A stretch of DNA of 64,000 nt from Verrucomicrobiota bacterium (GTDB taxonomy: Bacteria; Verrucomicrobiota; Verrucomicrobiia; Palsa-1439). This document shows, piece after piece, positions 1 through 64,000 of this stretch (positions are counted from its first letter, which is position 1; the number at the start of each line of letters is the position of its first letter). The stretch is taken from NCBI GenBank assembly GCA_003152315.1, contig PLZV01000011.1:1-64000 (forward strand). The letters run 5' to 3'. Below the pieces are notes generated by a model. The model saw nothing but the letters and a program-made list of their open reading frames with translations. It was not told the DNA's origin and made no database searches. Position numbers and translations under genes: made by a program.

Positions 1-78
1 ATCCGTGAGCTTGGCCCATTTCTGTTTCAGCCTGTCCTTGGTGATGTTCCAGTCGCCTTTGATTTTGAGTGTGTTCAT
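1..78 (-). CDS. CsbD-like stress protein, N-terminal part
   Basis: The minus strand from 78 encodes 26 residues before the window ends; the protein starts MNTLKIKGDWNITKDRLKQK and continues KWAKLTD. This matches the opening of the CsbD family of small general-stress proteins, where a W-x(3)-K-x(2)-L-K-x-K-W pattern is typical. A strong ribosome site (AAAAGGAG) lies 7 bases before the ATG, which supports the start. CsbD proteins are usually about 60-70 residues, so roughly two thirds of the gene is outside the window. The molecular role of the family is not known. The call rests on the N-terminal motif only. Confidence 0.75.
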   Translation of the reverse strand, partial: MNTLKIKGDWNITKDRLKQKWAKLTD

Positions 79-482
79 AGCAGCTCCTTTTGTTCTTCGT
101 TTCCATTCGCCGTCAACGTAACGGCAAAAGTGTTTTCGCGGTTCGGATATTGGCCCAAGCTATGGCCTGGGCTGGCTCTTCGCTATGGGGTTAAACCCTA
201 CCTTGGATTATGGGTGCCACCGCTCTCCGAAAACGGATCTAGCGAACGATGTGTTTTATCGCGTTTCCTGAGTTTGTTTCAAATGGCCGTGGCTAGTCCA
301 AGCACGCGGCACACCGAGCGCGCGATCATGCTGCCGGTGATGCAAGCCAGCCTTCGCTTCCAAGGCAGGGGATGTTCCTCGCCGCGATGCTCCCCGGGGA
401 AATTCAACAAGGAGGAGTTTCTGGATCACACGGGATCAGTTTTTACATAGTACAGGGTTGACTTGCCGACGCGGTCGTTTGA
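79..482. other. Intergenic stretch without a supported gene
   Basis: This 404-base gap lies between the start of the CsbD gene and the end of the ankyrin gene, both on the minus strand. It should contain the CsbD promoter. An open frame on the plus strand (130-450) gives a composition typical of chance translation, with no recognisable domain or ribosome site. I see no clear terminator hairpin. Confidence 0.5.
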
Positions 483-1004
483 TCACGGATGATGTCTACG
501 CCGGCCGAAGAATCGACGGGAGGACTTGGTGTCCGCTTTCCAGAGCAAACGGACGAGATGAAACTGACCGGCGTGCTCGGCAAGCATCAGCGCGGTTTGA
601 CCGTCGGGGCCTTTGGCTTTGAGGTTTGCACCATGGCCGATCAATGCCTTGACGAAGTCCTCACGGCCATGTTGCACGGCGAGCATCAGGGCGGTCATTC
701 CGTCGGAAGCGGCGGCATTAACGTCCCCACCCTGGGCAAGCGCCTCGTTCAGCGATCCCGCGTCGCCTTGTTGCACCGCAAGAAGCAGGGAGGTGCTGGC
801 TTTTTCTCGTTGCTTCGCTTCGGCGGGAGGCGCTGGTCTGGACGGAACGATCACCTGCGCCGGACACTGCGGGCAGTCCACAATCATCCCCACGGCGGAT
901 TCGTCGATCACCATGCTCTTGCCTCAATTGGGGCATTCAAACAGGATGTCACTGGGCGCGATGGCGATTTCTGGTATGGTCGGGCCGATGTGAAGCGTAT
1001 CCAT
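483..1004 (-). pseudogene. Zinc-ribbon plus ankyrin-repeat protein, interrupted by in-frame TGA
   Basis: Reading from an ATG at 1004 (GAGGGA ribosome site upstream), the frame runs 26 codons to ECPN, meets TGA at 926-924, and continues in the same frame as GKSMVIDESAVGMIVDCPQC and then ankyrin repeats to 483. Without the TGA the protein would be about 173 residues. The N-terminal part is a two-knuckle zinc ribbon (CPxC...CPQC) and the TGA sits exactly where the second cysteine is expected, one base away from TGC/TGT. Two ankyrin repeats follow (GMTALMLAVQHGREDFVKAL and GQTALMLAEHAGQFHLVRLL), suggesting a protein-binding role. Translation could restart at the ATG at 914, giving a ribbon-less 143-residue protein. 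A nonsense mutation or a sequence error is the simplest reading; selenocysteine is possible but unsupported. Confidence 0.6.
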
Positions 1005-1065
1005 AACGTCCCTCTGCGACAGTAGGCATAACTACATACCAACTTCGGTCATTGACTTGCAAGCA

Positions 1066-1254
1066 TTATCCTGCATGGGCTACAAGACTTCGGCGGCGCG
1101 ATGCCCAACCCCGTCCCAAGCCAGCGGGGATCTCTGGCTTGCCCACATCGCCTGCATGGATGATCAATTCGGAGCCTTGAAGCGCATCGACGGCTTCGGG
1201 ACGCAGCAGCCCGTAGGTATCAGAAATGACGCCAATGACGTGGGGCTGGTTCAT
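1066..1254 (-). pseudogene. Metallophosphoesterase (YfcE/MJ0936-like) fragment
   Basis: The 62-residue frame starts MNQPHVIGVISDTYGLLRPE and continues with ELIIHAGDVGKPEI, which are the first two metal-binding blocks of the YfcE-type calcineurin-like phosphoesterases (normally IGVISDTHGL and HAGDIG). After residue 45 or so the sequence loses resemblance and stops; the family is usually 150-170 residues and needs later N, H and GH blocks that are absent. The metal ligand His of D-T-H is Tyr here. Truncation plus the lost ligand make an active enzyme unlikely. It sits between two other damaged genes, which fits a decaying region. Confidence 0.6.
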
Positions 1255-1317
1255 GCGTTGGGATTTTTACGATAACTATTGGCACTGACTCGATGATTTG
1301 CCATCGCCAATACGCGT

Positions 1318-1812
1318 CTACGGTCTCCAACGCTCGCAACCCCGCTGAACCGCCGTCACTTCCACCGCCTCCGCGAACCGCCCAAAAACCAAATCCTGCC
1401 AATTGCTTCCTGTATCTTGATGACCCGTAAACACCTGGATCTCGTAGTCGAACCGCCGTTGCTGTTTGTTCCGCAGGACTTCCCAATAACCGATGATGCA
1501 ACCCTTCCGCTTGAGCAGTAGATCCCGCTCTGGCAACGCATCGCTCTTGCTCAGGTTGATTCGTCCATCGCAGGGAAACAGGTTCCACAGATCATTGCTG
1601 TGCCAAAGACTGAACGGGATGGCATGATCGACCGCAAACCGGTTCCGCAGGCTCTGCCCTGACCAAACGCATGCCTTCGTTGCGACACTTGGAACGGAAT
1701 TCTCAACTGGCTGCGTCAAATCGACCAGTTCCGACAGACCCTGACCGCTCTGCCGGCGGCGGCGTAACCTACTTATGGACAGGCAACACCAATTGATTAC
1801 CGGCCACCACAA
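1318..1812 (-). pseudogene. HNH endonuclease, C-terminal fragment
   Basis: The C-terminal 130 residues of this frame contain CVWSGQ, then RFAVDHAIPFSLWHSNDLWN, then INLSKSDALPERDLLL and a C-terminal EVTAVQRGCERWRP. The DH...F...WN arrangement, with a single cysteine knuckle before it, is that of HNH nucleases. The first 25-30 residues are low-complexity and arginine-rich and look like read-through into unrelated DNA, so the gene probably lost its N-terminal part near position 1735. Full-length relatives are normally 250-400 residues. It is divergent from the ClpA-like gene starting at 1824, and only a few bases separate them. Possibly a leftover of a mobile or defence element. Confidence 0.55.
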
Positions 1813-1823
1813 AGGAATCCGCC

Positions 1824-4082
1824 ATGCCCAGACTTGACGAGCAACTGGACCGTGAAGCGGTCCGCATAGTGGCCTTGACCCGGCACCTGTGCGCAGAAAC
1901 GCGTCTTGCGCGGGTCTGCCCCGAGGCCTATGGCGTCGCCATCCTGGCTTTCGGTCCTAATGCCGCGACGCGGGCCGTCAAGTCGCTCGGCGGCAACCTG
2001 AACACTCTCCTGCCAGCTTGCCGGGGTGTGCTACAAGCGCGGGTGGCAAACTTCGCGTCGACGCCTGGCGGCTACTTCAGCGTCGAGGTCGATGAATCAT
2101 GCCGTCTGATGGCCCGTGCCGCGGAGGAGCACCGCGTCCTGGCACGAGCGCCGCGTACCGGGGTTGTTCATATCTTGCTCGGGGTGCTACAGACCAGCCC
2201 CGAGGTCGCCAAGGCCTTCGACACCGCCGGAACTGGGCTGGCGGCTCTGCAGGGATTCGTCCGTCGTCCCGTCGAGCCGCAACGTCCGACGGCATCTCCC
2301 AAGACCGGCCCCAAGGTCGACCCGATCCATCATTCCGGGGAAGCGTCGTCACACCCCTTGGATCCACTGGCGGCATTCTGCGTCGATCTCAACGCCATGG
2401 CCGCGGCCGGGCAACTGCAGGCGGTGATTGGACGCGAGCGCGAGATTGATCGCATCATCACCACTCTCTGTCGGCAAAAGAAAAACAATCCTCTGCTGGT
2501 CGGCCCCGAAGGTGTTGGCAAGACCGCCATCGTCGAAGCAGTCGCGCATCGACTCGTCGCCGGCCGCGTTCCGTCCCAGATTGCCGGGCGGCGGATCTAT
2601 TCCGTGGATCTGGCTCGATTGGTCGCCGGCACCCAGTATCGGGGACAGTTCGAAGAGCGCTTAAAGGCATTAGTGGATGCCACCCGCTGCAACCGCAACT
2701 GCGTGCTATTTATTGATGAAGCCCACACCATCGTTGGCGCCGGTAGCGCCATCGGCACCTTGGACGCCAGTAACATGTTGAAGCCGGCATTGGCTCGCGG
2801 CGAGATCGCTTGCATCGGCGCCACGACCGAGAACGAGTACCGGAAATACTTTCGCACGGACAAGGCATTGGATCGGCGCTTCCAGCGCATTCCTATTGAT
2901 GAACCGTCGCCCCGCGAGACCGTGGAGGTCTTGAAGGGCTTGCGCGCCTCTTTGGAGCGTCACCACCACTGCACCATCACGGATGAAGTGGTAGAAGCGG
3001 CGGTCGAATTCTCCGAACGGCACATCACCGACCGCCACTTCCCGGACAAGGCAATCGATGTTGTAGATGAAATGTGTGCCCGATTTGCCGGCGGCGGCCA
3101 ACCGATCGGACGTGCGCAGGCCGCTCAAACCGTGGCGGATCAGATTGCCGCGCCGCTGGAGACGGTGCTGCCAACCAACGGTCAACGCGAGGAACTTGTC
3201 AGGAACGAACTGCGACGCCTGGTGGCCGGGCAGGGGAGAGCCATCGAAGCCGTGGCACGGGTGGTGTCGCGGGTTTTCTCCCCGCTGCGCGACCCGACGC
3301 GACCGCTGGCCAGTTTGGTCTTCGGAGGGCCATCGAGTGTCGGCAAGAGTTACGTCGCCAAGATTCTCAGCGAACAGCTTTACGCCAGGACACCCCTGAT
3401 CCGCATTAACCTCGCCGAATACACGGAGAAACACAACGCGAGTAGGCTGATCGGGTCGCCGCCGGGTTACATCGGTCATGGCGAACGAAACCAACTAACT
3501 GACCCGGTGATGCGTCACCCGCACAGCGTCCTGCTCTTTGACAACCTCGACAAGGCTCACCCGGAAGTGATGACCACGCTAATGGAGATGCTGGATGCCG
3601 GAGTGCTGACGGATGGGGAGGGGAATGAAGTCAATTTCCGTAGCACGTTCATCATCATGACCACTGTAGCCGGCGCGGCCAATTCGTCGAACGCCAATAT
3701 CGGTTTCGGTTCGCGGTCCGCGGGAACCGAACACGATACCGGCCGTAAGCGACTGATGGATGCCTGCCGCAATCTGTTCGGAGACGAATTCGTCAATCGG
3801 ATTGACGAGTTCGTGCCGTTCACGCCCCTGGGTCCGGCCGGATTGCGTCAGGTCGCGGTGTTCGCAATGGAGCAGATCCGACAACGGCTGGCGCAGGCCG
3901 GCATCAAGCTGCACTGGGATGATGCCGTGCTCAATCATCTCGCGCAAGAAAACACGCATGCCCGTGCCGTGCGAACTGCGGTCAAGAATGAGATTGAACC
4001 AGTGGTTTGCGCCGGCCTCAACCGGACCGGCACCACGAAAATCAAGATCAGACTGAAGAACAACCGCTTCACCATCGAATGA
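1824..4082 (+). CDS. ClpA-like AAA+ unfoldase with a degenerate second ATPase module
   Basis: This 752-residue protein has the Clp/Hsp100 layout: a Clp N-domain (about 1-150), a linker, AAA module D1 (about 195-460) and AAA module D2 (about 470-750), with no ClpB-type middle coiled coil. D1 looks intact: Walker A GPEGVGKT at 227-234, Walker B FIDE at 296-299, and ALDRRF as arginine-finger region. D2 has Walker A GPSSVGKS at 502-509, but Walker B reads LLFDN, with Asn574 in place of the catalytic Glu, and the sensor-1 motif IIMTSN is IIMTTV (Val615). An IGFG loop at 626-629 lies where ClpA contacts ClpP, so docking to a chambered peptidase is plausible, but no clpP is in the window. Start: AAAGGA seven bases before the ATG. 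It heads a four-gene run and may unfold or remodel proteins for its neighbours. Confidence 0.85.
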
Positions 4083-4097
4083 GGAGGAATCCACCCC

Positions 4098-4535
4098 GTG
4101 CTATCACCAAGCAACCATAGTCTCCGCGACAACGACACCCGACGGAGTGATTTTCCGGCGAACCTGCTGTCTCGCGTAGTCAAAGCCGATGCGGCCATCA
4201 CGGTCGACGGCATCACCCCGGAAGGGGACATCAAGTTCAGCGTGCCCTTGCGCGCGGTTGGCCTCTCGCGCCAGGCGATGGCCCGGTCCCTGTCGTGCCG
4301 AAGCGCATTTGTCGTGAATCTGCTGGGCGAATTGCTTGTCCGCAAGAACCTGGAGCGCTTCGCCGAGATGCTCCAAAAAGTGGATCCTCGGGATTATGAC
4401 CGAATCGTCAACAATTTCCGTCACCGGGATTTTGGGATGATGGTCGATCAGAATGATGTCGTTCGCTTTACATTTCACATTTCGCACGTCCAAGAGATTC
4501 TAATCGAAGACATCGGTGTGGTCTTTCGTTCCTAA
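4098..4535 (+). CDS. Unknown 145-residue protein in the ClpA/beta-CASP cluster
   Basis: I do not recognise this protein. It starts with GTG 15 bases after the ClpA-like stop, with AGGAGG placed 10 bases before it, directly after the stop codon. The body is soluble and mixed alpha/beta by appearance: a segment KADAAITVDGITPEGDIKF (about 28-46), a helical segment rich in RQAMARSLSCRSAFVVNLLG (about 55-80), and a C-terminal part ending DVVRFTFHISHVQEILIED. No signal peptide, membrane segment or metal motif is seen. The spacing says it is cotranscribed with the unfoldase, and it could be an adaptor or substrate for it; that is inference. Confidence 0.75.
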   Translation: MLSPSNHSLRDNDTRRSDFPANLLSRVVKADAAITVDGITPEGDIKFSVPLRAVGLSRQAMARSLSCRSAFVVNLLGELLVRKNLERFAEMLQKVDPRDYDRIVNNFRHRDFGMMVDQNDVVRFTFHISHVQEILIEDIGVVFRS

Positions 4536-4556
4536 AGCTGGCGGGAGAAAGGAATC

Positions 4557-4679
4557 ATGAGCCTGCATTGTTTTAACGGCGAATATTTCCCAGTCGCACG
4601 TCGGGGGTTTAACCATGTGGCGAGCGGAACTGAGGAATTCGCAAGGTTCCGCGCCACCCAACCCGGGGGATTCCGATGA
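4557..4679 (+). CDS. Small 40-residue ORF coupled to the beta-CASP gene
   Basis: A 40-codon frame beginning MSLHCFNGEYFPVARRGF fills almost the whole gap between the 145-residue gene and the metallohydrolase. It has a good ribosome site (GGGAGAAAGG six bases before ATG) and its TGA overlaps the ATG of the next gene as ATGA, the classic sign of translational coupling. It is hydrophilic with several aromatic residues and one cysteine and has no membrane segment. I know no family for it. It could be a leader for coupling rather than a functional protein, but position, ribosome site and overlap together support a real coding sequence. Confidence 0.6.
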   Translation: MSLHCFNGEYFPVARRGFNHVASGTEEFARFRATQPGGFR

Positions 4680-6409
4680 GCGTGACCATCACTTGCTTCG
4701 GCGGCGCCGGCGAAATCGGGGGGAATAAGATCCTGCTCGAGGACGGCGAGAAGCGGTTACTATTGGACTTCGGTATGGCTTTCGGTCGGACCGGAGACTT
4801 TTTCGATGGCGTCTTCTTGTCACAGCGCTCCGGACGCGGCTTGCTGGACCCTCTGGCTCTCGGACTTGTCCCTCCTCTCCGGGGAATCCTCCGAGATGAC
4901 CTAGTGCCGGCCACGCTCGATGAGGATTTCCATGTTACCGAAGTCCCGACAGCCGGACGAAGACACGCAGCTAGGAAGGTAACCAACCTGCACCCCGGCG
5001 TGATCGAGTCGTTTTGGCAGCACTGGCAGGACCGCTTTCCCAATGTCTATCGCGATCTTCGCCGTGATGATGGCCCGGCCGTTGACGCTGTGCTGATCAG
5101 TCACGCGCACCAGGATCACATCTCGGATTTGGAGTACATGCGCGGCGACATCCCGGCAGCCGGCACCTGCATGACAGCGTTCATCGCGAAAGTGTTGCTC
5201 GACATTGGAGGCGGTTCGGGGGCCGCATACATTCGTCCTGCGGCATTGTCAGAGCACGGCGTCGTGCAATCAGACCGGAGCGCTCCCAGTCAGCGGCGAC
5301 CGTGGTATTTCCTGGATCGGGTTCCTTCGGGCATAACGTCTGAAGATGCGCTGGCCAGTCCCCGCTCATTCTGGGACGCGTCAGCCGGCAAGAATGGCTC
5401 TCTCGTGTTGTCGCCCAGCTACTCGTTCGACGGCATGGTCGGGCCTTGGCGCGTCAAATGGTGGCCGGTGGATCACTCGCTTCCCGGTGCGGTCGCCTTT
5501 GCGGTTGAGACCGACGCCGGATGGGTCGCATACTCCGGTGACATCCGCTGTCATGGTCTTCGCGGGGCGATGACGTTGGAAGCGGCGAACCAAATGGCAG
5601 CGTTGCATCCGGTCGGGCTTCTTTGCGAGGGGACGCGGTTGACCGGTCCCAACGCCACCACGGAGGCGGAAGTCTACGAGAACTGCCGGCGCGTCGTCGA
5701 CGACGCGGCGGGCAAATTGGTGATCGCCGATTTCGCGCCGCGAAACATTGAGCGGTTCGAGATCTTCACGCGTATTGCGGAGGAGACCGGGCGGCGACTG
5801 CTGGTCCAACCAAAGGATGCGTACTTGCTCCGCGTCGTGCATCTGGCGGACCCTAGCACGGTCGACCTGATGGCATCGTCGCACGTCGCGGTCTACGACG
5901 ATCCCAAAGGCGTTTACCGGAAATATGAGGAAGCGGTTCGCGCGCGGTACGTGGATCGCATCGTGTCTCCCGATGAGGTGCGGCATCACTTAGGGGATTT
6001 CATCCTGGCATTCAGCCTGACGGACGCGGCTGACCTCCTCGATCTGGAATACCTTGTCGGGCACCAACTCGGCGGGGTTTACATTTTTAGCAATAGCCCG
6101 GCCTATGACGACGAGCAGACAATTGACCTAGTTCGACTCTGGAATTGGATGCAGCACTTGGGTCTGACGCTGATCGGCCTGCAACCACGGCATGATGTGA
6201 ATGGACAGATCGTGGCGATGGACGTTCAGGCCGGGTACCACGCCTCGGGCCACGCCGGCGGAGATGATCTGAAGGAGTTCGTGCGACGCATCTCGCCAAG
6301 GACACTCGTTCCAATCCACACCCAAGCAGCCCACCTTTGGCCGCAAATGCTTGCTGGCGAGCCGATTCGCATCGTTACACCCCAATGCGCGCAGCCGATC
6401 GGCTTCTGA
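4676..6409 (+). CDS. RNase J-like beta-CASP metallo-beta-lactamase hydrolase
   Basis: The 577-residue protein has the metallo-beta-lactamase fold with the RNA-processing signature. It starts SVTITCFGGAGEIGGNKILL, has the metal motif SHAHQDH at 142-148, HSLPGA (His267), the aspartate motif YSGDIR (Asp289), and beta-CASP-style C-terminal blocks YHASGHA (521-527) and PIHTQ (546-550). These match the order found in RNase J, though the region between the first strand and HxHxDH carries an extra segment of roughly 80 residues, and the usual C-terminal RNase J domain is not evident. It likely cuts RNA or another phosphodiester, with two zinc ions. Its ATG overlaps the stop of the 40-aa ORF, so it belongs to the unfoldase operon. 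A housekeeping RNase J is less likely because of the insert and the context. Confidence 0.85.
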   Translation: MSVTITCFGGAGEIGGNKILLEDGEKRLLLDFGMAFGRTGDFFDGVFLSQRSGRGLLDPLALGLVPPLRGILRDDLVPATLDEDFHVTEVPTAGRRHAARKVTNLHPGVIESFWQHWQDRFPNVYRDLRRDDGPAVDAVLISHAHQDHISDLEYMRGDIPAAGTCMTAFIAKVLLDIGGGSGAAYIRPAALSEHGVVQSDRSAPSQRRPWYFLDRVPSGITSEDALASPRSFWDASAGKNGSLVLSPSYSFDGMVGPWRVKWWPVDHSLPGAVAFAVETDAGWVAYSGDIRCHGLRGAMTLEAANQMAALHPVGLLCEGTRLTGPNATTEAEVYENCRRVVDDAAGKLVIADFAPRNIERFEIFTRIAEETGRRLLVQPKDAYLLRVVHLADPSTVDLMASSHVAVYDDPKGVYRKYEEAVRARYVDRIVSPDEVRHHLGDFILAFSLTDAADLLDLEYLVGHQLGGVYIFSNSPAYDDEQTIDLVRLWNWMQHLGLTLIGLQPRHDVNGQIVAMDVQAGYHASGHAGGDDLKEFVRRISPRTLVPIHTQAAHLWPQMLAGEPIRIVTPQCAQPIGF

Positions 6410-6419
6410 TGACTGGGCC

Positions 6420-6635
6420 ATGATTCGTATCCGGCTGACGGAGTACGTCCGCTTTCCTTTGCCGCTTCATGCAATTGCGCCTCAGCAACTCCTTCCGGAA
6501 GGGCCACTCGAAGTTGGCGCTATTCGGATCGAAGAGTGCCGAATCGGCTCCTCCGATCTGTCGGCAGCGATATGGAGCCCGCTGGCCGGTCTAATTAGGG
6601 GGACTTCTCCCCTTTGGAAATATGCTTGCCAATAA
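6420..6635 (+). CDS. Possible 71-residue ORF, perhaps truncated by the island edge
   Basis: Eleven bases after the beta-CASP stop, an ATG opens a 71-codon frame starting MIRIRLTEYVRFPLPLHAIA and including GPLEVGAIRIEECRIGSSDL. The first 60 residues look like ordinary high-GC coding DNA; the last ten (TSPLWKYACQ) run into the AT-richer sequence that starts near 6610. No strong ribosome site is visible. It may be the front end of a fifth operon gene cut by insertion of the neighbouring low-GC island, or a chance frame. Confidence 0.35.
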   Translation: MIRIRLTEYVRFPLPLHAIAPQQLLPEGPLEVGAIRIEECRIGSSDLSAAIWSPLAGLIRGTSPLWKYACQ

Positions 6636-6663
6636 ACCATTAAACCACACAGAATTTCAGTCC

Positions 6664-7488
6664 ATGACACTTTGCATCGCTGCGATATGCCGCCGTGATG
6701 GTGAGGAAGCGATTATTGCGGCCAGTGATTTCTTGCTTTCCAACCCAAGCCTGAGTCTAAAGTTTGACACTGGAGCTTACAAATTTACTACTGCCAGCCC
6801 AACTCATAGATGGATTTCCATGTTTGCCGGTAGGCCCTATGGGGCGACGGAAATTTGGGAATGCACGAGAGGAAAGTTCCGCAATAAACAAGACTCATCG
6901 AAGAACATGCGTTTGGCTTACGAACAATGTGTAGAAAAATTGCGCAAGCAGCTTGCTGAAAAGCAGCTACTTCGCAATCAGTTTATCTCCCTAAGGGAAT
7001 TCAAGCGGGACGGGCCAACGCTGTTTCCGGGCAGGAGACTCGCCATAATGCAACGAAAATTGAGAAACTTCGATTTTGGAACGGAGTTTTTGGTTGGCGG
7101 CTTTGATGCTCGGGGTGTGCCTGACTTGTTTACAATAACGGGGCGCGGGCAGATGCATAGTTTTTTGTCAACAAGCTGTGCAATGATTGGCTGTGGGGCC
7201 GACCTTGCGAAAGTATCTTTTACCAAATCATTTAATCCCAGAGACGATTGGACAGAAATTGTCTATCACGTCTGCGAGGCGAAATTCAGGGCAGAGGTTG
7301 ACCGCAGAGTTGGGGATAGAACAGTCGTTGTGATCGTGGATAAGAACGGAATCTGGCGGCATATTCCAGAGGAGGGAATAGAAAAGGTGCGCAATGCGTG
7401 GAAACGGTTGGGCGGCAAGAGAATTTCGCAATCTGTAAGCGAGATGATTGTGGGCCTTCCAGTCACATTTGGATGGAGCAAGCGGTAG
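6664..7488 (+). CDS. Proteasome-like Ntn-hydrolase family protein
   Basis: Taking the ATG at 6664 gives a 274-residue protein starting MTLCIAAICRRDGEEAIIAA, then SD. That opening, a threonine directly after the initiator Met followed by a hydrophobic strand and an ASD turn, is characteristic of N-terminal-nucleophile hydrolases related to proteasome beta subunits; Thr2 would be the nucleophile. Later segments FDFGTEFLVGGFD and SCAMIGCGADLAKV fit the second half of the fold. An in-frame ATG 14 codons upstream would bury Thr2 and is less likely. Codon use is AT-richer than the genes to the left, so it seems to belong to the island. Its target is unknown; it lies 255 bases after the beta-CASP gene on the same strand and could be a peptidase partner for the unfoldase, which is speculative. 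Confidence 0.65.
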   Translation: MTLCIAAICRRDGEEAIIAASDFLLSNPSLSLKFDTGAYKFTTASPTHRWISMFAGRPYGATEIWECTRGKFRNKQDSSKNMRLAYEQCVEKLRKQLAEKQLLRNQFISLREFKRDGPTLFPGRRLAIMQRKLRNFDFGTEFLVGGFDARGVPDLFTITGRGQMHSFLSTSCAMIGCGADLAKVSFTKSFNPRDDWTEIVYHVCEAKFRAEVDRRVGDRTVVVIVDKNGIWRHIPEEGIEKVRNAWKRLGGKRISQSVSEMIVGLPVTFGWSKR

Positions 7489-7636
7489 ATAATCTACCAC
7501 CACCTGGCGTTTGAGGACGTGCTGGCAACTATGCTTCCAGCTCATCGTGCCTCGGAAACAGCCTAGACAAAGCGACGGCGTCGGTCAATCGCACACTCAT
7601 CGCCGCTTCTCGTCGCCACGGTATAGGCCACTATAT

Positions 7637-8665
7637 TCACAAATCTTCCTTCTCGAATCGTTGTAGTTTATCGGCATGAGACAGCATGCACGGGCCATAA
7701 ATTCCTTCCGCGAACTTCCATTTTCCGCCGCTCGGCCAGTCCTTCTTACTGACCGTTTCTGATTCTTTGGCCATAATGCTCCAAAGTTTGGCTTTTATGG
7801 TCTGCGGGCGACCTTTCATTTTCTCGTAGCTTTTATACAAAGACTGATATTGATATTTGGTCGTTTCCTGATTCTTCCATAAATCTACAAAATATTCTCC
7901 ATCACTGCGGACTGCTTCTTCAGAAGTTGCCGGGGTTGACGGAGGTGTGAAGGTTTTTCCGTAATGAAAATAAAGGCTTCGGGGTGTTTCGATTGGCGAT
8001 AGATCTCGCAACTCGTCGACGGTTAAACAAGTTCTGAACAAGAATTCGCTCTCTGATTCCTGGAAGGGGAGGACAAGAAAAAAATTGGAGGCCACGGCGG
8101 CCTCTCCGTGGCCGTTTGGGCACAGTACCATAATAATGGAGGAACTGAATAGTAGCCACAACAACTCGCCGATGTTTCGGCTGGAGCCACTTGTTACCCG
8201 CTCGCGAAATCGATCCAAAACATGGCTGGCAAAAGCGACCTTTTTCCCTGACAGAAATATCGGCGGTAGAAAGTCCTTGCCCGCGAAAAAGCGAAACGAG
8301 TGCTTGATACCAAGATCTTCGGTTTTCTCGACGTGTTGGGCGACCGATAACCCGGCCACCCCATCGCGTGAGAAGTATGGAAAAACCAGCAGTGTGTCCT
8401 CATCGATAGCGTTAAATTGCCAGCAGAACACGCGCACCAACTCGTATAAGGCGAATTTTCGATAATCATCTGCTCGCTGATCCGTGTTGGCCATTCGCGC
8501 GGAAATCCCCACCAAAAACTCGTTTTGAATGGCCTTAAAAATCGCTGGCAACTGTTCAGTATGGGGGAACAGCCGGACATCTCCCTGCCGCTCTTCGACC
8601 AGATGCAAATCCCGTAGGTACGCTAGATGCGATGGCAATACCCGTGTTGGTGAACGTCCGGTCAT
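7637..8665 (-). CDS. Unknown island protein, 342 residues
   Basis: I do not recognise this protein. From the ATG at 8665 it starts MTGRSPTRVLPSHLAYLRDL and goes on to LVEERQGDVRLF, a pattern reminiscent of a winged-helix DNA-reading segment, though this is only an impression. A TTG five codons upstream is also possible. The middle contains a hydrophobic stretch IGELLWLLFSSSIIMVLC (about 165-182), and the C-terminal third is lysine-rich and helical (KYQYQSLYKSYEKMKGR). It is the last gene of the minus-strand defence-like run, 51 bases after the HEPN-like gene, so it is probably cotranscribed with it. Confidence 0.7.
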   Translation of the reverse strand: MTGRSPTRVLPSHLAYLRDLHLVEERQGDVRLFPHTEQLPAIFKAIQNEFLVGISARMANTDQRADDYRKFALYELVRVFCWQFNAIDEDTLLVFPYFSRDGVAGLSVAQHVEKTEDLGIKHSFRFFAGKDFLPPIFLSGKKVAFASHVLDRFRERVTSGSSRNIGELLWLLFSSSIIMVLCPNGHGEAAVASNFFLVLPFQESESEFLFRTCLTVDELRDLSPIETPRSLYFHYGKTFTPPSTPATSEEAVRSDGEYFVDLWKNQETTKYQYQSLYKSYEKMKGRPQTIKAKLWSIMAKESETVSKKDWPSGGKWKFAEGIYGPCMLSHADKLQRFEKEDL

Positions 8666-8716
8666 CTTATGCCTGAGCAAATTACATGTCGTACAGTGGC
8701 CATGCTCGTTCCTTTG

Positions 8717-9886
8717 CTAGTCCGTGCGATCTTTCGCGGCGGTGAGAAATGCATTCTCAATAAAGTGCCGCTTCATGGCGGTAGCAAAAGCCTGGTCGAT
8801 CATTTGGTTCGTCACTTCCATTGCCGGCAAACCCGGTGCGGGTTCTTTGACTGGGGCTGAAAATCTGTCAAGAAATCCGAGTAAGGCTGTTTTGTAGAGT
8901 AGAGGAGCTAGATGTGTCAATGGTGGTCGCTTGTTGTTCTTAAACGGGAACAGATGTTCTGGTAAAACCTCATTCCCGTGCAGAAAACAGTTCCGTGCTT
9001 TGTAAAGGTCCCAATAAAGTTTCACGACCAAATTCACTTTGTGGCATTTTTTATCATAATGCACATCGTACTTGCAGTCTCGCAGCTCCGCATTTGCCCA
9101 AGTCTGTTTTTCCAACAACGCCTTCACCGTTCCGAAGTTGGCGTCGCCTCCGCTCCCCCCCAGCCTCGGATGCGCCAGAATCTCAAACGCACTGACCCAC
9201 AACCCGATTCTGACCCCAAAATCATGAATGCTTGGCTGGTTGCTTACCGGCAAGGCCGCTGCGTGATAAGCGACCTGAAGCGACCGGAACAGAGCTTCGG
9301 TGGCCTCGCGTGAATAATGAGTCGTACCAGTGTAGAAATTATTCCACGCCTCCATTAGCGGACGCAGCAACGTCTCTTCCGGTTCCACATCCACCCATTC
9401 GGTCGATGGCAAACCCGGCGAGGTCATACCATGAAACACTTGTGGCTGATCCCAACCATTCAAAGCTGGTGAAATCGTGAGAACTGCTGTTCGATCCGCC
9501 GTGATCGTGGTCGGATAAAAGTCAAAGAAATCTGTGTAGAATGTCCCGCGAACATTTAGCTGGCCAAGGCTCTCCTGCCTACCCTGCACCACACAAGAAA
9601 TGGCGACGAGGTTTCTAAAGCAGACGGCAGCGTCAATAGTCCGCACCTGAGCGGGAGCATCGTTACGCATTATCAACACGCACGGGTTGCGCTTTTTTCC
9701 AAACTGGTCAGTGAAGTTCTCGACCAAAGATCGTTCAAGCGCGCTATTTGCCGCGATCTGCTGAACACGCGGATCGGAGTGTGGTGCGATGGCCATGTAC
9801 TCAGAATCAAATGGCTTCTTGCAGGTCAGGTTGTGCAAGACGTAACCCAACAGCCACGGTTCTGCGGGTACGGCTGGGGCGCTCAA
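8717..9886 (-). CDS. HEPN-like (Apea-type) island protein
   Basis: The 389-residue protein carries YKARNCFLHGNE, with Arg298 and His303 forming the R-x4-H motif of HEPN RNases, inside a long C-terminal helical region (FRSLQVAYHAAALP, WVSAFEILAHP, KVNLVVKLYWDLYKARN). This arrangement is like the Apea-HEPN domains found in abortive-infection proteins. The first 170 residues are beta-rich and unrecognised. The frame opens with TTG at 9886, which overlaps the stop of a 44-residue ORF as TTGA; that start is weak on its own but the overlap argues for coupling. The context, next to methyltransferases and a helicase, suggests phage defence. The HEPN call rests on one motif and helical context. Confidence 0.6.
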   Translation of the reverse strand: MSAPAVPAEPWLLGYVLHNLTCKKPFDSEYMAIAPHSDPRVQQIAANSALERSLVENFTDQFGKKRNPCVLIMRNDAPAQVRTIDAAVCFRNLVAISCVVQGRQESLGQLNVRGTFYTDFFDFYPTTITADRTAVLTISPALNGWDQPQVFHGMTSPGLPSTEWVDVEPEETLLRPLMEAWNNFYTGTTHYSREATEALFRSLQVAYHAAALPVSNQPSIHDFGVRIGLWVSAFEILAHPRLGGSGGDANFGTVKALLEKQTWANAELRDCKYDVHYDKKCHKVNLVVKLYWDLYKARNCFLHGNEVLPEHLFPFKNNKRPPLTHLAPLLYKTALLGFLDRFSAPVKEPAPGLPAMEVTNQMIDQAFATAMKRHFIENAFLTAAKDRTD

Positions 9887-10017
9887 TTGGTTGCGCTTTT
9901 CCCGACCGGCTCGTTTCGCTCGTTGAGTGCTGGCAAGGAATTGACGATCTTCATGGTTTCGAGGCTGACGGTGATGACGCGTTGGGAGAGTTCCAGGGGA
10001 TACCGGGCGTTGGCCAT
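9883..10017 (-). CDS. Small 44-residue ORF ahead of the HEPN-like gene
   Basis: An ATG at 10017 opens a 44-codon frame beginning MANARYPLELSQRVITVSLE. Its TGA overlaps the TTG start of the HEPN-like gene (TTGA). It resembles coding sequence in composition but I know no family. It follows the methylase remnant by 12 bases and may itself be the leftover middle of a larger broken gene. Confidence 0.4.
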   Translation of the reverse strand: MANARYPLELSQRVITVSLETMKIVNSLPALNERNEPVGKSATN

Positions 10018-10029
10018 AGTTTCAGTGCC

Positions 10030-10149
10030 TCAGAGGTTGGCGTCGTTGACGATGCCGCTGTCTTTGTCGGTGGTTACAAACGCCGTCGTGCCGCTACCGC
10101 ACGTCGGGTCGAGTGCCAAGTCGCCGGGGTCGGTTGAAATCCTTATCAT
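10030..10149 (-). pseudogene. DNA methyltransferase remnant (DPTCGSGT motif)
   Basis: Directly after the helicase stop, with ATG overlapping TGA as ATGA, a 39-codon frame reads MIRISTDPGDLALDPTCGSG and then TTAFV before stopping at 10030. DPTCGSGT is the S-adenosylmethionine-binding motif I of beta-class DNA methyltransferases, which also often carry a GDLVLDPxxGSGT phrase. Everything needed for catalysis is missing, so this is a scrap of a methylase gene, probably left by a deletion between the helicase and the HEPN-like gene. Confidence 0.5.
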
Positions 10150-12662
10150 ACCTTTGCTGCCACGTTCACAAGTTCCGCACCGTAATCTTTCGGACTTAAA
10201 ACCGTGTCATAAAGGCCAATGTCTTCGGCTTCATGTTTGTTAATGCCGGTATAGCCCAAACTGGCATCTTCATACCGCTTGAATTTATAGACCGCGTCAT
10301 TCATCAAGGCGCTGTTAAACACACCGAGGCTGACCAGCAACTCGAAGTCTTTCACCGTCAACCCGGTAACCTTTTTGAAAAGCCCCGGCTCTAGTTGCGT
10401 GATGACATCTTTCAGGCTTCGCTCCCGGTAGTCGGTCAAATACATAAACACCGGCACACGCGTGGCGAATTTGATCAACTTCTCCTGAATCTCTTTGCGC
10501 TTACTCTTGTATTCCTTTTCCTCGTCGGTAAGCTCCTGCTTTTTCTTGGCGGAAAGCTCTTTGTCGTTGGCCTCCTTCTTCGCCTTTTTCACGGCTTCCG
10601 ACTTGTTGATAATGGTTTCAATATCCTGATTCAGATTGCGGAATCCCTCGATGCTCATCAACGCATCCATGGCGGCTTGATTGCCCATCAACCGCTGCAA
10701 CGTGCCGTTATCCACATTCACCAGCAACGCGCTTTCCCAGCGCCGCGCCAACAAGGTTGCCGTCGTGCCGCTCATCGCCATATCCAGAATACCGGCGGCA
10801 TCAATCTGCTTCATCGAACTGCCGTCATACGCCAGCACCGGCAGGAAGCTGATAAACTCCTCCACCTTCTTCTCCGGGTTTGATTCCCCGACATTCAGGC
10901 GGCAACTGTAATCCGCGATCTGCCGCAACGCCCGGTCCGGCGCGAAGTCAAAGACATAACATTCCTCTTTGATGATCTGCTCCTTCTTCGGCGTGAGACT
11001 GTCCGGATTATTGACCGTCCACGGGGATTGCACGCGGAACGCGGCCTGAAAATACGTTTCGGGACTGGACGAATTGCGCAGCATGAGAATCCCGGTCCAC
11101 GGCTTCACCGTCACCCCGGTCGTCAGTTTCCCACAGGACAGCGTGATCGTCTTGGTCTTCAGCGGATCATCCATTGCCTCCTTAATCGGCGGCAACGCTT
11201 CCACCCCGATCCCGGCACCACTGCCGGCAGCCACAAGCACCCGGTAATCGTGATAAAACTTGTTCTGCTTCTGCGCCAAAAGATTGTTCATCGCATGACA
11301 TGCCGCCACGCTGGGCAAAAACCAAAACGTATGTGACAAGACATTCAGCAGCCGGGCGTCCGAATACGGCATCGGCGGCTTTTTCGCGCCCAGCTTCAGA
11401 TTGTCGATAGTGGTTTCCTGAAATCCGCCCCGGATCAAGTCCAGCCACTTCTGCACCTCATCCGCGTAAGTGAACTTCGCTTCATCCCCAAACCTCGCCG
11501 CGGAAAAGAAAACATTCAGATCGAACTCGCTAAACTCTCCCTGCATCGCGATTTCTCGGATGGCATCCGGTAATTGATAAGTCAGCAATACCATCCTCGG
11601 CAACGCCGCGTATGGATTGTCCGCGCCTTTCCAATCTCGCTTCGCCCGCTGTTCATCCGAATACGTCCAGTTGAAAATCTGCTCCTCGATAAACTCGCCG
11701 GAGGCAATCGCCCGAAACGGCGTGCCGGACAGATACAAAAAGCCGCCCGTCGTGATCGGGATAATCTCTTCGTCGAAATCCTTAATCCCTGCGCCTTCCC
11801 CGAACTCGATTTCCTTTTTGTCTTCCGCTTCAAAAAGGTCCTTCGCGTTTTCGCGCCATGCTCCGTAATGATATTCGTCAAGGATCACGCAATCCCAGTT
11901 GGTGGCATGCACCCACTCGTTATTGGTCTTAATCCCTCCCGTGCTCGTGTTCCTCCCTAAATAATCCTGAAACGACCCGAAGCAGACGAACGGCTTCTTC
12001 TTATCCGCATCCTCATACGCCAAGCCACCCGGCGAAATAAACTGCCAGCCCTTGAAATCAATATGGCGTTTCAAATCCTCTTCCCAAGCGTCTTGCACCG
12101 CCGGCTTGAACGTCAGCACCAGCACTTTGCGCCAGCCCATTTTCTTGGCGAGTTGATAGGCGGTAAAGGTCTTCCCGAACCGCATTTTCGCGTTCCACAG
12201 GAAGTGCGGCGGCTTGTCGCGGTTCTCTTTCCGGAAACTCTTGAAATAAGCCGCCGTCTTTTCCACCGCTTCCGTTTGTTCCGGCCGCATCTTGAAATTA
12301 AGATCCCGGTTCTCCTCGTTCAACTCGCCGGTCTTGAGCGCGATGATCGCCGCCTTGATCTCCTTCTCCGCACACTTGAACCACTCGCCATCGGGATTCG
12401 GGATGCCGGCCTGTCGCAGATGCCGGTGAACATCGCGATCGGTGAAGGTTGTGCCGTCATTGCGCATCGCGGACACTTCCAGCACAATCCGGTAGGGTGG
12501 CTTGCCGGGTTTCAACGTCGGATACTGCTGCGCCACCCGCGTCTGCGCATCCACCGTCGTGTAGCCGATTTTGAGCAAGCCCCGGTATTGCGGATTCGTG
12601 TCCTCGTAGGCGTAGATCGTCGGCTTGGAATCTGGCCGGGGAGGAAAAAACTCTTTACTCAT
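10146..12662 (-). CDS. GIY-YIG-like nuclease fused to SF2 helicase, restriction component
   Basis: The 838-residue protein begins with a region (about 14-110) containing TIYAYEDTN and LLKIGYTT, resembling the T5orf172/GIY-YIG nuclease fold. A superfamily-2 helicase core follows: motif I KMRFGKT with Lys at about 163, motif II DEYH at 262-265, SGTPFRA as motif III-like, and QAAFRVQSP as a motif VI-like block. The C-terminal part has a charged coiled-coil stretch (KKAKKEANDKELSAKKKQEL). Such ATP-driven translocases serve as the cutting or scanning subunit of restriction systems. It overlaps the upstream methyltransferase by 8 bases, so the genes are cotranscribed and translationally coupled. 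Which strand break it makes cannot be read from sequence. Confidence 0.8.
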   Translation of the reverse strand: MSKEFFPPRPDSKPTIYAYEDTNPQYRGLLKIGYTTVDAQTRVAQQYPTLKPGKPPYRIVLEVSAMRNDGTTFTDRDVHRHLRQAGIPNPDGEWFKCAEKEIKAAIIALKTGELNEENRDLNFKMRPEQTEAVEKTAAYFKSFRKENRDKPPHFLWNAKMRFGKTFTAYQLAKKMGWRKVLVLTFKPAVQDAWEEDLKRHIDFKGWQFISPGGLAYEDADKKKPFVCFGSFQDYLGRNTSTGGIKTNNEWVHATNWDCVILDEYHYGAWRENAKDLFEAEDKKEIEFGEGAGIKDFDEEIIPITTGGFLYLSGTPFRAIASGEFIEEQIFNWTYSDEQRAKRDWKGADNPYAALPRMVLLTYQLPDAIREIAMQGEFSEFDLNVFFSAARFGDEAKFTYADEVQKWLDLIRGGFQETTIDNLKLGAKKPPMPYSDARLLNVLSHTFWFLPSVAACHAMNNLLAQKQNKFYHDYRVLVAAGSGAGIGVEALPPIKEAMDDPLKTKTITLSCGKLTTGVTVKPWTGILMLRNSSSPETYFQAAFRVQSPWTVNNPDSLTPKKEQIIKEECYVFDFAPDRALRQIADYSCRLNVGESNPEKKVEEFISFLPVLAYDGSSMKQIDAAGILDMAMSGTTATLLARRWESALLVNVDNGTLQRLMGNQAAMDALMSIEGFRNLNQDIETIINKSEAVKKAKKEANDKELSAKKKQELTDEEKEYKSKRKEIQEKLIKFATRVPVFMYLTDYRERSLKDVITQLEPGLFKKVTGLTVKDFELLVSLGVFNSALMNDAVYKFKRYEDASLGYTGINKHEAEDIGLYDTVLSPKDYGAELVNVAAKV

Positions 12663-14175
12663 TCTTCGACTCCATCGGGCGGATCATTGACTCGATGAAC
12701 GAGATGTCAGCTTTGGTCAGGTTGTATTTTTTGTAGAGTGCTTCATCAGTCCATGTGCGATCCCAAGTCTGTTGAGGAACCCACAGATAGGCTTCACGCG
12801 TCGTATGCTGAGTAATCTTCCGAAGCGAAACTAGAAATCGTAGAAACCGGGTGCGGTAGTAACTCGCAATGCTGTCCGCTTGCTCTCGCGAGTCAGCACA
12901 CACGAAAAGGAATGATTGTGTGCAAACCGATGGCTTTGTCGCCACGAAGCTGGGCCCAAGCACCATCGCCGGACGAGTGCCGCGCTCACCATAGGCCGAG
13001 GGCACCATCGCTTTCCATCGTGCTATCGATTCTTGGTTGATCTTTACCTCGCTCCTTGCAATCCAAGCTTTGACACGCCCGCGAGGACTTGTGGCATAGT
13101 AACAAACATCGCCGGGACTTTGTTTGTTCCGGTAACCTGAAAAGTTCGAGACGATTCCAAACGCAGTCCTGGCTGACAGAACTTCCGAAAGACTTGGCTC
13201 TTTTACCGAGAGTATCTTCTTTAGGATTCTCAGCGCCCTGACGTCGCGAACAAATACGTCAAACTCGCTCAAATTGCGTGCGACCGGAGCACTTGCGTTG
13301 TCCCCACTGATTGTCGTGACATCGCAATCGCCTTCGTCATCGCGATCCCATAGGAAGTAGCAAATACCACCCTCGAAATCCACGCCGGGGAAAACAGCAT
13401 CCATTCTCTCGTAGTCCACCAGTTTCCGGATACGTCGATCTTCTAGCATTGTGCGGCGGAACTCGGAAAGACCCAGTCCACCGGCCATCCAACGTGCGGG
13501 GATGATCATGGAAAGAAAGCGCGGGTTCAGCTTCTTTGCCTGATCGACGAACTTGTTGTAGATGGGAATATCGCGAGTGCCGCCGTCAGAGCCCATTTGA
13601 TACGGCGGATTGCCGGCAATGACATCAAACTTCATATTGAATATCTCCTCTGGCTTTTCGGTGTGGATGAATTGGTAGGCGTGGGTTTCCAGTTCCTCGC
13701 CACGGGCATAGGCTTCCTCACTCGCTCCGCAGAAAGCGCATCTTCCATTTTCCCAAGTATGGTTGACGCGCTTGAATCGGATATTGCCCTGCTCGTCATC
13801 GAAGGCTTCACACACGGAATACTTGCCATTGGCTTTCTTGGAGCAATACACCGACCGGCGGGAAAGCAAGGAAGTCAGTTCCGTGATGGCAATGCCGAAG
13901 ATCTGGTTTTGGAAAATGTGGTTGGCGCGTTTCTGCTCGTTGGGAATCTGCTTCGCCAATCCCACCATGAGCCGCTTGGCGATCTCCCGCAGAAACACGC
14001 CGGTCTTGCAGAACGGATCGAGGAACCGGGCATTCTTGTCGCTCCAGATTTCCGGGGGCAGCATATCCAGAATCTGGTTGACCAGTTGCGGCGGGGTGAA
14101 AACTTCGTCGTTGCTCAGATTGGCCAAGCAACTCAGGACATCGGGATTGTAATTAGTGGTGGTCAACATCGGCAA
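12655..14175 (-). CDS. Eco57I/TaqI-type N6-adenine DNA methyltransferase
   Basis: The 506-residue protein has the gamma-class adenine methylase layout: motif X/I region EVFTPPQLV and FLDPFCKTGVFL (about 20-60), then motif IV GNPPYQ at about 187-192, and a long C-terminal target-recognition part with the block WVPQQTWDRTWTDEALYKKY near the end. NPPY is the catalytic signature for adenine amino methylation. A small zinc-knuckle-like CAFCGA sits at about 145. It overlaps the 231-residue methylase by 23 bases and the helicase by 8 bases, making a three-gene restriction-modification operon. Confidence 0.85.
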   Translation of the reverse strand: MPMLTTTNYNPDVLSCLANLSNDEVFTPPQLVNQILDMLPPEIWSDKNARFLDPFCKTGVFLREIAKRLMVGLAKQIPNEQKRANHIFQNQIFGIAITELTSLLSRRSVYCSKKANGKYSVCEAFDDEQGNIRFKRVNHTWENGRCAFCGASEEAYARGEELETHAYQFIHTEKPEEIFNMKFDVIAGNPPYQMGSDGGTRDIPIYNKFVDQAKKLNPRFLSMIIPARWMAGGLGLSEFRRTMLEDRRIRKLVDYERMDAVFPGVDFEGGICYFLWDRDDEGDCDVTTISGDNASAPVARNLSEFDVFVRDVRALRILKKILSVKEPSLSEVLSARTAFGIVSNFSGYRNKQSPGDVCYYATSPRGRVKAWIARSEVKINQESIARWKAMVPSAYGERGTRPAMVLGPSFVATKPSVCTQSFLFVCADSREQADSIASYYRTRFLRFLVSLRKITQHTTREAYLWVPQQTWDRTWTDEALYKKYNLTKADISFIESMIRPMESKNE

Positions 14176-14848
14176 CCTTCAGGAAGTGCGTTAAGGGATA
14201 TTCTTTCAACGGGGTCGGGATGAACACATCCTCACCGAGATCAGAAAAGAGCGGCAGTTCACTCATCGCCGCATGATCGAGCAATCCATGAAACGTAAAG
14301 TCGCGGCGCTTTAACTGGCTGCCGTTGACGGGCGACCATTCAGAAAAGACAATCGGTTTCGTGTTATCGCCAACGCTTTTCAAGGTGAGGGCATCGCCCC
14401 AGATGATGTTGCGCGCCAGAATATATTTAACGGCCCTCCGGCAATCGTCCGTGGCTGCCGACTTGAAAAGGGCGGTGTATTTCTGCTCGAAAAGATCAAA
14501 CAGCCGTTGCCGGCAAGCCGCGACATTATCTTCCAGAATATCGATCCCATAGATGGAGGACACGGCCAGCACGGCATTCCGCTCGTAATCCAACTGACTT
14601 TTGCCGTACCGCGCTGCGACGACGCGCAGTTTCCGCTCCAGAATTTCCGTCAGAAAATTGCCATCGCCGCAAGCCGGCTCAAGAAAGCGGGATTCGATCC
14701 GTTCCGTTTCCTGTTTCACCAAATCGAGCATGGCCGAGACTTCCCGTTTGGCAGTTAAAACCTCGCCATGGTCGGTGACGCGCTTTCGCGAGACAACCTG
14801 CTTTTCGTGCTTCGCTAGGCTCACGTCTTCAATATTTATCATAGCCAT
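14153..14848 (-). CDS. SAM-dependent methyltransferase, first gene of the restriction operon
   Basis: The 231-residue protein has motif I FLEPACGDGNFL at about 55-66, preceded by HGEVLTAKREVSAML, the usual lead-in for adenine DNA methylases. A clear NPPY motif is absent (the corresponding region reads IVFSEWSP), so this may be a non-catalytic partner or a half-methylase that works with the 506-residue protein. ATG at 14848 or 14842 are both possible. It is the first gene of the operon; the region upstream contains a strong hairpin at 14981-15013 and then the recombinase. Confidence 0.75.
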   Translation of the reverse strand: MAMINIEDVSLAKHEKQVVSRKRVTDHGEVLTAKREVSAMLDLVKQETERIESRFLEPACGDGNFLTEILERKLRVVAARYGKSQLDYERNAVLAVSSIYGIDILEDNVAACRQRLFDLFEQKYTALFKSAATDDCRRAVKYILARNIIWGDALTLKSVGDNTKPIVFSEWSPVNGSQLKRRDFTFHGLLDHAAMSELPLFSDLGEDVFIPTPLKEYPLTHFLKVADVDHH

Positions 14849-14980
14849 CCTCCGGCAACTGCAAGGTAGTCAATGCCGACGGTAGGCTCATGGTTGCTGT
14901 TTGTATCATTATCTGCTCGTTTCGGTGGCCTAGAGTGTAGTCAGTCAGTGCCCCTTCGACAAGCCCATGCTGGCAGACGA

Positions 14981-15013
14981 AAAAAAGAGAGGCCGTAATC
15001 TGCCTCTCTTTTT
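14981..15013. terminator. Strong rho-independent terminator, bidirectional
   Basis: The arms AAAGAGAGGC and GCCTCTCTTT form a 10-bp stem around an 8-base loop, extended by A and T tracts on either side, so it can end transcription from either strand. On the minus strand it follows a short remnant of a proline-rich C-terminus and insulates the restriction operon from the recombinase. Confidence 0.8.
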
Positions 15014-15032
15014 CTGTCGTAGGCTCGTTCAA

Positions 15033-15095
15033 TTATTGCGGCGGCTTCGGCTGCGCGGGTTTCGGACTGGGGGCGTCAACTCGCCCATACCTAGC
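15033..15095 (-). other. Proline/lysine-rich C-terminal remnant before the terminator
   Basis: In the same frame as the recombinase and just past its stop, the minus strand reads DAPSPKPAQPKPPQ and then TAA at 15033-15035, directly followed by the terminator. Such a tail plus terminator looks like the 3' end of a lost gene rather than of the recombinase. It may mark a junction created when the recombinase element arrived. Confidence 0.35.
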
Positions 15096-16844
15096 CTAGC
15101 TGAGTGCTCGACTCGGTCTTGGTAGGACACGCTTTTGATGCTTCTCATCGCGCCAAGGAATTGGAGGGGCGCCGCCATAGAAGACAATACCGGTGGCTAT
15201 CTTTTTGGCTTTCCCATGCGCTACTGCTTTTAGAATCATGGGATAGGACCGCATGAGTCGCTCAAAATTCAGCCGGGTAGGATTGACGGGCTGGGGCGTC
15301 CCTGCGGCGGCCGTCGGCTTGCCACGCTCGGTCCTGACCGCAAAGACCCTGTGCTTATTATCCATGAATTCCACGTCTGCAATGCACACCTTCTCGTTTC
15401 GCTTACCACCAATCCACACCCGGATTGTTCGGCATAGCAGCGTTATCCTAGATCGAAGACGCTCGCGTACACTGCGTAATTCTTCATCTTTCAGCTTCTC
15501 CAGCTTCGCGCAGAGGTCCGAAACTTCGGCGACCACTTCCACTCCAACCGGTGCGCTGCGCCTGGAGCGAACCTCCTCCAATTCCACTGCCAAGCTGGCC
15601 TCCTGTCCGCCGAGTCGTTTTAGCAACGACAGCATAGCATCGAAATTCCCACTCTCATCAATTGCCTTCTGTGTCTTTACAATTCGTTCCCTGACCTCGG
15701 CGAGTCTGCCGGTCAGCGCGTCAGTGTCGGAGCGCAACGGTTCATCTTCTAGAGTAAGCTCTTTCACCCACTGCAGGAAATGGCGCTCGAACTCGTGGTA
15801 GTTGAAACTGCGATATGTCGCGAGACCTCGTAGAAAATTAGCCGACACCATGTCAAGGGAGCCCTTGCGTCGGTGCATCAGCACTATCGTGCCGTCATCT
15901 TGGCCGCTCACGAGCACCTTTCCAAACAGGTTGACTACGTTACGCGCACCCCTACCCCTGACTTTGGAGCGGGCGGAAATTCCTGCCTGAAGACGGTAGA
16001 ACTCGTCTTCCGAGATCAGCGCCGGATAGTAGCCCTTGATTGATTCACCTTCGGGGACTGGCTTGCCATTCACATAGCGATGCGGCTGATACTCCCCGAT
16101 CAACGTTCGGCTGCGAGTGATGTGCCGGGTTACTGCCACGTTCCAATGAGTAGGACGCTTTCTCTTTCGCTTGCTGATTGGCGGTACTTTTTCGCGGTTT
16201 AGCAAGGCAGTGATGGCAGGCGCACCGCGCCCGCTGAGCGCGAGGTTGACGATACGACGTACAATCGCGGATTCATTTGGCAGAAACACAAATTTCCCGG
16301 TTTCGCTCAGCTCTAGCCAGCCTGGGCAGCGACTGGTAACCGGCCGCTCGGCCGCCCGCATTCGTTTCTGCTCCCAAGATGATGCGAGTCGCTTTGACTT
16401 AGTCGCACTTTCCTCATTCGCGCGAGACATCACCATCACCGAATACATGAGGTCGAATGGGTTCGCATTGACCGATTGTTTTGTGTATTCCTTACCGTCC
16501 AATAGCGTCACAATCATGATCTCTGCGTTGATAATACGGACAAACAATTCGAGTGCCGTCAACACCTCGGCGCGACTTAATCTGTCAAGAGATTCCACGA
16601 TCAGGACTGAACCTGGTCTCACGCGTCCGGCCTCAATGGCGTCGAAAAAGCGAGCCAGTGCGCCATGTGTGGCGTTTCTACCGCGAAATGCCGACACGCC
16701 TAGGTCACGCATTGTGAGCGACTCGTCGAGTCGCAGACGATGCTGGTCGCAATAACGGCGGGTCGCCTCAAACTGACGGCGGAGGCTGTCCCCCCTGAGT
16801 TGGTCAGGAGAAGAGAATCTGATATAAGAATACGCGATAGTCAC
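15096..16844 (-). CDS. Large serine recombinase
   Basis: The 582-residue protein opens with the catalytic block YSYIRFSSPDQ (Ser11 after R-x), continues with ESLDRLSRAEV at about 104-114, has a recombinase domain with linker PAITALLNREKVPP, and a C-terminal coiled coil (TGRLAEVRERIVKTQKAIDE). This is the order found in phage and island large serine integrases. Where the zinc ribbon with four cysteines is expected the sequence reads LFGKVLVSGQDDGTIVLMHR, with no cysteines, so that module has been altered. It is divergent from the plastocyanin-like gene and likely drove the movement of the low-GC island to its left. No att sites could be identified by eye. Confidence 0.85.
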   Translation of the reverse strand: MTIAYSYIRFSSPDQLRGDSLRRQFEATRRYCDQHRLRLDESLTMRDLGVSAFRGRNATHGALARFFDAIEAGRVRPGSVLIVESLDRLSRAEVLTALELFVRIINAEIMIVTLLDGKEYTKQSVNANPFDLMYSVMVMSRANEESATKSKRLASSWEQKRMRAAERPVTSRCPGWLELSETGKFVFLPNESAIVRRIVNLALSGRGAPAITALLNREKVPPISKRKRKRPTHWNVAVTRHITRSRTLIGEYQPHRYVNGKPVPEGESIKGYYPALISEDEFYRLQAGISARSKVRGRGARNVVNLFGKVLVSGQDDGTIVLMHRRKGSLDMVSANFLRGLATYRSFNYHEFERHFLQWVKELTLEDEPLRSDTDALTGRLAEVRERIVKTQKAIDESGNFDAMLSLLKRLGGQEASLAVELEEVRSRRSAPVGVEVVAEVSDLCAKLEKLKDEELRSVRERLRSRITLLCRTIRVWIGGKRNEKVCIADVEFMDNKHRVFAVRTERGKPTAAAGTPQPVNPTRLNFERLMRSYPMILKAVAHGKAKKIATGIVFYGGAPPIPWRDEKHQKRVLPRPSRALS

Positions 16845-16902
16845 ATTGTTATATGTATAATTTAGAGTGCTTAAATTAAAAAGTCAATCCTTTACCACTG
16901 GT

Positions 16903-17646
16903 ATGCGCCTGCGTAAGCCGATTCCTTTATTGATGCTGATGGTGCTCGTTGCCTTCACTGCGACCATAGCTGGCGAGCAGAACGGTCAGGGCAACATTTC
17001 AGGCACGGTTCGCCTGGTTGGTCCTCCACCCAGCATCCCCACCGTGTTGCCGCAGATGGATTTCGATATGTGCGGCTCCGTGGCACGACCGACGCAGTCG
17101 CTGTTGTTGGGCACAAACCAAACCGTCCGCAACGTGATTGTGTACCTCGTGGGTTACGCACAGAACAGCACAAGCAATGGGACCAACGACGCGATCATCG
17201 TCGATCAACGCGACTGCGAGTTCGTCCCCCGTATCCAAGTCGCCCGCAGTGGTGTGCCATTAATCTTGAAGAACAGCGATCCCATCCTGCACGTCGTGCG
17301 CATCGATTCGATGAGTAGCACCAACGGGCAACGGACGCTCTTGAAAGCCGCGACGCCCTACGCCGGCTATGAAAAGATCTACCAGCTCGCCAACTTTCGC
17401 GAACCGACACTATTACAGGTGACCTCCGGCAACGGCCATGAATGGATGGCAGCTTATATTGCCGTCTTGCCTCACCCTTGGGCCGCGCTCACCGACGAGA
17501 ATGGACGGTTTACGCTGCGCAACGTACCCGTGGGAACCCACAAGATCTACGTGTGGCACGAAGCACTGGGCACGATGACGCGTGATATACGCGTCAACGG
17601 CGAAGGTAGTACCACGGTGGACTTCCATTTTTCGACGGCGCATTGA
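16903..17646 (+). CDS. Secreted cupredoxin/carboxypeptidase-regulatory-like protein
   Basis: From the ATG at 16903 the protein has 247 residues with a signal peptide (RKPIPLLMLMVLVAFTATIA). The body has a segment CEFVPRIQVARSGVPLILKN and then SDPILHVVRI, as in cupredoxin-like methanogen/plastocyanin relatives that place a His in N-S-D-P-x-x-H, and a C-terminal beta sandwich TDENGRFTLRNVPVGTHKIY typical of carboxypeptidase regulatory domains. It is probably exported and may bind copper, though the full set of copper ligands is not obvious. A GTG 12 codons upstream is open but would spoil the signal peptide. Nothing links it to the genes around it. Confidence 0.7.
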   Translation: MRLRKPIPLLMLMVLVAFTATIAGEQNGQGNISGTVRLVGPPPSIPTVLPQMDFDMCGSVARPTQSLLLGTNQTVRNVIVYLVGYAQNSTSNGTNDAIIVDQRDCEFVPRIQVARSGVPLILKNSDPILHVVRIDSMSSTNGQRTLLKAATPYAGYEKIYQLANFREPTLLQVTSGNGHEWMAAYIAVLPHPWAALTDENGRFTLRNVPVGTHKIYVWHEALGTMTRDIRVNGEGSTTVDFHFSTAH

Positions 17647-17669
17647 TGTTCGATGGCCGGCCGCAAGCT

Positions 17670-19208
17670 CTACAGGTTGCGCAACATCCGCGTTTCCGCC
17701 AGCTTGGCATTCTTTTCGTCACCAAGAGCGGTGAAGCACTCCTTCAGTGTCCGCCACACAGCGCGGTCATCAATCCCGTGCTCGACCGCGGGCCGCAACA
17801 CCTGAATTGCGTCGCCGTAACGTTTTGCCTGAAGAAGCGCGTCCGCAAGGCTCCTGCGGCCGACAAGCCCGTTGGGAGCGACGTCCACAGCCCGCGTCCC
17901 ATAGGCGATAGCCTCGTCGAGTTGCTTCATGCTGGTGTAGTAGACCGTGAGATTGACGAGTGCCGGATAACAACCCGGGTCCTCCGCGAGCGCATTCTGG
18001 AACAAGGTTTCTGTATTCGTCCAGACCGCCGAGCGTTTCGCGCTCAGAACCGCCAGCGCGACCAGCAGCGTGGTGACCGTGGCGGCAAGGATTGGTCGGG
18101 CCTGGCGCCAATTGTTCGCCAGAATGACGATACCGATGCTCAACGGCAGGGCCAGTCCAATGAGCGGCACGTACGTGAAACGGTCAGCCACAACGTGCAC
18201 ACCGACCGGAACCAGTCCGATTGTTGGCGAGAGTGTTATCAGGTAAAATAACCAGGACGGCAAGACGATGGGGGCGCGCTTGCGGAAAGCGAAAGCGACG
18301 GCGAGGAGCATGACGAACGCCAGCAAGTAGCCAACAGCATGCAGCGGCGTCCAACCAAAGTCTTCAAACGATGGGTACACTGCGGACAAGTGGAGCGGCC
18401 AGAGGAACTTTCCCACATGAAACAGCGTACAGTACCCGACCAATCCCAGCCGCGCCCAAAGTGGGATGACTCCCGTGCCCACGACCGTCTCGCCATTGCC
18501 GCCGGCTTGCGCGACGAACGTTGCGGCGCCGATGATCAAACTTACGGCAAAGAATGGGATCTTCTCCCACAACGCCACGCGCCGCTTCCAAAACACGTCG
18601 AAAAGAACCAGCACGAGAGGGAGTGTAACGGCTGTTGATTTGGCAAGCACGGAACCGATGAACAACAATAGGCATGCCCAATAGTCTCGCCGATTGCCTC
18701 GAGTAACCCACCGCAGGTACGCGAGGAGAGCGAGTAAGTAGAAGAATGCGAAGAGTAAATCCTTCCGCTCTGTCACCCACGCGATGGATTCGACACGGAG
18801 CGGGTGCACGCCGAAAATGGCCGCTGTCAGAATTGCCGCTGGTTGCGCGTGCTCGAGACGTCCCCGGAGAAGCTGGAACGCGAGGAGCAACACGAGCATG
18901 GTGTTCGCCCCGTGCAGCAACAAATTGGTAAGGTGGTAGCCAAACGGGTTACGACCCCACACCTGATAATCGATTGCGAACGAGAGCCACGTGAGCGGCA
19001 CATACAGCTTTGCGGCGGGCTGCGTGAACATCCCCCAGAGATTCGCAGGTGCGAGTGAGCGAATCGCGGGATTCTGTGTGATATGGCTGTAATCGTCCCA
19101 CTGGAGAAACTGACCTTGCAAGCCTCGCGCGTGTGCGGCGATTGTCAGCAGCACGACCAGCAAGCTGCCGATCCACAACCACCGATCCGTGCGCGTTGCT
19201 TCATTCAT
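17670..19208 (-). CDS. TMTC-like membrane protein with C-terminal TPR repeats (copy 2)
   Basis: Taking the ATG at 19208 (MNEATRTDRW) gives 512 residues. About ten membrane segments are followed by a TPR tail (CYPALVNLTVYYTSMKQLDE onward). The loop signature QFLQWDDYSHI, the block FGVHPLRVESIAWVTERKDL and the later GLVPVGVHVVADRFTYVPLI are shared with eukaryotic TMTC-like and bacterial O-mannosyltransferase-related proteins (GT-C fold), so transfer of a lipid-linked sugar to exported protein is the likely role. It is a close tandem paralogue of the upstream gene, 22 bases away. An ORF extension to 19385 reads backwards through the paralogue and is not real. Confidence 0.75.
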   Translation of the reverse strand: MNEATRTDRWLWIGSLLVVLLTIAAHARGLQGQFLQWDDYSHITQNPAIRSLAPANLWGMFTQPAAKLYVPLTWLSFAIDYQVWGRNPFGYHLTNLLLHGANTMLVLLLAFQLLRGRLEHAQPAAILTAAIFGVHPLRVESIAWVTERKDLLFAFFYLLALLAYLRWVTRGNRRDYWACLLLFIGSVLAKSTAVTLPLVLVLFDVFWKRRVALWEKIPFFAVSLIIGAATFVAQAGGNGETVVGTGVIPLWARLGLVGYCTLFHVGKFLWPLHLSAVYPSFEDFGWTPLHAVGYLLAFVMLLAVAFAFRKRAPIVLPSWLFYLITLSPTIGLVPVGVHVVADRFTYVPLIGLALPLSIGIVILANNWRQARPILAATVTTLLVALAVLSAKRSAVWTNTETLFQNALAEDPGCYPALVNLTVYYTSMKQLDEAIAYGTRAVDVAPNGLVGRRSLADALLQAKRYGDAIQVLRPAVEHGIDDRAVWRTLKECFTALGDEKNAKLAETRMLRNL

Positions 19209-19230
19209 AAGAGCGGTAGGAGAAGCGTCC

Positions 19231-20784
19231 TCAAAGTTTGCCCTCACAGCGGCGCTGAGACTCCCGCGCCAGTTTCGCGTTGTTGGTGTCTCCCAGGGCT
19301 TCGAAACATTCGGCAAGCGCGCGCCAGACGTCGGGGTCCTGAACGTCGTGCTGCGCGAGGGGGCGCAGGACGCTGATGGCTTCACGCCGATCCCCCTTGT
19401 TGATCAGCGCGTAGGCGAGGTCCTTGCGGCCCGGAATACCGTTGGGTGCGAGATCGACTGCTTGCTTTCCCTGATTGATCGCTTCATCAAATTCTTTGCG
19501 AGTTGTATGCCACACCGTGAGGTTGATGTGCGCGGGCAGGCAGTTCGGGTTTTCCTGCAAAGCGTTGCGGAAGAGTGTCCCCGTGTCGCTCCAGACTGCC
19601 CCGCGTTGGTCTGTCAGAAAAGCCAACGCCAGCAGGACGGCAGCGGCCGCCAGGCTCATGACAAATCGCGATGCTGTGTTCGGCAACGAAAAAATCGCCC
19701 AGACCACAGCCATGCTGAGAGGCAAGGCCAACCCGATCAGCGGCACGTACGAAAAGCGATCAGCAACGACATGGATGCCGACAGGAATCAGCCCGATAGT
19801 CGGTGAAAGCGTGACGAGATAAAAGAACCACGCGGGCAGCAACACCGGCCAGCGACGCCGCACGGCGATGACCAGCGCCGTCACGGCTGCCAACGCCGTC
19901 AGGTATCCGAAGCTCGTGAGGGGATTCCAACTCATTTCTTCGAAGCTTGGGTAGACCGCCGAGAGATGAAAGGGCCAGAAGAATTTTCTCACGTAAAATA
20001 GCGAGCAATACCCGGCCAATCCCGCCCGCGCCCACAGCGGAACGAGTGCGGGAGGCGCCACGGTTTCTCCTGTCCCGCCGGCTTGGGTCATAAGCGTGAT
20101 CGTGGTGATGACCAGGCTGACAGCGAAAAACGGCACCTTCTCTTCCCAGGCTTTACGCTTGGCGAGCCAGTGGTCAATGATCAGCAGGACGAACGGGAAA
20201 GTCACCGCCGTGGACTTGGAGAGCGCGGACGCGACGAAAAGGCCGAAGCAGGCCCAGTAGGTTCGCCTTTTGTGGCTACCCAGCCAGCGCCAATACGTGA
20301 TCAGCGCGCAAAGGTAGAAGAACGCGAACAACACATCCTTGCGCTCCGTCGCCCAGGCCACTGATTCCACGCGCAACGGGTGAACGCCAAAAATCGCCGC
20401 CGTGAGAAGTGCCGCCGCGGTTGCGTATTGAAACCGGTCGCGGAGGATCTCCCGGACGAGCACCAGCACGAGCAGGGTATTCGCGAGGTGCAGCAGGAGG
20501 TTGGTGAGGTGATAGCCAAAGGGAGCGCGGCCCCAGATTTGATAATCGACTGCGAACGAGAGCCACGTGAGCGGGCAATACAATTTGGCAATCGGGTGCG
20601 CAAACATCAGGCACAGGTTCTCCGGGGTCAGGGCGCGGATGGCGGCGTTGCGCGTGATATGCGTGGTGTCGTCCCATTCGACGAATTGCCCTTGTAATCC
20701 GCGAACGTGCGCGACGAACGTAAGCGCGAGAACCAGGATTGCTCCCAGCCAGAGTAGTTTATTGGACTCGGAACGCTCGTTCAT
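19231..20784 (-). CDS. TMTC-like membrane protein with C-terminal TPR repeats (copy 1)
   Basis: The 517-residue protein has the same build as its downstream neighbour: TM segment ILVLALTFVAHVRGLQGQFV, WDDTTHITRN, FGVHPLRVESVAWATERKDV, and GLIPVGIHVVADRFSYVPLI, ending in TPR repeats (LPAHINLTVWHTTRKEFDEA). The shared acidic DD in the first periplasmic loop is the usual catalytic feature of GT-C glycosyltransferases. The two copies keep the same length and order but differ in many positions, so duplication is old. It starts 18 bases after the yqeY stop, at the end of the rtcB-sigma run. Confidence 0.78.
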   Translation of the reverse strand: MNERSESNKLLWLGAILVLALTFVAHVRGLQGQFVEWDDTTHITRNAAIRALTPENLCLMFAHPIAKLYCPLTWLSFAVDYQIWGRAPFGYHLTNLLLHLANTLLVLVLVREILRDRFQYATAAALLTAAIFGVHPLRVESVAWATERKDVLFAFFYLCALITYWRWLGSHKRRTYWACFGLFVASALSKSTAVTFPFVLLIIDHWLAKRKAWEEKVPFFAVSLVITTITLMTQAGGTGETVAPPALVPLWARAGLAGYCSLFYVRKFFWPFHLSAVYPSFEEMSWNPLTSFGYLTALAAVTALVIAVRRRWPVLLPAWFFYLVTLSPTIGLIPVGIHVVADRFSYVPLIGLALPLSMAVVWAIFSLPNTASRFVMSLAAAAVLLALAFLTDQRGAVWSDTGTLFRNALQENPNCLPAHINLTVWHTTRKEFDEAINQGKQAVDLAPNGIPGRKDLAYALINKGDRREAISVLRPLAQHDVQDPDVWRALAECFEALGDTNNAKLARESQRRCEGKL

Positions 20785-20802
20785 GCCCGTTGGGCACCGG
20801 CG

Positions 20803-21246
20803 CTACGCAAGGTTGGCGGAGACGATCTGGCTGACCAGACGGTTGTCGGCGCGGCCCGCTAATTTGGCCTGGACGGCTTTCATCACCTTGCCCATGTCTG
20901 TCTTGGTCGTGGCTCCCACTTCGGCAATCGTGGCCTTGACGACCTCTTCCACCTGCGCTTGCGAAAGCTCTTCCGGCAGATAGGCTTTCAGCACCGCCAA
21001 CTCCGCCTTCTCCTTGTCGACCAAATCCGCGCGCCCGCCTTTCTCAAAACCCTCGATCGAATCCTGCCGCTGTTTGATTTGCTTTTTGATGACGGCGGTA
21101 ACTTCGGCGTCCGTAAGTTGCTCCTGCTTCTTCTCGATCTTGTGGTATTCAACCGCCGATTTAAGCAGGCGCAAAGTGGACAGGCGGGCGGCCTCCTTGG
21201 CGCGCATCGCGTCCTTCATATCGGCTGCGATTTTGTCCATCAACAT
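20803..21246 (-). CDS. yqeY: GatB/YqeY domain protein
   Basis: The 147-residue protein is full-length for the YqeY family: MDKIAADMKDAMRAKEAARL, then the block IKKQIKQRQDSIEGFEKGGR, YLPEELSQAQVEEVV and a C-terminal TDMGKVMKAVQAKLAGRADN. YqeY matches the tRNA-binding tail domain of GatB, and a role with tRNA or tRNA-dependent amidation is suspected but not proven. Families of this type often sit near rpsU, dnaG and sigma factor genes; here it follows the ECF sigma/anti-sigma pair on the same strand. Confidence 0.9.
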   Translation of the reverse strand: MLMDKIAADMKDAMRAKEAARLSTLRLLKSAVEYHKIEKKQEQLTDAEVTAVIKKQIKQRQDSIEGFEKGGRADLVDKEKAELAVLKAYLPEELSQAQVEEVVKATIAEVGATTKTDMGKVMKAVQAKLAGRADNRLVSQIVSANLA

Positions 21247-21284
21247 GCGATCAAGACTAGGCGGCCGATGCGCAGCTTGTCAAC

Positions 21285-21704
21285 TCATTCGACCACGGCG
21301 AGGGAGACGACGAGCACCGTGTCGCCGACGTCGGGGCCTTTGACAAGCAGCTCACCACGGCCGACGCGGATGCTCGACTTCACAAGCGCCGCACGACCGG
21401 AATACATTTCAAAATCCATCATCCGTCCCTTTTTCTCCTCAGCCCTGGGCGTGACGAAAATGACGATGCCTTCGCCCAGATCCAGCCGGAGTTGACTGTT
21501 CTCCTTGAGCGGTCCCCGTTGGAGTCCGAGTTGCTGATAGTGCCGGTAGCCAAAAACCTTCTTCAGTTTGGGCTCAAGCTTGGTGAGTTGCTCGTCCGGC
21601 TTGTCGGCCTCGTTGGACGCGCGGATTAGCCGCGCCTCAATCGAGGCGGCCTGAACGCTGGCACCCAAAACGACGCCGAGCAAGGCAGCCATCAGCCAGC
21701 GCAT
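21285..21704 (-). CDS. Small secreted protein downstream of the anti-sigma factor
   Basis: An ATG one base after the anti-sigma stop gives 139 residues with a signal peptide (RWLMAALLGVVLGASVQA, cleavage before ASIE). The mature part is basic and then beta-rich (QLRLDLGEGIVIFVTPRAEE, GELLVKGPDVGDTVLVVSLA). I do not recognise a family. Direct coupling to the anti-sigma gene suggests it belongs to the same envelope-sensing module, perhaps as the sensed or regulated component, which is inference. Confidence 0.75.
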   Translation of the reverse strand: MRWLMAALLGVVLGASVQAASIEARLIRASNEADKPDEQLTKLEPKLKKVFGYRHYQQLGLQRGPLKENSQLRLDLGEGIVIFVTPRAEEKKGRMMDFEMYSGRAALVKSSIRVGRGELLVKGPDVGDTVLVVSLAVVE

Positions 21705-21705
21705 G

Positions 21706-22269
21706 TTATGTGTCCAGGTTCGCAAATTGCGTCTTCATTTCGTTCATGTCGGGCGTCCAGGGCAGTCCCGTGACCCAGATCACCGTCACGCCGGCATCCT
21801 CGGAATCAAATGTCGTTGCGGCGGAATGGGGGACGGGAGTCTTCAATTGTTCGACCTCGGCAAAACCCGCCGGCGCGGCCACGGAAGCCGTCACCTCGGG
21901 TGCGCGACGAACTGTCTGCATGAACCAAACCGCGCTGCCAGCGGCGATGACCAACGCCACCGCCGTCGCCATCGCGAATTGATGTTGCCGCAACCAGTCA
22001 GCCAATGCCAACCGGGGTAGCGGAACCTCGATCGACTCCTCGCCGCGTCGCTGGATCTCCGTCTTTACCTTCGACCAGAAGAACTCGGCCGAATCGCCCA
22101 TCGCCGCTGCCGTCGGGTTGGCCCGCAACAGGCGCCGCACCCGCTGCTGGTGCCGATACTCCAACGCGCACACCGGGCACGCGCTAATATGCCGTTTCGC
22201 GAGCCAAAGGCGCAGGCCCTTCAGCTCGCCGTCCAGCAATCCCGCAACTGATTCTGTGTTGTGGCTCAT
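21706..22269 (-). CDS. Anti-sigma factor, membrane-anchored, zinc-finger type
   Basis: The 187-residue protein starts with a short N-terminal domain holding HISACPVC (about 28-35), the H-x3-C-x2-C motif of zinc-containing anti-sigma factors, then a single membrane segment FAMATAVALVIAAGSAVWFM (about 95-114) and an extracytoplasmic tail. Its start overlaps the sigma gene by four bases, and such pairs normally act as partner and inhibitor. The signal that releases the sigma factor would be read on the outside by the tail or by the downstream secreted protein. Confidence 0.85.
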   Translation of the reverse strand: MSHNTESVAGLLDGELKGLRLWLAKRHISACPVCALEYRHQQRVRRLLRANPTAAAMGDSAEFFWSKVKTEIQRRGEESIEVPLPRLALADWLRQHQFAMATAVALVIAAGSAVWFMQTVRRAPEVTASVAAPAGFAEVEQLKTPVPHSAATTFDSEDAGVTVIWVTGLPWTPDMNEMKTQFANLDT

Positions 22270-22910
22270 AGCATTTCCTTCAACAGCTTCTGCAAATGTT
22301 TCCGGGCATAGTGCAGCCGCGACATGACCGTGCCGATCGTGCAGCCAGTGACCTTCGCAATGGCCGCGTAATCCAAGCCGTCAAACTCGCGGAGTTGCAC
22401 AACCACGCGATGCTCGGGCGATAACTCGCGCAGCGCGGCATCAATCTGCTCGCGCAATTCCCTCCGTTGGGCCTCGTCCACCGGCGACGGGTTTGCGGAC
22501 GGCGCCTGCTGGACGCTCGCGTCCGTGTCGGGACTGATTCCCTCCTCGAACGGGGTGGTTGGACGCCGGTTCCGGCGACGCACAAAATCAATCGCGAGAT
22601 TGGTCGTGATCCGGTAAATCCACGTGTAAAATGATGCAGTCTTCTGGAATTTGCGGATCGCCTGCCAGCCGCGGACGAAAGCTTCCTGGCACAGATCGGT
22701 CGCATCCTGTTCGTTACGGAGCATGCTGAACGCGAGTCCGTACACCTTGTTGCGGTAACGGCCAACGAGCGCTTCGTAGGCCTCCAGCTCGCCCCGCTGG
22801 CAGCGCTCAACCAGTTCGCGGTCGTTGACTTCAGGCTGCGAGAGTTCATGCACCGGATTCGACGCACTCGCCACCGAAATATTCACGGGAATTTTGGCCG
22901 CGTTTTCCAT
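22266..22910 (-). CDS. ECF-type RNA polymerase sigma factor
   Basis: The 214-residue protein has sigma region 2 (YGLAFSMLRNEQDATDLCQE, then WIYRITTNLAIDFVRRRNR) and region 4 (LREFDGLDYAAIAKVTGCTI followed by GTVMSRLHYARKHL), with no region 1 or 3, as in extracytoplasmic-function sigma factors. About 40 residues lie between the two regions (EEGISPDTDASVQ...), as is common. The ATG shares its A with the rtcB stop codon, so translation is coupled to rtcB. Regulation is probably through the anti-sigma factor encoded next. Confidence 0.92.
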   Translation of the reverse strand: MENAAKIPVNISVASASNPVHELSQPEVNDRELVERCQRGELEAYEALVGRYRNKVYGLAFSMLRNEQDATDLCQEAFVRGWQAIRKFQKTASFYTWIYRITTNLAIDFVRRRNRRPTTPFEEGISPDTDASVQQAPSANPSPVDEAQRRELREQIDAALRELSPEHRVVVQLREFDGLDYAAIAKVTGCTIGTVMSRLHYARKHLQKLLKEML

Positions 22911-24355
22911 TAGCCTTTGACCACCCCGATGGGCCGCAACCGCGCCACCTTGCGCGCAATGCCCGCATTATGGCAAACATCCACCACGTTTTCCACGTCT
23001 TTATAGGCCCACGGGGCCTCTTCCAACGCCGTGCTTCGTCCCTGCGCCATCATGACCACTCCCCGCTCGCTCATCTCCCGCTGCAAATCCTGGAAACTCT
23101 TCTCCTTCTTCGCGCGCGCGCGACTCATCATCCGCCCGGCCCCATGGCAAACCGTGCCCCAGGTCTGTTTCATTGCGCCATCGGTGCCCACGAGAACGAA
23201 GGAGTAACGTCCCATGTCGCCCGGCACCAGCACCGGCTGGCCGATGGGCCGGTATCGTTCGGGAATCATCGCGTGACCCGGCGGGAACGCGCGCGTCGCG
23301 CCTTTGCGGTGGACGCAAAGGGTCTTCTCGCGACCATCAACCTTGTGCTGCTCCAGCTTGGCGATGTTGTGCGGGACGTCGTACACCAGTTCCATGCCCA
23401 GTTCGCGCGGTGAGATGTCCAGCGCGTGGAGAAACGCCTGCTCGGTCTTGGACATCAGCACCTGCCGGTTCGCAAACGCGTAATTCGCCGCGCAACGCAT
23501 CGACGACAAATACTCCTCGCCCTCGGGCGAACGCACCGGCGCGCTCACCAGTTGTCGGTCGGGCAATTGGATGCCGTATTTTTGCGGCGCATTGCGCAGG
23601 ATTTTCAAGTAATCGTCACACACCTGGTAGCCGAACCCGCGCGAGCCGCAGTGGATCATCACCGTGACCTGGCCGAGGAACAATCCCATCACATCCGCCG
23701 CGTTTTCGTAAAAGATTTCATCAACAACCTGCACTTCGAGGAAATGGTTGCCGCTGCCCAACGAACCGAGTTGCCCCTTGCCGCGTTCCAGCGCGCGATC
23801 GGTGATGTTCGACGGCTCAGCGTCGGCCAGCCGCCCATTTTCCTCGATGAAATCGAGGTCTTCCGCCCTGCCGAAACCATGCTCGACCGCCCACCGAGCA
23901 CCCTGGTCGACGCATTGGCGCTCGTCAGCATACGACATTTTCAAATCGCTGCCGCGTCCCAGCCCACACGGTATGTCCCGGAAAAGTTGCGCGACCAACT
24001 CGTGGATCTTCGGCGCGACGTCCTCGCGCTTCAGGTGGGTGCGCATCAAGCGGACGCCGCAATTGATATCGTAGCCGACCCCGCCCGGGGAGATCACGCC
24101 GCCTTCATTCGGGTCGGTCGCGCAGCAACCGCCGATGGGAAAACCGTAACCCCAATGAATGTCCGGCATCGCGAGCGAATATTTCTGGATGCCCGGCAAA
24201 AACGCGACGTTCGCCACCTGTTCCAGGCAATTGTCGCCCACGATGTGGTCCAGCATCTTTTCCGAGGCATAAATCCGCCCCGGCACCCGCATCCCCGCCT
24301 TGTAAGACACCGGCAGTTCCCAAAGACACTCGTTAATTTTCTGCAGGGGATTCAC
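22910..24355 (-). CDS. rtcB: RtcB family RNA ligase
   Basis: The 481-residue protein has the RtcB signature in order: MPDIHWGYGFPIGG, GGVGYDINCGVRLMRT (metal-binding D and C), GSLGSGNHFLEVQ, VMIHCGSRGFGYQV, and TVCHGAGRMMSR carrying the histidine that accepts GMP. RtcB joins 3'-phosphate or 2',3'-cyclic-phosphate RNA ends to 5'-OH ends and acts in RNA repair. GTG is the start. The gene is directly upstream of an ECF sigma factor and overlaps it, so RNA repair is expressed together with a stress sigma factor; rtcB is usually under sigma54/RtcR control in enterobacteria, which is not seen here. Confidence 0.95.
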   Translation of the reverse strand: MNPLQKINECLWELPVSYKAGMRVPGRIYASEKMLDHIVGDNCLEQVANVAFLPGIQKYSLAMPDIHWGYGFPIGGCCATDPNEGGVISPGGVGYDINCGVRLMRTHLKREDVAPKIHELVAQLFRDIPCGLGRGSDLKMSYADERQCVDQGARWAVEHGFGRAEDLDFIEENGRLADAEPSNITDRALERGKGQLGSLGSGNHFLEVQVVDEIFYENAADVMGLFLGQVTVMIHCGSRGFGYQVCDDYLKILRNAPQKYGIQLPDRQLVSAPVRSPEGEEYLSSMRCAANYAFANRQVLMSKTEQAFLHALDISPRELGMELVYDVPHNIAKLEQHKVDGREKTLCVHRKGATRAFPPGHAMIPERYRPIGQPVLVPGDMGRYSFVLVGTDGAMKQTWGTVCHGAGRMMSRARAKKEKSFQDLQREMSERGVVMMAQGRSTALEEAPWAYKDVENVVDVCHNAGIARKVARLRPIGVVKG

Positions 24356-24520
24356 GGCCCAAGATTACCCTCCGCATAGTGGTCTCGCAAGGCAGCTTGC
24401 CGTGATCGTCCGTGTCCGCGTTCGTGATCGTCGGTGATCCTCAAGCCGAGTCCGACGGAGCCGAGTTCGACGAGACGCCGCTGTCGTCTGCGGCAAACCC
24501 GCGATGTCGTTTTCGCGGCA

Positions 24521-24679
24521 AATGAACCCACTTTTCGCCTTTCACCACCCAAAAACACCCCTCCGGTGGGTTCGTTTTCCAAAACGAACCCACCTGCAAA
24601 CGCCTTCTGCAAACCGCATAAGTCCTTTACCAAATGGATGTTCCACAACATTTCCCCTCCAAAAACGGTGGGTTCGTTT
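24521..24679. repeat. Clustered GTGGGTTCGTTT repeats with a perfect palindrome
   Basis: Positions 24565-24594 form a perfect inverted repeat with 14-bp arms (GGTGGGTTCGTTTT) around CC. A reverse half-copy (AATGAACCCAC) lies at 24521-24531 and a forward half-copy (GGTGGGTTCGTTT) at 24667-24679. The spacing and sequence conservation suggest a short interspersed REP-like element rather than a terminator; there is no gene end close enough on either strand. Confidence 0.65.
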
Positions 24680-25084
24680 CGTAAAAACATATATAGGGGC
24701 CTCGTCCCCTTAGTGGCGCGGGCAGCTTGGCCTTCGTAGCGTCCTCGCGAAGTAGGCTCTCGCCCGTGTCTTGGGTGTTTTAGTACTGTGTCGTTCATCA
24801 AATCCTTGCCGTCGACGATCACTCGCCGCCCTTCCCCTTGTAGCAACGGCGTGCCGCCATTCGGCGGCATCCACGGTTCCAAGACCGGGACTCTGTCGCC
24901 GTTCCGCCTTGATTTGTAGGACGCCCCGCCGTTGCGCGCCGACCTCCCTTCTGCCTTCTTCTTGGCCGATTTCATCCTTTTGCCTTCATCCTTCTGACTT
25001 GACTCAAACCCTACCCCACGCCATCACCCGTGTCCAGCAGAATTATCGATTAAAGATATGCGCGGCGCAACCTCGACGCCCCAA

Positions 25085-25152
25085 GGGCGCAGCTCAGGGG
25101 TGTGTAGGTTGATTCGGTTTATAGTTCTGCCCTGTCACGGCAGAGGTTGTGG
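25085..25152 (+). pseudogene. Decayed tRNA-Asp(GTC)-like sequence
   Basis: GGGCGCAGCTCAGGGG at 25085 resembles a tRNA acceptor and D-arm start, and CTGCC-CTGTCAC-GGCAG at 25127-25143 forms a perfect anticodon arm with anticodon GTC. The D-arm is not closed, an extra 10 or so bases separate the two parts, and no T-arm (GGTTCGAATCC) follows. It may be a relic of a tRNA used as an insertion site, or chance. The stem could also act as a terminator for the GloVer gene, but no T-tract follows. Confidence 0.35.
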
Positions 25153-25195
25153 AAATTGAGTGCTTTCGGGTGGGAGACGAAGCAGACAACACCCC

Positions 25196-26560
25196 TCAAG
25201 GCGTAATGTCGAACCGATAGAACCCTTGCGGGCCGGATGCTCCGCCGAAGTTGGTCAGGGTGAGCAGGGCTCCGATGCTGTTGGTGACGGAGACGCCGGG
25301 GGCGTTTGACCAGATGCCGGAGGTCGGATCGGTGGTGAACTGGAGTTGGTAGGTCTCGCCTGCGACGGAAGGGATGTTGAAGACGAGGTTGTTGGCTGAT
25401 GATTGTATTGCCGAGATTTGATTAGCGGGCGGGTTGAGGGGGATTGTGATTTCGTAAACGGTGCCGTAGTTACTCGCCCCGCCAAAATAAGTCATCCCAT
25501 AGAAATTGCCATCGATCCCTTGCGACACCGGCCCACCTTTGGGCGCAACGTTGAACAAGGCGAGATTCGTGTAGCTGCCGCTCGGACTGACATCAAAAAT
25601 CGCTGTCTCTTCGCCTACGCCTGTCATGCCGTAAAAATTGCCATCACTGCCTTGGATCAAGTCAGATCCGCCTGTAACGAAAGAATAGAGGTCTGTGTAA
25701 ACGCCGCTTGGACTAATTCGAAAGAAAGTGCCGTTGCCGTTGGCCCCTCCTGCGGAGGTTGACCCGTAGAAATTACCGTCGCTGCCCGGCACCAACCTAT
25801 GAAGAGGTAGCGCGCCACTTGAGAAGCCAGTAAACATGTGAAGGTTTGTAAAGTCTCCGCTAGGACTAACCCGAAATACGCAACCATACTTACCCACACC
25901 TGTCCCGTACCCGAACGCCGTCCCGTAGAAACTGCCGTCGCTACCCTGCACAAGCGCAGCCCTCGGTGAGGCACTGTCTGTGGCGTAAACGAACGAGTGT
26001 ATAACAGTGAAGGTGCCGCTCGGGGTGATTCGGAAAACTGTACCCCAATTGTACAAACCACCTGATCCCGTTGTGCCGTAAAAATTGCTATCGCTACCCT
26101 GCACTAGTCCAGAGTACGGGGAGCTTCCATCAACCGGATAGCCAGAAAACGAGTGAAGATTCGTAAAATCGCCACTCGGACTGATCCGGAACAAGGTGCC
26201 GCAATTACAATAGCTGGCGGCGACTCCCCCTCTCAATGTTGTGCCGTAGAAATCACCATCGTTGCCCTGCACCAGTGAACCGTATGGAGTTTGTCCATCG
26301 ACCGGATAGCCTAAAAACGAGTGAAGATTCGTAAAATCGCCGCTCGGACTGATCCGGAACACGGTGCCAAGAGGATATTCTCCACTGCTAGTAGTCATTC
26401 CGTAGAAGTTGCCATCAGTGCCCTGAGTTAGCCCACCAAGCGGCTCGCTGCCATCGGAGCCGCTAAAGGAGTAAAGAAAAGTCACTGTCTGCCCGGACGC
26501 TGCGACGGACTGTACGGTGAACAGCAGCAGCACAATCGCAAGTCTTTCCGTCGTCTTCAT
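25196..26560 (-). CDS. Secreted GloVer-repeat protein
   Basis: With the ATG at 26560 the protein has about 454 residues and a signal peptide (TERLAIVLLLFTVQSVAASG). The body consists of about nine tandem repeats of a 35-40-residue unit with the consensus LVQGSDGNFYGTTxxGG and GTVFRISPSGDFTNLHSF, the GloVer (Gloeobacter/Verrucomicrobia) repeat thought to form a beta-propeller. The C-terminal 80 residues (VAGETYQLQFTTDPTSGIWS, GFYRFDITP) are the Ig-like tail common on exported verrucomicrobial proteins. Function is unknown; surface attachment or substrate recognition is possible. The longer frame to 26629 is read-through. Confidence 0.85.
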   Translation of the reverse strand: MKTTERLAIVLLLFTVQSVAASGQTVTFLYSFSGSDGSEPLGGLTQGTDGNFYGMTTSSGEYPLGTVFRISPSGDFTNLHSFLGYPVDGQTPYGSLVQGNDGDFYGTTLRGGVAASYCNCGTLFRISPSGDFTNLHSFSGYPVDGSSPYSGLVQGSDSNFYGTTGSGGLYNWGTVFRITPSGTFTVIHSFVYATDSASPRAALVQGSDGSFYGTAFGYGTGVGKYGCVFRVSPSGDFTNLHMFTGFSSGALPLHRLVPGSDGNFYGSTSAGGANGNGTFFRISPSGVYTDLYSFVTGGSDLIQGSDGNFYGMTGVGEETAIFDVSPSGSYTNLALFNVAPKGGPVSQGIDGNFYGMTYFGGASNYGTVYEITIPLNPPANQISAIQSSANNLVFNIPSVAGETYQLQFTTDPTSGIWSNAPGVSVTNSIGALLTLTNFGGASGPQGFYRFDITP

Positions 26561-26774
26561 GGCCATCCTCTCTTTTGAAGCCATGCAGATCTGACGTGAC
26601 CTGCGACCACGGAGACATCCCGGCCGCATACGCTTCTCCGTTTTTCATACTACTTTCCTGCCGTGAAGTCGAGGAAGATATCCCGTTGCCCGATGGGGGC
26701 AATGGGGTCAGTTGATACATTCCGCCTCGCCTTTCGATTTCCACATCACGTGTTCGTCTCCGCCCACATCCGGC

Positions 26775-26800
26775 AGTTATAGATAGTGCTATCCATAACT
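26775..26800. promoter_or_regulatory. Inverted repeat upstream of the GloVer gene
   Basis: AGTTATAGATAG and CTATCCATAACT form 12-bp arms with one mismatch around TG. It lies about 215 bases before the GloVer start in the 309-base gap, the rest of which shows no gene. It could be an operator for a dimeric regulator or a hairpin in the leader. No regulator gene is adjacent. Confidence 0.4.
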
Positions 26801-26840
26801 CCCGGAGCCGTCCGAGTGCGAACCGGCGTCAGATTGGCCT

Positions 26841-26863
26841 GATAGGTGTCACTGACACCTATC
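26841..26863. terminator. 23-bp palindrome at the end of the polyphosphate operon
   Basis: GATAGGTGTCA and TGACACCTATC are perfect 11-bp arms around a single C. The palindrome begins 7 bases past the stop of the HD-CHAD gene and would fold into a stable hairpin at the 3' end of the long minus-strand phosphate transcript. No T-tract follows, so it may be a REP-like or processing element instead of a classical terminator. Confidence 0.5.
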
Positions 26864-26869
26864 TCGCTT

Positions 26870-28366
26870 TCAACCCCGTGACGGTTTGCCACGATGTGGG
26901 CGCTGGGCGGTGGTCAACTCTTGCTGGACGCGGTCCCGAAGTGCGGGGTCGGCGACGCGCCGCCAGACCTTGTCGAGTTCTCGCAGGCTCAGTTCACGCT
27001 GCTGTGCGAGATGGTCGGCGAGGGCGCGTGGTGGCAGCGGACCTTCCCGCGTGAGGTGCTCCATTCCCATATCCACATCGTGGATGCGGCCAAGGACGCG
27101 CTCGACCTGATGGAGGCGTTTGGCAAGTTTGGCGGTGTTGTCTCCGAGCACGGGCGCGAAGAATTCCGCAAGGTAACGGGCCTTGCGCAGCGCGATGCGC
27201 AGTTCGTGCAGTTTTTTCGGCGAGGTCGAACGACGAAGCCGTTCGTGCTTTCGGGCACGACGCAGCGCCTTGTCCAATTGCCTGGCTGCGAACTTCGGCA
27301 AGGAACCGGGTGGTTCGGTTTTGGTCAATAGCGGCAATTCCACGCGGAGTAGGCGGTTGATCTTGAGGCGCTGGCTCGCGAAATGCCGCCCGCGCAGGCA
27401 ACGGCGCACCGTCGCGTAGGCCAGTTGGCGGCGCTGCTGATGGTGCCGCACGTAAGCGGGAAACAGCCGGCTCCGCGCCACGATCGTGCGGATCCGCGCG
27501 GACTGCAGGAAGTCAACCCACTCATCGAGATCGCGGACAGGGCCGAGTTCTTCGCTGATCTCCGCCAGCAACCCCTCGATTTCCTGTCGCGGTTGGTCGG
27601 GCAAATGTTTGCGAAACACGCGCAGCAGGCTGCGCATACGTCGCATGGCAACGCGAATGTCGTGCAGCGCCTCGCTGGTTTCCCCTGCGACCGCGGCATC
27701 CAGATTCACGAGGATGATCTTGAACTGAATCCACAACAGCCGCCGTGCGACTTCGATCACGCGCATGTCGGCGCGAACCAGCGGCTCGCGGTTTCCCTTC
27801 CTGACCGGCGCGGCCACAAATTGGATGTCGTACGAAAACACAGCTCGCCAAAGATCGGCTTTGCGGTCGGTTCGGGCGAGGGATTCGGGAAACCGGTCAC
27901 TGCGAACGGTCACGAAAATGGTCCGGCGCGCCCGGCGAACCCCCACAATCTTCGCCGTCTGCGCGTGGCTGTAATCCAGTCCATCCCCAATCCGCAGGAA
28001 GGCGGCCAGTTGCAGGAGGCGTGCGGGAACTCCGGTCGCAACGACTTTGCCCGAATGACGAACCATGATCTGGGTGATCTGCTCGCATTCCGGAGCAGTG
28101 AACCCCTTGATCCCCCCCTCCAGTACGATCTCGGCCCCGGCTTGCATATGATGCACCGGATCGACGCTGTACCCGACATCGTGCAACCGGGCCGCCGCCT
28201 CCAACAATCGCCGCGCCGCAGCCGGCAGGCCGAGCGCCACGCGCGTGCGATCGAACAGGTACAACGCGAGAGCGGCGACGTGTTCGGTATGCACGTCCTC
28301 GTTGTCATGGGCCGCGCACAACTCGCCGACCGACAGTCGAGCGATTCTGCGAAGGGGAGAAATCAT
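26870..28366 (-). CDS. HD domain plus CHAD domain protein (polyphosphate-associated)
   Basis: The 498-residue protein has an N-terminal HD-type region resembling the C-terminal domain of Ppx (VHTEHVAALALYLFDR, LHDVGYSVDPVHH, then MVRHSGK and FLRIGDGLDYSHAQT) over about residues 25-145, and a C-terminal CHAD domain (about 220-490) with conserved basic helices such as LHDIRVAMRRMRSLLRVFRK and LHELRIALRKARYLAEFF. CHAD domains bind polyphosphate through lysines and arginines. It starts two bases after the ppk stop, so it is the last gene of the ppx-ppk operon. It may sense or target polyphosphate granules; the HD part may hydrolyse it. Confidence 0.85.
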   Translation of the reverse strand: MISPLRRIARLSVGELCAAHDNEDVHTEHVAALALYLFDRTRVALGLPAAARRLLEAAARLHDVGYSVDPVHHMQAGAEIVLEGGIKGFTAPECEQITQIMVRHSGKVVATGVPARLLQLAAFLRIGDGLDYSHAQTAKIVGVRRARRTIFVTVRSDRFPESLARTDRKADLWRAVFSYDIQFVAAPVRKGNREPLVRADMRVIEVARRLLWIQFKIILVNLDAAVAGETSEALHDIRVAMRRMRSLLRVFRKHLPDQPRQEIEGLLAEISEELGPVRDLDEWVDFLQSARIRTIVARSRLFPAYVRHHQQRRQLAYATVRRCLRGRHFASQRLKINRLLRVELPLLTKTEPPGSLPKFAARQLDKALRRARKHERLRRSTSPKKLHELRIALRKARYLAEFFAPVLGDNTAKLAKRLHQVERVLGRIHDVDMGMEHLTREGPLPPRALADHLAQQRELSLRELDKVWRRVADPALRDRVQQELTTAQRPHRGKPSRG

Positions 28367-28367
28367 G

Positions 28368-30491
28368 TCAACTCACGGGAGGCGCGGCGGCGGGCCGCTC
28401 CGGGACGAAGGTTTGATAACGGTCCTGCTGGGCTTGTTTGGCGGCTTCGCGGGCTTGCTCGAAGAAGTTTTGCTGGGAACGGGCCGCCTTGGCGCCGCCG
28501 GATGCGTGCAACCTTTCATGGCGACCGTCGGACATAAGCTGGCGCGCTTTGACATTGTCCTGGAAGGTCGTCAGCAGAATGGCAATCAGCCGCGCCTGGG
28601 AGACCGGGTCGACGACGGGCACGAGCAGCTCGACGCGGCGGTCGAGGTTGCGCGGCATCCAGTCGGCGCTGGAAATAAAGACGAGCGGTTCGCCGCCATG
28701 ATGGAAATACAGGATGCGGCTGTGTTCGAGGAAACGGTCCACAATGCTGACGACCCGGATGTTCTCGCTCCGTTTCGGCACACCGGGCCGCAGGCAGCAG
28801 ACGCCGCGAACGTTGAGCTGGATCTGCACGCCCTGTTGCGAAGCGCGGTACAGCGCCTCGATGACGTCTGCATCCACGAGCGAATTGAGCTTGGCCATGA
28901 TGTGGCCCTGTTGACCCTCCTTGCAGCGTTGCGCTTCGCTCTCGATCAGGGCCAGCAGCCGCGCGCGCAATCCAAGCGGCGCCGCTTCGAGGCGTCGATA
29001 CTTGATCGGCTGGGAGTAGGCCGTGATCGTATTGAAGAATTGCGTCGCGTCCGCGCCGAAGTCCTCGTTACAGGTCATCAGGCTCACGTCGCTGTACAGT
29101 CGCGCGGTGACTTCGTTGTAGTTTCCGGTGCCGAAGTGGAGGTAGCGGCGGATACCTCCCGGCTCGCGGCGGACCACGATGCAGATTTTGGCGTGCACCT
29201 TCAGTCCGCGCAGCCCGTAGATGATCTGCACCCCGGACTGTTCCAGCGCCTGCGCCCAATCGATATTGCGCGCCTCGTCGAAACGGGCCTTCAATTCCAC
29301 GACAACAGTGACATGCTTGCCTTTCCCGGCCGCGCGCGCCAGCGCGGCGACAATCGGGCTGCTGCCGCTGGTGCGATAGAGGATTTGCTTGATCGCCAGA
29401 ACGTCGGGATCGTCAGCCGCCTGCTCCAACAGGCGCACGACGGGCTCGAAACTTTCATACGGGTGGAACAGCAGGATGTCGCGCCGCGCGATGGCCTCGA
29501 ACATCGATTCGCCCGGCGCGATCAGCGGGGACGGTTGCGGCAACCACGGTTCGAATTTCAGCTTCTCGAAGCCAGCCCTTCCCGCCAGCTCGCGGTACGC
29601 CGCCAGATCGAGCGGCCCCGGGATCTCATAAATCTGGTCGTCATTGATCTGGAGCGCGTGTTTCAGGAACGACAAGGACATCGGCGAGATGTTCTGGCCG
29701 ATCTCCAGGCGCACGCAACCGCTGCGTTTGCGCGCATCCAGAACCTCACGCATTTGCGAGAGGAGATCGCCCGCCAGGTCTTCGCGGATGAGGAGGTCCG
29801 CGTTGCGCGTGATGCGGAACGGGACGCATTCACTGATGGATTCGCCGGGAAACAGCTTTTCCCGGAACATCGAAACGACATCTTCGAGCAGCGTGTAATC
29901 GTACCCGTCTTGCTGCACGGGCACCGTGATGAAACGGCTGAGGCGTTTCGGCAGGGTGACGACCGCGAAGCGCGGCCTGCGCGACCGCGCCGTCGCGGGA
30001 CCAAGTCGCACCAGCAGTTCCAGGCCAAGGCCGGTCAACAGCGGGAAATCGGTCGCGTCAACCGCGCGCGGGGTAACGATCGGGTAAATCTCGCGCTCAA
30101 AAAGCCGCTCCACGTACTCGGCATATTCCGGCCCAATCTGGTCGGGCAACAGGCGGCGAATTCCTGCGTCCGCCAGCTTGGGTTCGATGTCCTGCGAAAA
30201 ACACGCGGACTGTTCCGTCACGAACTGATGTGTGCGCCGGCTGATTTCAAGAAGCTGTTCGCGCGTGGTCAGGCCCGCGGGATCGAACAACCGCTTGCCT
30301 TCATTGAGCAATTGCTGCAAGCCGCCCACGCGCACCATGAAGAACTCATCGAGGTTCCCGCTGGTGATCGAGAGAAATCTCAGTCGTTCGAGCAGGGGGA
30401 CCGACGGATCAATGGCTTCTTCAAGCACCCGCCGATTGAACTCGAGCCAGCTCAATTCCCGGTTGAGGAAGTGGTCGCCACCCTTAGCCAT
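28368..30491 (-). CDS. ppk: Polyphosphate kinase 1
   Basis: The 707-residue protein is full-length for PPK1: an N-terminal domain with LNRELSWLEFNRRVLEEA, the head domain, FHPYESFEPVVRLLEQAADD, and two phospholipase-D-like C-terminal domains. The autophosphorylated histidine is in GLKVHAK (His433), and LHFGTGNYNEVTARLYSD is the conserved nucleotide-binding block. It makes long-chain polyphosphate from ATP. Its start overlaps the ppx stop by 8 bases and the HD-CHAD gene follows within 2 bases, so synthesis and breakdown enzymes are coexpressed. Confidence 0.96.
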   Translation of the reverse strand: MAKGGDHFLNRELSWLEFNRRVLEEAIDPSVPLLERLRFLSITSGNLDEFFMVRVGGLQQLLNEGKRLFDPAGLTTREQLLEISRRTHQFVTEQSACFSQDIEPKLADAGIRRLLPDQIGPEYAEYVERLFEREIYPIVTPRAVDATDFPLLTGLGLELLVRLGPATARSRRPRFAVVTLPKRLSRFITVPVQQDGYDYTLLEDVVSMFREKLFPGESISECVPFRITRNADLLIREDLAGDLLSQMREVLDARKRSGCVRLEIGQNISPMSLSFLKHALQINDDQIYEIPGPLDLAAYRELAGRAGFEKLKFEPWLPQPSPLIAPGESMFEAIARRDILLFHPYESFEPVVRLLEQAADDPDVLAIKQILYRTSGSSPIVAALARAAGKGKHVTVVVELKARFDEARNIDWAQALEQSGVQIIYGLRGLKVHAKICIVVRREPGGIRRYLHFGTGNYNEVTARLYSDVSLMTCNEDFGADATQFFNTITAYSQPIKYRRLEAAPLGLRARLLALIESEAQRCKEGQQGHIMAKLNSLVDADVIEALYRASQQGVQIQLNVRGVCCLRPGVPKRSENIRVVSIVDRFLEHSRILYFHHGGEPLVFISSADWMPRNLDRRVELLVPVVDPVSQARLIAILLTTFQDNVKARQLMSDGRHERLHASGGAKAARSQQNFFEQAREAAKQAQQDRYQTFVPERPAAAPPVS

Positions 30492-32115
30492 CGGCGACCA
30501 GCCCTTTCGTCGATTCCGCGTTGCGGACGACGGCTTTCATCCCAAAAACCTCCTCAAACAAGTTGCCCTTTTCCTTCAGCGCAAGCCGCTCCAGCGTCAG
30601 GTCAACGGCGTCGCTGATAGAAATGATAAACTGGCCCGGCTCGCGGGAGAAAGTCATCGCGCGCACCTGCTGCATGTGGTCGCGATCCAGCGCGTCGGCC
30701 ACGCGTAGGATGGCCGCCATCTTCGCCACCGCGATGCGGCTGTCGCGGTCGAGTGTCGTGTATTCCTCATGGTAGGGCCGCGGCGTGGCGCGGCGGTGGT
30801 AACGGGCAACGAGGGCGATCAGCGCGATATCTTTCCGTGTCAGGCCGAACAACTCGCTGTTCATGATGATGTACATGGAGTGCTTGTGATGGCTGTGGTC
30901 GCCGATGAACATGCCCACCTCATGCAGCAGCGCCGCGATCTTCAGCAGCAGCTCAAAACGCTTTTCCAGGCGATGCTCCGGCTGCAGTTCATGAAACAAC
31001 CGAATGCTCAAGTCGGTGACCTGCTTCGAATGTTTCTCATCGACGCCGAACTTCTCGCCCAATGCGAGTGCAGATTGGACGGCCTGTTCGGAGAAGGCCT
31101 CGGTCCACGTGCCCCCGGCGGCGATTTCCTTCAGCAAGCCTTCGCGCAGGCTCGATTTGGGGACGAGGATTTGCTTCACGTGGAACACGCGCGCCAAATG
31201 CGAGTAGGCCAGCAGTGCGGGGCCGACGGTTTCGGCCTCCTGGTAGGGGATGCGGTATTTGCGCACGAGTTCATCAACACTCATCGGGACGAGTTGTTCG
31301 GTGAGGGCCGAAAATGTCTTCACGTTCACGGAACTGATCCGCACGTCGGCCCATTTGGGAGAAAGGAGCGAGGCCGCAAACTGGGCATCCCCCGAAATCG
31401 CGACCAGGTACTGCACCTTATCGACGGGTACGTTGCGGTAAAGTTGGTCGACCATGCGGTGAATGTGCTGGTCGAGAATGGTGCGCACGCGATCGGCCGG
31501 CGCGCGAAACGTCTCCAGCGTCTCACGCATGCGGAGCGAGCCGAGGCGGTAGCTGTTGGCGAAGGTAACGCTGCCCTTTTGTGTCAGCACGAGTTCCGTG
31601 CTGCCACCGCCGACATCGACAATGATGGCACTGGCATCTTTCACGGAACCATCCTGTTGCAGTACGTCCTGCACGGCGATATACGTCAGACGGTTCTCCT
31701 CGGTGCCTTCGATGACTTCCACATTGATCTGCGTGGACATGTAGAGGCGATCGACAAAGGCGTAACGGTTCTCGGCCTCGCGCACAGCACTGGTGGCAAC
31801 GGCGCGAATCTGGTCGTCGCGCGTAATGCCGTACTCGACCATCACGCGCCGGAAACCCAGCAGCACTTTGATGCAGTCCTCGATGGTCGCCGCCTGGATG
31901 CGACCCGTGCTGAACGTGTCCTTGCCGAGCCGCACTGCTTGTTGGAGGGAATCGAGGTTGCGAACCTCGCCCTGGGGTCCGATCTCCGCAATCCGCATGC
32001 GGATGGCGCTTGCCCCAATGTCGATGACCGCCACGGGTCGCGCGCCCGGTGTGGTACGCATGGCAATCTCCGGTCGTGTCGTTTTAATTTCTGGTTCGGT
32101 CATGATTCGCGTCAA
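30484..32115 (-). CDS. ppx: Exopolyphosphatase (Ppx/GppA family)
   Basis: The 543-residue protein has the two Ppx/GppA ATPase-fold blocks (VAVIDIGASAIRMRIAEIG near residue 30 and IIVDVGGGSTELVLTQKG near 165) and a C-terminal HD domain (ALLHEVGMFIGDHSHHKHSM). It removes terminal phosphates from polyphosphate or pppGpp. The first block has GASAIRM where DIGSNSVR is usual, a mild variation. Start near 32115; a later ATG at 32103 (MTEPEI) is equally possible. It overlaps the ROK gene by four bases and the ppk gene by eight. Confidence 0.93.
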   Translation of the reverse strand: MTRIMTEPEIKTTRPEIAMRTTPGARPVAVIDIGASAIRMRIAEIGPQGEVRNLDSLQQAVRLGKDTFSTGRIQAATIEDCIKVLLGFRRVMVEYGITRDDQIRAVATSAVREAENRYAFVDRLYMSTQINVEVIEGTEENRLTYIAVQDVLQQDGSVKDASAIIVDVGGGSTELVLTQKGSVTFANSYRLGSLRMRETLETFRAPADRVRTILDQHIHRMVDQLYRNVPVDKVQYLVAISGDAQFAASLLSPKWADVRISSVNVKTFSALTEQLVPMSVDELVRKYRIPYQEAETVGPALLAYSHLARVFHVKQILVPKSSLREGLLKEIAAGGTWTEAFSEQAVQSALALGEKFGVDEKHSKQVTDLSIRLFHELQPEHRLEKRFELLLKIAALLHEVGMFIGDHSHHKHSMYIIMNSELFGLTRKDIALIALVARYHRRATPRPYHEEYTTLDRDSRIAVAKMAAILRVADALDRDHMQQVRAMTFSREPGQFIISISDAVDLTLERLALKEKGNLFEEVFGMKAVVRNAESTKGLVADG

Positions 32116-33104
32116 TCCCGCGGGTTGCGCTTGTATTCGGCGGCGAGCGCTGCGGCGCCCATCACCACCGCGTCATCGCCGAGTTTTGCGACGACCACTT
32201 TCAATGATTTTGTGTACGGACGCATCGCCTGTTTTTTTATTGAGGCACGGACTTGCTGGACGTACAGGCCCGGCATGGCTTCGACGAGGCCGCCGCCGAG
32301 GACAACCATATCAGGTGCGAGAAGATTCACAACACTGCCAATCGCGATCCCGAGATCCCTCGCGGAGTGGGCGACGATTTCTTCGACGACATGGTCGCCC
32401 GCCTTGATTGCGGATGCCAGCGCCCCGCTCCGAATCCCCGCCACGTCCGTGCCGGCGAGTTCCAACAGGTGCGGTGCTTCGCCGCGATACGCCGCCGCCC
32501 CGGCTTCCGCGGCGATGGCCAGGCGGCTGGCGACGGTTTCAAGACAACCACGCCGTCCGCAGCCACACAGTCGGCCTTTTGGTTGCATGTGGATATGGCC
32601 GATCTCCATGCAAGAACCGGTGCGACCACGAAACAGTTTGCCCTCGTACACGAGCCCGCCGCCAATGCCGGTGCCGGGGAACACACCAAGCAGGCAGCGC
32701 ACGCCTTTGCCCGCGCCGAAATGGTATTCGCCGTACGTGCCGGCATCCACGTCGTTGACCATGAAGACTGGACAGCCGAAATCCTTGGTCAGTTCCTTCT
32801 TCAGTGGCACGTTGCGCAAGCCAAGATTCGGCGCATTGAGAACAACGCCGCGGTCGAGGTCGAGCCAACCCGGGCACCCGATGCCGATGGCGCTGAGCTG
32901 TCGGTGGTCGAGGTGCGCGGCCTGCAACGCTTCCTCCACGGTTTCGACGATGCGACCGAGCACACCCCTCGAACCTTTGCCATCTTTGGTTTTTTTGCGA
33001 CGGTAGGCGACGATGTTGAAGTCCCGGTCAAACACCGTGGCCATCATCTTGGTTCCGCCCAGGTCGAACCCCAACCAATAGCGGTTCTTGGAAGACGATT
33101 TCAT
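32112..33104 (-). CDS. ROK family sugar kinase
   Basis: The ATG at 33104 (AGGAG seven bases before it) gives 330 residues. Motifs: GFDLGGTKMMATVFD (phosphate-binding), IGIGCPGWLD, NDVDAGTYGEYHFGAG, GTGIGGGL, EIGHIH and the zinc cluster CGCGRRGCLE. These are the standard ROK kinase features, and the protein probably phosphorylates glucose or a related sugar. Its place between phoU and ppx is unusual; polyphosphate-dependent glucokinases belong to the same family, so use of polyphosphate as donor is worth considering but cannot be read from the sequence. Longer frames to 33296 run back into phoU. Confidence 0.88.
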   Translation of the reverse strand: MKSSSKNRYWLGFDLGGTKMMATVFDRDFNIVAYRRKKTKDGKGSRGVLGRIVETVEEALQAAHLDHRQLSAIGIGCPGWLDLDRGVVLNAPNLGLRNVPLKKELTKDFGCPVFMVNDVDAGTYGEYHFGAGKGVRCLLGVFPGTGIGGGLVYEGKLFRGRTGSCMEIGHIHMQPKGRLCGCGRRGCLETVASRLAIAAEAGAAAYRGEAPHLLELAGTDVAGIRSGALASAIKAGDHVVEEIVAHSARDLGIAIGSVVNLLAPDMVVLGGGLVEAMPGLYVQQVRASIKKQAMRPYTKSLKVVVAKLGDDAVVMGAAALAAEYKRNPRD

Positions 33105-33175
33105 CCGTTCTCCTTTTATCGTAAACTTGGCCCGCACCCAAGCGACAGAGCGACCCGCAACGGTTGCGGCCCCAT

Positions 33176-33832
33176 TTATTCGTTTTGGTGACGAATATCG
33201 CGCCCTTCGTAGAGATAGACAATATCTTCCGCAATATTTGTGGCGTGGTCGGCGATCCGCTCCAGGTTGTGCGCGACGCTCATCAAATTCAGGCACCGGG
33301 TGATGGTGTGCGGATCTTCAATCATGAAACTGGTCAACTCCCGGTGGAGTTGGCGGTTGAGGAGATCAACTTTCTCATCGCGCTTGATAACTTCGCGCGC
33401 CAGATTGGGCTTCGCGTAAACAAACGCGTCGAGGGAATCGTGGATCATCCCCTGAGCGTGTTCGGCCATGCGGGGAATATCCACCAGCGGTTTCAAGAGC
33501 GGTTCCCGGTTCAACTCCTCGGCCCGGTGGGCGATGTTCACGGCTTGATCGCCGATGCGTTCCAATTCACCGGAAAGTCTCATGGCCATCGTGATAAAAC
33601 GCAGGTCAGTCGCCGTGGGTTGACGGAGCGCGAGGAGTTTGATGCAGCGGTCATCGATCTCAATCTCCAGTTTGTCGAGCGTAGCGTCGTCCGCGTCGAC
33701 CTTCTTTGCCAGTGCGTCATCGCGTTGGACGAGCGCCTTGAGGGCCTGGGCAACGCTTTGCTCAGTGAAGCCCGCCATGCGCAGCAGATTCTCTTTCAAA
33801 TCCGCGAGTTCTTGATCGAAGTGGCGCTCCAT
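33176..33832 (-). CDS. phoU: Phosphate-uptake regulator PhoU
   Basis: The 218-residue protein has two three-helix PhoU repeats, each with the metal-binding E/D-x3-D pattern: LSGELERIGDQAVNIAHRAE (about 75-95) and SVAHNLERIADHATNIAEDI (about 180-200). PhoU relays the activity of the Pst transporter to PhoR and lowers uptake when phosphate is plentiful. It starts two bases before the stop of pstB would end, so the pair is translationally close. Length is normal for the family. Confidence 0.96.
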   Translation of the reverse strand: MERHFDQELADLKENLLRMAGFTEQSVAQALKALVQRDDALAKKVDADDATLDKLEIEIDDRCIKLLALRQPTATDLRFITMAMRLSGELERIGDQAVNIAHRAEELNREPLLKPLVDIPRMAEHAQGMIHDSLDAFVYAKPNLAREVIKRDEKVDLLNRQLHRELTSFMIEDPHTITRCLNLMSVAHNLERIADHATNIAEDIVYLYEGRDIRHQNE

Positions 33833-33834
33833 AA

Positions 33835-34728
33835 TCAGCCAAACCTTCCCGTCACGTAGTCTTCCGTCTGTTTGTTTGAGGGATTGGTGAAGACCTTGTC
33901 GGTCTTATCGTACTCGATGAGGCGTCCCATGTAGAAGAATGCGGTGTAATCGCTGCAACGCGCCGCCTGCTGCATGTTATGCGTTACGATCACGATGGTA
34001 TAGTCCTTCTTCAGTTCCTGGATCAACTCCTCGATTTTTGTTGTGGCGATCGGATCGAGGGCGGAAGCCGGCTCATCCATGAGCAGCACGTCCGGTTGCA
34101 CGGCCAACGCGCGAGCGATACAAAGCCGTTGCTGCTGGCCCCCGGACAGGCTCGTACCCGGCCGATCCAGATGCTCGTTGACCTCCTCCCAGAGGGCAGC
34201 CATTCGCAGGGCCTTTTCCATCCGCTCTTCCAGGGCGATGTGGTTGCGGACGCCGTTGAGCCGCAGCCCCACGGTGACGTTCTCGCGGATGCTCATCGTG
34301 GGGAATGGATTGGATTTTTGGAACACCATGCCGACACGGCGACGGATCAATGTCGGGTCGATTCTCGGTCCGTAGATGTTCTCTCCAAACAATCGAATTT
34401 GACCACGTAATCGACTGCCACGAACCAGCTCGTGCATGCGGTTCAAGGAGCGGAGGAACGTGGATTTGCCGCAGCCACTGGGACCGATGATTGCGGTAAC
34501 GGCTTTGGCGGGAATTTGCAGGCTCAGGTCCTGGACTGCCTGATGTTGCCCGAACCAGCAGCTGAGGCTGTCCACCTCGAAGGCCACCTCGGACACCGGG
34601 GTACCGCGAGAAGTTGTCTCTTTACCACCGGGGGTTGCTGGGCGAGTCAATGGAAGGCTTTGGCTTTCCTTGGTCTTCACGGCAGCGCCTTCTCGTTTGG
34701 ATTGTGTCACGGTCAGGCTTGCGTTCAT
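33835..34728 (-). CDS. pstB: Phosphate ABC transporter ATP-binding protein PstB
   Basis: The 297-residue protein has Walker [11 protein letters not shown]-loop [13 protein letters not shown], signature LSGGQQQRL, Walker [14 protein letters not shown] and the switch histidine [11 protein letters not shown]. The first 45 residues are an extra, low-complexity lead not needed for the fold; the core starts at about [10 protein letters not shown]. It powers PstCA import of phosphate. Its start overlaps the pstA stop by four bases. Confidence 0.96.
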
Positions 34729-35585
34729 CGTGTCGCCCCTGAAAATCTTTCCCGAGTGAGCGCTCGCACGCCGATGTTGATAAGGAAGATCATCAGAATC
34801 AACACCAGGGCGCCGGCCCAGGCTTGGCGGTGCCAGTCGTCATAGGGGGAGATTGCATACGTGAAAATTTGGAGGGGGAGCGCGGCGATGGGATCCTTCA
34901 AATGATGGGTCCAAAATCGATTGCCAAACGCCGTGAAAAGCAGCGGGGCGGTTTCGCCGGCAATGCGCGCGCCCGCCAGCAACACACCCGTGACAATCCC
35001 CCTGAGGGCGGTTTTCATGACGATTTGCAGGTTGATTCGCCAGCGGGGAATACCCAACGCCAGTGCCGCCTCGCGATAACCATTGGGAACGAGCAAGAGC
35101 ACCTCTTCCGTCGTCCGAATGATTAGCGGTATCATCATAAAGCCCAGCGCGACTCCACCCGCGTACGCGGAGAAGCCTTTCAGCGGAACCACAACCAGCG
35201 TGTAAGCAACGATGCCCCAGACAATCGACGGCACCCCGTTGAGCACGTCCGCGCCAAAGCGGATCCACCAATTCATCCGTTCGCCCCCGTACTCCGACAG
35301 ATAAACACCCCCGAGTACGCCGACAGGCACACCAATCAGTGACGCCAACCCAAGCAATGTCAGCGTCCCGACGATGGCGTTGGCCATCCCTCCGCCCGTC
35401 TCGCCGACCGGTTTGGGGAGCTGGGTAAAAAAGTGCCAATCAATCGCGCCGGCTCCCGCAGTGATCAGGTAAAATAAAACCAACCCCAGCGGCGCGATGA
35501 CCAGGGTGGCGCACGTGAACGACAAGCCGGACATGGTGAGGTTCTTCACTTTCCGCCAGGCATGGTATCGGGAGCTGGTGTTCAT
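34725..35585 (-). CDS. pstA: Phosphate ABC transporter permease PstA
   Basis: The 286-residue protein has six membrane segments, a large one near the N-terminus ([20 protein letters not shown]) and the ABC-permease EAA loop ([20 protein letters not shown]). The pattern [17 protein letters not shown] after the second segment is typical of PstA. It forms the membrane channel with PstC. The gene follows pstC by ten bases. Confidence 0.95.
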
Positions 35586-35595
35586 GGTCCTACCA

Positions 35596-36576
35596 TCACT
35601 GGATCGCGCGGCTGGTCTTTGGGCCGGCTGTCGAGGCGATGAGCAACTGGGCCAGAATGTTCGTCAGGATTGTCACTCCCAACAGCACCAGCGCAATTTC
35701 AAACAAGGCGGACAGATAAAGGTCGGTGGTGGCCTCGGAAAACTCGTTGGCAATCACGCTGGCCAGTGTGTAGCCGGGCGCCAGCAATGACGTGGAGATT
35801 TCCGGGCGGTTGCCAATCAGCATCGTGACCGCCATGGTTTCGCCGAGGGCGCGCCCCAGTCCGAGCACGACCGCGCCAAACAATCCACGTTTCGCATAGC
35901 TGAGCACGGCGATGCGGGTCACTTCCCAGCGAGTGGCGCCCAAACCGTACGCGGCTTCGCGTTGCAGGTCGGGCACCGAGCGGAGAATCTCGCGCGACAC
36001 GGAGGTGATGATCGGCAGAATCATGATGGCGATGATAATTCCCGCCGCCAACATACTGACCCCATAGTTGGGGCCTTGAAACAAAGGCAGAAACCCGAAC
36101 AGCTTCTGGAGCCAGGGGAACAGATGCACACGCAGCCAGGAGATCAAGACAAAGATGCCCCACAAACCGAAGACGACGCTGGGTACGGCCGACAGCATCT
36201 CAATGACGGAGACCAACGGCTGGCGCACCCGCGGTGGCGCCAACTCGGTCAGAAACACTGCCGTGGCGATGCTCAACGGGACGGCAATCACGAGCGCAAC
36301 CAGGGATGACACCAGCGTGCCGTAGATGAACGGCAAAGCCCCAAACACTTCTTGCACCGGGTCCCACTTGGAACCCGTCAGAAATCCCGTTCCGAAATGA
36401 TGAACGGACATCGAGGCGCCCCGCCAGAGCGTGAATCCCACGATCACTATCAACGCTCCGACCGACAATCCCATTACCATGGCCAGCCACTTAAAAATAC
36501 GATCTCCCACTTTTGACGGCGGGGCAAGTTGCACGTCATCCGTGGCACCCATGGTCGTCGTGAGAGTCTCAGCCAT
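35596..36576 (-). CDS. pstC: Phosphate ABC transporter permease PstC
   Basis: The 326-residue protein has six membrane segments, with AVFLTELAPPRVRQPLVSVI and MLSAVPSVVFGLWGIFVLIS as PstC-type loops and DLQREAAYGLGATRWEVTRI as the EAA loop. The N-terminal 30 residues are soluble. It pairs with PstA. The gene follows pstS by ten bases. Confidence 0.95.
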   Translation of the reverse strand: MAETLTTTMGATDDVQLAPPSKVGDRIFKWLAMVMGLSVGALIVIVGFTLWRGASMSVHHFGTGFLTGSKWDPVQEVFGALPFIYGTLVSSLVALVIAVPLSIATAVFLTELAPPRVRQPLVSVIEMLSAVPSVVFGLWGIFVLISWLRVHLFPWLQKLFGFLPLFQGPNYGVSMLAAGIIIAIMILPIITSVSREILRSVPDLQREAAYGLGATRWEVTRIAVLSYAKRGLFGAVVLGLGRALGETMAVTMLIGNRPEISTSLLAPGYTLASVIANEFSEATTDLYLSALFEIALVLLGVTILTNILAQLLIASTAGPKTSRAIQ

Positions 36577-36586
36577 CGTTCGCCAT

Positions 36587-37606
36587 TTAGAACGTAATCT
36601 CTTTGACCCGCGCGAGAGTGCGGTCCTGCAGGCCTTTCGGCAATGGCGCGTAATCCAGCGACGGGGCCATCGCTTCGCCCTTCGTGAGCGCCCAATTCAA
36701 GAATTCCACGATCTTTTTGCCCTTGGCTGGATCCTTTTGCGTTTGGTAAACGAGCAGCCAGGTCGTGCCGGCAATCGGATACGCGTCGGCACCAGAAGCG
36801 TTGACCATCGAGAACCGAAAGTCATCAGGGACTTTCGCAGTGGCCATGGCAGCGGTGATCGAATCCAGGGACGGCGAGATGTATTTCCCATCGGCGTTTT
36901 TTATATCTGCGAAGGAGAGTTTATTCTGCAGCGCATATATTAACTCCACGTAGCCAATGGCTCCGGGTGTTTGCTTGACCTGCCCGGCGACACCTTCATT
37001 GCCCTTGCCACCGAGGCCAACGGGCCAGTTTACGGCGGTACCTTTGCCGGCTTCCGCTTGCCACGGATGACTGATCGCGCTCAGGTAATCGGTGAAAATG
37101 TAAGTTGTGCCGCTTCCATCGGAGCGATGGACCACCACGATGTCGATGCCCGGCAACTCTACGCCGGGGTTCTGCCCGGTAATTCGCGTGTCATTCCATT
37201 TGGTGATTTTGCCTCGAAAAATGTCCACGATTGCTGGGCCGTCCAGCTTGAGCTTGAAATCACCGGGCAGGTTGTAGGTCACCACCACCGCGCCCGCGAC
37301 GGTTGGAATGTGAAGGAGCTTGCCACTGGCCTTGGCAAGGTTCTCGTCGCTCATCGGGCCGTCGGATGCGCCGAAATCGACGGTCTGCGCCAGAATCTGC
37401 TTTTGTCCACCGCCCGATCCGATCGATTGATAGTTGAAACGAACGGAATCGTCCACTTTCGCGTACTCGTCAAACCACTTGGAATAAATTGGGTAGGGAA
37501 ACGTGGCGCCCGCGCCGTTGATAAGCATCTGGGCTGACAATTCGGTCGCGAGCCCAAGCATCATCGCGGCTACTGCCAGATTGCCAAGTTTCTTGGTGAG
37601 GTTCAT
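36587..37606 (-). CDS. pstS: Periplasmic phosphate-binding protein PstS
   Basis: The 339-residue protein has a signal peptide (KLGNLAVAAMMLGLATELSA) and the PstS fold with INGAGATFPYPIYSKWFDEY, IGSGGGQKQI, DFGASDGPM and the phosphate-binding loop VVHRSDGSGTTYIFTDYLS. It captures phosphate outside the cytoplasmic membrane for PstCAB. It is the first gene of pstSCAB-phoU, and repeats that look like PHO boxes lie 34-60 bases before its start. Confidence 0.96.
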   Translation of the reverse strand: MNLTKKLGNLAVAAMMLGLATELSAQMLINGAGATFPYPIYSKWFDEYAKVDDSVRFNYQSIGSGGGQKQILAQTVDFGASDGPMSDENLAKASGKLLHIPTVAGAVVVTYNLPGDFKLKLDGPAIVDIFRGKITKWNDTRITGQNPGVELPGIDIVVVHRSDGSGTTYIFTDYLSAISHPWQAEAGKGTAVNWPVGLGGKGNEGVAGQVKQTPGAIGYVELIYALQNKLSFADIKNADGKYISPSLDSITAAMATAKVPDDFRFSMVNASGADAYPIAGTTWLLVYQTQKDPAKGKKIVEFLNWALTKGEAMAPSLDYAPLPKGLQDRTLARVKEITF

Positions 37607-37639
37607 GGGCTTCTCTTTTTATTCAAATATCCATTTCTT

Positions 37640-37666
37640 GTTACGTTTGTGTTACGGGGTCGTTTC
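37640..37666 (-). promoter_or_regulatory. Putative PHO box upstream of pstS
   Basis: On the plus strand GTTAC (37640-37644), GTTAC (37651-37655) and GTTTC (37662-37666) repeat with an exact 11-base period, read on the coding strand of pstS as GAAAC-N6-GTAAC-N6-GTAAC. PhoB-type regulators bind direct repeats of 11-base period in other bacteria. The position 34-60 bases before the pstS ATG fits activation. The call depends on recurrence at two other phosphate promoters. Confidence 0.55.
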
Positions 37667-37726
37667 GGCCTCGTGATATCGAGGTTGCGTCGGAGACACC
37701 AGGGATTTGGCTGCGGAATCGAAAAT

Positions 37727-38113
37727 TCACGAGCCATGCGACGGTTGTAACAATAATTCGATCCGCGCCAATAATTCGGGCATTGCGAACGGCTTGGTCA
37801 TGTAATCATTCGCGCCCATCCTGAAACCCTCCACCTTGTTCTCGGTGGACGCCGCGGCGGTCAACATGAACACCGGTATGTGACAGGTCGATGGGCTGGC
37901 CTTCAACATTCGGCAGACTTCAAACCCATGCAGTTTCGGCAGCATCAAGTCGAGGATCACCAGGTCGGGACGTCGTTCAAAGCTAAGGTTCAGCGCGTTC
38001 ACGCCGTCCGACGCGACGGTGGTGTGATACCCGCGTCGTTGCAAATGAAACTGCAACAGATTCGCCGTATCCGGCTCATCTTCGGCAATGAGAATCGTTT
38101 TGAGCTTTGGCAT
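37727..38113 (-). CDS. Stand-alone response-regulator receiver protein
   Basis: From the ATG at 38113 (MPKLKTILIAEDEPDTANLL) the 128-residue protein is one receiver domain with the acidic pair EDE, phosphoacceptor in LVILDLMLP, the threonine/alanine switch and lysine in YMTKPF. There is no output domain. It lies between phoR and pstS, where phoB would be expected, while the DNA-binding PhoB is 4 kb away. It may be a phosphate sink or a link from PhoR to another target. An upstream five-residue extension is possible. Confidence 0.88.
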   Translation of the reverse strand: MPKLKTILIAEDEPDTANLLQFHLQRRGYHTTVASDGVNALNLSFERRPDLVILDLMLPKLHGFEVCRMLKASPSTCHIPVFMLTAAASTENKVEGFRMGANDYMTKPFAMPELLARIELLLQPSHGS

Positions 38114-38204
38114 CGGGCAACACCCCATTCACCATGCCGCCGGCGGCTGACGACCACGCGACGAGCCGGTTACGGACAGGTTAAATCAACCAACCGGAGC
38201 GCTG

Positions 38205-39980
38205 TCACGCGCGAGGCAAGTTGAAGTAGAACGTGCTGCCCTTCTCAAGCTGGCTCTCGGCCCAGACGCGGCCGGTGTGGGACTGGACGATATGTTTGAC
38301 AATCGAGAGCCCCAGGCCTGTGCCGCCAAGTTCACGGCTGCGCGCCTTGTCGACACGGTAGAAGCGTTCAAAGACGTGCGGTAGGTGTTCCGGCGCGATA
38401 CCCGGGCCGTCATCCGCCACGGCGGTTTCAATAAACCCATCTTTCTCATCCGCCCGGATGGTCACATGGCCGCCGGACGGTGTGTATTTAATCGCGTTGT
38501 CGAGCAGGTTGAAGAGCACCTGGTGCAGGCGCTGGGCGTCGGCGCGAACGGCGGGAAGCTGTTCGGGAATCTCTAGCGAAACGGCGACGAATCTTTCAAA
38601 GGCCTGTCGCGCCAGTTCGTCCATGACCATCTGGGCAGCCGCGCGCATAGAGACCGGCTCGAAGTTGAGCCGGGCCTGCTGGGATTCGAGCGCGGAAATA
38701 CTCAATAGATCGGCAATCAGCGCCTCGAGGCGACGTGAGTGGCGCTGGACGGTTTGGAGAAACTGACGAGCCGTCTCTTTGTCGGGCGGCTGCTCGTCGA
38801 GCAAGGTCTCGACGTACCCCTTGATGATCGACAACGGGGTGCGCAACTCGTGGCTGACATTAGCCACGAATTCCTTGCGCGTGTTCTCAAACTGTCGCAT
38901 GCGGGTGATGTCGTGGAAGACCACAATCACCCCGGTGAGCACACCCTGGTCGTCATGCAGGCGCGTGGCGCTTAGTTCGTAGGCGTGTTCGTTCGGCGTC
39001 AGGAACGTCAACTCGCGGGCGGCCACGTCGCCTTCCTGAATGACTTCACTAACCAGTTCCTGCAGTGAAACGTTGCGGAATGCCTCCAATACGGTTTTTC
39101 CGACAGCTTCCTCGCTGATGGCGAACGGACTTCGCAGTGCCTGGTTCGTCAGGCGAATCCGGCCGTCGGGACGCACCACCAGCACGCCTTCCGTCATGCC
39201 CGCGAGGATTGCACTCAGATCAGCCTTCTCCTCACTGAGTTCGCGGATACGCGCGGCCAACTGTGACGACATGTCGTTCAGCGCGGCAGCCAGATCGCCG
39301 AGTTCGCCGCTGACTCTCGCGGGGGCCTTTTCGGTAAAATCCCCGCGCGCCATTCGTCCCGCCACTTCGCGCATCTGCAGGATGGGCCGGGTCACACGCC
39401 TCGATAACCAATACAGTACGGGCGCGGTGGCGAGGCCGACCAACACACTGGCCACTGCCACGGTGTGGAGCACGCGCGCGGTTGTGCGGTGAATTTCTAT
39501 CAGCGGCATGGCCACCCGCACGATTCCCACGAGGTTGTCGTTCCGAATCGGCACCCCCACATACAACAGATCGACGCCAATCGTATCGCTGTGACGCGTC
39601 GCGCTCCCAATGTCTTCACGCAGCGCTTGCTGAACCTCGGGCCGTTGCAGGTGATTCTCGATGTTCTTCAGTTCGCTTTCTGGCTTGTCCGATTCGCCGA
39701 TAACCGTGCCGCCCGGGCCGATGACGGTGATGCGGAGGCCGGTTTTCTTCGCGAGATCATGGCTGAGACGGTTGATCTCCGCCGCGTCCGGGTGCCCGGT
39801 CCTGAGTTGGGATTCGAAGACCTCGCGCACCACGACCGCGTCCCGTCTCAGATCCGTCTCGATCTGGCGCACCAGGTACGGAGGCAGCGTGAGGCGCAGG
39901 GCGAGGTAGACGACAATTAATAGATCGGCGAGCAGAATCGCCAGGCCGAGGAACCATTTCGATGGCAGTGTGAGTTTCAC
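38205..39980 (-). CDS. phoR: Phosphate sensor histidine kinase PhoR
   Basis: The 591-residue protein has two membrane segments (about 10-30 and 180-200) enclosing a periplasmic sensor, a HAMP linker (RRVTRPILQMREVAGRMARG), a PAS domain (ILAGMTEGVLVVRPDGRIRL), HisKA with VSHELRTPLSIIKGY (His near residue 374) and HATPase blocks LFNLLDNAIKYTPSG, VADDGPGIAPEHLPHVFERF and GGTGLGLSIVKHIV. The HAMP-PAS-HK order is that of PhoR/WalK kinases. It is expected to phosphorylate PhoB and probably the adjacent receiver protein. Its start faces the DUF47-pit operon across a 139-base gap with PHO-box-like repeats. Confidence 0.92.
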   Translation of the reverse strand: MKLTLPSKWFLGLAILLADLLIVVYLALRLTLPPYLVRQIETDLRRDAVVVREVFESQLRTGHPDAAEINRLSHDLAKKTGLRITVIGPGGTVIGESDKPESELKNIENHLQRPEVQQALREDIGSATRHSDTIGVDLLYVGVPIRNDNLVGIVRVAMPLIEIHRTTARVLHTVAVASVLVGLATAPVLYWLSRRVTRPILQMREVAGRMARGDFTEKAPARVSGELGDLAAALNDMSSQLAARIRELSEEKADLSAILAGMTEGVLVVRPDGRIRLTNQALRSPFAISEEAVGKTVLEAFRNVSLQELVSEVIQEGDVAARELTFLTPNEHAYELSATRLHDDQGVLTGVIVVFHDITRMRQFENTRKEFVANVSHELRTPLSIIKGYVETLLDEQPPDKETARQFLQTVQRHSRRLEALIADLLSISALESQQARLNFEPVSMRAAAQMVMDELARQAFERFVAVSLEIPEQLPAVRADAQRLHQVLFNLLDNAIKYTPSGGHVTIRADEKDGFIETAVADDGPGIAPEHLPHVFERFYRVDKARSRELGGTGLGLSIVKHIVQSHTGRVWAESQLEKGSTFYFNLPRA

Positions 39981-40071
39981 GCTTCTCGCGGGACACGATA
40001 GCGGACACCGGGTGTCGTTTCAACGAAATCGGACTGAAACCGTGAGAAGCCTAGCAACTTGTTGCTATTCC

Positions 40072-40098
40072 GTGTGAATTTCGTTACACAATCGTTAT
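40072..40098. promoter_or_regulatory. Putative PHO box between phoR and the pit operon
   Basis: GTGTG (40072), GTTAC (40083) and GTTAT (40094) repeat with an 11-base period on the plus strand, 22-48 bases before the start of the DUF47 gene. The same unit as at pstS, here in a divergent intergenic region, so it could serve either phoR (minus strand reads ATAAC-N6-GTAAC) or the pit operon. Confidence 0.5.
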
Positions 40099-40119
40099 CG
40101 GTTATCAGGAGAATACCCC

Positions 40120-40746
40120 ATGTTGAGGCGATTAATTCCACAGGAATATGATTTCTTCGAATCGTTCGACCGGGCAGCCGCACAGGCGGTCACGGCGGCC
40201 AGGCTGCTACTGAAGCTGACGGAGAACTTCGCCGACGCCGATCCCATCGCGCGCGAGCTAAACGAAGTCGAGCACGCTTGCGACGACGTCGCTCATCGCA
40301 CGATCGAACAATTGAACAAGTCGTTCATCACCCCTCTTGACCGGGAGGACATCCACGTGATGATTCTGCGGATCGATGACATCGTCGATCTGACCAACGC
40401 GGCCGCCAACCGCATGGCCTACTTCGGCATCCAGAGGCCTACCCAACACGCGATCAATCTTGCCAAGCAAATTGTCCGCGGCTCCGAGAAGCTCGCGGAA
40501 GCGGTTCACGGGATGCGCTCAGCCAAACAGTATGAGCAGGTCATGCGCGATTGCATCACGGTGCATGAGGTGGAGAATGCGGCGGATGACATCCTCCACA
40601 CGGCGCTGGCCGAGTTGTTCGCGAAGGAGAAGAACGCCATCGAGGTCATCAAGTGGAAGGACATTTACGAGACAATGGAAAAGGTCACCGACCGTCTGGA
40701 AGACGTGGCCAATGTGCTCCAGGGCGTCATCGTCAAGATGAGCTGA
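40120..40746 (+). CDS. DUF47 family (PhoU-like) accessory protein of Pit
   Basis: The 208-residue all-helical protein matches the DUF47/Pit-accessory family: it starts RLIPQEYDFFESFDRAAAQA and has ELNEVEHACDDVAHRTIEQL with the metal-type E/D pattern, RIDDIVDLTNAAANRMAYFG, and the C-terminal TDRLEDVANVLQGVIVKMS. Such genes are nearly always directly upstream of pit and affect its activity. It starts at an ATG after CAGGAGAA and is followed by pit after 25 bases. Confidence 0.92.
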   Translation: MLRRLIPQEYDFFESFDRAAAQAVTAARLLLKLTENFADADPIARELNEVEHACDDVAHRTIEQLNKSFITPLDREDIHVMILRIDDIVDLTNAAANRMAYFGIQRPTQHAINLAKQIVRGSEKLAEAVHGMRSAKQYEQVMRDCITVHEVENAADDILHTALAELFAKEKNAIEVIKWKDIYETMEKVTDRLEDVANVLQGVIVKMS

Positions 40747-40771
40747 GCACCCGCTACGACTGGAGACCTGA

Positions 40772-41827
40772 ATGTCCGCGTTTTTCACAGACCTGCTCCA
40801 TATCCTCCAGAATCCGTACATTGCCCTGATTTTTTTCACGGCATTGGTATTTGATTTCATCAACGGCTTCCATGATGCGGCCAACTCCATCGCCACCGTC
40901 GTCGGCACGCGCGTCCTGCGGCCTTTTCAGGCGGTGTGTTGGGCGGCGTGGTGGAACCTTGCGGCGGCGTGGATCGGCGGCGTGCATGTCGCCAACGCTG
41001 TCGCAACCTGGGTGCACGCGGATTACATCACCGTCGAGGTCATTTTTGCCGGGCTGTTCGGGGCCATCGTCTGGAACCTGATCACGTGGTACGGCGGGAT
41101 ACCATCCAGTTCATCGCACGCCTTGCTCGGGGGATTTGGCGGGGCGGCGATTGTGCACGCGGGAAAGTGGGCCGGTGTCTTGCAAACAGGCAAGGTGGTG
41201 TTGACGGTGGAGTTCATCGTCATTGCGCCACTGGTTGGTCTGTTGTTGGGCCTCTTCTTTGTGTTCATCGTGATGTGGGTCTTCAGTAAGGCTTCGCCAA
41301 TCAAGATGGATCGCTGGTTTCGACGGGTGCAACTTTGGACAGCCGCGGCCTACAGCCTGGGTCACGGCATGAACGACGCCCAGAAAACCATGGGCATCAT
41401 CGCGGCCTTGCTGTACGCCAGCATTTGGAAAGGACAGCAGGCAGCGTTTGCCGCGGGAAAAGTGATATTTCCGTTTTGGATTGTGCTGGTCTGCAATTTG
41501 GCGATTGCGCTCGGCACGATGTGTGGAGGCTGGCGAATCGTCAAGACGATGGGCATGAGGATTACAAAACTGCGGCCTTACGATGGCGCCTGCGCGGAAC
41601 TTGCGGCGGCGACATCGTTGTTTGCGGCGACGGCTCTGGGTGTTCCGGTCAGCACCACGCACACGATCACGGGCGCAATTATTGGCGTCGGCGCGGTGCA
41701 TCGATTGTCCGCCGTGCGCTGGGGCGTTGCGCGGCAGGTGGTTTGGGCCTGGGTGTTAACGATTCCGTGTTCGGCGGTGGTGGCTGGGGTCGCCTATTGG
41801 CTCGTTGCGCTCTTGCATCGCCCCTAG
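40772..41827 (+). CDS. pit: Low-affinity inorganic phosphate transporter (PiT family)
   Basis: The 351-residue protein has about ten membrane segments and the two inverted PiT signatures, FDFINGFHDAANSIATVVGT near the N-terminus and GHGMNDAQKTMGIIAALLYA in the second half, each containing the GxxDxxxT/N phosphate-site pattern. It imports phosphate with a cation. Together with pstSCAB this gives low- and high-affinity uptake. The stop codon is three bases from the stop of phoB, which converges on it. Confidence 0.95.
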   Translation: MSAFFTDLLHILQNPYIALIFFTALVFDFINGFHDAANSIATVVGTRVLRPFQAVCWAAWWNLAAAWIGGVHVANAVATWVHADYITVEVIFAGLFGAIVWNLITWYGGIPSSSSHALLGGFGGAAIVHAGKWAGVLQTGKVVLTVEFIVIAPLVGLLLGLFFVFIVMWVFSKASPIKMDRWFRRVQLWTAAAYSLGHGMNDAQKTMGIIAALLYASIWKGQQAAFAAGKVIFPFWIVLVCNLAIALGTMCGGWRIVKTMGMRITKLRPYDGACAELAAATSLFAATALGVPVSTTHTITGAIIGVGAVHRLSAVRWGVARQVVWAWVLTIPCSAVVAGVAYWLVALLHRP

Positions 41828-41830
41828 CTC

Positions 41831-42517
41831 TCAGGGCACTTCCGCAAAGCGGTATCCGACACCGCGAACCGTCTCGACATAGTCAGAAACCTTGCCCAGT
41901 TTCTCACGCAGCCGCCGCATGTGCGTGTCTACGGTCCGCGTGTCCACGTCACCTTCGTAACCCCAGACATCCGTCAACAAACGGTCCCGCGATTGGACAC
42001 GTCCGCGTCGCTCCAGCAACGTGGCCAGCAGCTTGAACTCCGTGGCCGTCAAGTCAACGACTTTGCCTTTCAACGTGACTTCGTGCTTGGCGATATCGAT
42101 CGTGAGATCGCCGAACTTGAGGATTTCGGCGGGCGCCGTTTTTCCGCTGGCGCGCCGCAGCACGCTTTTCACCCGCAACGCGATCTCGCGCGGGCTGAAT
42201 GGCTTCGTCACGTAATCGTCCGCACCCAACTCCAGGCCGACAACGCGATCCACTTCCTCGGCCTTCGCCGTGAGCATGATGATGGGGATGTGGGCGGTTT
42301 TCGAGTCGGCCTTCAGGTGCCGGCACACTTCCGTGCCGTCCATCTGCGGCAACATCAGGTCCAGGACGATCAGTGACGGCACTTCGTCGCGGGCCTTCTG
42401 CAGTGCAACATTGCCGTCGCGGGCGGTGACGGTCTTGTAGCCCGCCTTTTGGAGGTTGTAAACGAGCAGGTCACTCACATCTGGCTCGTCGTCCACAATG
42501 AGAATTGTTTCTGGCAT
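41831..42517 (-). CDS. phoB: Phosphate response regulator PhoB (OmpR family)
   Basis: From the ATG at 42517 (MPETILIVDDEPDVSDLLVY) the protein has 228 residues: a receiver domain with LIVLDLMLPQMDG and VTKPFSP, and a C-terminal winged helix with LLERRGRVQSRDRLLTDVWG and the recognition block RTVDTHMRRLREKLG. This is the standard PhoB/OmpR layout. It sits apart from phoR, on the far side of the pit operon. PHO-box-like repeats precede it, so autoregulation is likely. Confidence 0.9.
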   Translation of the reverse strand: MPETILIVDDEPDVSDLLVYNLQKAGYKTVTARDGNVALQKARDEVPSLIVLDLMLPQMDGTEVCRHLKADSKTAHIPIIMLTAKAEEVDRVVGLELGADDYVTKPFSPREIALRVKSVLRRASGKTAPAEILKFGDLTIDIAKHEVTLKGKVVDLTATEFKLLATLLERRGRVQSRDRLLTDVWGYEGDVDTRTVDTHMRRLREKLGKVSDYVETVRGVGYRFAEVP

Positions 42518-42528
42518 GGCGGCACGGT

Positions 42529-42577
42529 GTAACAAACACGTCACGCCCCGGCGGCGCTGACGTTACAAGCTTGTGAC
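42529..42577 (-). promoter_or_regulatory. PHO-box-like repeats upstream of phoB
   Basis: Two pairs with an 11-base period lie in the 65-base gap between ilvD and phoB. On the coding strand of phoB the outer pair (42577-42562) reads GTCAC-N6-GTAAC, in the same direction as at pstS; the inner pair (42544-42529) reads GTGAC-N6-GTTAC, in the opposite direction. GTCAC resembles the TGTCAC unit of known PHO boxes. A self-control site is likely. Confidence 0.45.
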
Positions 42578-42582
42578 GAGAC

Positions 42583-44268
42583 TCACCCCGTGACAGCCCC
42601 TTCCGAGGCCGAGGACACCAGCTTGGCATATTTCGCCAACGCACCAGTTTCATAGCGCGGCTTCGGGGGTTTCCATTCCTTCAATCGCCGCCGGATCTCG
42701 TCGTCACTCAACTCCACATCCAGCCGGCGTTTCGCCACGTCGAACGATATCATGTCACCGTCGCGCACGATGGCGATGGGGCCGCCCTTGGATGCCTCCG
42801 GGGCAACGTGCCCCGCGGTAAAGCCGTACGTCGCGCCCGAGAACCGCCCATCGGTCATCAAGGCGACTTGATCGCTGATTCCCTGGCCAACGATCGCGGC
42901 CGTGACGGCCAGCATCTCGCGCATGCCGGGGCCGCCGTGCGGTCCTTCGTAGCGAATCACGACCACATCACCAGATTTGATCTGCTTCGCCTGGACGGCC
43001 GCAAACGAGTCTTCTTCACAGTCGAAAACACGCGCTGGACCGCGATGGCTCATGCGTTTGTGACCGACGACTTTCAAGACGCAACCCTCGGGAGCAAGGT
43101 TGCCTTTCAAAATGACGAGTCCACCCGTTGGCTTGATCGGGTTCGTGAGTGGACGGATGACCGGCTGCCCGGGAGCTTCCTTCGCGTCCCGGGCCTCCTC
43201 GCCAATCGTGCGTCCCGAAACGGTAATTTCGTCGGGGTTGAGCAGCCCCGCATCGAGCAGGCGTTTCGCGACGACCGCCGTGCCGCCGGCGGCGTAGATA
43301 TCGGTGGCGACGAACTTGCCGCCCGGTTTCAGATCGCAAAGCAACGGGGTCTTTGCGCTGACGCGATCAAAGTCATCGATGTTCAGCGGCACGCCCGCTT
43401 CACGCGCAATCGCCAGGAGATGCAGAACGAGATTGGTCGACCCGCCCGACATCACACCGGCCGCAATGGCGTTTTCCAGGGCCTTTCGCGTGATGATTTT
43501 GCGTGGCGTCAGTTTTCGTCGAAGCAATTCAACAATTTGCTTTCCTGTTTCAAACGCAACCTGATCTTTCTTGGCATCCTCGGCGGGCACGCTATTCGCA
43601 CCCATGAGTGAGATGCCGAGCATCTCCATTGCCATGGACATGGTGTTGGCGGTGAATTGGCCGCCGCACGCGCCCATGCCGGGACAGGCGGCAATTTCCA
43701 GGTCGCGCAGATCTTCCTTGGTGATCTTGCCAGCGGCACAGGAGCCAACGCCTTCAAACACATCCTGAATCGTCACGTCCTTGCCATGCCATTTGCCCGG
43801 CGCAATCGAGCCCCCGTAGAGCATCAAGCCCGGCAGGTCCAGCCGCGCCAACGCCATGACCGTACCAGGAATGGTCTTGTCGCAGCCTGAAAGCGCGACG
43901 ACAGCGTCGAACAGATAACCGCGGGCAAACAACTCAATCGAGTCGGCGATAATCTCGCGGCTGATCAGCGAGCACTTCATGCCTTCCGTCCCCATGGAAA
44001 TGCCGTCGGAAATCGCAATGGTGTTGCATTCGAGCGGCACGCCGCCCGCCGCGCGCACGCCTTCCTTGATTTTGGCGGCCAGCCGCTGCAGGTGCGCGTT
44101 GCAGGGCATCGCATCCGTCCAGGTGTTGGCAATGGCAACCAGCGGCTTGTTGTGCAAATCCTCATCACTGAGCCCGACGGAACGCAGGTACGAACGCGCC
44201 GCGGCGCGCCCGAGTCCATCGGTGACAGTGCTTGATCGGTGCTTAAGAGATTTCAAATCTGTGTTCAT
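42583..44268 (-). CDS. ilvD: Dihydroxy-acid dehydratase
   Basis: Starting at [18 protein letters not shown], the protein has 561 residues, normal for IlvD. Iron-sulfur ligands are visible in SGCDKTIPG (about 124-132) and [16 protein letters not shown] (about 190-205), and the catalytic [20 protein letters not shown] block is near the C-terminus. It converts dihydroxy-acids to keto-acids in isoleucine, valine and pantothenate synthesis. Its stop is 65 bases from phoB; the gene upstream is cdd on the same strand. Confidence 0.96.
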
Positions 44269-44295
44269 GGCTGTAGATCCTACAGCCAATTTCTA

Positions 44296-44691
44296 TCACA
44301 GCTTGAAGGCGTGGGGAAGTAATTCTGAGAGCAGATGGATGCGCAAGCGGCGAGTGTTGCGCGAATCAGCGCAGATGACGATGCATTCACCGAATTCAGC
44401 CAGTACCTGACGGCAGGCGCCGCAGGGGCTGAGGGCGGCACTGGGCGCGACGACGGCGATCGCCTGGAACTTGCGATGTCCTTCGCTAACGGCCTTGCCG
44501 ACGGCGACCCGCTCGGCGCAATTGGTCAGTCCGTAACTTGCATTCTCCACATTGACGCCCGTGTACACCTTGCCGCTCTTCGTCAGTAGCGCGGCACCGA
44601 CACGAAACTTCGAGTAAGGAGCATGGGCGTTGCGCTGAGCGGCTTTGGCGGCAGCGATCAATTTACGGAATTTGAGTGGGTTGGATTTCAT
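44296..44691 (-). CDS. cdd: Cytidine deaminase
   Basis: The 131-residue protein has the homotetrameric cytidine deaminase zinc sites: GLTNCAERVAVGKAV and LSPCGACRQVLAEFG, preceded by APYSKFRVGAALLTKSGKV and NVENASYG. It deaminates cytidine and deoxycytidine to uridine forms. It overlaps the upstream purine nucleoside phosphorylase gene by four bases, in a nucleoside-salvage run of three genes. Confidence 0.95.
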   Translation of the reverse strand: MKSNPLKFRKLIAAAKAAQRNAHAPYSKFRVGAALLTKSGKVYTGVNVENASYGLTNCAERVAVGKAVSEGHRKFQAIAVVAPSAALSPCGACRQVLAEFGECIVICADSRNTRRLRIHLLSELLPHAFKL

Positions 44692-45503
44692 AGCGCCCCG
44701 ATGAATTCGGTGAGCAGACGGGCGAGTTTTCCCTGGGCGGTGCGGCCCACTTCGAGAACTTCGTCATGGGAGAGTTTCTTGCTGGAGATGCCGGCCGCAA
44801 GGTTCGTGATGCAGGAAATACCGACGACTTCGATGTTGTGGTAGCGCGCCATGATGACTTCCGGCACGGTGCTCATCCCCACCGCGTCGGCGCCGATCCA
44901 GGCGAACGCCTTGATTTCGGCAGGCGTCTCGTAACTCGGCCCGGTGGTGGCGAGGTAAACGCCGCGCCAGACGGGGACCTGCTGTTTTTCGGCCGCCGCA
45001 TCAAGTTTTTCACGCAGGCGGGGGGAATACGCCTGGCTCATATCAATGAACTTGACGCCGCCGTCGCCGTTGACGCCGCCAATGAGCGGATTGATCCCCA
45101 AATGATTGATGTGATCTTCGATCACCATAAGGTCGCCCGGCTTGTACTGTGGATTGATGCCACCCGCGGCATTCGTGACGATGAGCACTTTTACGCCGAG
45201 CGCATCGACCACGTGTATCGGGTAGGTGATTTCGGCGGGACTGCGTCCTTCGTAGCAGTGAAAACGTCCGCTCAGCACCAGCAGTTTTTTCCCCGCCAAT
45301 TCGCCAAGAATTATCTGCCCGGCATGTCCTGCGACGGTGGGCTTCGGGAAGTGGGGAATATCGGTATAAGGGATGACGACCGGCTTCGTGACACCCTGCG
45401 TGATGCCCCCCAGACCCGAGCCGATAACCAGGGCCACATCCGGCTTGAAGCCGGCCAACTTCGATTCCAGAAAATCCTTGGTCTCTTTTACATTCGCCAT
45501 CAT
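44688..45503 (-). CDS. punA: Purine-nucleoside phosphorylase (trimeric type)
   Basis: The 271-residue protein has VALVIGSGLGGITQ, HAGQIILGELAGKKLLVLSG, FHCYEGRSPAEITYPI, VTNAAGGINPQYKPGDLMVI and MSTVPEVIMARYHNIEVVGI, the signature blocks of the trimeric PNP family. It splits purine ribosides or deoxyribosides with phosphate. Two Met codons at the start (MMANVKETKD) leave an ambiguity of one residue. It lies 13 bases after the pyrimidine phosphorylase gene. Confidence 0.93.
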   Translation of the reverse strand: MMANVKETKDFLESKLAGFKPDVALVIGSGLGGITQGVTKPVVIPYTDIPHFPKPTVAGHAGQIILGELAGKKLLVLSGRFHCYEGRSPAEITYPIHVVDALGVKVLIVTNAAGGINPQYKPGDLMVIEDHINHLGINPLIGGVNGDGGVKFIDMSQAYSPRLREKLDAAAEKQQVPVWRGVYLATTGPSYETPAEIKAFAWIGADAVGMSTVPEVIMARYHNIEVVGISCITNLAAGISSKKLSHDEVLEVGRTAQGKLARLLTEFIGAL

Positions 45504-45516
45504 CTGAATTAGGTCC

Positions 45517-46833
45517 TCACTCGATCTTTTGCACGATCAACGGCAATCGTGTATTTACTTCTTTGTCTTCGATCCTGTAGGCATCGCGCACCATACGGGT
45601 GGCCTCGGCTGCGCGTGTCTCATCGTTGTAATGCATGATCATCAGGGGCTCGCCCGCCTTTACCGCATCGCCAATTTTCTTCGGTTCCTCGAAACCGACC
45701 GCGAAATCGACCTTGTCCGCCGCCACTCGACGACCACCACCGAGAACAATGACTGCGTAACCGATTTGGTCGCACTCGATCGACTGGACGAATCCCGTCT
45801 TCGGCGCGGGAATTGGTTTCGCCTGTTTCGTGGACGGCAACCGCTTCCAATCGTCACAAACTTTCGCATCGCCACCTTGCACGGCGATCATCTCGGCAAA
45901 CTTGTGGAGCGCCTCGCCATTCGCGAGCTTCTTTTGCAGGATTTCCCTTGCCGCTGCAACATTTTTCGCAGCACCCGCCATGAGCAACATCTCGGCGGAG
46001 AGCGCGAGCGTGACTTCCAGCAAATCATCGGCCTGGGTGGAACCATTCATGATCTCGATGCACTCGCGGACTTCCAGGGCGTTGCCAATTCTCCGGCCGA
46101 GCGGCTGGTTCATGTCCGTCTGCAGCGCGCAGACCTTCTTGCCGTAACGCTTGCCGACCTCGACGAGCGCTTTCGCCAGGTCCGCTGACGTCTCGCGTGT
46201 TCGCATGAATGCGCCGCTGCCCCATTTTACATCGAGCACGAGACCATCCACGTTCTCCGCCAGTTTCTTACTCATGATGCTGGCCACGATGAGGGGCAAG
46301 CACGACACTGTCGCCGTCACGTCGCGCAATGCGTAGAACTTCTTATCGGCGGGCGCGATTTCCGCGGTTTGGCCAATCATGCAACAACCAACTCGGTCCG
46401 TGATCCGCTTGAAGTCGTCGAGCGACAGGTTCACGTTGAAGCCGGAAATGCTCTCGAGTTTGTCCAGCGTGCCGCCGGTCGGGCCGAGTCCGCGCCCGGA
46501 GATCATCGGCACTTTCACGCCGCAGGCCGCCACCAGCGGCGCGAGAATCAGCGAGACTTTGTCGCCGATGCCGCCGGTGCTGTGCTTGTCGGCATAGAAC
46601 GTGCCGGCCCTTCCCTTCCATTCAACGATCTTGCCGCTCTCGACCATGGCGCGCGTGAGCCACATCGTCTCGTCGAAGTTCATTCCCTGAAAACAAATCG
46701 CCATTGCCAGTGCGGACATCTGGTATTCGGGCAGTTCGCCGCTGGTGAACCCGTTGATGAAGAACCGGATTTCCTCCTCGGTCAGCGCCTTTCCATCGCG
46801 CTTCTTCTGGATGATTTGTGCGGGTAGGAGCAT
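45517..46833 (-). CDS. Thymidine/pyrimidine-nucleoside phosphorylase
   Basis: From the ATG at 46833 (GGAGG nine bases before it) the protein has 438 residues: MLLPAQIIQKKRDGKALTEE, then KHSTGGIGDKVSLILAPLVA and MISGRGLGPTGGTLDKLESI (phosphate and nucleoside sites), VLDVKWGSGAFM, and a C-terminal swivelling domain RLPLIVQKIE. This is the thymidine phosphorylase family (DeoA/Pdp). The specific base preference cannot be told. It heads the nucleoside-salvage run. The longer frame to 47061 runs back into the spermidine-synthase-like gene. Confidence 0.92.
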   Translation of the reverse strand: MLLPAQIIQKKRDGKALTEEEIRFFINGFTSGELPEYQMSALAMAICFQGMNFDETMWLTRAMVESGKIVEWKGRAGTFYADKHSTGGIGDKVSLILAPLVAACGVKVPMISGRGLGPTGGTLDKLESISGFNVNLSLDDFKRITDRVGCCMIGQTAEIAPADKKFYALRDVTATVSCLPLIVASIMSKKLAENVDGLVLDVKWGSGAFMRTRETSADLAKALVEVGKRYGKKVCALQTDMNQPLGRRIGNALEVRECIEIMNGSTQADDLLEVTLALSAEMLLMAGAAKNVAAAREILQKKLANGEALHKFAEMIAVQGGDAKVCDDWKRLPSTKQAKPIPAPKTGFVQSIECDQIGYAVIVLGGGRRVAADKVDFAVGFEEPKKIGDAVKAGEPLMIMHYNDETRAAEATRMVRDAYRIEDKEVNTRLPLIVQKIE

Positions 46834-46840
46834 GCTTTCG

Positions 46841-49108
46841 TTACCTCCATTTGAGCAGGGAGATGATGTTGGAGAAATCGTCCGTCCACAAGCCAAAGCT
46901 GGTGCGGGACGGAAGCGGCTGCCATCGATTGTCCGATGGCAACGCACCCAAATCCTCCCGTTTGCGAGAGAGAACCACCCATTGGGACGCCTGTTTGCCC
47001 TGGGCCAACTCTTTCGCGCCGATCGCAAAGTCGTCGCGATTGAGGCAAACCAAACCAGCATCCTCAGCCAAATTGGCGACGACCGGCTTGAGATCGAGCC
47101 GCCGATTGGAAATGTGGAAGGCTATCAACCCGCCGTCAGCAAGCTTGTCGAGGTAGAGGCGTACCGCTTCCCGCGTGAGCAGGTGTACGGGAATCGCATC
47201 GGAGCTGAAAGCGTCCAGAACCAGCAAGCCATACTGCCGCTGGGGAGATTTTTGGAGTTGCAACCGCGCATCTCCCAAAACCACGTTTAGTTTCGCCGCG
47301 GAACTGTGCCGCAGATAGGTGAAATATCGGGGATCCTCGGCAATGCGCTGGACGGCGGGGTCGATTTCATAGAACGTCCAGTCCTGTGCCGGCTGCGCGT
47401 AGCAGGCCAGCGCGCCGGCTCCCAGGCCAATGATGGCCACGTGCGGCGCGGCGGGGGCGGCGTTGAACGCTTCAAACACCTGTCCGACAGGTCCGGTGGG
47501 ATGGTAATAGGACAGCGGTTCCGTCGCCTGTAACGGATCGGTACTCTGGCGACCGTGGACGGTATTGCCCTGCACGATCTGGTGAAACTTTCCTTGTGGA
47601 TCCATCGTGACGCGCAACACCCCAAAGAAATCCCGTTCGATATACAGGATCCGTCCCTGAGAAGTTGTATACAGACTGCCGGCCGCAAGCATCGCGCCAA
47701 GGCCCAGGGCGAATTGATGGGGACGCGTGACCAGCCGGTACACCAGCAAAGCCGGCACGCCGAAAATGGCGATTGTGGTCAGGGGTGCCGGGGTTGCGCT
47801 GGAATTCTGCAGGGACAGGATGAGTCCTGCCATGAGCAGGCCAATGCCCAGCGGCCAGAGCAGTTTCTGCCAGGGCTTCTGAGTGGGGACAGTCGTAGCG
47901 GGAGCCACGGGACGCACGGCGCAAGCCAATAACATTACGAGGGGATACTCCCACACCCGGCGAAAAAGCAGGGGCGCGACCAAGGCGTTCATGATCCCGC
48001 CCATTACTCCGCCTACGGACAGGCAGAGATAAAAATCCGTCAACCGCGCCGCCGGTGGACGATCCTTCGCGAGTTCACTGTGGCAGACCATGGCGGCGGC
48101 AAAGAACGCCAATAAATGCAGGGTGACGATGAGCCAGGCGGGCTCCGTCACTTCCACCGTTATAATGATGATCAACACTACGGCCAAGAGGCACAGGACG
48201 CGTCCCAGCCATGCCGGTGCCAGAAGTGGTCGCCGCGCAAACACGAGGATGAACGTCAGGAGGTAGAGTCCCAGCGGCAGCACCCACAGAAGGGGGATCG
48301 GCGCGACATCGGTCGTGATATAGGTGGTCACTCCCAGCATCAAACTTGATGGCACGAATGCCAACAGCATCCAGCGCAACCGTCGCCGCCACGTCACAGG
48401 CTGCGAGCTTTCAAGATTGTTGCTCGCGCCGGTGTCGGAGGCTGCTTCAGGGGCTCTTCGACGCCACATGGTCATTACGCAGCACAAGACCAGCACAACG
48501 AGAATCCCGTAACCAATGGCCCAAAACCAGCTTTGTTGCGCCAACCGCAGCCTGGGTTCGATCAGGATTGGATAGCCGAGAAGCCCAAGGAGGCTGCCCG
48601 CGTTGCTGGCGGCATACAGGAAATACGGATTGCCGGCGTCGGGATGGGTGGTGGAGGCGAACCATTTTTGCAGCAACGGCGCGGTGGCCGACACCACCAG
48701 CAGTGGGAGGCCGGCGGTCAACGCCAGAAAGCCCAACAGCCAGGGGATGGGATTGGCGTCGACGGGCACAGAGCCGATCATTCGTTGTGAAATGCTGATG
48801 GGAAGTACCGCAGCGGGCAGCAGCATCAAGCCCAGATGCGTGAGCGCATGATATCGTGACCCGACCCAGCGCGTGGACCAGTGCGCGTAGGCGTAACCCA
48901 AGAGGAGGGTCGATTGAAAGAACACCATGCACGTGTTCCATACCGCCGGCACGCCGCCCAGCAATGGCAGAACCATTTTCCCGATCATGGGCTGGACACC
49001 GAACGACAACGCCGCGCTCAAGAAGAGTGTCGCCGAGAATAATACCGTCAGACGAACTTCGTTCAAACAGTCAGATCGCATTTCCAACGAATTCATGTTG
49101 GCACACAA
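46841..49108 (-). CDS. Membrane transporter-like domain fused to spermidine synthase domain
   Basis: The 755-residue protein has an N-terminal half with about ten to twelve membrane segments (VLFSATLFLSAALSFGVQPM, MVFFQSTLLLGYAYAHWSTR) and a C-terminal half (about 520-755) with a spermidine-synthase-like fold: HVAIIGLGAGALACYAQPAQ, YEIDPAVQRIAEDPRYF, VLGDARLQLQKS and LLVLDAFSSDAIPVHLLT. The acidic pocket for putrescine is not clearly preserved. These fused proteins are common in Verrucomicrobiota and are of unknown substrate. The start may be the Met at 49108 or the one at 49078. Confidence 0.85.
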   Translation of the reverse strand: MCANMNSLEMRSDCLNEVRLTVLFSATLFLSAALSFGVQPMIGKMVLPLLGGVPAVWNTCMVFFQSTLLLGYAYAHWSTRWVGSRYHALTHLGLMLLPAAVLPISISQRMIGSVPVDANPIPWLLGFLALTAGLPLLVVSATAPLLQKWFASTTHPDAGNPYFLYAASNAGSLLGLLGYPILIEPRLRLAQQSWFWAIGYGILVVLVLCCVMTMWRRRAPEAASDTGASNNLESSQPVTWRRRLRWMLLAFVPSSLMLGVTTYITTDVAPIPLLWVLPLGLYLLTFILVFARRPLLAPAWLGRVLCLLAVVLIIIITVEVTEPAWLIVTLHLLAFFAAAMVCHSELAKDRPPAARLTDFYLCLSVGGVMGGIMNALVAPLLFRRVWEYPLVMLLACAVRPVAPATTVPTQKPWQKLLWPLGIGLLMAGLILSLQNSSATPAPLTTIAIFGVPALLVYRLVTRPHQFALGLGAMLAAGSLYTTSQGRILYIERDFFGVLRVTMDPQGKFHQIVQGNTVHGRQSTDPLQATEPLSYYHPTGPVGQVFEAFNAAPAAPHVAIIGLGAGALACYAQPAQDWTFYEIDPAVQRIAEDPRYFTYLRHSSAAKLNVVLGDARLQLQKSPQRQYGLLVLDAFSSDAIPVHLLTREAVRLYLDKLADGGLIAFHISNRRLDLKPVVANLAEDAGLVCLNRDDFAIGAKELAQGKQASQWVVLSRKREDLGALPSDNRWQPLPSRTSFGLWTDDFSNIISLLKWR

Positions 49109-49131
49109 TTTGCACCTTTTGCACGCAGACT

Positions 49132-49461
49132 ATGAGCGGAACTGCGACAATAGCTACTGTATCCGACACGCAAATCAATGTCTTTTGGCGGCAAATGCAA
49201 CGGCAACTTAAGTTTCCTCCTTGGTTGACGCTGCTTACTGGAATCTTCGCCGTGTGTGCCTGGAATAGCTTTGTGTTCAGTTTTCTCAGCCCAACCGCAC
49301 AACTGTTTCGCGCCGCCATCCCCTTCTGGGCGGCCTTCACCGCTTGCTTCTTTATCGTCAGTCGCCAACCACGGTTCGCACTGAAGGCGGTTGGCTGGAC
49401 CGGCCTCGTCTTTTCTGTCTTCTCATTGGTGGTGACCGTCGCCGAACTGTCGGGGCATTAA
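49132..49461 (+). CDS. Small membrane protein, 109 residues
   Basis: The ATG at 49132 opens a 109-codon frame with three hydrophobic segments: WLTLLTGIFAVCAWNSFVFS, IPFWAAFTACFFIVS and VGWTGLVFSVFSLVVTVAEL. No family is recognised. It is divergent from the fusion gene (23 bases) and converges on the DNA polymerase gene with a nine-base gap. The start has no clear ribosome site. Confidence 0.6.
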   Translation: MSGTATIATVSDTQINVFWRQMQRQLKFPPWLTLLTGIFAVCAWNSFVFSFLSPTAQLFRAAIPFWAAFTACFFIVSRQPRFALKAVGWTGLVFSVFSLVVTVAELSGH

Positions 49462-49470
49462 GTCCGTTCG

Positions 49471-51525
49471 TCACCCCGCCAACATCTCAGCGAATTTCTT
49501 GTAGAGCGACTTCAGCTTGTCGAGGTAGTAGTCGATGTTTTCATCCCGACGGGCGGGGTTGAAATCGGCGGCGAGTTTGCAGCTGTCGTAAACGCTGACG
49601 CGTTTGCCGTCGCCAGTGACGTAATAGGTGATTTGGTCGCCGGGTTGGTAGGTTCTTCCCGATTTGAGGGCCAACTCATACGCGGCGCTACGGTTGCGGG
49701 CGCTCTTGGCAATCTTCTGCTGGTAGGCGTCGAGCGTATCCTGGAGCGTATCCGTCTTGGCGAGCATTTCGATGGGGAATTGCCCGCGTTCGATCTTCTG
49801 GCAGTAATCCTCGTAGAGCTGCGGCACCTGCTTCGCTTCACCCTTGAGTGCGAGCGCGAGCATTTCTTCGAGAAACTGCCGCTGGAACTTTTCCAAACCA
49901 CGCGAGCGAAGCGCTGAGCCGGTGACGTGGAGCTTCCCGTCATTATCGAGCAGCGCGTAGTTCTTCATCTTGTAACTGAACATTGCGGGGAACTGTCCAT
50001 CGATCTCGACATCGAGGCCCTTGGGCAGCGCGGTCTGCAACTCGCTCTCAAGCGCTTTGGGATCGGTCTGGGACGGCGGGACGAAGTACAAACCGTCGGT
50101 ATCGATTTCGATGACGTTTGCGCCGCGTTTTTGCAGCCAGTCGAGCATCGTCTTGAGCGTCTCCCGGCCTTTGGCGGTGACCTCCTCCGCCGCGGTGAAA
50201 TCACCAAAGTGCGCCTGTGAAAATCCCAGGTAACCGTAAAACGAGTTGATGAGGATCTTGAAGGTCTGCTGCAGGGCGTCGAGATACTGGCGCTGAGTCT
50301 CATCCTTTGCAGTTTTGACGTCCGCCTTGGCGCGGAGGCGGAATTGGCGAAGATCGCGCAGCAACGGGAGAAGCAGATTCAGCTCGTCGCGTTGCGATTT
50401 AATGTCGAAAGCCAGGATCAGGGACGGATACAGCGATTGCACGTCGCAATGCCACACATTGCGCACAATGCCTTCCCGGAATAAATCCGTATAGCCGCCC
50501 GCGAACGGCCGCGATTCGCTGTATTGCGGGACCGAATGGCGCTGATGCAGGTACTCGCGCAAAAAGAGCGCGTCGATTTTTGTCGCGTTGCCGCGGACGA
50601 CGACATCCTGATAGTTGTACGGAAAGATCTGTGCCTGGACGAAGTAACTCGGGCTGAGCAGGTCGCTAATCTTCCGCACGGCCACCGCGCCGGTCTCCGG
50701 CACGCCAAAATGCCGGGCAACTTCATCGAGGTCGAAGCCCTCCAATTCGCGCGAGGACACGTCATAGTACACGCTGAGCAGGAACGTATCGACGACGTGG
50801 CGACCGTGGATTTCGTACTTCGGGTACTGGATGGTGCGTTCGGCGATTTGCACGCGCGACTGGCGGGAGCGAAGCACGGCGCCATCGCGACCGAGTTTCA
50901 GCGGCACGCGGGCGGAACGCGCGCGGGCGGTGAGTTGCGTCAAGATGCCACGGAACATGTCGTGGCCTTCGAGAACATCCGGATCGCGCTCTTGTATCGT
51001 CTCGACGAATTTCTTGAGGATCTGGGTTTCCGTCCCCGTCAGTTCCTCATGCCAGCCACGGCTGTCGCAGAGCTGCAAGGCTTGCAAGGTGTTGTCGGCC
51101 GCGGCGGCCGTTGCCACTTGCAACCGGTAAAGCTGGTCGAAGCGCAGAGTCTTGAACGACGTACACCCGGTGGACATCAGGTATTGTTGCACGGGATCAT
51201 TGACGGCGAAGTAGGGTACGGTGCCGAGAAATTTGCGCGCTTGTTGGAAATCCGCCCAGGACTGGAACCGCGCGAGGGACTTGAACGCACCGCTGCCCGC
51301 CAGCGGGACATGTTCCACCTTGCGGTCGAATCCCTGCAGAAAGACCTGCTCGCCAAGCCAGAGGAACGGCTGGAAAGGTTGCGTCTCCGTCGTGAGCCTG
51401 CCATTGAGCCGGCGGAAGACGGTGATTTCCGAGTCGCCAGCCAGTTCCGCACTGACGATGGACGAAGTGTCGTCACGGCCGAAGAGCAGTTGGTTGTCGG
51501 CGAAGGACGCCGCGTTGGCTTTCAC
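49471..51525 (-). CDS. Family B DNA polymerase with degenerate exonuclease domain
   Basis: The 684-residue protein has the polymerase motifs of family B: A in DVQSLYPSL (Asp361), B in KILINSFYGYLGF (about 425) and C in IEIDTDGLYF (Asp475, Asp477). The N-terminal exonuclease region is similar to Pol II-type enzymes but damaged: the expected D-x-E of motif Exo I reads LQVATAAA in the LYRLQ context, and Exo II (normally GHNIFxFD) is GHDMFRG, without the aspartate. Only the Exo III neighbourhood (VVDTFLLSVYYDVSSRELEG) keeps an aspartate. It probably copies DNA without proofreading, as in translesion roles. It starts with GTG after a strong terminator. Confidence 0.88.
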   Translation of the reverse strand: MKANAASFADNQLLFGRDDTSSIVSAELAGDSEITVFRRLNGRLTTETQPFQPFLWLGEQVFLQGFDRKVEHVPLAGSGAFKSLARFQSWADFQQARKFLGTVPYFAVNDPVQQYLMSTGCTSFKTLRFDQLYRLQVATAAAADNTLQALQLCDSRGWHEELTGTETQILKKFVETIQERDPDVLEGHDMFRGILTQLTARARSARVPLKLGRDGAVLRSRQSRVQIAERTIQYPKYEIHGRHVVDTFLLSVYYDVSSRELEGFDLDEVARHFGVPETGAVAVRKISDLLSPSYFVQAQIFPYNYQDVVVRGNATKIDALFLREYLHQRHSVPQYSESRPFAGGYTDLFREGIVRNVWHCDVQSLYPSLILAFDIKSQRDELNLLLPLLRDLRQFRLRAKADVKTAKDETQRQYLDALQQTFKILINSFYGYLGFSQAHFGDFTAAEEVTAKGRETLKTMLDWLQKRGANVIEIDTDGLYFVPPSQTDPKALESELQTALPKGLDVEIDGQFPAMFSYKMKNYALLDNDGKLHVTGSALRSRGLEKFQRQFLEEMLALALKGEAKQVPQLYEDYCQKIERGQFPIEMLAKTDTLQDTLDAYQQKIAKSARNRSAAYELALKSGRTYQPGDQITYYVTGDGKRVSVYDSCKLAADFNPARRDENIDYYLDKLKSLYKKFAEMLAG

Positions 51526-51538
51526 GCTGACAATATAA

Positions 51539-51577
51539 CAAAAACGGCCTGTTCCGAAAGCTTTCGGGACAGGCCGT
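51539..51577 (-). terminator. Rho-independent terminator after the PA2779-like gene
   Basis: On the minus strand a 17-bp stem (51577 to 51544, one G-T pair) is built from ACGGCCTGT and CCGAAAG arms meeting at AAGCTT, followed by TTTTTGTTATATT. It separates the PA2779-like gene from the DNA polymerase gene, so the two are transcribed apart. Confidence 0.85.
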
Positions 51578-51595
51578 GACAGTGGACGAGGAGTG

Positions 51596-51985
51596 TTACT
51601 TCAGGTCCTGCCAAGTGAACAGGAAACGGTAGATGTCGTCAAAAAAACGGCAAAACTGATGGCCAATGTAACTCAACGGGCCAAGGGGTTCCACATTTCC
51701 ACCCTGAATCGTGCCGCCAACACGGATCATGTCCGCTTGGGCCGCCAATTCACCAAGTTGTCGTTCGCTGAGTTGCGAGAGATGGGCCTGCGCCTGCTTG
51801 CTGCTCAAGCCGACGGCCTGAAGTTGGGTCGCCACAATTTTCTCGCTAAGCAATGCATCGACCTTTTGATAGGCGGTGGACGCGCTGGCCGATCCGACAG
51901 ATTCGCAGAGAGCGCCGTAGGTAGAGGATGCGCTTACGATGATTGCTGTGACCGCAGATAAGACGAATAACCGTGCCATATTCAT
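51596..51985 (-). CDS. PA2779-like (DUF6627) small exported protein
   Basis: From the ATG at 51985 the protein has 129 residues with a signal peptide (ARLFVLSAVTAIIVSASSTYG). The body reads VDALLSEKIVATQLQAVGLS and then AHLSQLSERQLGELAAQAD followed by GG, the pattern of the PA2779 family, whose members have a helical domain and a C-terminal hydrophobic anchor. The usual neighbour PA2778 (a C39-like peptidase) is absent. Function is unknown. Confidence 0.6.
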   Translation of the reverse strand: MNMARLFVLSAVTAIIVSASSTYGALCESVGSASASTAYQKVDALLSEKIVATQLQAVGLSSKQAQAHLSQLSERQLGELAAQADMIRVGGTIQGGNVEPLGPLSYIGHQFCRFFDDIYRFLFTWQDLK

Positions 51986-52082
51986 GATGATCGCCTCCAA
52001 AACTGGTTCAAATATAGCTTAAGTCATACGCGACACAAGGAAATTTTCTCGATGCACAAATTACACTCGATAGGAATATCGC

Positions 52083-52967
52083 CTAGTGCGAAGCCGACGG
52101 AGCGGGCCTGGCAGCGCTGGACGAAGTTGGCGGTGGGGTTTTCTGGCAGGTGGCGGTGAGGAACTCGATGGACGCGCGCGCGACCTCCGTGGCGCGATGG
52201 CTGTCACGAGTGAGTTCGACATTGATGAGGCCCGTGTACTTGTTGTCGTTGAGCACGCGGAGGATGGCGACGAAATCCAGCTGGCCTTCGCCGAACATCA
52301 GATGCTCGTGTTTACGATCGCGGATGTCTTCGATGTGGATGTTGCGGACGAGGTTGGCAAACTTGCCATAGACCTGGCGGAATGGCGCGGTTTCGGTGCA
52401 GAACACATGGCCGATGTCGAGCGTCAGCCCAAACCGCGCGCTGCTAATATGTTTCTTGAGCACTTCAAACTTCGCCATGTCATCCACCAGCATACCCGGC
52501 TCCGGCTCGAAGGCGAGTTGGACGCCGCGGCGCTTGGAATGCTCCGCGAGTTGCAGGCAACCCGTGACAAGCCAGTCCCAGGCCTGGTGCTCGGGAACTT
52601 CGGGGTCGGGTCTGCCCGACCAGAAGCTGACGCATTCAGCATGCAAATCGGCGGCGATATCGACCGCGCGTCGGAGGAATTCCAGACGGATCTGCCGGCC
52701 CTCGCTGCTGACGAGCGTAGGATGGTGATTACGCTGTGGATTGAGAAGGTAGCGTGCCCCGGTTTCGATCACGACTCGGAGCTGCAGCTTGTCGAGGAGT
52801 TGGCGCAAGCGGCTGAGATCGGCGGGCTCGACCGTAAAGGGATTGCAGTGATAATTGTCCAACGTGAGCGCAACGCCGCGATAGCCACAATCGGCGATGA
52901 TTTCCAGCGCATCTTCGAGTTTGTGGTGCGCAAACCCGTTTGTGTTGTAACCGAAACTCAGATTCAT
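52083..52967 (-). CDS. TIM-barrel sugar phosphate isomerase/epimerase family protein
   Basis: The 294-residue protein has the xylose-isomerase-like barrel with LSFGYNTNGFAHHKLEDALE, GYRGVALTLDNYHCNPF, ECVSFWSGRPDP, LAFEPEPGMLVDDM, GLTLDIGHVFC and VRNIHIEDIRDRKHEHLMFG, including the E...D/H...H...E metal ligand positions typical of the family. The substrate is not clear. It is close to a UbiA/EboC-like gene, with a TPR gene between them on the other strand, so a link to the ebo type of metabolite-export genes is possible. Confidence 0.8.
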   Translation of the reverse strand: MNLSFGYNTNGFAHHKLEDALEIIADCGYRGVALTLDNYHCNPFTVEPADLSRLRQLLDKLQLRVVIETGARYLLNPQRNHHPTLVSSEGRQIRLEFLRRAVDIAADLHAECVSFWSGRPDPEVPEHQAWDWLVTGCLQLAEHSKRRGVQLAFEPEPGMLVDDMAKFEVLKKHISSARFGLTLDIGHVFCTETAPFRQVYGKFANLVRNIHIEDIRDRKHEHLMFGEGQLDFVAILRVLNDNKYTGLINVELTRDSHRATEVARASIEFLTATCQKTPPPTSSSAARPAPSASH

Positions 52968-53046
52968 CTGCCTGCCTCGAACGACGACTCGCCTTGGTCA
53001 ATCCGGCTCGAAAAATAGCGTGAGTCTGCTAGATTTGCGAGAGCAA

Positions 53047-53943
53047 ATGATTCCTCCGTCACGATTCAAGCCGCCCCCAAGGCGCGTCTTCCCGGGCGTA
53101 GCCGGCGCTCTCGGCTGCGTTCTCGTCGCGTGGCTCACGATGGCGGCGGTGTACGAGCCGCCCGGACGCCCCGCCCCGAGCGACCTCACGGATAGCCAAC
53201 CCGTTCTTGGGAGCGACCCGGCTCGCGCGGTCCTTTACCAAGGGCGCGGCATCAAGCTTGTCAGCGATGGCAAGCTGGAGCCGGCGCTGGACCAGTTCCG
53301 CCGCGCCGCAGCGTTCGATCCGTCCAACCTCAGCGTGCTCATCAACATCGCGTACGTACTCGACAAGCTGGGACGCTACGAAGAAGCCATTGTCCAGTTG
53401 AAGGAGGCCGAGAAGATCGATCCGCGCAACAGCATGGTCTTTCTGAATTGGGGCAACTCCCTTATTAATATGAAGAAGTTTGAGGAAGCCCTTGGACCGC
53501 TCCAAAAAGCGGCTGATCTTGACCCCAGCAACCAGCTTGTTTACGTGGATTTGGGCGCGGCACTCAACAACCTCGGTCGCTACCCGGAAGCCGCCGGCAA
53601 ATTTGAGAAAGCGGTCGAGCTTGACCCAAAGAATGTCGTCTCGATCTTTAATTTGGCGACCATCTGGTCCAAGGCGGGCGAGACGACGAAGGCCATCCAG
53701 AAATACGAGCGCGTCATCGAACTCGACCCGAAGAATCTCACAGCCTATTACAACTGCGCGGCACTCCACGAAAAGGCCGGCAACCTCGACGGCGCTATCG
53801 AGACCATCCGCCGCGCAATCAAAGTCGATCCGGATAACGGGACGTTGCGAGAAATCCTTTCGCGATTGCTGGTCGCCAAGGCGAGCCAGCTTCCCACGAT
53901 CAAAACGCCGCCCAAGTCGCCCGAGCAAGAGCCGGCGCATTAG
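53047..53943 (+). CDS. TPR-repeat protein with N-terminal membrane anchor
   Basis: From the ATG at 53047 the protein has 298 residues: a basic start, one hydrophobic segment (GALGCVLVAWLTMAAVYEPP), then about six tetratricopeptide repeats (GKLEPALDQFRRAAAFDPSN, GRYEEAIVQLKEAEKIDPRN, KKFEEALGPLQKAADLDPSN and so on) and a proline-rich tail. It is likely a scaffold facing the outside. A GTG nine codons upstream is possible. It is divergent from the TIM-barrel gene and converges on the UbiA gene. Confidence 0.85.
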   Translation: MIPPSRFKPPPRRVFPGVAGALGCVLVAWLTMAAVYEPPGRPAPSDLTDSQPVLGSDPARAVLYQGRGIKLVSDGKLEPALDQFRRAAAFDPSNLSVLINIAYVLDKLGRYEEAIVQLKEAEKIDPRNSMVFLNWGNSLINMKKFEEALGPLQKAADLDPSNQLVYVDLGAALNNLGRYPEAAGKFEKAVELDPKNVVSIFNLATIWSKAGETTKAIQKYERVIELDPKNLTAYYNCAALHEKAGNLDGAIETIRRAIKVDPDNGTLREILSRLLVAKASQLPTIKTPPKSPEQEPAH

Positions 53944-53948
53944 TGAAG

Positions 53949-54656
53949 TCAGCTCGTGGCGAAAACCCTGCCCAATACAGCCGCGGGCACCAACAACGAC
54001 AGCACCAGCAGCGCGCCAACCCAATCTCCGAAGGGCGACAGCATGACGACCAGCGCGTCGACCACGATAATCCCGAGCAGTAGTCGCTTGATGACTTGTT
54101 GCAGGGCCGGGTTGGCCGCGTCGCGCCGCGACAAGAAGGCGATGATGCCCGCATATACTCCGAGCGTCGCCGGCATCCACCACATTCTTACCGGCAGACA
54201 ACGCATGCCGAGGAGGAAATTCGCAAAGCGGCAGGTGCCCAGCACCAGCGGACGCAATGCGGCGAAACGCCGCGCCCAGGCGTTGTAGAAAAAAATCATC
54301 GCCCCGAGGAAGGCGCCGACGCCGAGAGGAACCGGTCCCGCCAGGCCCGCCAGCGCCAACGCCGTGAGCATCAGGGCGGCGCCGAGCGTCCAGGCTGTTT
54401 TCAGCGGCACCGCACCGCTTGGCAGCGGACACTCCGGACGTTCGACGGAATCGAGTTGGTAGTTAAAACAATCGTTGAACACGATGCCCGCGGTGTAGAA
54501 GCACGCCGACGCGCCCACGAGCAACGGTAGTTGCCAGGCCGGTACGCCCCCGCCCACGGCAAACCAGCCCGCGAGCGGGTCGGCCATTGCGGTAAAGGCG
54601 TTCGGCAACCGAAGCAGTTGGGTATACACGAGGAATTTCGGACGCTGGTTCGTCAT
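53949..54656 (-). CDS. UbiA-type prenyltransferase, EboC-like
   Basis: The ATG at 54656 gives 235 residues with about eight membrane segments. The prenyl-diphosphate sites are NDCFNYQLD (motif 1, normally NDxxDxxxD) and FFYNAWARRF (motif 2, normally YDxxxK); in both an Asp is replaced by Asn. RFANFLLGMR after motif 2 matches the EboC group of UbiA-like proteins. The Asn changes could alter metal binding. Frames extending to 55439 run back into the membrane-TPR gene. The neighbouring TIM-barrel gene hints at a partial ebo-type locus, which is inference. Confidence 0.75.
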   Translation of the reverse strand: MTNQRPKFLVYTQLLRLPNAFTAMADPLAGWFAVGGGVPAWQLPLLVGASACFYTAGIVFNDCFNYQLDSVERPECPLPSGAVPLKTAWTLGAALMLTALALAGLAGPVPLGVGAFLGAMIFFYNAWARRFAALRPLVLGTCRFANFLLGMRCLPVRMWWMPATLGVYAGIIAFLSRRDAANPALQQVIKRLLLGIIVVDALVVMLSPFGDWVGALLVLSLLVPAAVLGRVFATS

Positions 54657-54743
54657 GGCCACGCGATTGTTGCGAATGTACCTGCCCATTTCCAGAGGAA
54701 TCGGGCTGGAAATCCGCCGACCGCTTGGCGACAATGCCGCGCC

Positions 54744-56945
54744 GTGCACGGGAAACTTCTCAAGGTACTCTTCGCCACAGTCGTGATGTTGGCGCTCGCG
54801 TTTCCATTCCTGCTGGCGCTGAAGAAAGTTTCCGAGTCGGACACGTTCTGGCACCTCAAAACTGGTGAATGGATTCTGAGCCACGGATCGATCCCGCGAA
54901 CCGATCCCTTCTCTGCGACCGTTTACGGGAAACCGTGGCTCGATTGGGAATGGCTGTTTCAGGCGGGTATTTATGCGGTGTACACGTGGGGCGGATTCAA
55001 AGCGCTGGTGGTGGCGAAGGCCGCCGTTGTCTTCCTGACAGGGCTGGTGATCTTTTTGGCGTGTCGTCGCAATGGCGCTGGTTCGCCACTGGCGGCGTTG
55101 TTGGTGATGGCGACATTCGTAGCGGCGCGTGAACGGCTCGAAGTGCGGCCCGACGTGATGATGTTGTTTTTCGCCGCCGTTACCGTCAGCCTGCTGGAAG
55201 CGGCGCGGCGCGGGAAGCCGATGTGGTTGTGGGGACTGCCGCTGGTGCAGGTGCTGTGGGTCAATGTGCACGCGTCCTTCCCCCTCGGTATTGCCCTCGC
55301 CGGAATCTACGGGCTGGTGCACGGAATTGAATTTTTCCTCCGCAAACAGTGGCGTTGCGTGCTGCTGATCGCGGCGACGCTCCTGCTGGCGTGCGCTGCC
55401 TGCCTCGTGAATCCCTTCGGAATTGAGTTGGTGCGCCATGCCGTCGAACAGACAAGAAGTTCGAGTCCGTCGGGCACAATTGGTGAGTGGCAGCCGACGC
55501 GCCTGCTGTTGGTCACGGAACCGAATTTGGCGCTGACGGTTTTTTGGTGGTTATTCTGGCTGAATCCGGTTGTTTTGATTGTTGTGCTGGCCCTCAAGCG
55601 GCGCGAGTTTCCGTGGTCACAGGCGCTGGTGGTGGCCGGCCTGAGTGCGTTGGCATTGCGAGCCAACAGGTTCACGGCGCTTTACGCCATCGTAACCGCG
55701 CCCATTCTCGCGCAGGGGTTGGCGGTGATCCGCGCGAAGCTGGCAGGAAAGCAACATTCGGATTGGGGGGAAGCGACAGCCCGGGTGGTGGCGGGGATCA
55801 CGGCGGTCTTCCTGATTTTCGTAGTCATCACGAATCGCTGGGCGGTGGCGGAGAATCGACCCACGAAGTTCGGCCTCGGAGTGGATGAATCGGTGGTGCC
55901 GATGCGGGCGTTGTCCATGATGGCGAAGTTGCCGGCGGGCTTGAACGTCTTCAACACCTTCCTTTCCGGCGGCCCGTTGCTTTGGAAGGGGTATCCGCAA
56001 TGGCGACCGTTTTGCGATGGGCGGGCGAACCTCTACGGACGCGAGTTTGTGGATCACTATCGGCGCGCGATGTTCGACCCTGCGGACTGGGAGGCATGGA
56101 TGCGTGAGCGGTCGGTCTCGGTGGCTTACATCCAGTACGGCACGGGGGATGACCGGACCTTGCTGCAATACCTGGTGAAGAGTCATGTGTGGGACCTGCT
56201 GTATTTTGATCACGCGGCCTGTATTTTTGTGCACCAGAGTTCGTGGGCCAGGTTGCGGGCGGACAAGCAACTGGCGGATTACAAGCCTGTGCGCGTGACG
56301 GACACGAACGCGGTGCTGGCGTATGCGCACACGCTGGCCGACGAGACGGCCGGAGGCGATTCCTATCGCCGGGCGCGCGTCGTGACGACCATCGGAAATT
56401 TCCTTATGGCCATAGGCGCGGTCGATACGGCGCAGGCGTTGTTTGAAGATGCCGTGGCAATCAACCCGCGACCTTCCGAGGCGTGGATGAGTCTGGCTGT
56501 CATCAATCTCGACGAAGGCAAAACAACGGGGGCGCTGGAGTTCACGGGGAAACTGCTGGCGCGGAACCCGCGCTACTTCTACGCGCGTTTGTTGCAGGCG
56601 CAGATCAGGGCCACGGATGGTGATTTGGATGGGGCGGTGGCTGATGTGGACGCTGTGGTGGGTGAGCAACCACATTCCGCACAGGCGTGGTTGCTGCGCG
56701 CGCAGTTGGCGGCGCGCCAGGGAGATCGTCCAGGGGCGATCCGCGCGATCCAACGAACGATCGCGGAGGATGTCGAGGACGCGCATTTATTTCTGTTCCT
56801 CGGGCAGCTGCTGGTGGCCGAGGGACGAACGAACGAAGCGGTGGAAGCCTACAACAAATGCCTGCAGCTCTGGAACGGTCCGCCGAAAGCACGAGCGCAG
56901 ATCGAAGCCGAGCTGGCCAAGTTGCACCCGCCCGTGCCGAAGTGA
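54744..56945 (+). CDS. Multi-pass membrane protein with C-terminal TPR repeats
   Basis: The likely start is a GTG at 54744 (VHGKLLKVLFATVVMLALAF), giving 733 residues. About ten membrane segments fill the first 400 residues, with the loop FWHLKTGEWILSHG and WLDWEWLFQAG between the first two; a soluble middle domain follows (about 430-530) and then TPR repeats (ARVVTTIGNFLMAIGAVDTA, ATDGDLDGAVADVDAVVGEQ and others). The build resembles the O-mannosyltransferase/TMTC-like membrane proteins but the family is not clear. It is divergent from the UbiA gene and converges on the broken GT39 gene. Confidence 0.75.
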   Translation: MHGKLLKVLFATVVMLALAFPFLLALKKVSESDTFWHLKTGEWILSHGSIPRTDPFSATVYGKPWLDWEWLFQAGIYAVYTWGGFKALVVAKAAVVFLTGLVIFLACRRNGAGSPLAALLVMATFVAARERLEVRPDVMMLFFAAVTVSLLEAARRGKPMWLWGLPLVQVLWVNVHASFPLGIALAGIYGLVHGIEFFLRKQWRCVLLIAATLLLACAACLVNPFGIELVRHAVEQTRSSSPSGTIGEWQPTRLLLVTEPNLALTVFWWLFWLNPVVLIVVLALKRREFPWSQALVVAGLSALALRANRFTALYAIVTAPILAQGLAVIRAKLAGKQHSDWGEATARVVAGITAVFLIFVVITNRWAVAENRPTKFGLGVDESVVPMRALSMMAKLPAGLNVFNTFLSGGPLLWKGYPQWRPFCDGRANLYGREFVDHYRRAMFDPADWEAWMRERSVSVAYIQYGTGDDRTLLQYLVKSHVWDLLYFDHAACIFVHQSSWARLRADKQLADYKPVRVTDTNAVLAYAHTLADETAGGDSYRRARVVTTIGNFLMAIGAVDTAQALFEDAVAINPRPSEAWMSLAVINLDEGKTTGALEFTGKLLARNPRYFYARLLQAQIRATDGDLDGAVADVDAVVGEQPHSAQAWLLRAQLAARQGDRPGAIRAIQRTIAEDVEDAHLFLFLGQLLVAEGRTNEAVEAYNKCLQLWNGPPKARAQIEAELAKLHPPVPK

Positions 56946-56957
56946 AAACGGGGCGTT

Positions 56958-58448
56958 TTACTCATCAAGGGGATGCCAGCGCGACTGTTCAAATACCCAG
57001 ATCTTTTTGGTCTGTAGGCAACTCGGCCAATGGCTGCGGTTCGTTCGGATTTCGGCGGCATCGCCATAAGTGTAAAGATCAGAAACGACCTGGAGTTCTG
57101 CTTCATCGCATGTCGTGACGGGCTCCCGTCGCGTCCGTACGACAGGTGGCGTGAGGGGCGGCAAGGCACGGAAGGCGGAGGCTGCAAGGGTCTTCTTCAA
57201 CCGGGTGTAATGGAAAAGCTCGCGCGAAAGGATGGACATGCCGATCGTCACGGCAGCAATTCCACGGAGCGCGCGCGATCCAAGAGCACTCAGCCCGACC
57301 CCCGCGAGCAGTTAGAGAATGTGCGCGCTGCCAACAAAACCACGATCGACCCACAGCGCGTGTTTGGTCACGGTTGAGTACGCAAAGATCAACGCCGCTG
57401 GAAGCACAATGAGCGCAACGGCAAAAACCAGAATCCACCGGTAGAATTCGCCACGCTTCCACAATTGACGACCTCCAAGGACGGCGCAGCCGATCATCAC
57501 CACCGTCGACGCGTCGCGCAGCCACCACGTGATCTTGAAGGCCGTAAAGGAGGCCATTTCTCCCACGACCCAGTAGCGAACGAGATAGATGATCGTTTTC
57601 GCATGGGGAAGTTCAACGCCGCCGGATTTGTTTGATCGAATCATCCAGAAAAAAACCACGATGGGGGCGACCCCGAGGAACAGGCTGACAGTGGCGGCCA
57701 CGAGCGCGGTTGGTTTCAACGGAAACGGACAACCCCGTAAGCGCTGCGAGATCCAGTAGCAGGCGAAGAATCCTAGTTGAAGCAAAACTGCCAGCAGTCC
57801 GTATGCATGCGTCCACGCCAAGCCGATATTGGCAGCCACCCAACCGATGAGGTGCGCCGGTTTTCCTTCGAGGGTTTCGACTAGCTCGGTGAAGGCCAGC
57901 ACGAACAAGAAGGCGAGCAGCGCGTACATCCGCGCTTCCTGAGCGTAGTAAATATCGAACGGCGACACGGCGGCGAGAAGTCCAACATAGCAGGCGGCGC
58001 GATGTCCCCAATGCCGGTAGACAAATGTGATCAAGACGGCCAAGGTCGCGATGGAACAGAGAACGCTCACAACCCGGATGCCAAACTCCGTGTCGGGGAG
58101 AACCCACAGGCTGATTTTTAGCAGGTAATAGTAGAGGGGCGGGTGAGTGTTCGTCCAACATAGTCGCGTCAGCTCGCCAAAGCTCGTTTGCACTACCAGC
58201 CAGGAAAACCCCTCATCAATCCACACGCTCAGCCGGCCCAGATACAGGAACCGCAGGGTTGCGCCCAAGAGGACGATGGCCAGCAAGCTCCAGCTCCCAG
58301 GATTCGCTTCACTGGCTTGTTTTCGATCATCTGGCGGTTTAATCGTGCCAGACCGCACAGTTAATGTCACGTTCGTTTGGACTAACGGAGCGTGGAGGAA
58401 ACTTCTACGGGCGGCGCCGCTCTCGGCTTGCAAATGTGGGGCGTTCAA
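56958..58448 (-). pseudogene. GT39-like (PMT/ArnT) glycosyltransferase with in-frame TAA
   Basis: The frame from 58448 encodes a GT-C glycosyltransferase: LGATLRFLYLGRLSVWIDEG (with the DE pair), FGELTRLCWTNTHPPLYYYL, SPFDIYYAQEARMYALLAFL and about eight membrane segments. At 57314-57312 the codon TAA follows GSAHIL; the same frame then continues as LLAGVGLSALGSRALRGIAA and a soluble tail to 56958. Without the stop the protein would be about 497 residues. A single-base change from TAC or TAT would cause it. The start (TTG at 58448) is uncertain; GTG codons near 58370 are alternatives. Confidence 0.65.
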
Positions 58449-58820
58449 GGCGCACTGCCTTGTGGGATTTGGTTACCGGCAGTGCGGGTTACGCACTGCC
58501 GGCAGCCGGCTCGCCAATGAGCTGCGACCACACGAAATTGATGAGGGACGGGCGTTTGATCCGCCCGACAGCGAGAGCCTGGGAAATGGGGGCAGGGGCA
58601 ACGGTTGTGGGGTGAACTTCTCCGTTGCCCCCGATACTGGATAATCGTACGCCCAGCGACCGTACCAGGATCTGGAAGAAATTGAAGAGACCAACGTCCG
58701 GCGCCGCGGGGAACTTCGCCGCGCGCTGCGGACCGGAAAACCAGTAAAAATCAAATTTCGTTTCATCGGCGTCACGTCTCTTGCTACGCCGATTACTTAA
58801 GCACGTTGGGGTCCGGTGCG
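58449..58820. other. Intergenic region with hairpin
   Basis: Between the GT39-like gene and the AraC-type gene. CCGGCAGTGCG (58476-58486) and CGCACTGCCGG (58492-58502) form a perfect 11-bp hairpin with a 5-base loop, probably a REP-like or leader element. On the minus strand a start-less open frame of about 100 codons (58795 down to about 58488) reads KFDFYWFSGP and GLFNFFQILVRSLGVR, which looks like a decayed gene but matches nothing I know. Confidence 0.45.
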
Positions 58821-59714
58821 CTACGCCCGGTTTGACAATCTCTTAGCTCGGATTGTCCCCGCCTGCCGCACCCGAAATTCCGACGGCGAGCAACCAACAT
58901 GGTGGCGGAACGCACGATTGAAGTACGGAATGGAATCGAACCCGGACTCGTAGGCCGCCTCACTCACCCTCCGTCTCGGGTCCAGCAACAGTCGTTTCGC
59001 GGCTTCGACGCGGGCTTGCGTACGGTACTCGGTGAACGTCAATCCCGTCTGCTTCCGAAACAGCTTGCAGAAATAACACGGACTGAGATGCAGCCGTTCG
59101 GCCAGTTCGCGCACGGTCAACGCCCGGTCGGACGGCTCGGCCAACTGCGCCTCGATCTTCTGCAACAGTGGGGATTGCTGTCCGGCCTCATGCAGCAACA
59201 GCCGTTGGCCGCACTCCGCCAGATATTGGGCGAACATCTCCAGCAGCGTCTCGACCGCCCGCAGTTTCTCGGGCGTGACCATGGGGCTGCTGTCCCTACT
59301 CGCCCTGACGATGTCCGCCCGTGATCCGAGCCCGTTCGCTCTCAACTGACCCATCAGCCGACGGTGTCCCGACCCTTTCAGCGGGCCAATGCTAAACGGG
59401 CCCGCCAACAAATTCCCCACATGCCGTCCGCCAATCATTACCGGCATCAGCACGCTGGCCAACCCGGTGGGACAGTGGAATTGGGTTGAGTGGCCCGTGT
59501 GGGAGGCATCGCGTTCCGCGGATAGCAGGGAGCCCTGACACAGTTGACCGCAGCGGGCGCCCAGACAGCCATCCACGCAGAACGCGGACGGTACTGGCGC
59601 TGTGGCCACTTCACTCGCGGGCAACAACGTCAATGGTAGCCCGGTCGCACAACCAAACGCGACCTGCTGCCGGCGCACCGCGTCGGATTCAGTGAGTTGC
59701 TGCCAGATGTCCAT
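58821..59714 (-). CDS. AraC-type transcriptional regulator with PocR domain
   Basis: The 297-residue protein has an N-terminal PocR-type ligand domain (CVDGCLGARCGQLCQG, HCPTGLASVLMPVMIGGRHV and a long linking helix AVETLLEMFAQYLAECGQRL) and a C-terminal AraC domain with two helix-turn-helix units (LTVRELAERLHLSPCYFCKL; FRKQTGLTFTEYRTQARVEA, VSEAAYESGFDSIPYFNRAF). It probably activates genes in response to a small molecule. The likely target is the adjacent secreted pectin-lyase protein, transcribed toward it from the right; this is inference from position. Confidence 0.88.
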   Translation of the reverse strand: MDIWQQLTESDAVRRQQVAFGCATGLPLTLLPASEVATAPVPSAFCVDGCLGARCGQLCQGSLLSAERDASHTGHSTQFHCPTGLASVLMPVMIGGRHVGNLLAGPFSIGPLKGSGHRRLMGQLRANGLGSRADIVRASRDSSPMVTPEKLRAVETLLEMFAQYLAECGQRLLLHEAGQQSPLLQKIEAQLAEPSDRALTVRELAERLHLSPCYFCKLFRKQTGLTFTEYRTQARVEAAKRLLLDPRRRVSEAAYESGFDSIPYFNRAFRHHVGCSPSEFRVRQAGTIRAKRLSNRA

Positions 59715-59996
59715 TGAGTCCTATGTCCCGGCTCTGCTTGTCGCGACGCCCTGTCCGTGGGGCGACAATAGAGTCCTCGTTTAGCAGCGGCGGCGCCACA
59801 TCACGCATAACAAGCGCAACCTGTTGCGCCACAATAGAAAGCCGATCTCAGTCGGTCGAAACTGGAAAGCCTCCCGCCTGACGTATTGACGCAACAGCCA
59901 GCTCCAGCTTGACAAGTTGTCGGCACCGGCCCTCCCTCCCAAGTCAAGGGGTCAACGCCTCAGGGGCGTGTTCGATTTGGAGTATCTTGACCTCGT

Positions 59997-62900
59997 TTAC
60001 GGCACCAGCCGCACGCGGTAGTAGCGGGACGGGGTATTGGTTGCGCCGCCGCTGTCCACATAGTTGGTGGTTGCGGCACCGTTGCCGGGGATGATGATGG
60101 GGGCGCTGATGTCGGTGAAGTTCGTGGTGTAGCCGGCGGTGCCGGTCGCTTGCACGATATTGGTCCGGCCACCGACCGTTCGCCAGGTGATCGATATGTC
60201 GGCGCCTTGTCGGGTCACCGAAAGAATCCGCAACCCGGACAGGCTGTCGGTTGGATCGGTACCCGACAGGAACTCATTGGTATTGCTGATTCCGTCGCCG
60301 TCCGGATCGGCATTGCCGGCGGCCTGCGGACAAATTGCGAGGTTGGTGCAGCTAAAATATTGGAGCTGCCAGGCCGCGAACGGATCGAGAGGTGGCGCGG
60401 CGGAGGTCACGACCAGGTTTACCTGACCGGGGATGTTGGTGGAGATCGCATAGGTGAAGTTCGTGCCGGGCGACGCTCCGATCGCCAGCCCGTTGTCGGT
60501 CAGCGTGCCGCCGTAGCTGAAAAGCGTGTAGGACGCTGCGGTGAAGCCGCCCGAAGCGGCGATGTTGAGCGTGCATTCAGGACGAGACTGCCGGCGACGG
60601 CGATTTCCGTGGTGTTGATGCCCAGCGCGAAGTTGAGGGTCGATGCACCGCCCAGATTCAGATCATTACTCACCGTGAGTGTGCTACCACCCAGCGTGAG
60701 GTATGGGTCGGTGCCGAGCAGATTGGTATCGGTGATGGCGGCTTGCGCGTTGAAGAAAGCCAGTGTGTTGTTGGTCGGCGGGATGGCCATTCCGCCCAGC
60801 GTGACCAGAGTGGCGTTCGGGGAGCTGTTGGTGACGGTGACCTGCGCGTTGTAGAGGGTGAACGTGTTCGTGCTGGTGGGGGTGGTGAGTTGCGAATCAA
60901 CGATCCGGATACCCTGCGCATTATAGATGACAAAGGTCTTCGTGAGGGCGGTGATGTTGACGTTGTACAGGGTGACATTGGAGACGAGCATTTCCGTGCG
61001 GCCCCAGATGATGCCGTCGATGTTGTTGCCGGTCGTGGCGGTGACGGTCAGATTGCTGATAAGGATGTTCTGCCAAATCGGCGTGAGGCTGGTGACCGGG
61101 GCGACGGGCTGGACCGAGGCGATGGCGGGAGTGATGCTGTTGGGTGTCCCGATCTGATTGTAGTAGCTGTAGATGGTGATCGGGTAGGCGACGTTGGTCA
61201 TGGTGATGTCGAGGTACTGGAGATTCTGTATCAGCCCGCCGCGGTCGTTATCGGATTTCATGCGGATGCCGTTGACGGTGCCGTTGAACGTGCAATTGCT
61301 CACGACCAGGTCATGCACCCCTCCCGAGGTGATGCTGCCGATCGACACACCGTGGCCGGTGCCGAACGTGCAGTTGGAGACGGTGATGTCGGCGGCCGGG
61401 CCACCGCTGCCCCCGATCTCGATGTTGTCGTCACCGTTACTGATGAAGCAGTTTTGGACCAGCACGTTGGTGGACGCCAGGTCCATTCCGTCGGTGTTGG
61501 GAGAGTCTCCCGGAGTGTTGATGATGATTCCCTGGATCGTGATTCCCGCGTTGTTGCCCTTCAACATGAGATGAAACGTCGGCGGGTTCTGCAACGTCAC
61601 GTCCTGAACGAGCACGTTGGTGCAACCGCTAAAGCTGATGAAGTTCGGCCGCGACGAAGCGAGTAGGAACCACCAGTTCGTTCCCTGGCCATCGATGGTT
61701 CCCAAGCCGCTGATCTCCACGTCGTGAAGTGTCGTACCGGAAATGAAGGTCGATGTGCCGGGCCAATTGGCGCGCGGGAGCATCTGCAACATCGCGCCGA
61801 CGTCGATCTTCAAGTTCACGTTGTTGGACAGGACAATCGGGCCACTCAGGTAGGTGCTCAAGGTACTGGCCGAGGGGATTTCGACCGTGCCGCCACCCGC
61901 CGCCGCGGCCGCATTGATAGTGCTCTGGATGGCGGCGGCATTGTTGGTCATACCATCGCCCAGTGCGCCAAAGTCAGTGACGTTGAATTGATTGGTGGGA
62001 ATGTTCGGCAGCAGCGGAGGCGATTTGAGCGTTACGGCCAGGACCGCGTTGGTGCTGGTGGTTGTGCTGACGGAATTGCTCGCGACGACGGTGTACGTAC
62101 CTGCGTCGGACGGTTGCACATTCGTAAGGGTCAGAGCGGATGAGGTCGCGCCGGGAATCGGCACGGTATTTTTGTTCCACTGGTAGGTGATGGGTTGTGT
62201 GCCCACGGCGGCCGCGGTGAAACTGGCGGTGTCGCCGGCATACACATGGAGGGAAACGGGTTGTGCGATAAAGACGGGCGCCGCGGGATTGGTGTTGACG
62301 GTCAGGACCGCATTGGAGCTGGTGACGGAGCCGGCCGAGTTGCTCACGACAACGGCGTAACTGCCCGCGTCGGTGGGTTGAACATTGGTGAGTGTCATCG
62401 AAGCGCCGGTGGCGCCAGACAAAAGGGTGTTGGTATTGTAATACCACTGGTAGATCAGCGGTTGGCTACCGCTGACCGTCACGCTGAAGGTGGCGAATTG
62501 GCCGGGGATGACCGTGAGATTCTGCGGTTGCGTGGTGATCGACGGGGCCGCGAGGCCGACCGTCAGTTGGCCGGCGGCGCTGGTCACCGCGCCGTAGGGA
62601 TTGGACAGAAGGACAGAGTAACCGCCGGCATCGGCGAGGTGAACGCTGGTCGGCGCGAGTGTGGAATTGGTGGCGTTGGCAATGGGAGAACTGGTGTTGT
62701 CATACCATTGATACGACAGCGGCAGCGTGCCGTTGGGAACGACGGTGAAGGTGGCATTTTGCCCCTCGAAGACGGACTGACCCTGCGGTTCGGTTGTGAT
62801 TGCGGGGGCTGTCGGTGCGGAACTCACCGTGATAGTTACCTCCTGGAAATCGTTCGTGGCCGGCGCTTGAGTGTTATTCGAAGGACGATAGGCAGCTCCG

Positions 62901-64000
62901 TCGAAACTGAAATTGGACGTCGAGTTGTCGGTAGCCGAGTCCGAGAGCGTCGCGCCGGTGACCATGTTCGATCAGGTGATGGTAATCACTATCGAGTTCA
63001 GGCCGGTCCGCTGCAGGACAAACTGCAAGCTGTACGGGGTCAGGTTGGCGAATCCGCCGAAGGAGTTCGTGGTGAGGGAATCCTTGGCCAGCGAGGTGAA
63101 GTCTCCGCTAGTGCCCAGCAGGGAACCATCGGCCAAATTGATGCGTTTGCGGACGTCGATGGGAGTGGCATCGCTAAACTTCCCATAAACTTTCCCGAAC
63201 AGGGCGTAACCTGCGACGCCGGAGCCCTGGGAGCTGGAGCCGAAGCCGTCGCCGCTGATGCGCTTGGGGTTGTTGTTTCCGTCGGCAAAATCGAACAACC
63301 CGAACCGGAACCCCTGCGAACTGGTCCCATTTGGCGGGATACCGCTGGGAATGAATTTGAATGTAGCTGTTAGCGTGTCCCCGATGTTCAACTGGATGGG
63401 AGGACTATTGGTGTCGGGGGTGAAGTAGGTAATGGCCTGGAGGGCGCTGCCGGCGACCGTAAACGTCATGTTGCTGGTCACGGCGGTGAGTGTTCCCGGG
63501 GTTGACGCCCACCAGGCAGAACTCATCGGGAGGTTCTGATTGGTGTTCACGCCGCTGCTCCACGTGTCGTCGAGAACCAGAGTCGTGGGAACCTTCAGCG
63601 CGCTGAACGGGGATGCGGTGCACGAGTTGTAGGCCAGCGTTCGATACCAGTAGGTCGCGTTGGCCACCACGCCTGTATCGTGGTAGGTCGTGACGTTACC
63701 TCCCAGCGTGGCGATTTGCGCCCAGGATCCCGGGCTGCCAGCAGCGTCCGGCGCCCGATCGATTTCGAAGCCGGTTACGCCCGAAGAGTACTCGGACCAT
63801 GACAGGTCGACTTCATTCGTGGCAATGATGGCTGCGCTGAGAGCCACAGGAGGGCCGGGGCGAGCCGCGAGTGCCAGACTGAATTGGTATCCACCGGCAA
63901 CGGCCACTACCCCATTTAGTCCGCCGGGGATGGTCACTTCGCCGTCGCCATTGTAGCCCCAGCCGACGACCGTGCCATCGCGCTTCAAGGCCAGATTGTG
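59997..64000 (-). pseudogene. Giant secreted GH28-type pectinase-like protein, broken and partial
   Basis: One gene can be followed on the minus strand from the right edge to 59997. Parts in order: RCC1-type repeat (LKRDGTVVGWGYNGDGEV), a fibronectin-III-like region (about 63.6-63.8 kb), a lectin-like beta sandwich, four Ig-like repeats (ITTEPQGQSVFEGQNATFTV, then similar units), a GH28 pectin-lyase barrel (GALGDGMTNNAAAIQSTINA, SPNTDGMD, NGDDNIEIGG, GHGVSIGS and RMKSDNDRGG as catalytic blocks) and a tail with DPDGDGISNTNEFLSGTDPT. It is interrupted by TGA at 62974-62972, where VITIT-W-SNMVTG would be expected, and by a one-base deletion near 60573, after LVLNA. Its start is beyond the window. 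Active-site blocks are intact. Confidence 0.75.

Follow-up and report, generated by a model that had tools for sequence, protein, structure and literature searches.

A two-copy, island-borne gene set joining a ClpA/ClpC-like unfoldase and a beta-CASP metallo-hydrolase in a Verrucomicrobiota genome

Results

A four-gene set and its second, diverged copy

The window, i.e. the whole stretch of 64,000 nucleotides analysed here, contains four closely spaced genes on the plus strand: a ClpA/ClpC-like Hsp100 unfoldase (P0001, 1824-4082, 752 aa), a 145-aa protein starting at GTG (P0002, 4098-4535), a small frame of 40 aa (P0003, 4557-4679) and a beta-CASP metallo-hydrolase (P0004, 4676-6409, 577 aa). 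The positions of the open reading frames were verified and give spacings of 15, 21 and -4 bases. Pfam and NCBIfam domain matches upheld the original prediction in its assignment of the first protein to the Hsp100 unfoldases and of the fourth to the metallo-hydrolases, while P0002 and P0003 have no credible match in Pfam, NCBIfam, PADLOC or PHROGs.

A search of the source genome itself (G000, 4.89 Mb in 62 contigs) detected relatives of P0002 and P0004 side by side on contig C5, where the whole set is found in the same order (locus L014, 7650-12109). It is composed of an unfoldase (7650-9893), a 140-aa counterpart of P0002 (9880-10302), a 50-aa counterpart of P0003 (10299-10451) and a hydrolase (10448-12109). 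Identity between the two sets is 65% for the unfoldase, 56-59% for the 145-aa protein, about 44% for the small frame and 71-72% for the hydrolase. The identical order of a second, diverged set confirms that the four genes form one unit, as had been proposed from their spacing.

Synonymous change is saturated in all four pairs (pS 0.70-0.86), and pN is lower throughout, at 0.22 for the unfoldase, 0.29 for the 145-aa protein, 0.36 for the small frame (34 codons, for pS and pN alike) and 0.18 for the hydrolase, which indicates that the frames are under purifying selection. BLASTN similarity between the two loci extends from 1833 to 6354 in the window and from 7659 to 12048 on C5, covering the four genes and nothing outside them. 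An adjacent 71-aa frame and a proteasome-like gene, both suggested earlier as further parts, have no counterpart at C5, since similarity ends at 6354-6394; they were consequently dropped, the DNA similarity being confined to the four genes.

These data bear on the simplest explanation of the set, namely that an unfoldase pair and a nuclease are carried together by accident and were duplicated once. The whole set is found in one genome, and two copies would arise if a single joining was then duplicated or captured repeatedly. Saturation of the synonymous sites, however, implies that the arrangement, including the coupled tiny frame, has long been kept under purifying selection, and the retained gene order makes a chance neighbourhood quite unlikely.

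Apart from the source genome, the complete set was found neither in the 388 sampled genomes of the phylum nor in the other collections searched, so that the recurrence in distant phyla, named as support in the original prediction, was not observed. Besides the phylum sample, viral contigs, plasmids and phages were searched, and genomes were scanned once with patterns that were poor; as coverage is limited to these samples, absence elsewhere is weak evidence. The generality of the full set rests on two copies in one genome.

The unfoldase

P0001 contains the Pfam domains AAA, AAA_lid_9, AAA_2 and ClpB_D2-small, which form two Clp-type AAA+ rings, and aligns over its full length to both ClpC and ClpA. 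Its best NCBIfam model is ClpA (TIGR02639), with a score of 574 bits, below the equivalog cut-off of 993. P0001 and its C5 twin were compared with ClpC (contig C25) and ClpB (contig C21) of the same genome and with solved ClpC. Like the ClpA/ClpC proteins, both copies keep the D1 Walker A and B motifs, the pore tyrosines, the D2 Walker A motif and the D2 arginine finger. The GF-type ClpP-docking loop of D2 is also present, as IGFG and VGFG in the two copies, aligned with LGF of the genome's own ClpC, at a position where ClpB has a gap; a ClpP gene is located on contig C36.

P0001 differs from ClpA/ClpC in a diverged N-domain, invisible to Pfam, in the lack of an M-domain, missing from the C5 twin as well, and in its location on an island together with a nuclease and an adaptor of its own, as the 145-aa protein is predicted to be (see below). 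The main differences concern the second ring. In both copies the D2 Walker B motif reads LFDN in place of LFDE, with glutamate replaced by asparagine, and sensor-1 reads TTV in place of TSN, with valine for asparagine. Neither copy thus has the Walker B DE and sensor-1 Asn of a catalytic D2. On the basis of the established chemistry of the Walker B motif, loss of the glutamate suggests that D2 binds ATP without hydrolysing it.

The metallo-hydrolase

P0004 matches the Pfam families Lactamase_B and RMMBL (the latter at E=3.6e-7), and contains MBL motifs 1-4, beta-CASP motifs A-C and the RMMBL motif, all shared with RNase J and other beta-CASP ribonucleases such as EF2904. The metal and beta-CASP residues D31, H143, H145, D147, H148, H267, D289, E318, H526 and H548 are present, and these residues, including the HxHxDH motif at 143-148, are invariant over seven relatives.

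The name RNase J, used for this protein in the original prediction, does not hold in the strict sense. Against TIGR00649, with a cut-off of 400 bits, the window protein scores 67.5 and the C5 protein 75, whereas a control RNase J from Sphingomonas scores 398.7; RNase_J_b_CASP (PF22505) and RNase_J_C (PF17770), both present in the control, are missing in the two proteins. Judging from these profiles and from an N-terminal insertion, P0004 represents a distinct beta-CASP subfamily and not RNase J proper. Its best solved relatives are EF2904 (PDB 2az4) and RNase J.

The insertion is shared by plasmid-borne relatives in Thermus, Rhodothermus, Thermococcus and Methanothermobacter and by one on a contig of Eisenbacteria (L026), the latter, at 50%, being among the nearest relatives. 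No ClpA-like gene was found on these plasmids, nor an unfoldase beside the Eisenbacteria relative, so the nuclease can presumably act without an unfoldase. The pattern scan of genomes returned a single, cut Eisenbacteria contig, and a follow-up in Eisenbacteria revealed a stand-alone beta-CASP gene in genome G460. Viral contigs contain beta-CASP relatives at 24% identity only, and P0004 was not detected in the phages searched. In a tree of 13 rows, the window and C5 proteins form a supported branch of their own, while deeper forks are unsure.

A family defined by the 145-aa protein

Further members of the 145-aa family, which has a conserved GE..VR core, were identified by profile searches. 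A profile of the window pair, run against the 388 phylum genomes, detected a third member in genome G212, where it forms the N-terminal domain of a ClpX-like ATPase (P0007), and a three-row profile, run against 318 genomes of the class of G476, detected a fourth in that genome (E=5e-15). In the G476 protein the domain is followed by YbjN, and the gene lies directly after a classical AAA+ gene. The window-pair profile alone scores 23 bits with the G212 member and 58 bits with the G476 member, the best of 10,000 shuffles scoring 7.1.

The family is thus known at four loci, and an AAA+ ATPase is present at all of them, in three arrangements (a separate gene in the window and at C5, fusion to the ClpX-like ATPase in G212, and fusion to YbjN beside an AAA+ gene in G476) and with three types of ATPase, while the other genes vary. 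This association counts in favour of the original prediction. A divergent WYL regulator lies upstream at both the G212 and the G476 loci, and the former runs on into Mre11-like, SMC, Z1 and DUF4420 genes. No beta-CASP gene is present at either of these two loci, and no relatives of P0002 were detected in the viral contigs searched.

Several other candidates were rejected. Variant ClpX proteins in G066, G155, G221 and on contig C30 of G212 were considered for a P0002-like domain, but profiles A7 and A1 score none of them, for which reason faint hhalign matches to two N-terminal regions of G066 were also discounted. Profile matches in G377, antisense to an rpoB-like frame, in G062, within an implausible gene, and in G282, limited to 30 positions, were discarded.

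The fold was modelled with AlphaFold in two models, with pTM of 0.65 and 0.70. The model of the 145-aa protein has the order alpha-bb-4alpha-bb-alpha (pLDDT 74, pTM 0.70). No fold match was found for the models in PDB or BFVD (Foldseek, E<=0.001), and the domain is not YbjN-like by either sequence or fold search. The 145-aa protein is the founding member of an undescribed domain family. The N-terminal region of ClpX is the place where adaptors and substrates bind. YbjN belongs to the TY-chaperones, proposed to be peptide-binding chaperones of conflict systems (PMC9503650), to which the G476 fusion provides a link. Since members of the family are fused to a ClpX-like ATPase, in N-terminal position, and to YbjN, the 145-aa protein is predicted to be a substrate adaptor of AAA+ ATPases.

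Genomic surroundings of the two sets

A tyrosine integrase, itself preceded by an HTH_17 gene, ends about 12 bases before the C5 set, which lies between a gene for a PNP-type effector and a type I restriction cluster. The latter includes GIY-YIG and DUF4917 (PADLOC PDC-S21) genes and a weak match to a DUF6036-like nucleotidyltransferase. In the window, an HNH gene is located upstream of the set. At 10-15 kb lies a type IIG-like restriction-modification system made up of a T5orf172/ResIII gene and an Eco57I methylase, followed by a gene for a large serine recombinase at 15.1-16.8 kb. Both sets hence reside on islands with restriction and other defence-type genes, a clustering for which the original prediction had proposed to look.

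In 387 further genomes sampled from the phylum, the beta-CASP subfamily was not found at a threshold of E<=1e-20. Because of this absence, and because the closest relatives lack P0002, the four-gene set looks like accessory mobile cargo. It had been counted as a reason against a dedicated system if the beta-CASP protein were the only RNase J of the genome. In the letter this is the case, as no clear RNase J or RNase-J-like gene was found in it besides the two copies; the two proteins, however, do not have the look of a housekeeping RNase J, being island-borne and of a subfamily absent from the other phylum genomes.

The same data weigh on a reading in which the set clears ribonucleoproteins. 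The unfoldase would strip protein from protein-RNA complexes, such as stalled ribosomes or phage and plasmid ribonucleoproteins, after their selection by the 145-aa adaptor, leaving the freed RNA to be degraded by the beta-CASP enzyme. The set would then serve a housekeeping-style stress function while residing on islands. There is a precedent for an AAA+ unfoldase with a beta-CASP RNase: Haloferax Cdc48a was associated with RecJ3/4-aRNase J in pull-downs and tied to recovery from DNA damage (PMC10470531). That assembly differs from the present one, known from sequence, in being archaeal, cellular and Ubl-linked, with neither an Hsp100 nor an adaptor of the 145-aa family. The subfamily is intact and also occurs alone, in keeping with RNA clearing, but two island copies and none in 387 other genomes are better explained by accessory cargo than by a role in core RNA decay, and this reading is considered unlikely.

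The 40-aa frame

P0003 is the weakest-supported of the four genes. Its match to the 50-aa C5 frame is limited to the first 13 residues, where both share the N-terminal motif MSxxxFxxEYFP; 22 of 20,000 shuffles, about one in a thousand, score as high. In both copies, the stop of the small frame and the start of the hydrolase overlap as ATGA, and the product is possibly a stoichiometric partner of the hydrolase.

Such coupling would also suit an addiction system of the toxin-antitoxin style, in which the beta-CASP enzyme acts as toxin and is kept in check by the 40-aa and 145-aa proteins until, on cue, the Hsp100 working with host ClpP removes this restraint. The retained docking loop, the presence of ClpP in the host and the mobile context of both copies are all compatible with this scheme. 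The plasmid relatives of the nuclease, however, have no such partner and are therefore probably not toxic on their own, and the 145-aa family accompanies ATPases, not nucleases. On balance, addiction seems an improbable function for the set.

Discussion

Among defence systems with a ClpB-like ATPase, the nearest is Dodola, made up of DolA and the ClpB-like DolB, i.e. a partner protein and an ATPase with a ClpB domain (PMC11514479); it has neither the partner nor the nuclease in common with the set described here. P0001 matches the DolB model with 71.7 bits, in a match restricted to the AAA_2 region common to all Hsp100 proteins; the model describes an AAA protein of 375 positions, while P0001 is a two-ring Hsp100. 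Neither Pfam nor PADLOC gave a match of P0002-P0004 to a DolA-type family, and a literature search for beta-CASP proteins acting with ClpA in defence returned none.

The reading preferred here, to which a probability of about 0.45 is assigned, is that of a mobile, island-borne conflict module, for defence or for maintenance of the element, composed of an AAA+/adaptor core and an exchangeable effector, in this case a beta-CASP enzyme cutting RNA. The division into core and effector follows from the loci compared: adaptor and AAA+ ATPase are constant across them, and the nuclease is specific to the two sets of the source genome. In such a module the 145-aa protein would bind a cue or client and pass it to the Hsp100 hexamer. 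D1 would serve as the ATP-driven motor, and D2, having lost the catalytic Walker B glutamate, as an ATP-binding platform, able to dock host ClpP through the GF loop. As an outcome, the beta-CASP enzyme would be released or activated and RNA would be cut, the translationally coupled 40-aa protein being the likeliest restraint or tether. The module would probably have an anti-virus or stress role, defence being suggested by the gene neighbourhood. Of the coupled system of protein unfolding and RNA cutting put forward in the original prediction, the conserved unit and its island setting are supported, and a spread across distant phyla, in the collections searched, is not.

A broader proposal, that the sets belong to a new class of defence systems, in which a new adaptor domain family connects exchangeable effectors with AAA+ unfoldases, of the Clp type and others, and a 'half-dead' Hsp100 gates RNA cutting by a beta-CASP enzyme, is tentative and rather doubtful at present. 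If true, an undescribed adaptor domain would be the link between conflict modules and AAA+ unfoldases of several kinds, and the set would provide a natural Hsp100 whose second ring lacks the catalytic glutamate and yet retains the protease-docking loop. Protein unfolding would then be tied to RNA cutting in bacterial immunity.

Genomic context of P0002-like domains

Outside the source genome, a domain similar to P0002, the predicted AAA+ adaptor of 145 aa, forms the N-terminus of a ClpX-like ATPase in L027 (contig C3 of genome G212, 4285-7149), whose gene and that of a WYL regulator are mutually divergent; Mre11-like, SMC, Z1 and DUF4420 genes are located downstream of the ATPase gene. In L077 (contig C147 of G476, 2845-6992), a classical AAA+ gene is accompanied by one encoding a P0002-like/YbjN fusion protein, with a divergent WYL regulator. 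A YbjN protein of 620 aa is encoded by the Oscillatoria plasmid pOSC7112.04 (L087, 4338-6197), within a contractile-injection-like cluster (gp25, baseplate, DUF4157).

Neighboring and related genes

Near the second four-gene set of the source genome, on contig C5 (L014, 1-5825), a PNP_UDP_1 effector-type gene (666 aa) adjoins the gene for a 1281-aa protein carrying a HTH_upst_double_PIN domain, and the two are a candidate defence pair. The window also encodes a proteasome-like Ntn hydrolase (6622-7488), for which a start at the internal ATG at 6664 would leave a mature N-terminal threonine (MTLCIAAI...). Its segment 10146-16844 holds a type IIG-like restriction system, whose helicase carries a T5orf172 domain, and an adjoining large serine recombinase. 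Stand-alone beta-CASP hydrolases (L006, L007, L008, L009, L011) form a subfamily common to thermophilic bacterial and archaeal plasmids, often close to toxin-antitoxin or restriction genes.

ClpX-like ATPase variants with long, unrelated N-terminal regions were observed in L062, L063, L064 and L065 (G066, G155, G221 and contig C30 of G212), near a resolvase or phage integrase in L063 and L065. Compared with P0007, the G212 ATPase bearing the P0002-like domain, these variants outscore housekeeping ClpX, and they may represent a mobile ClpX family.
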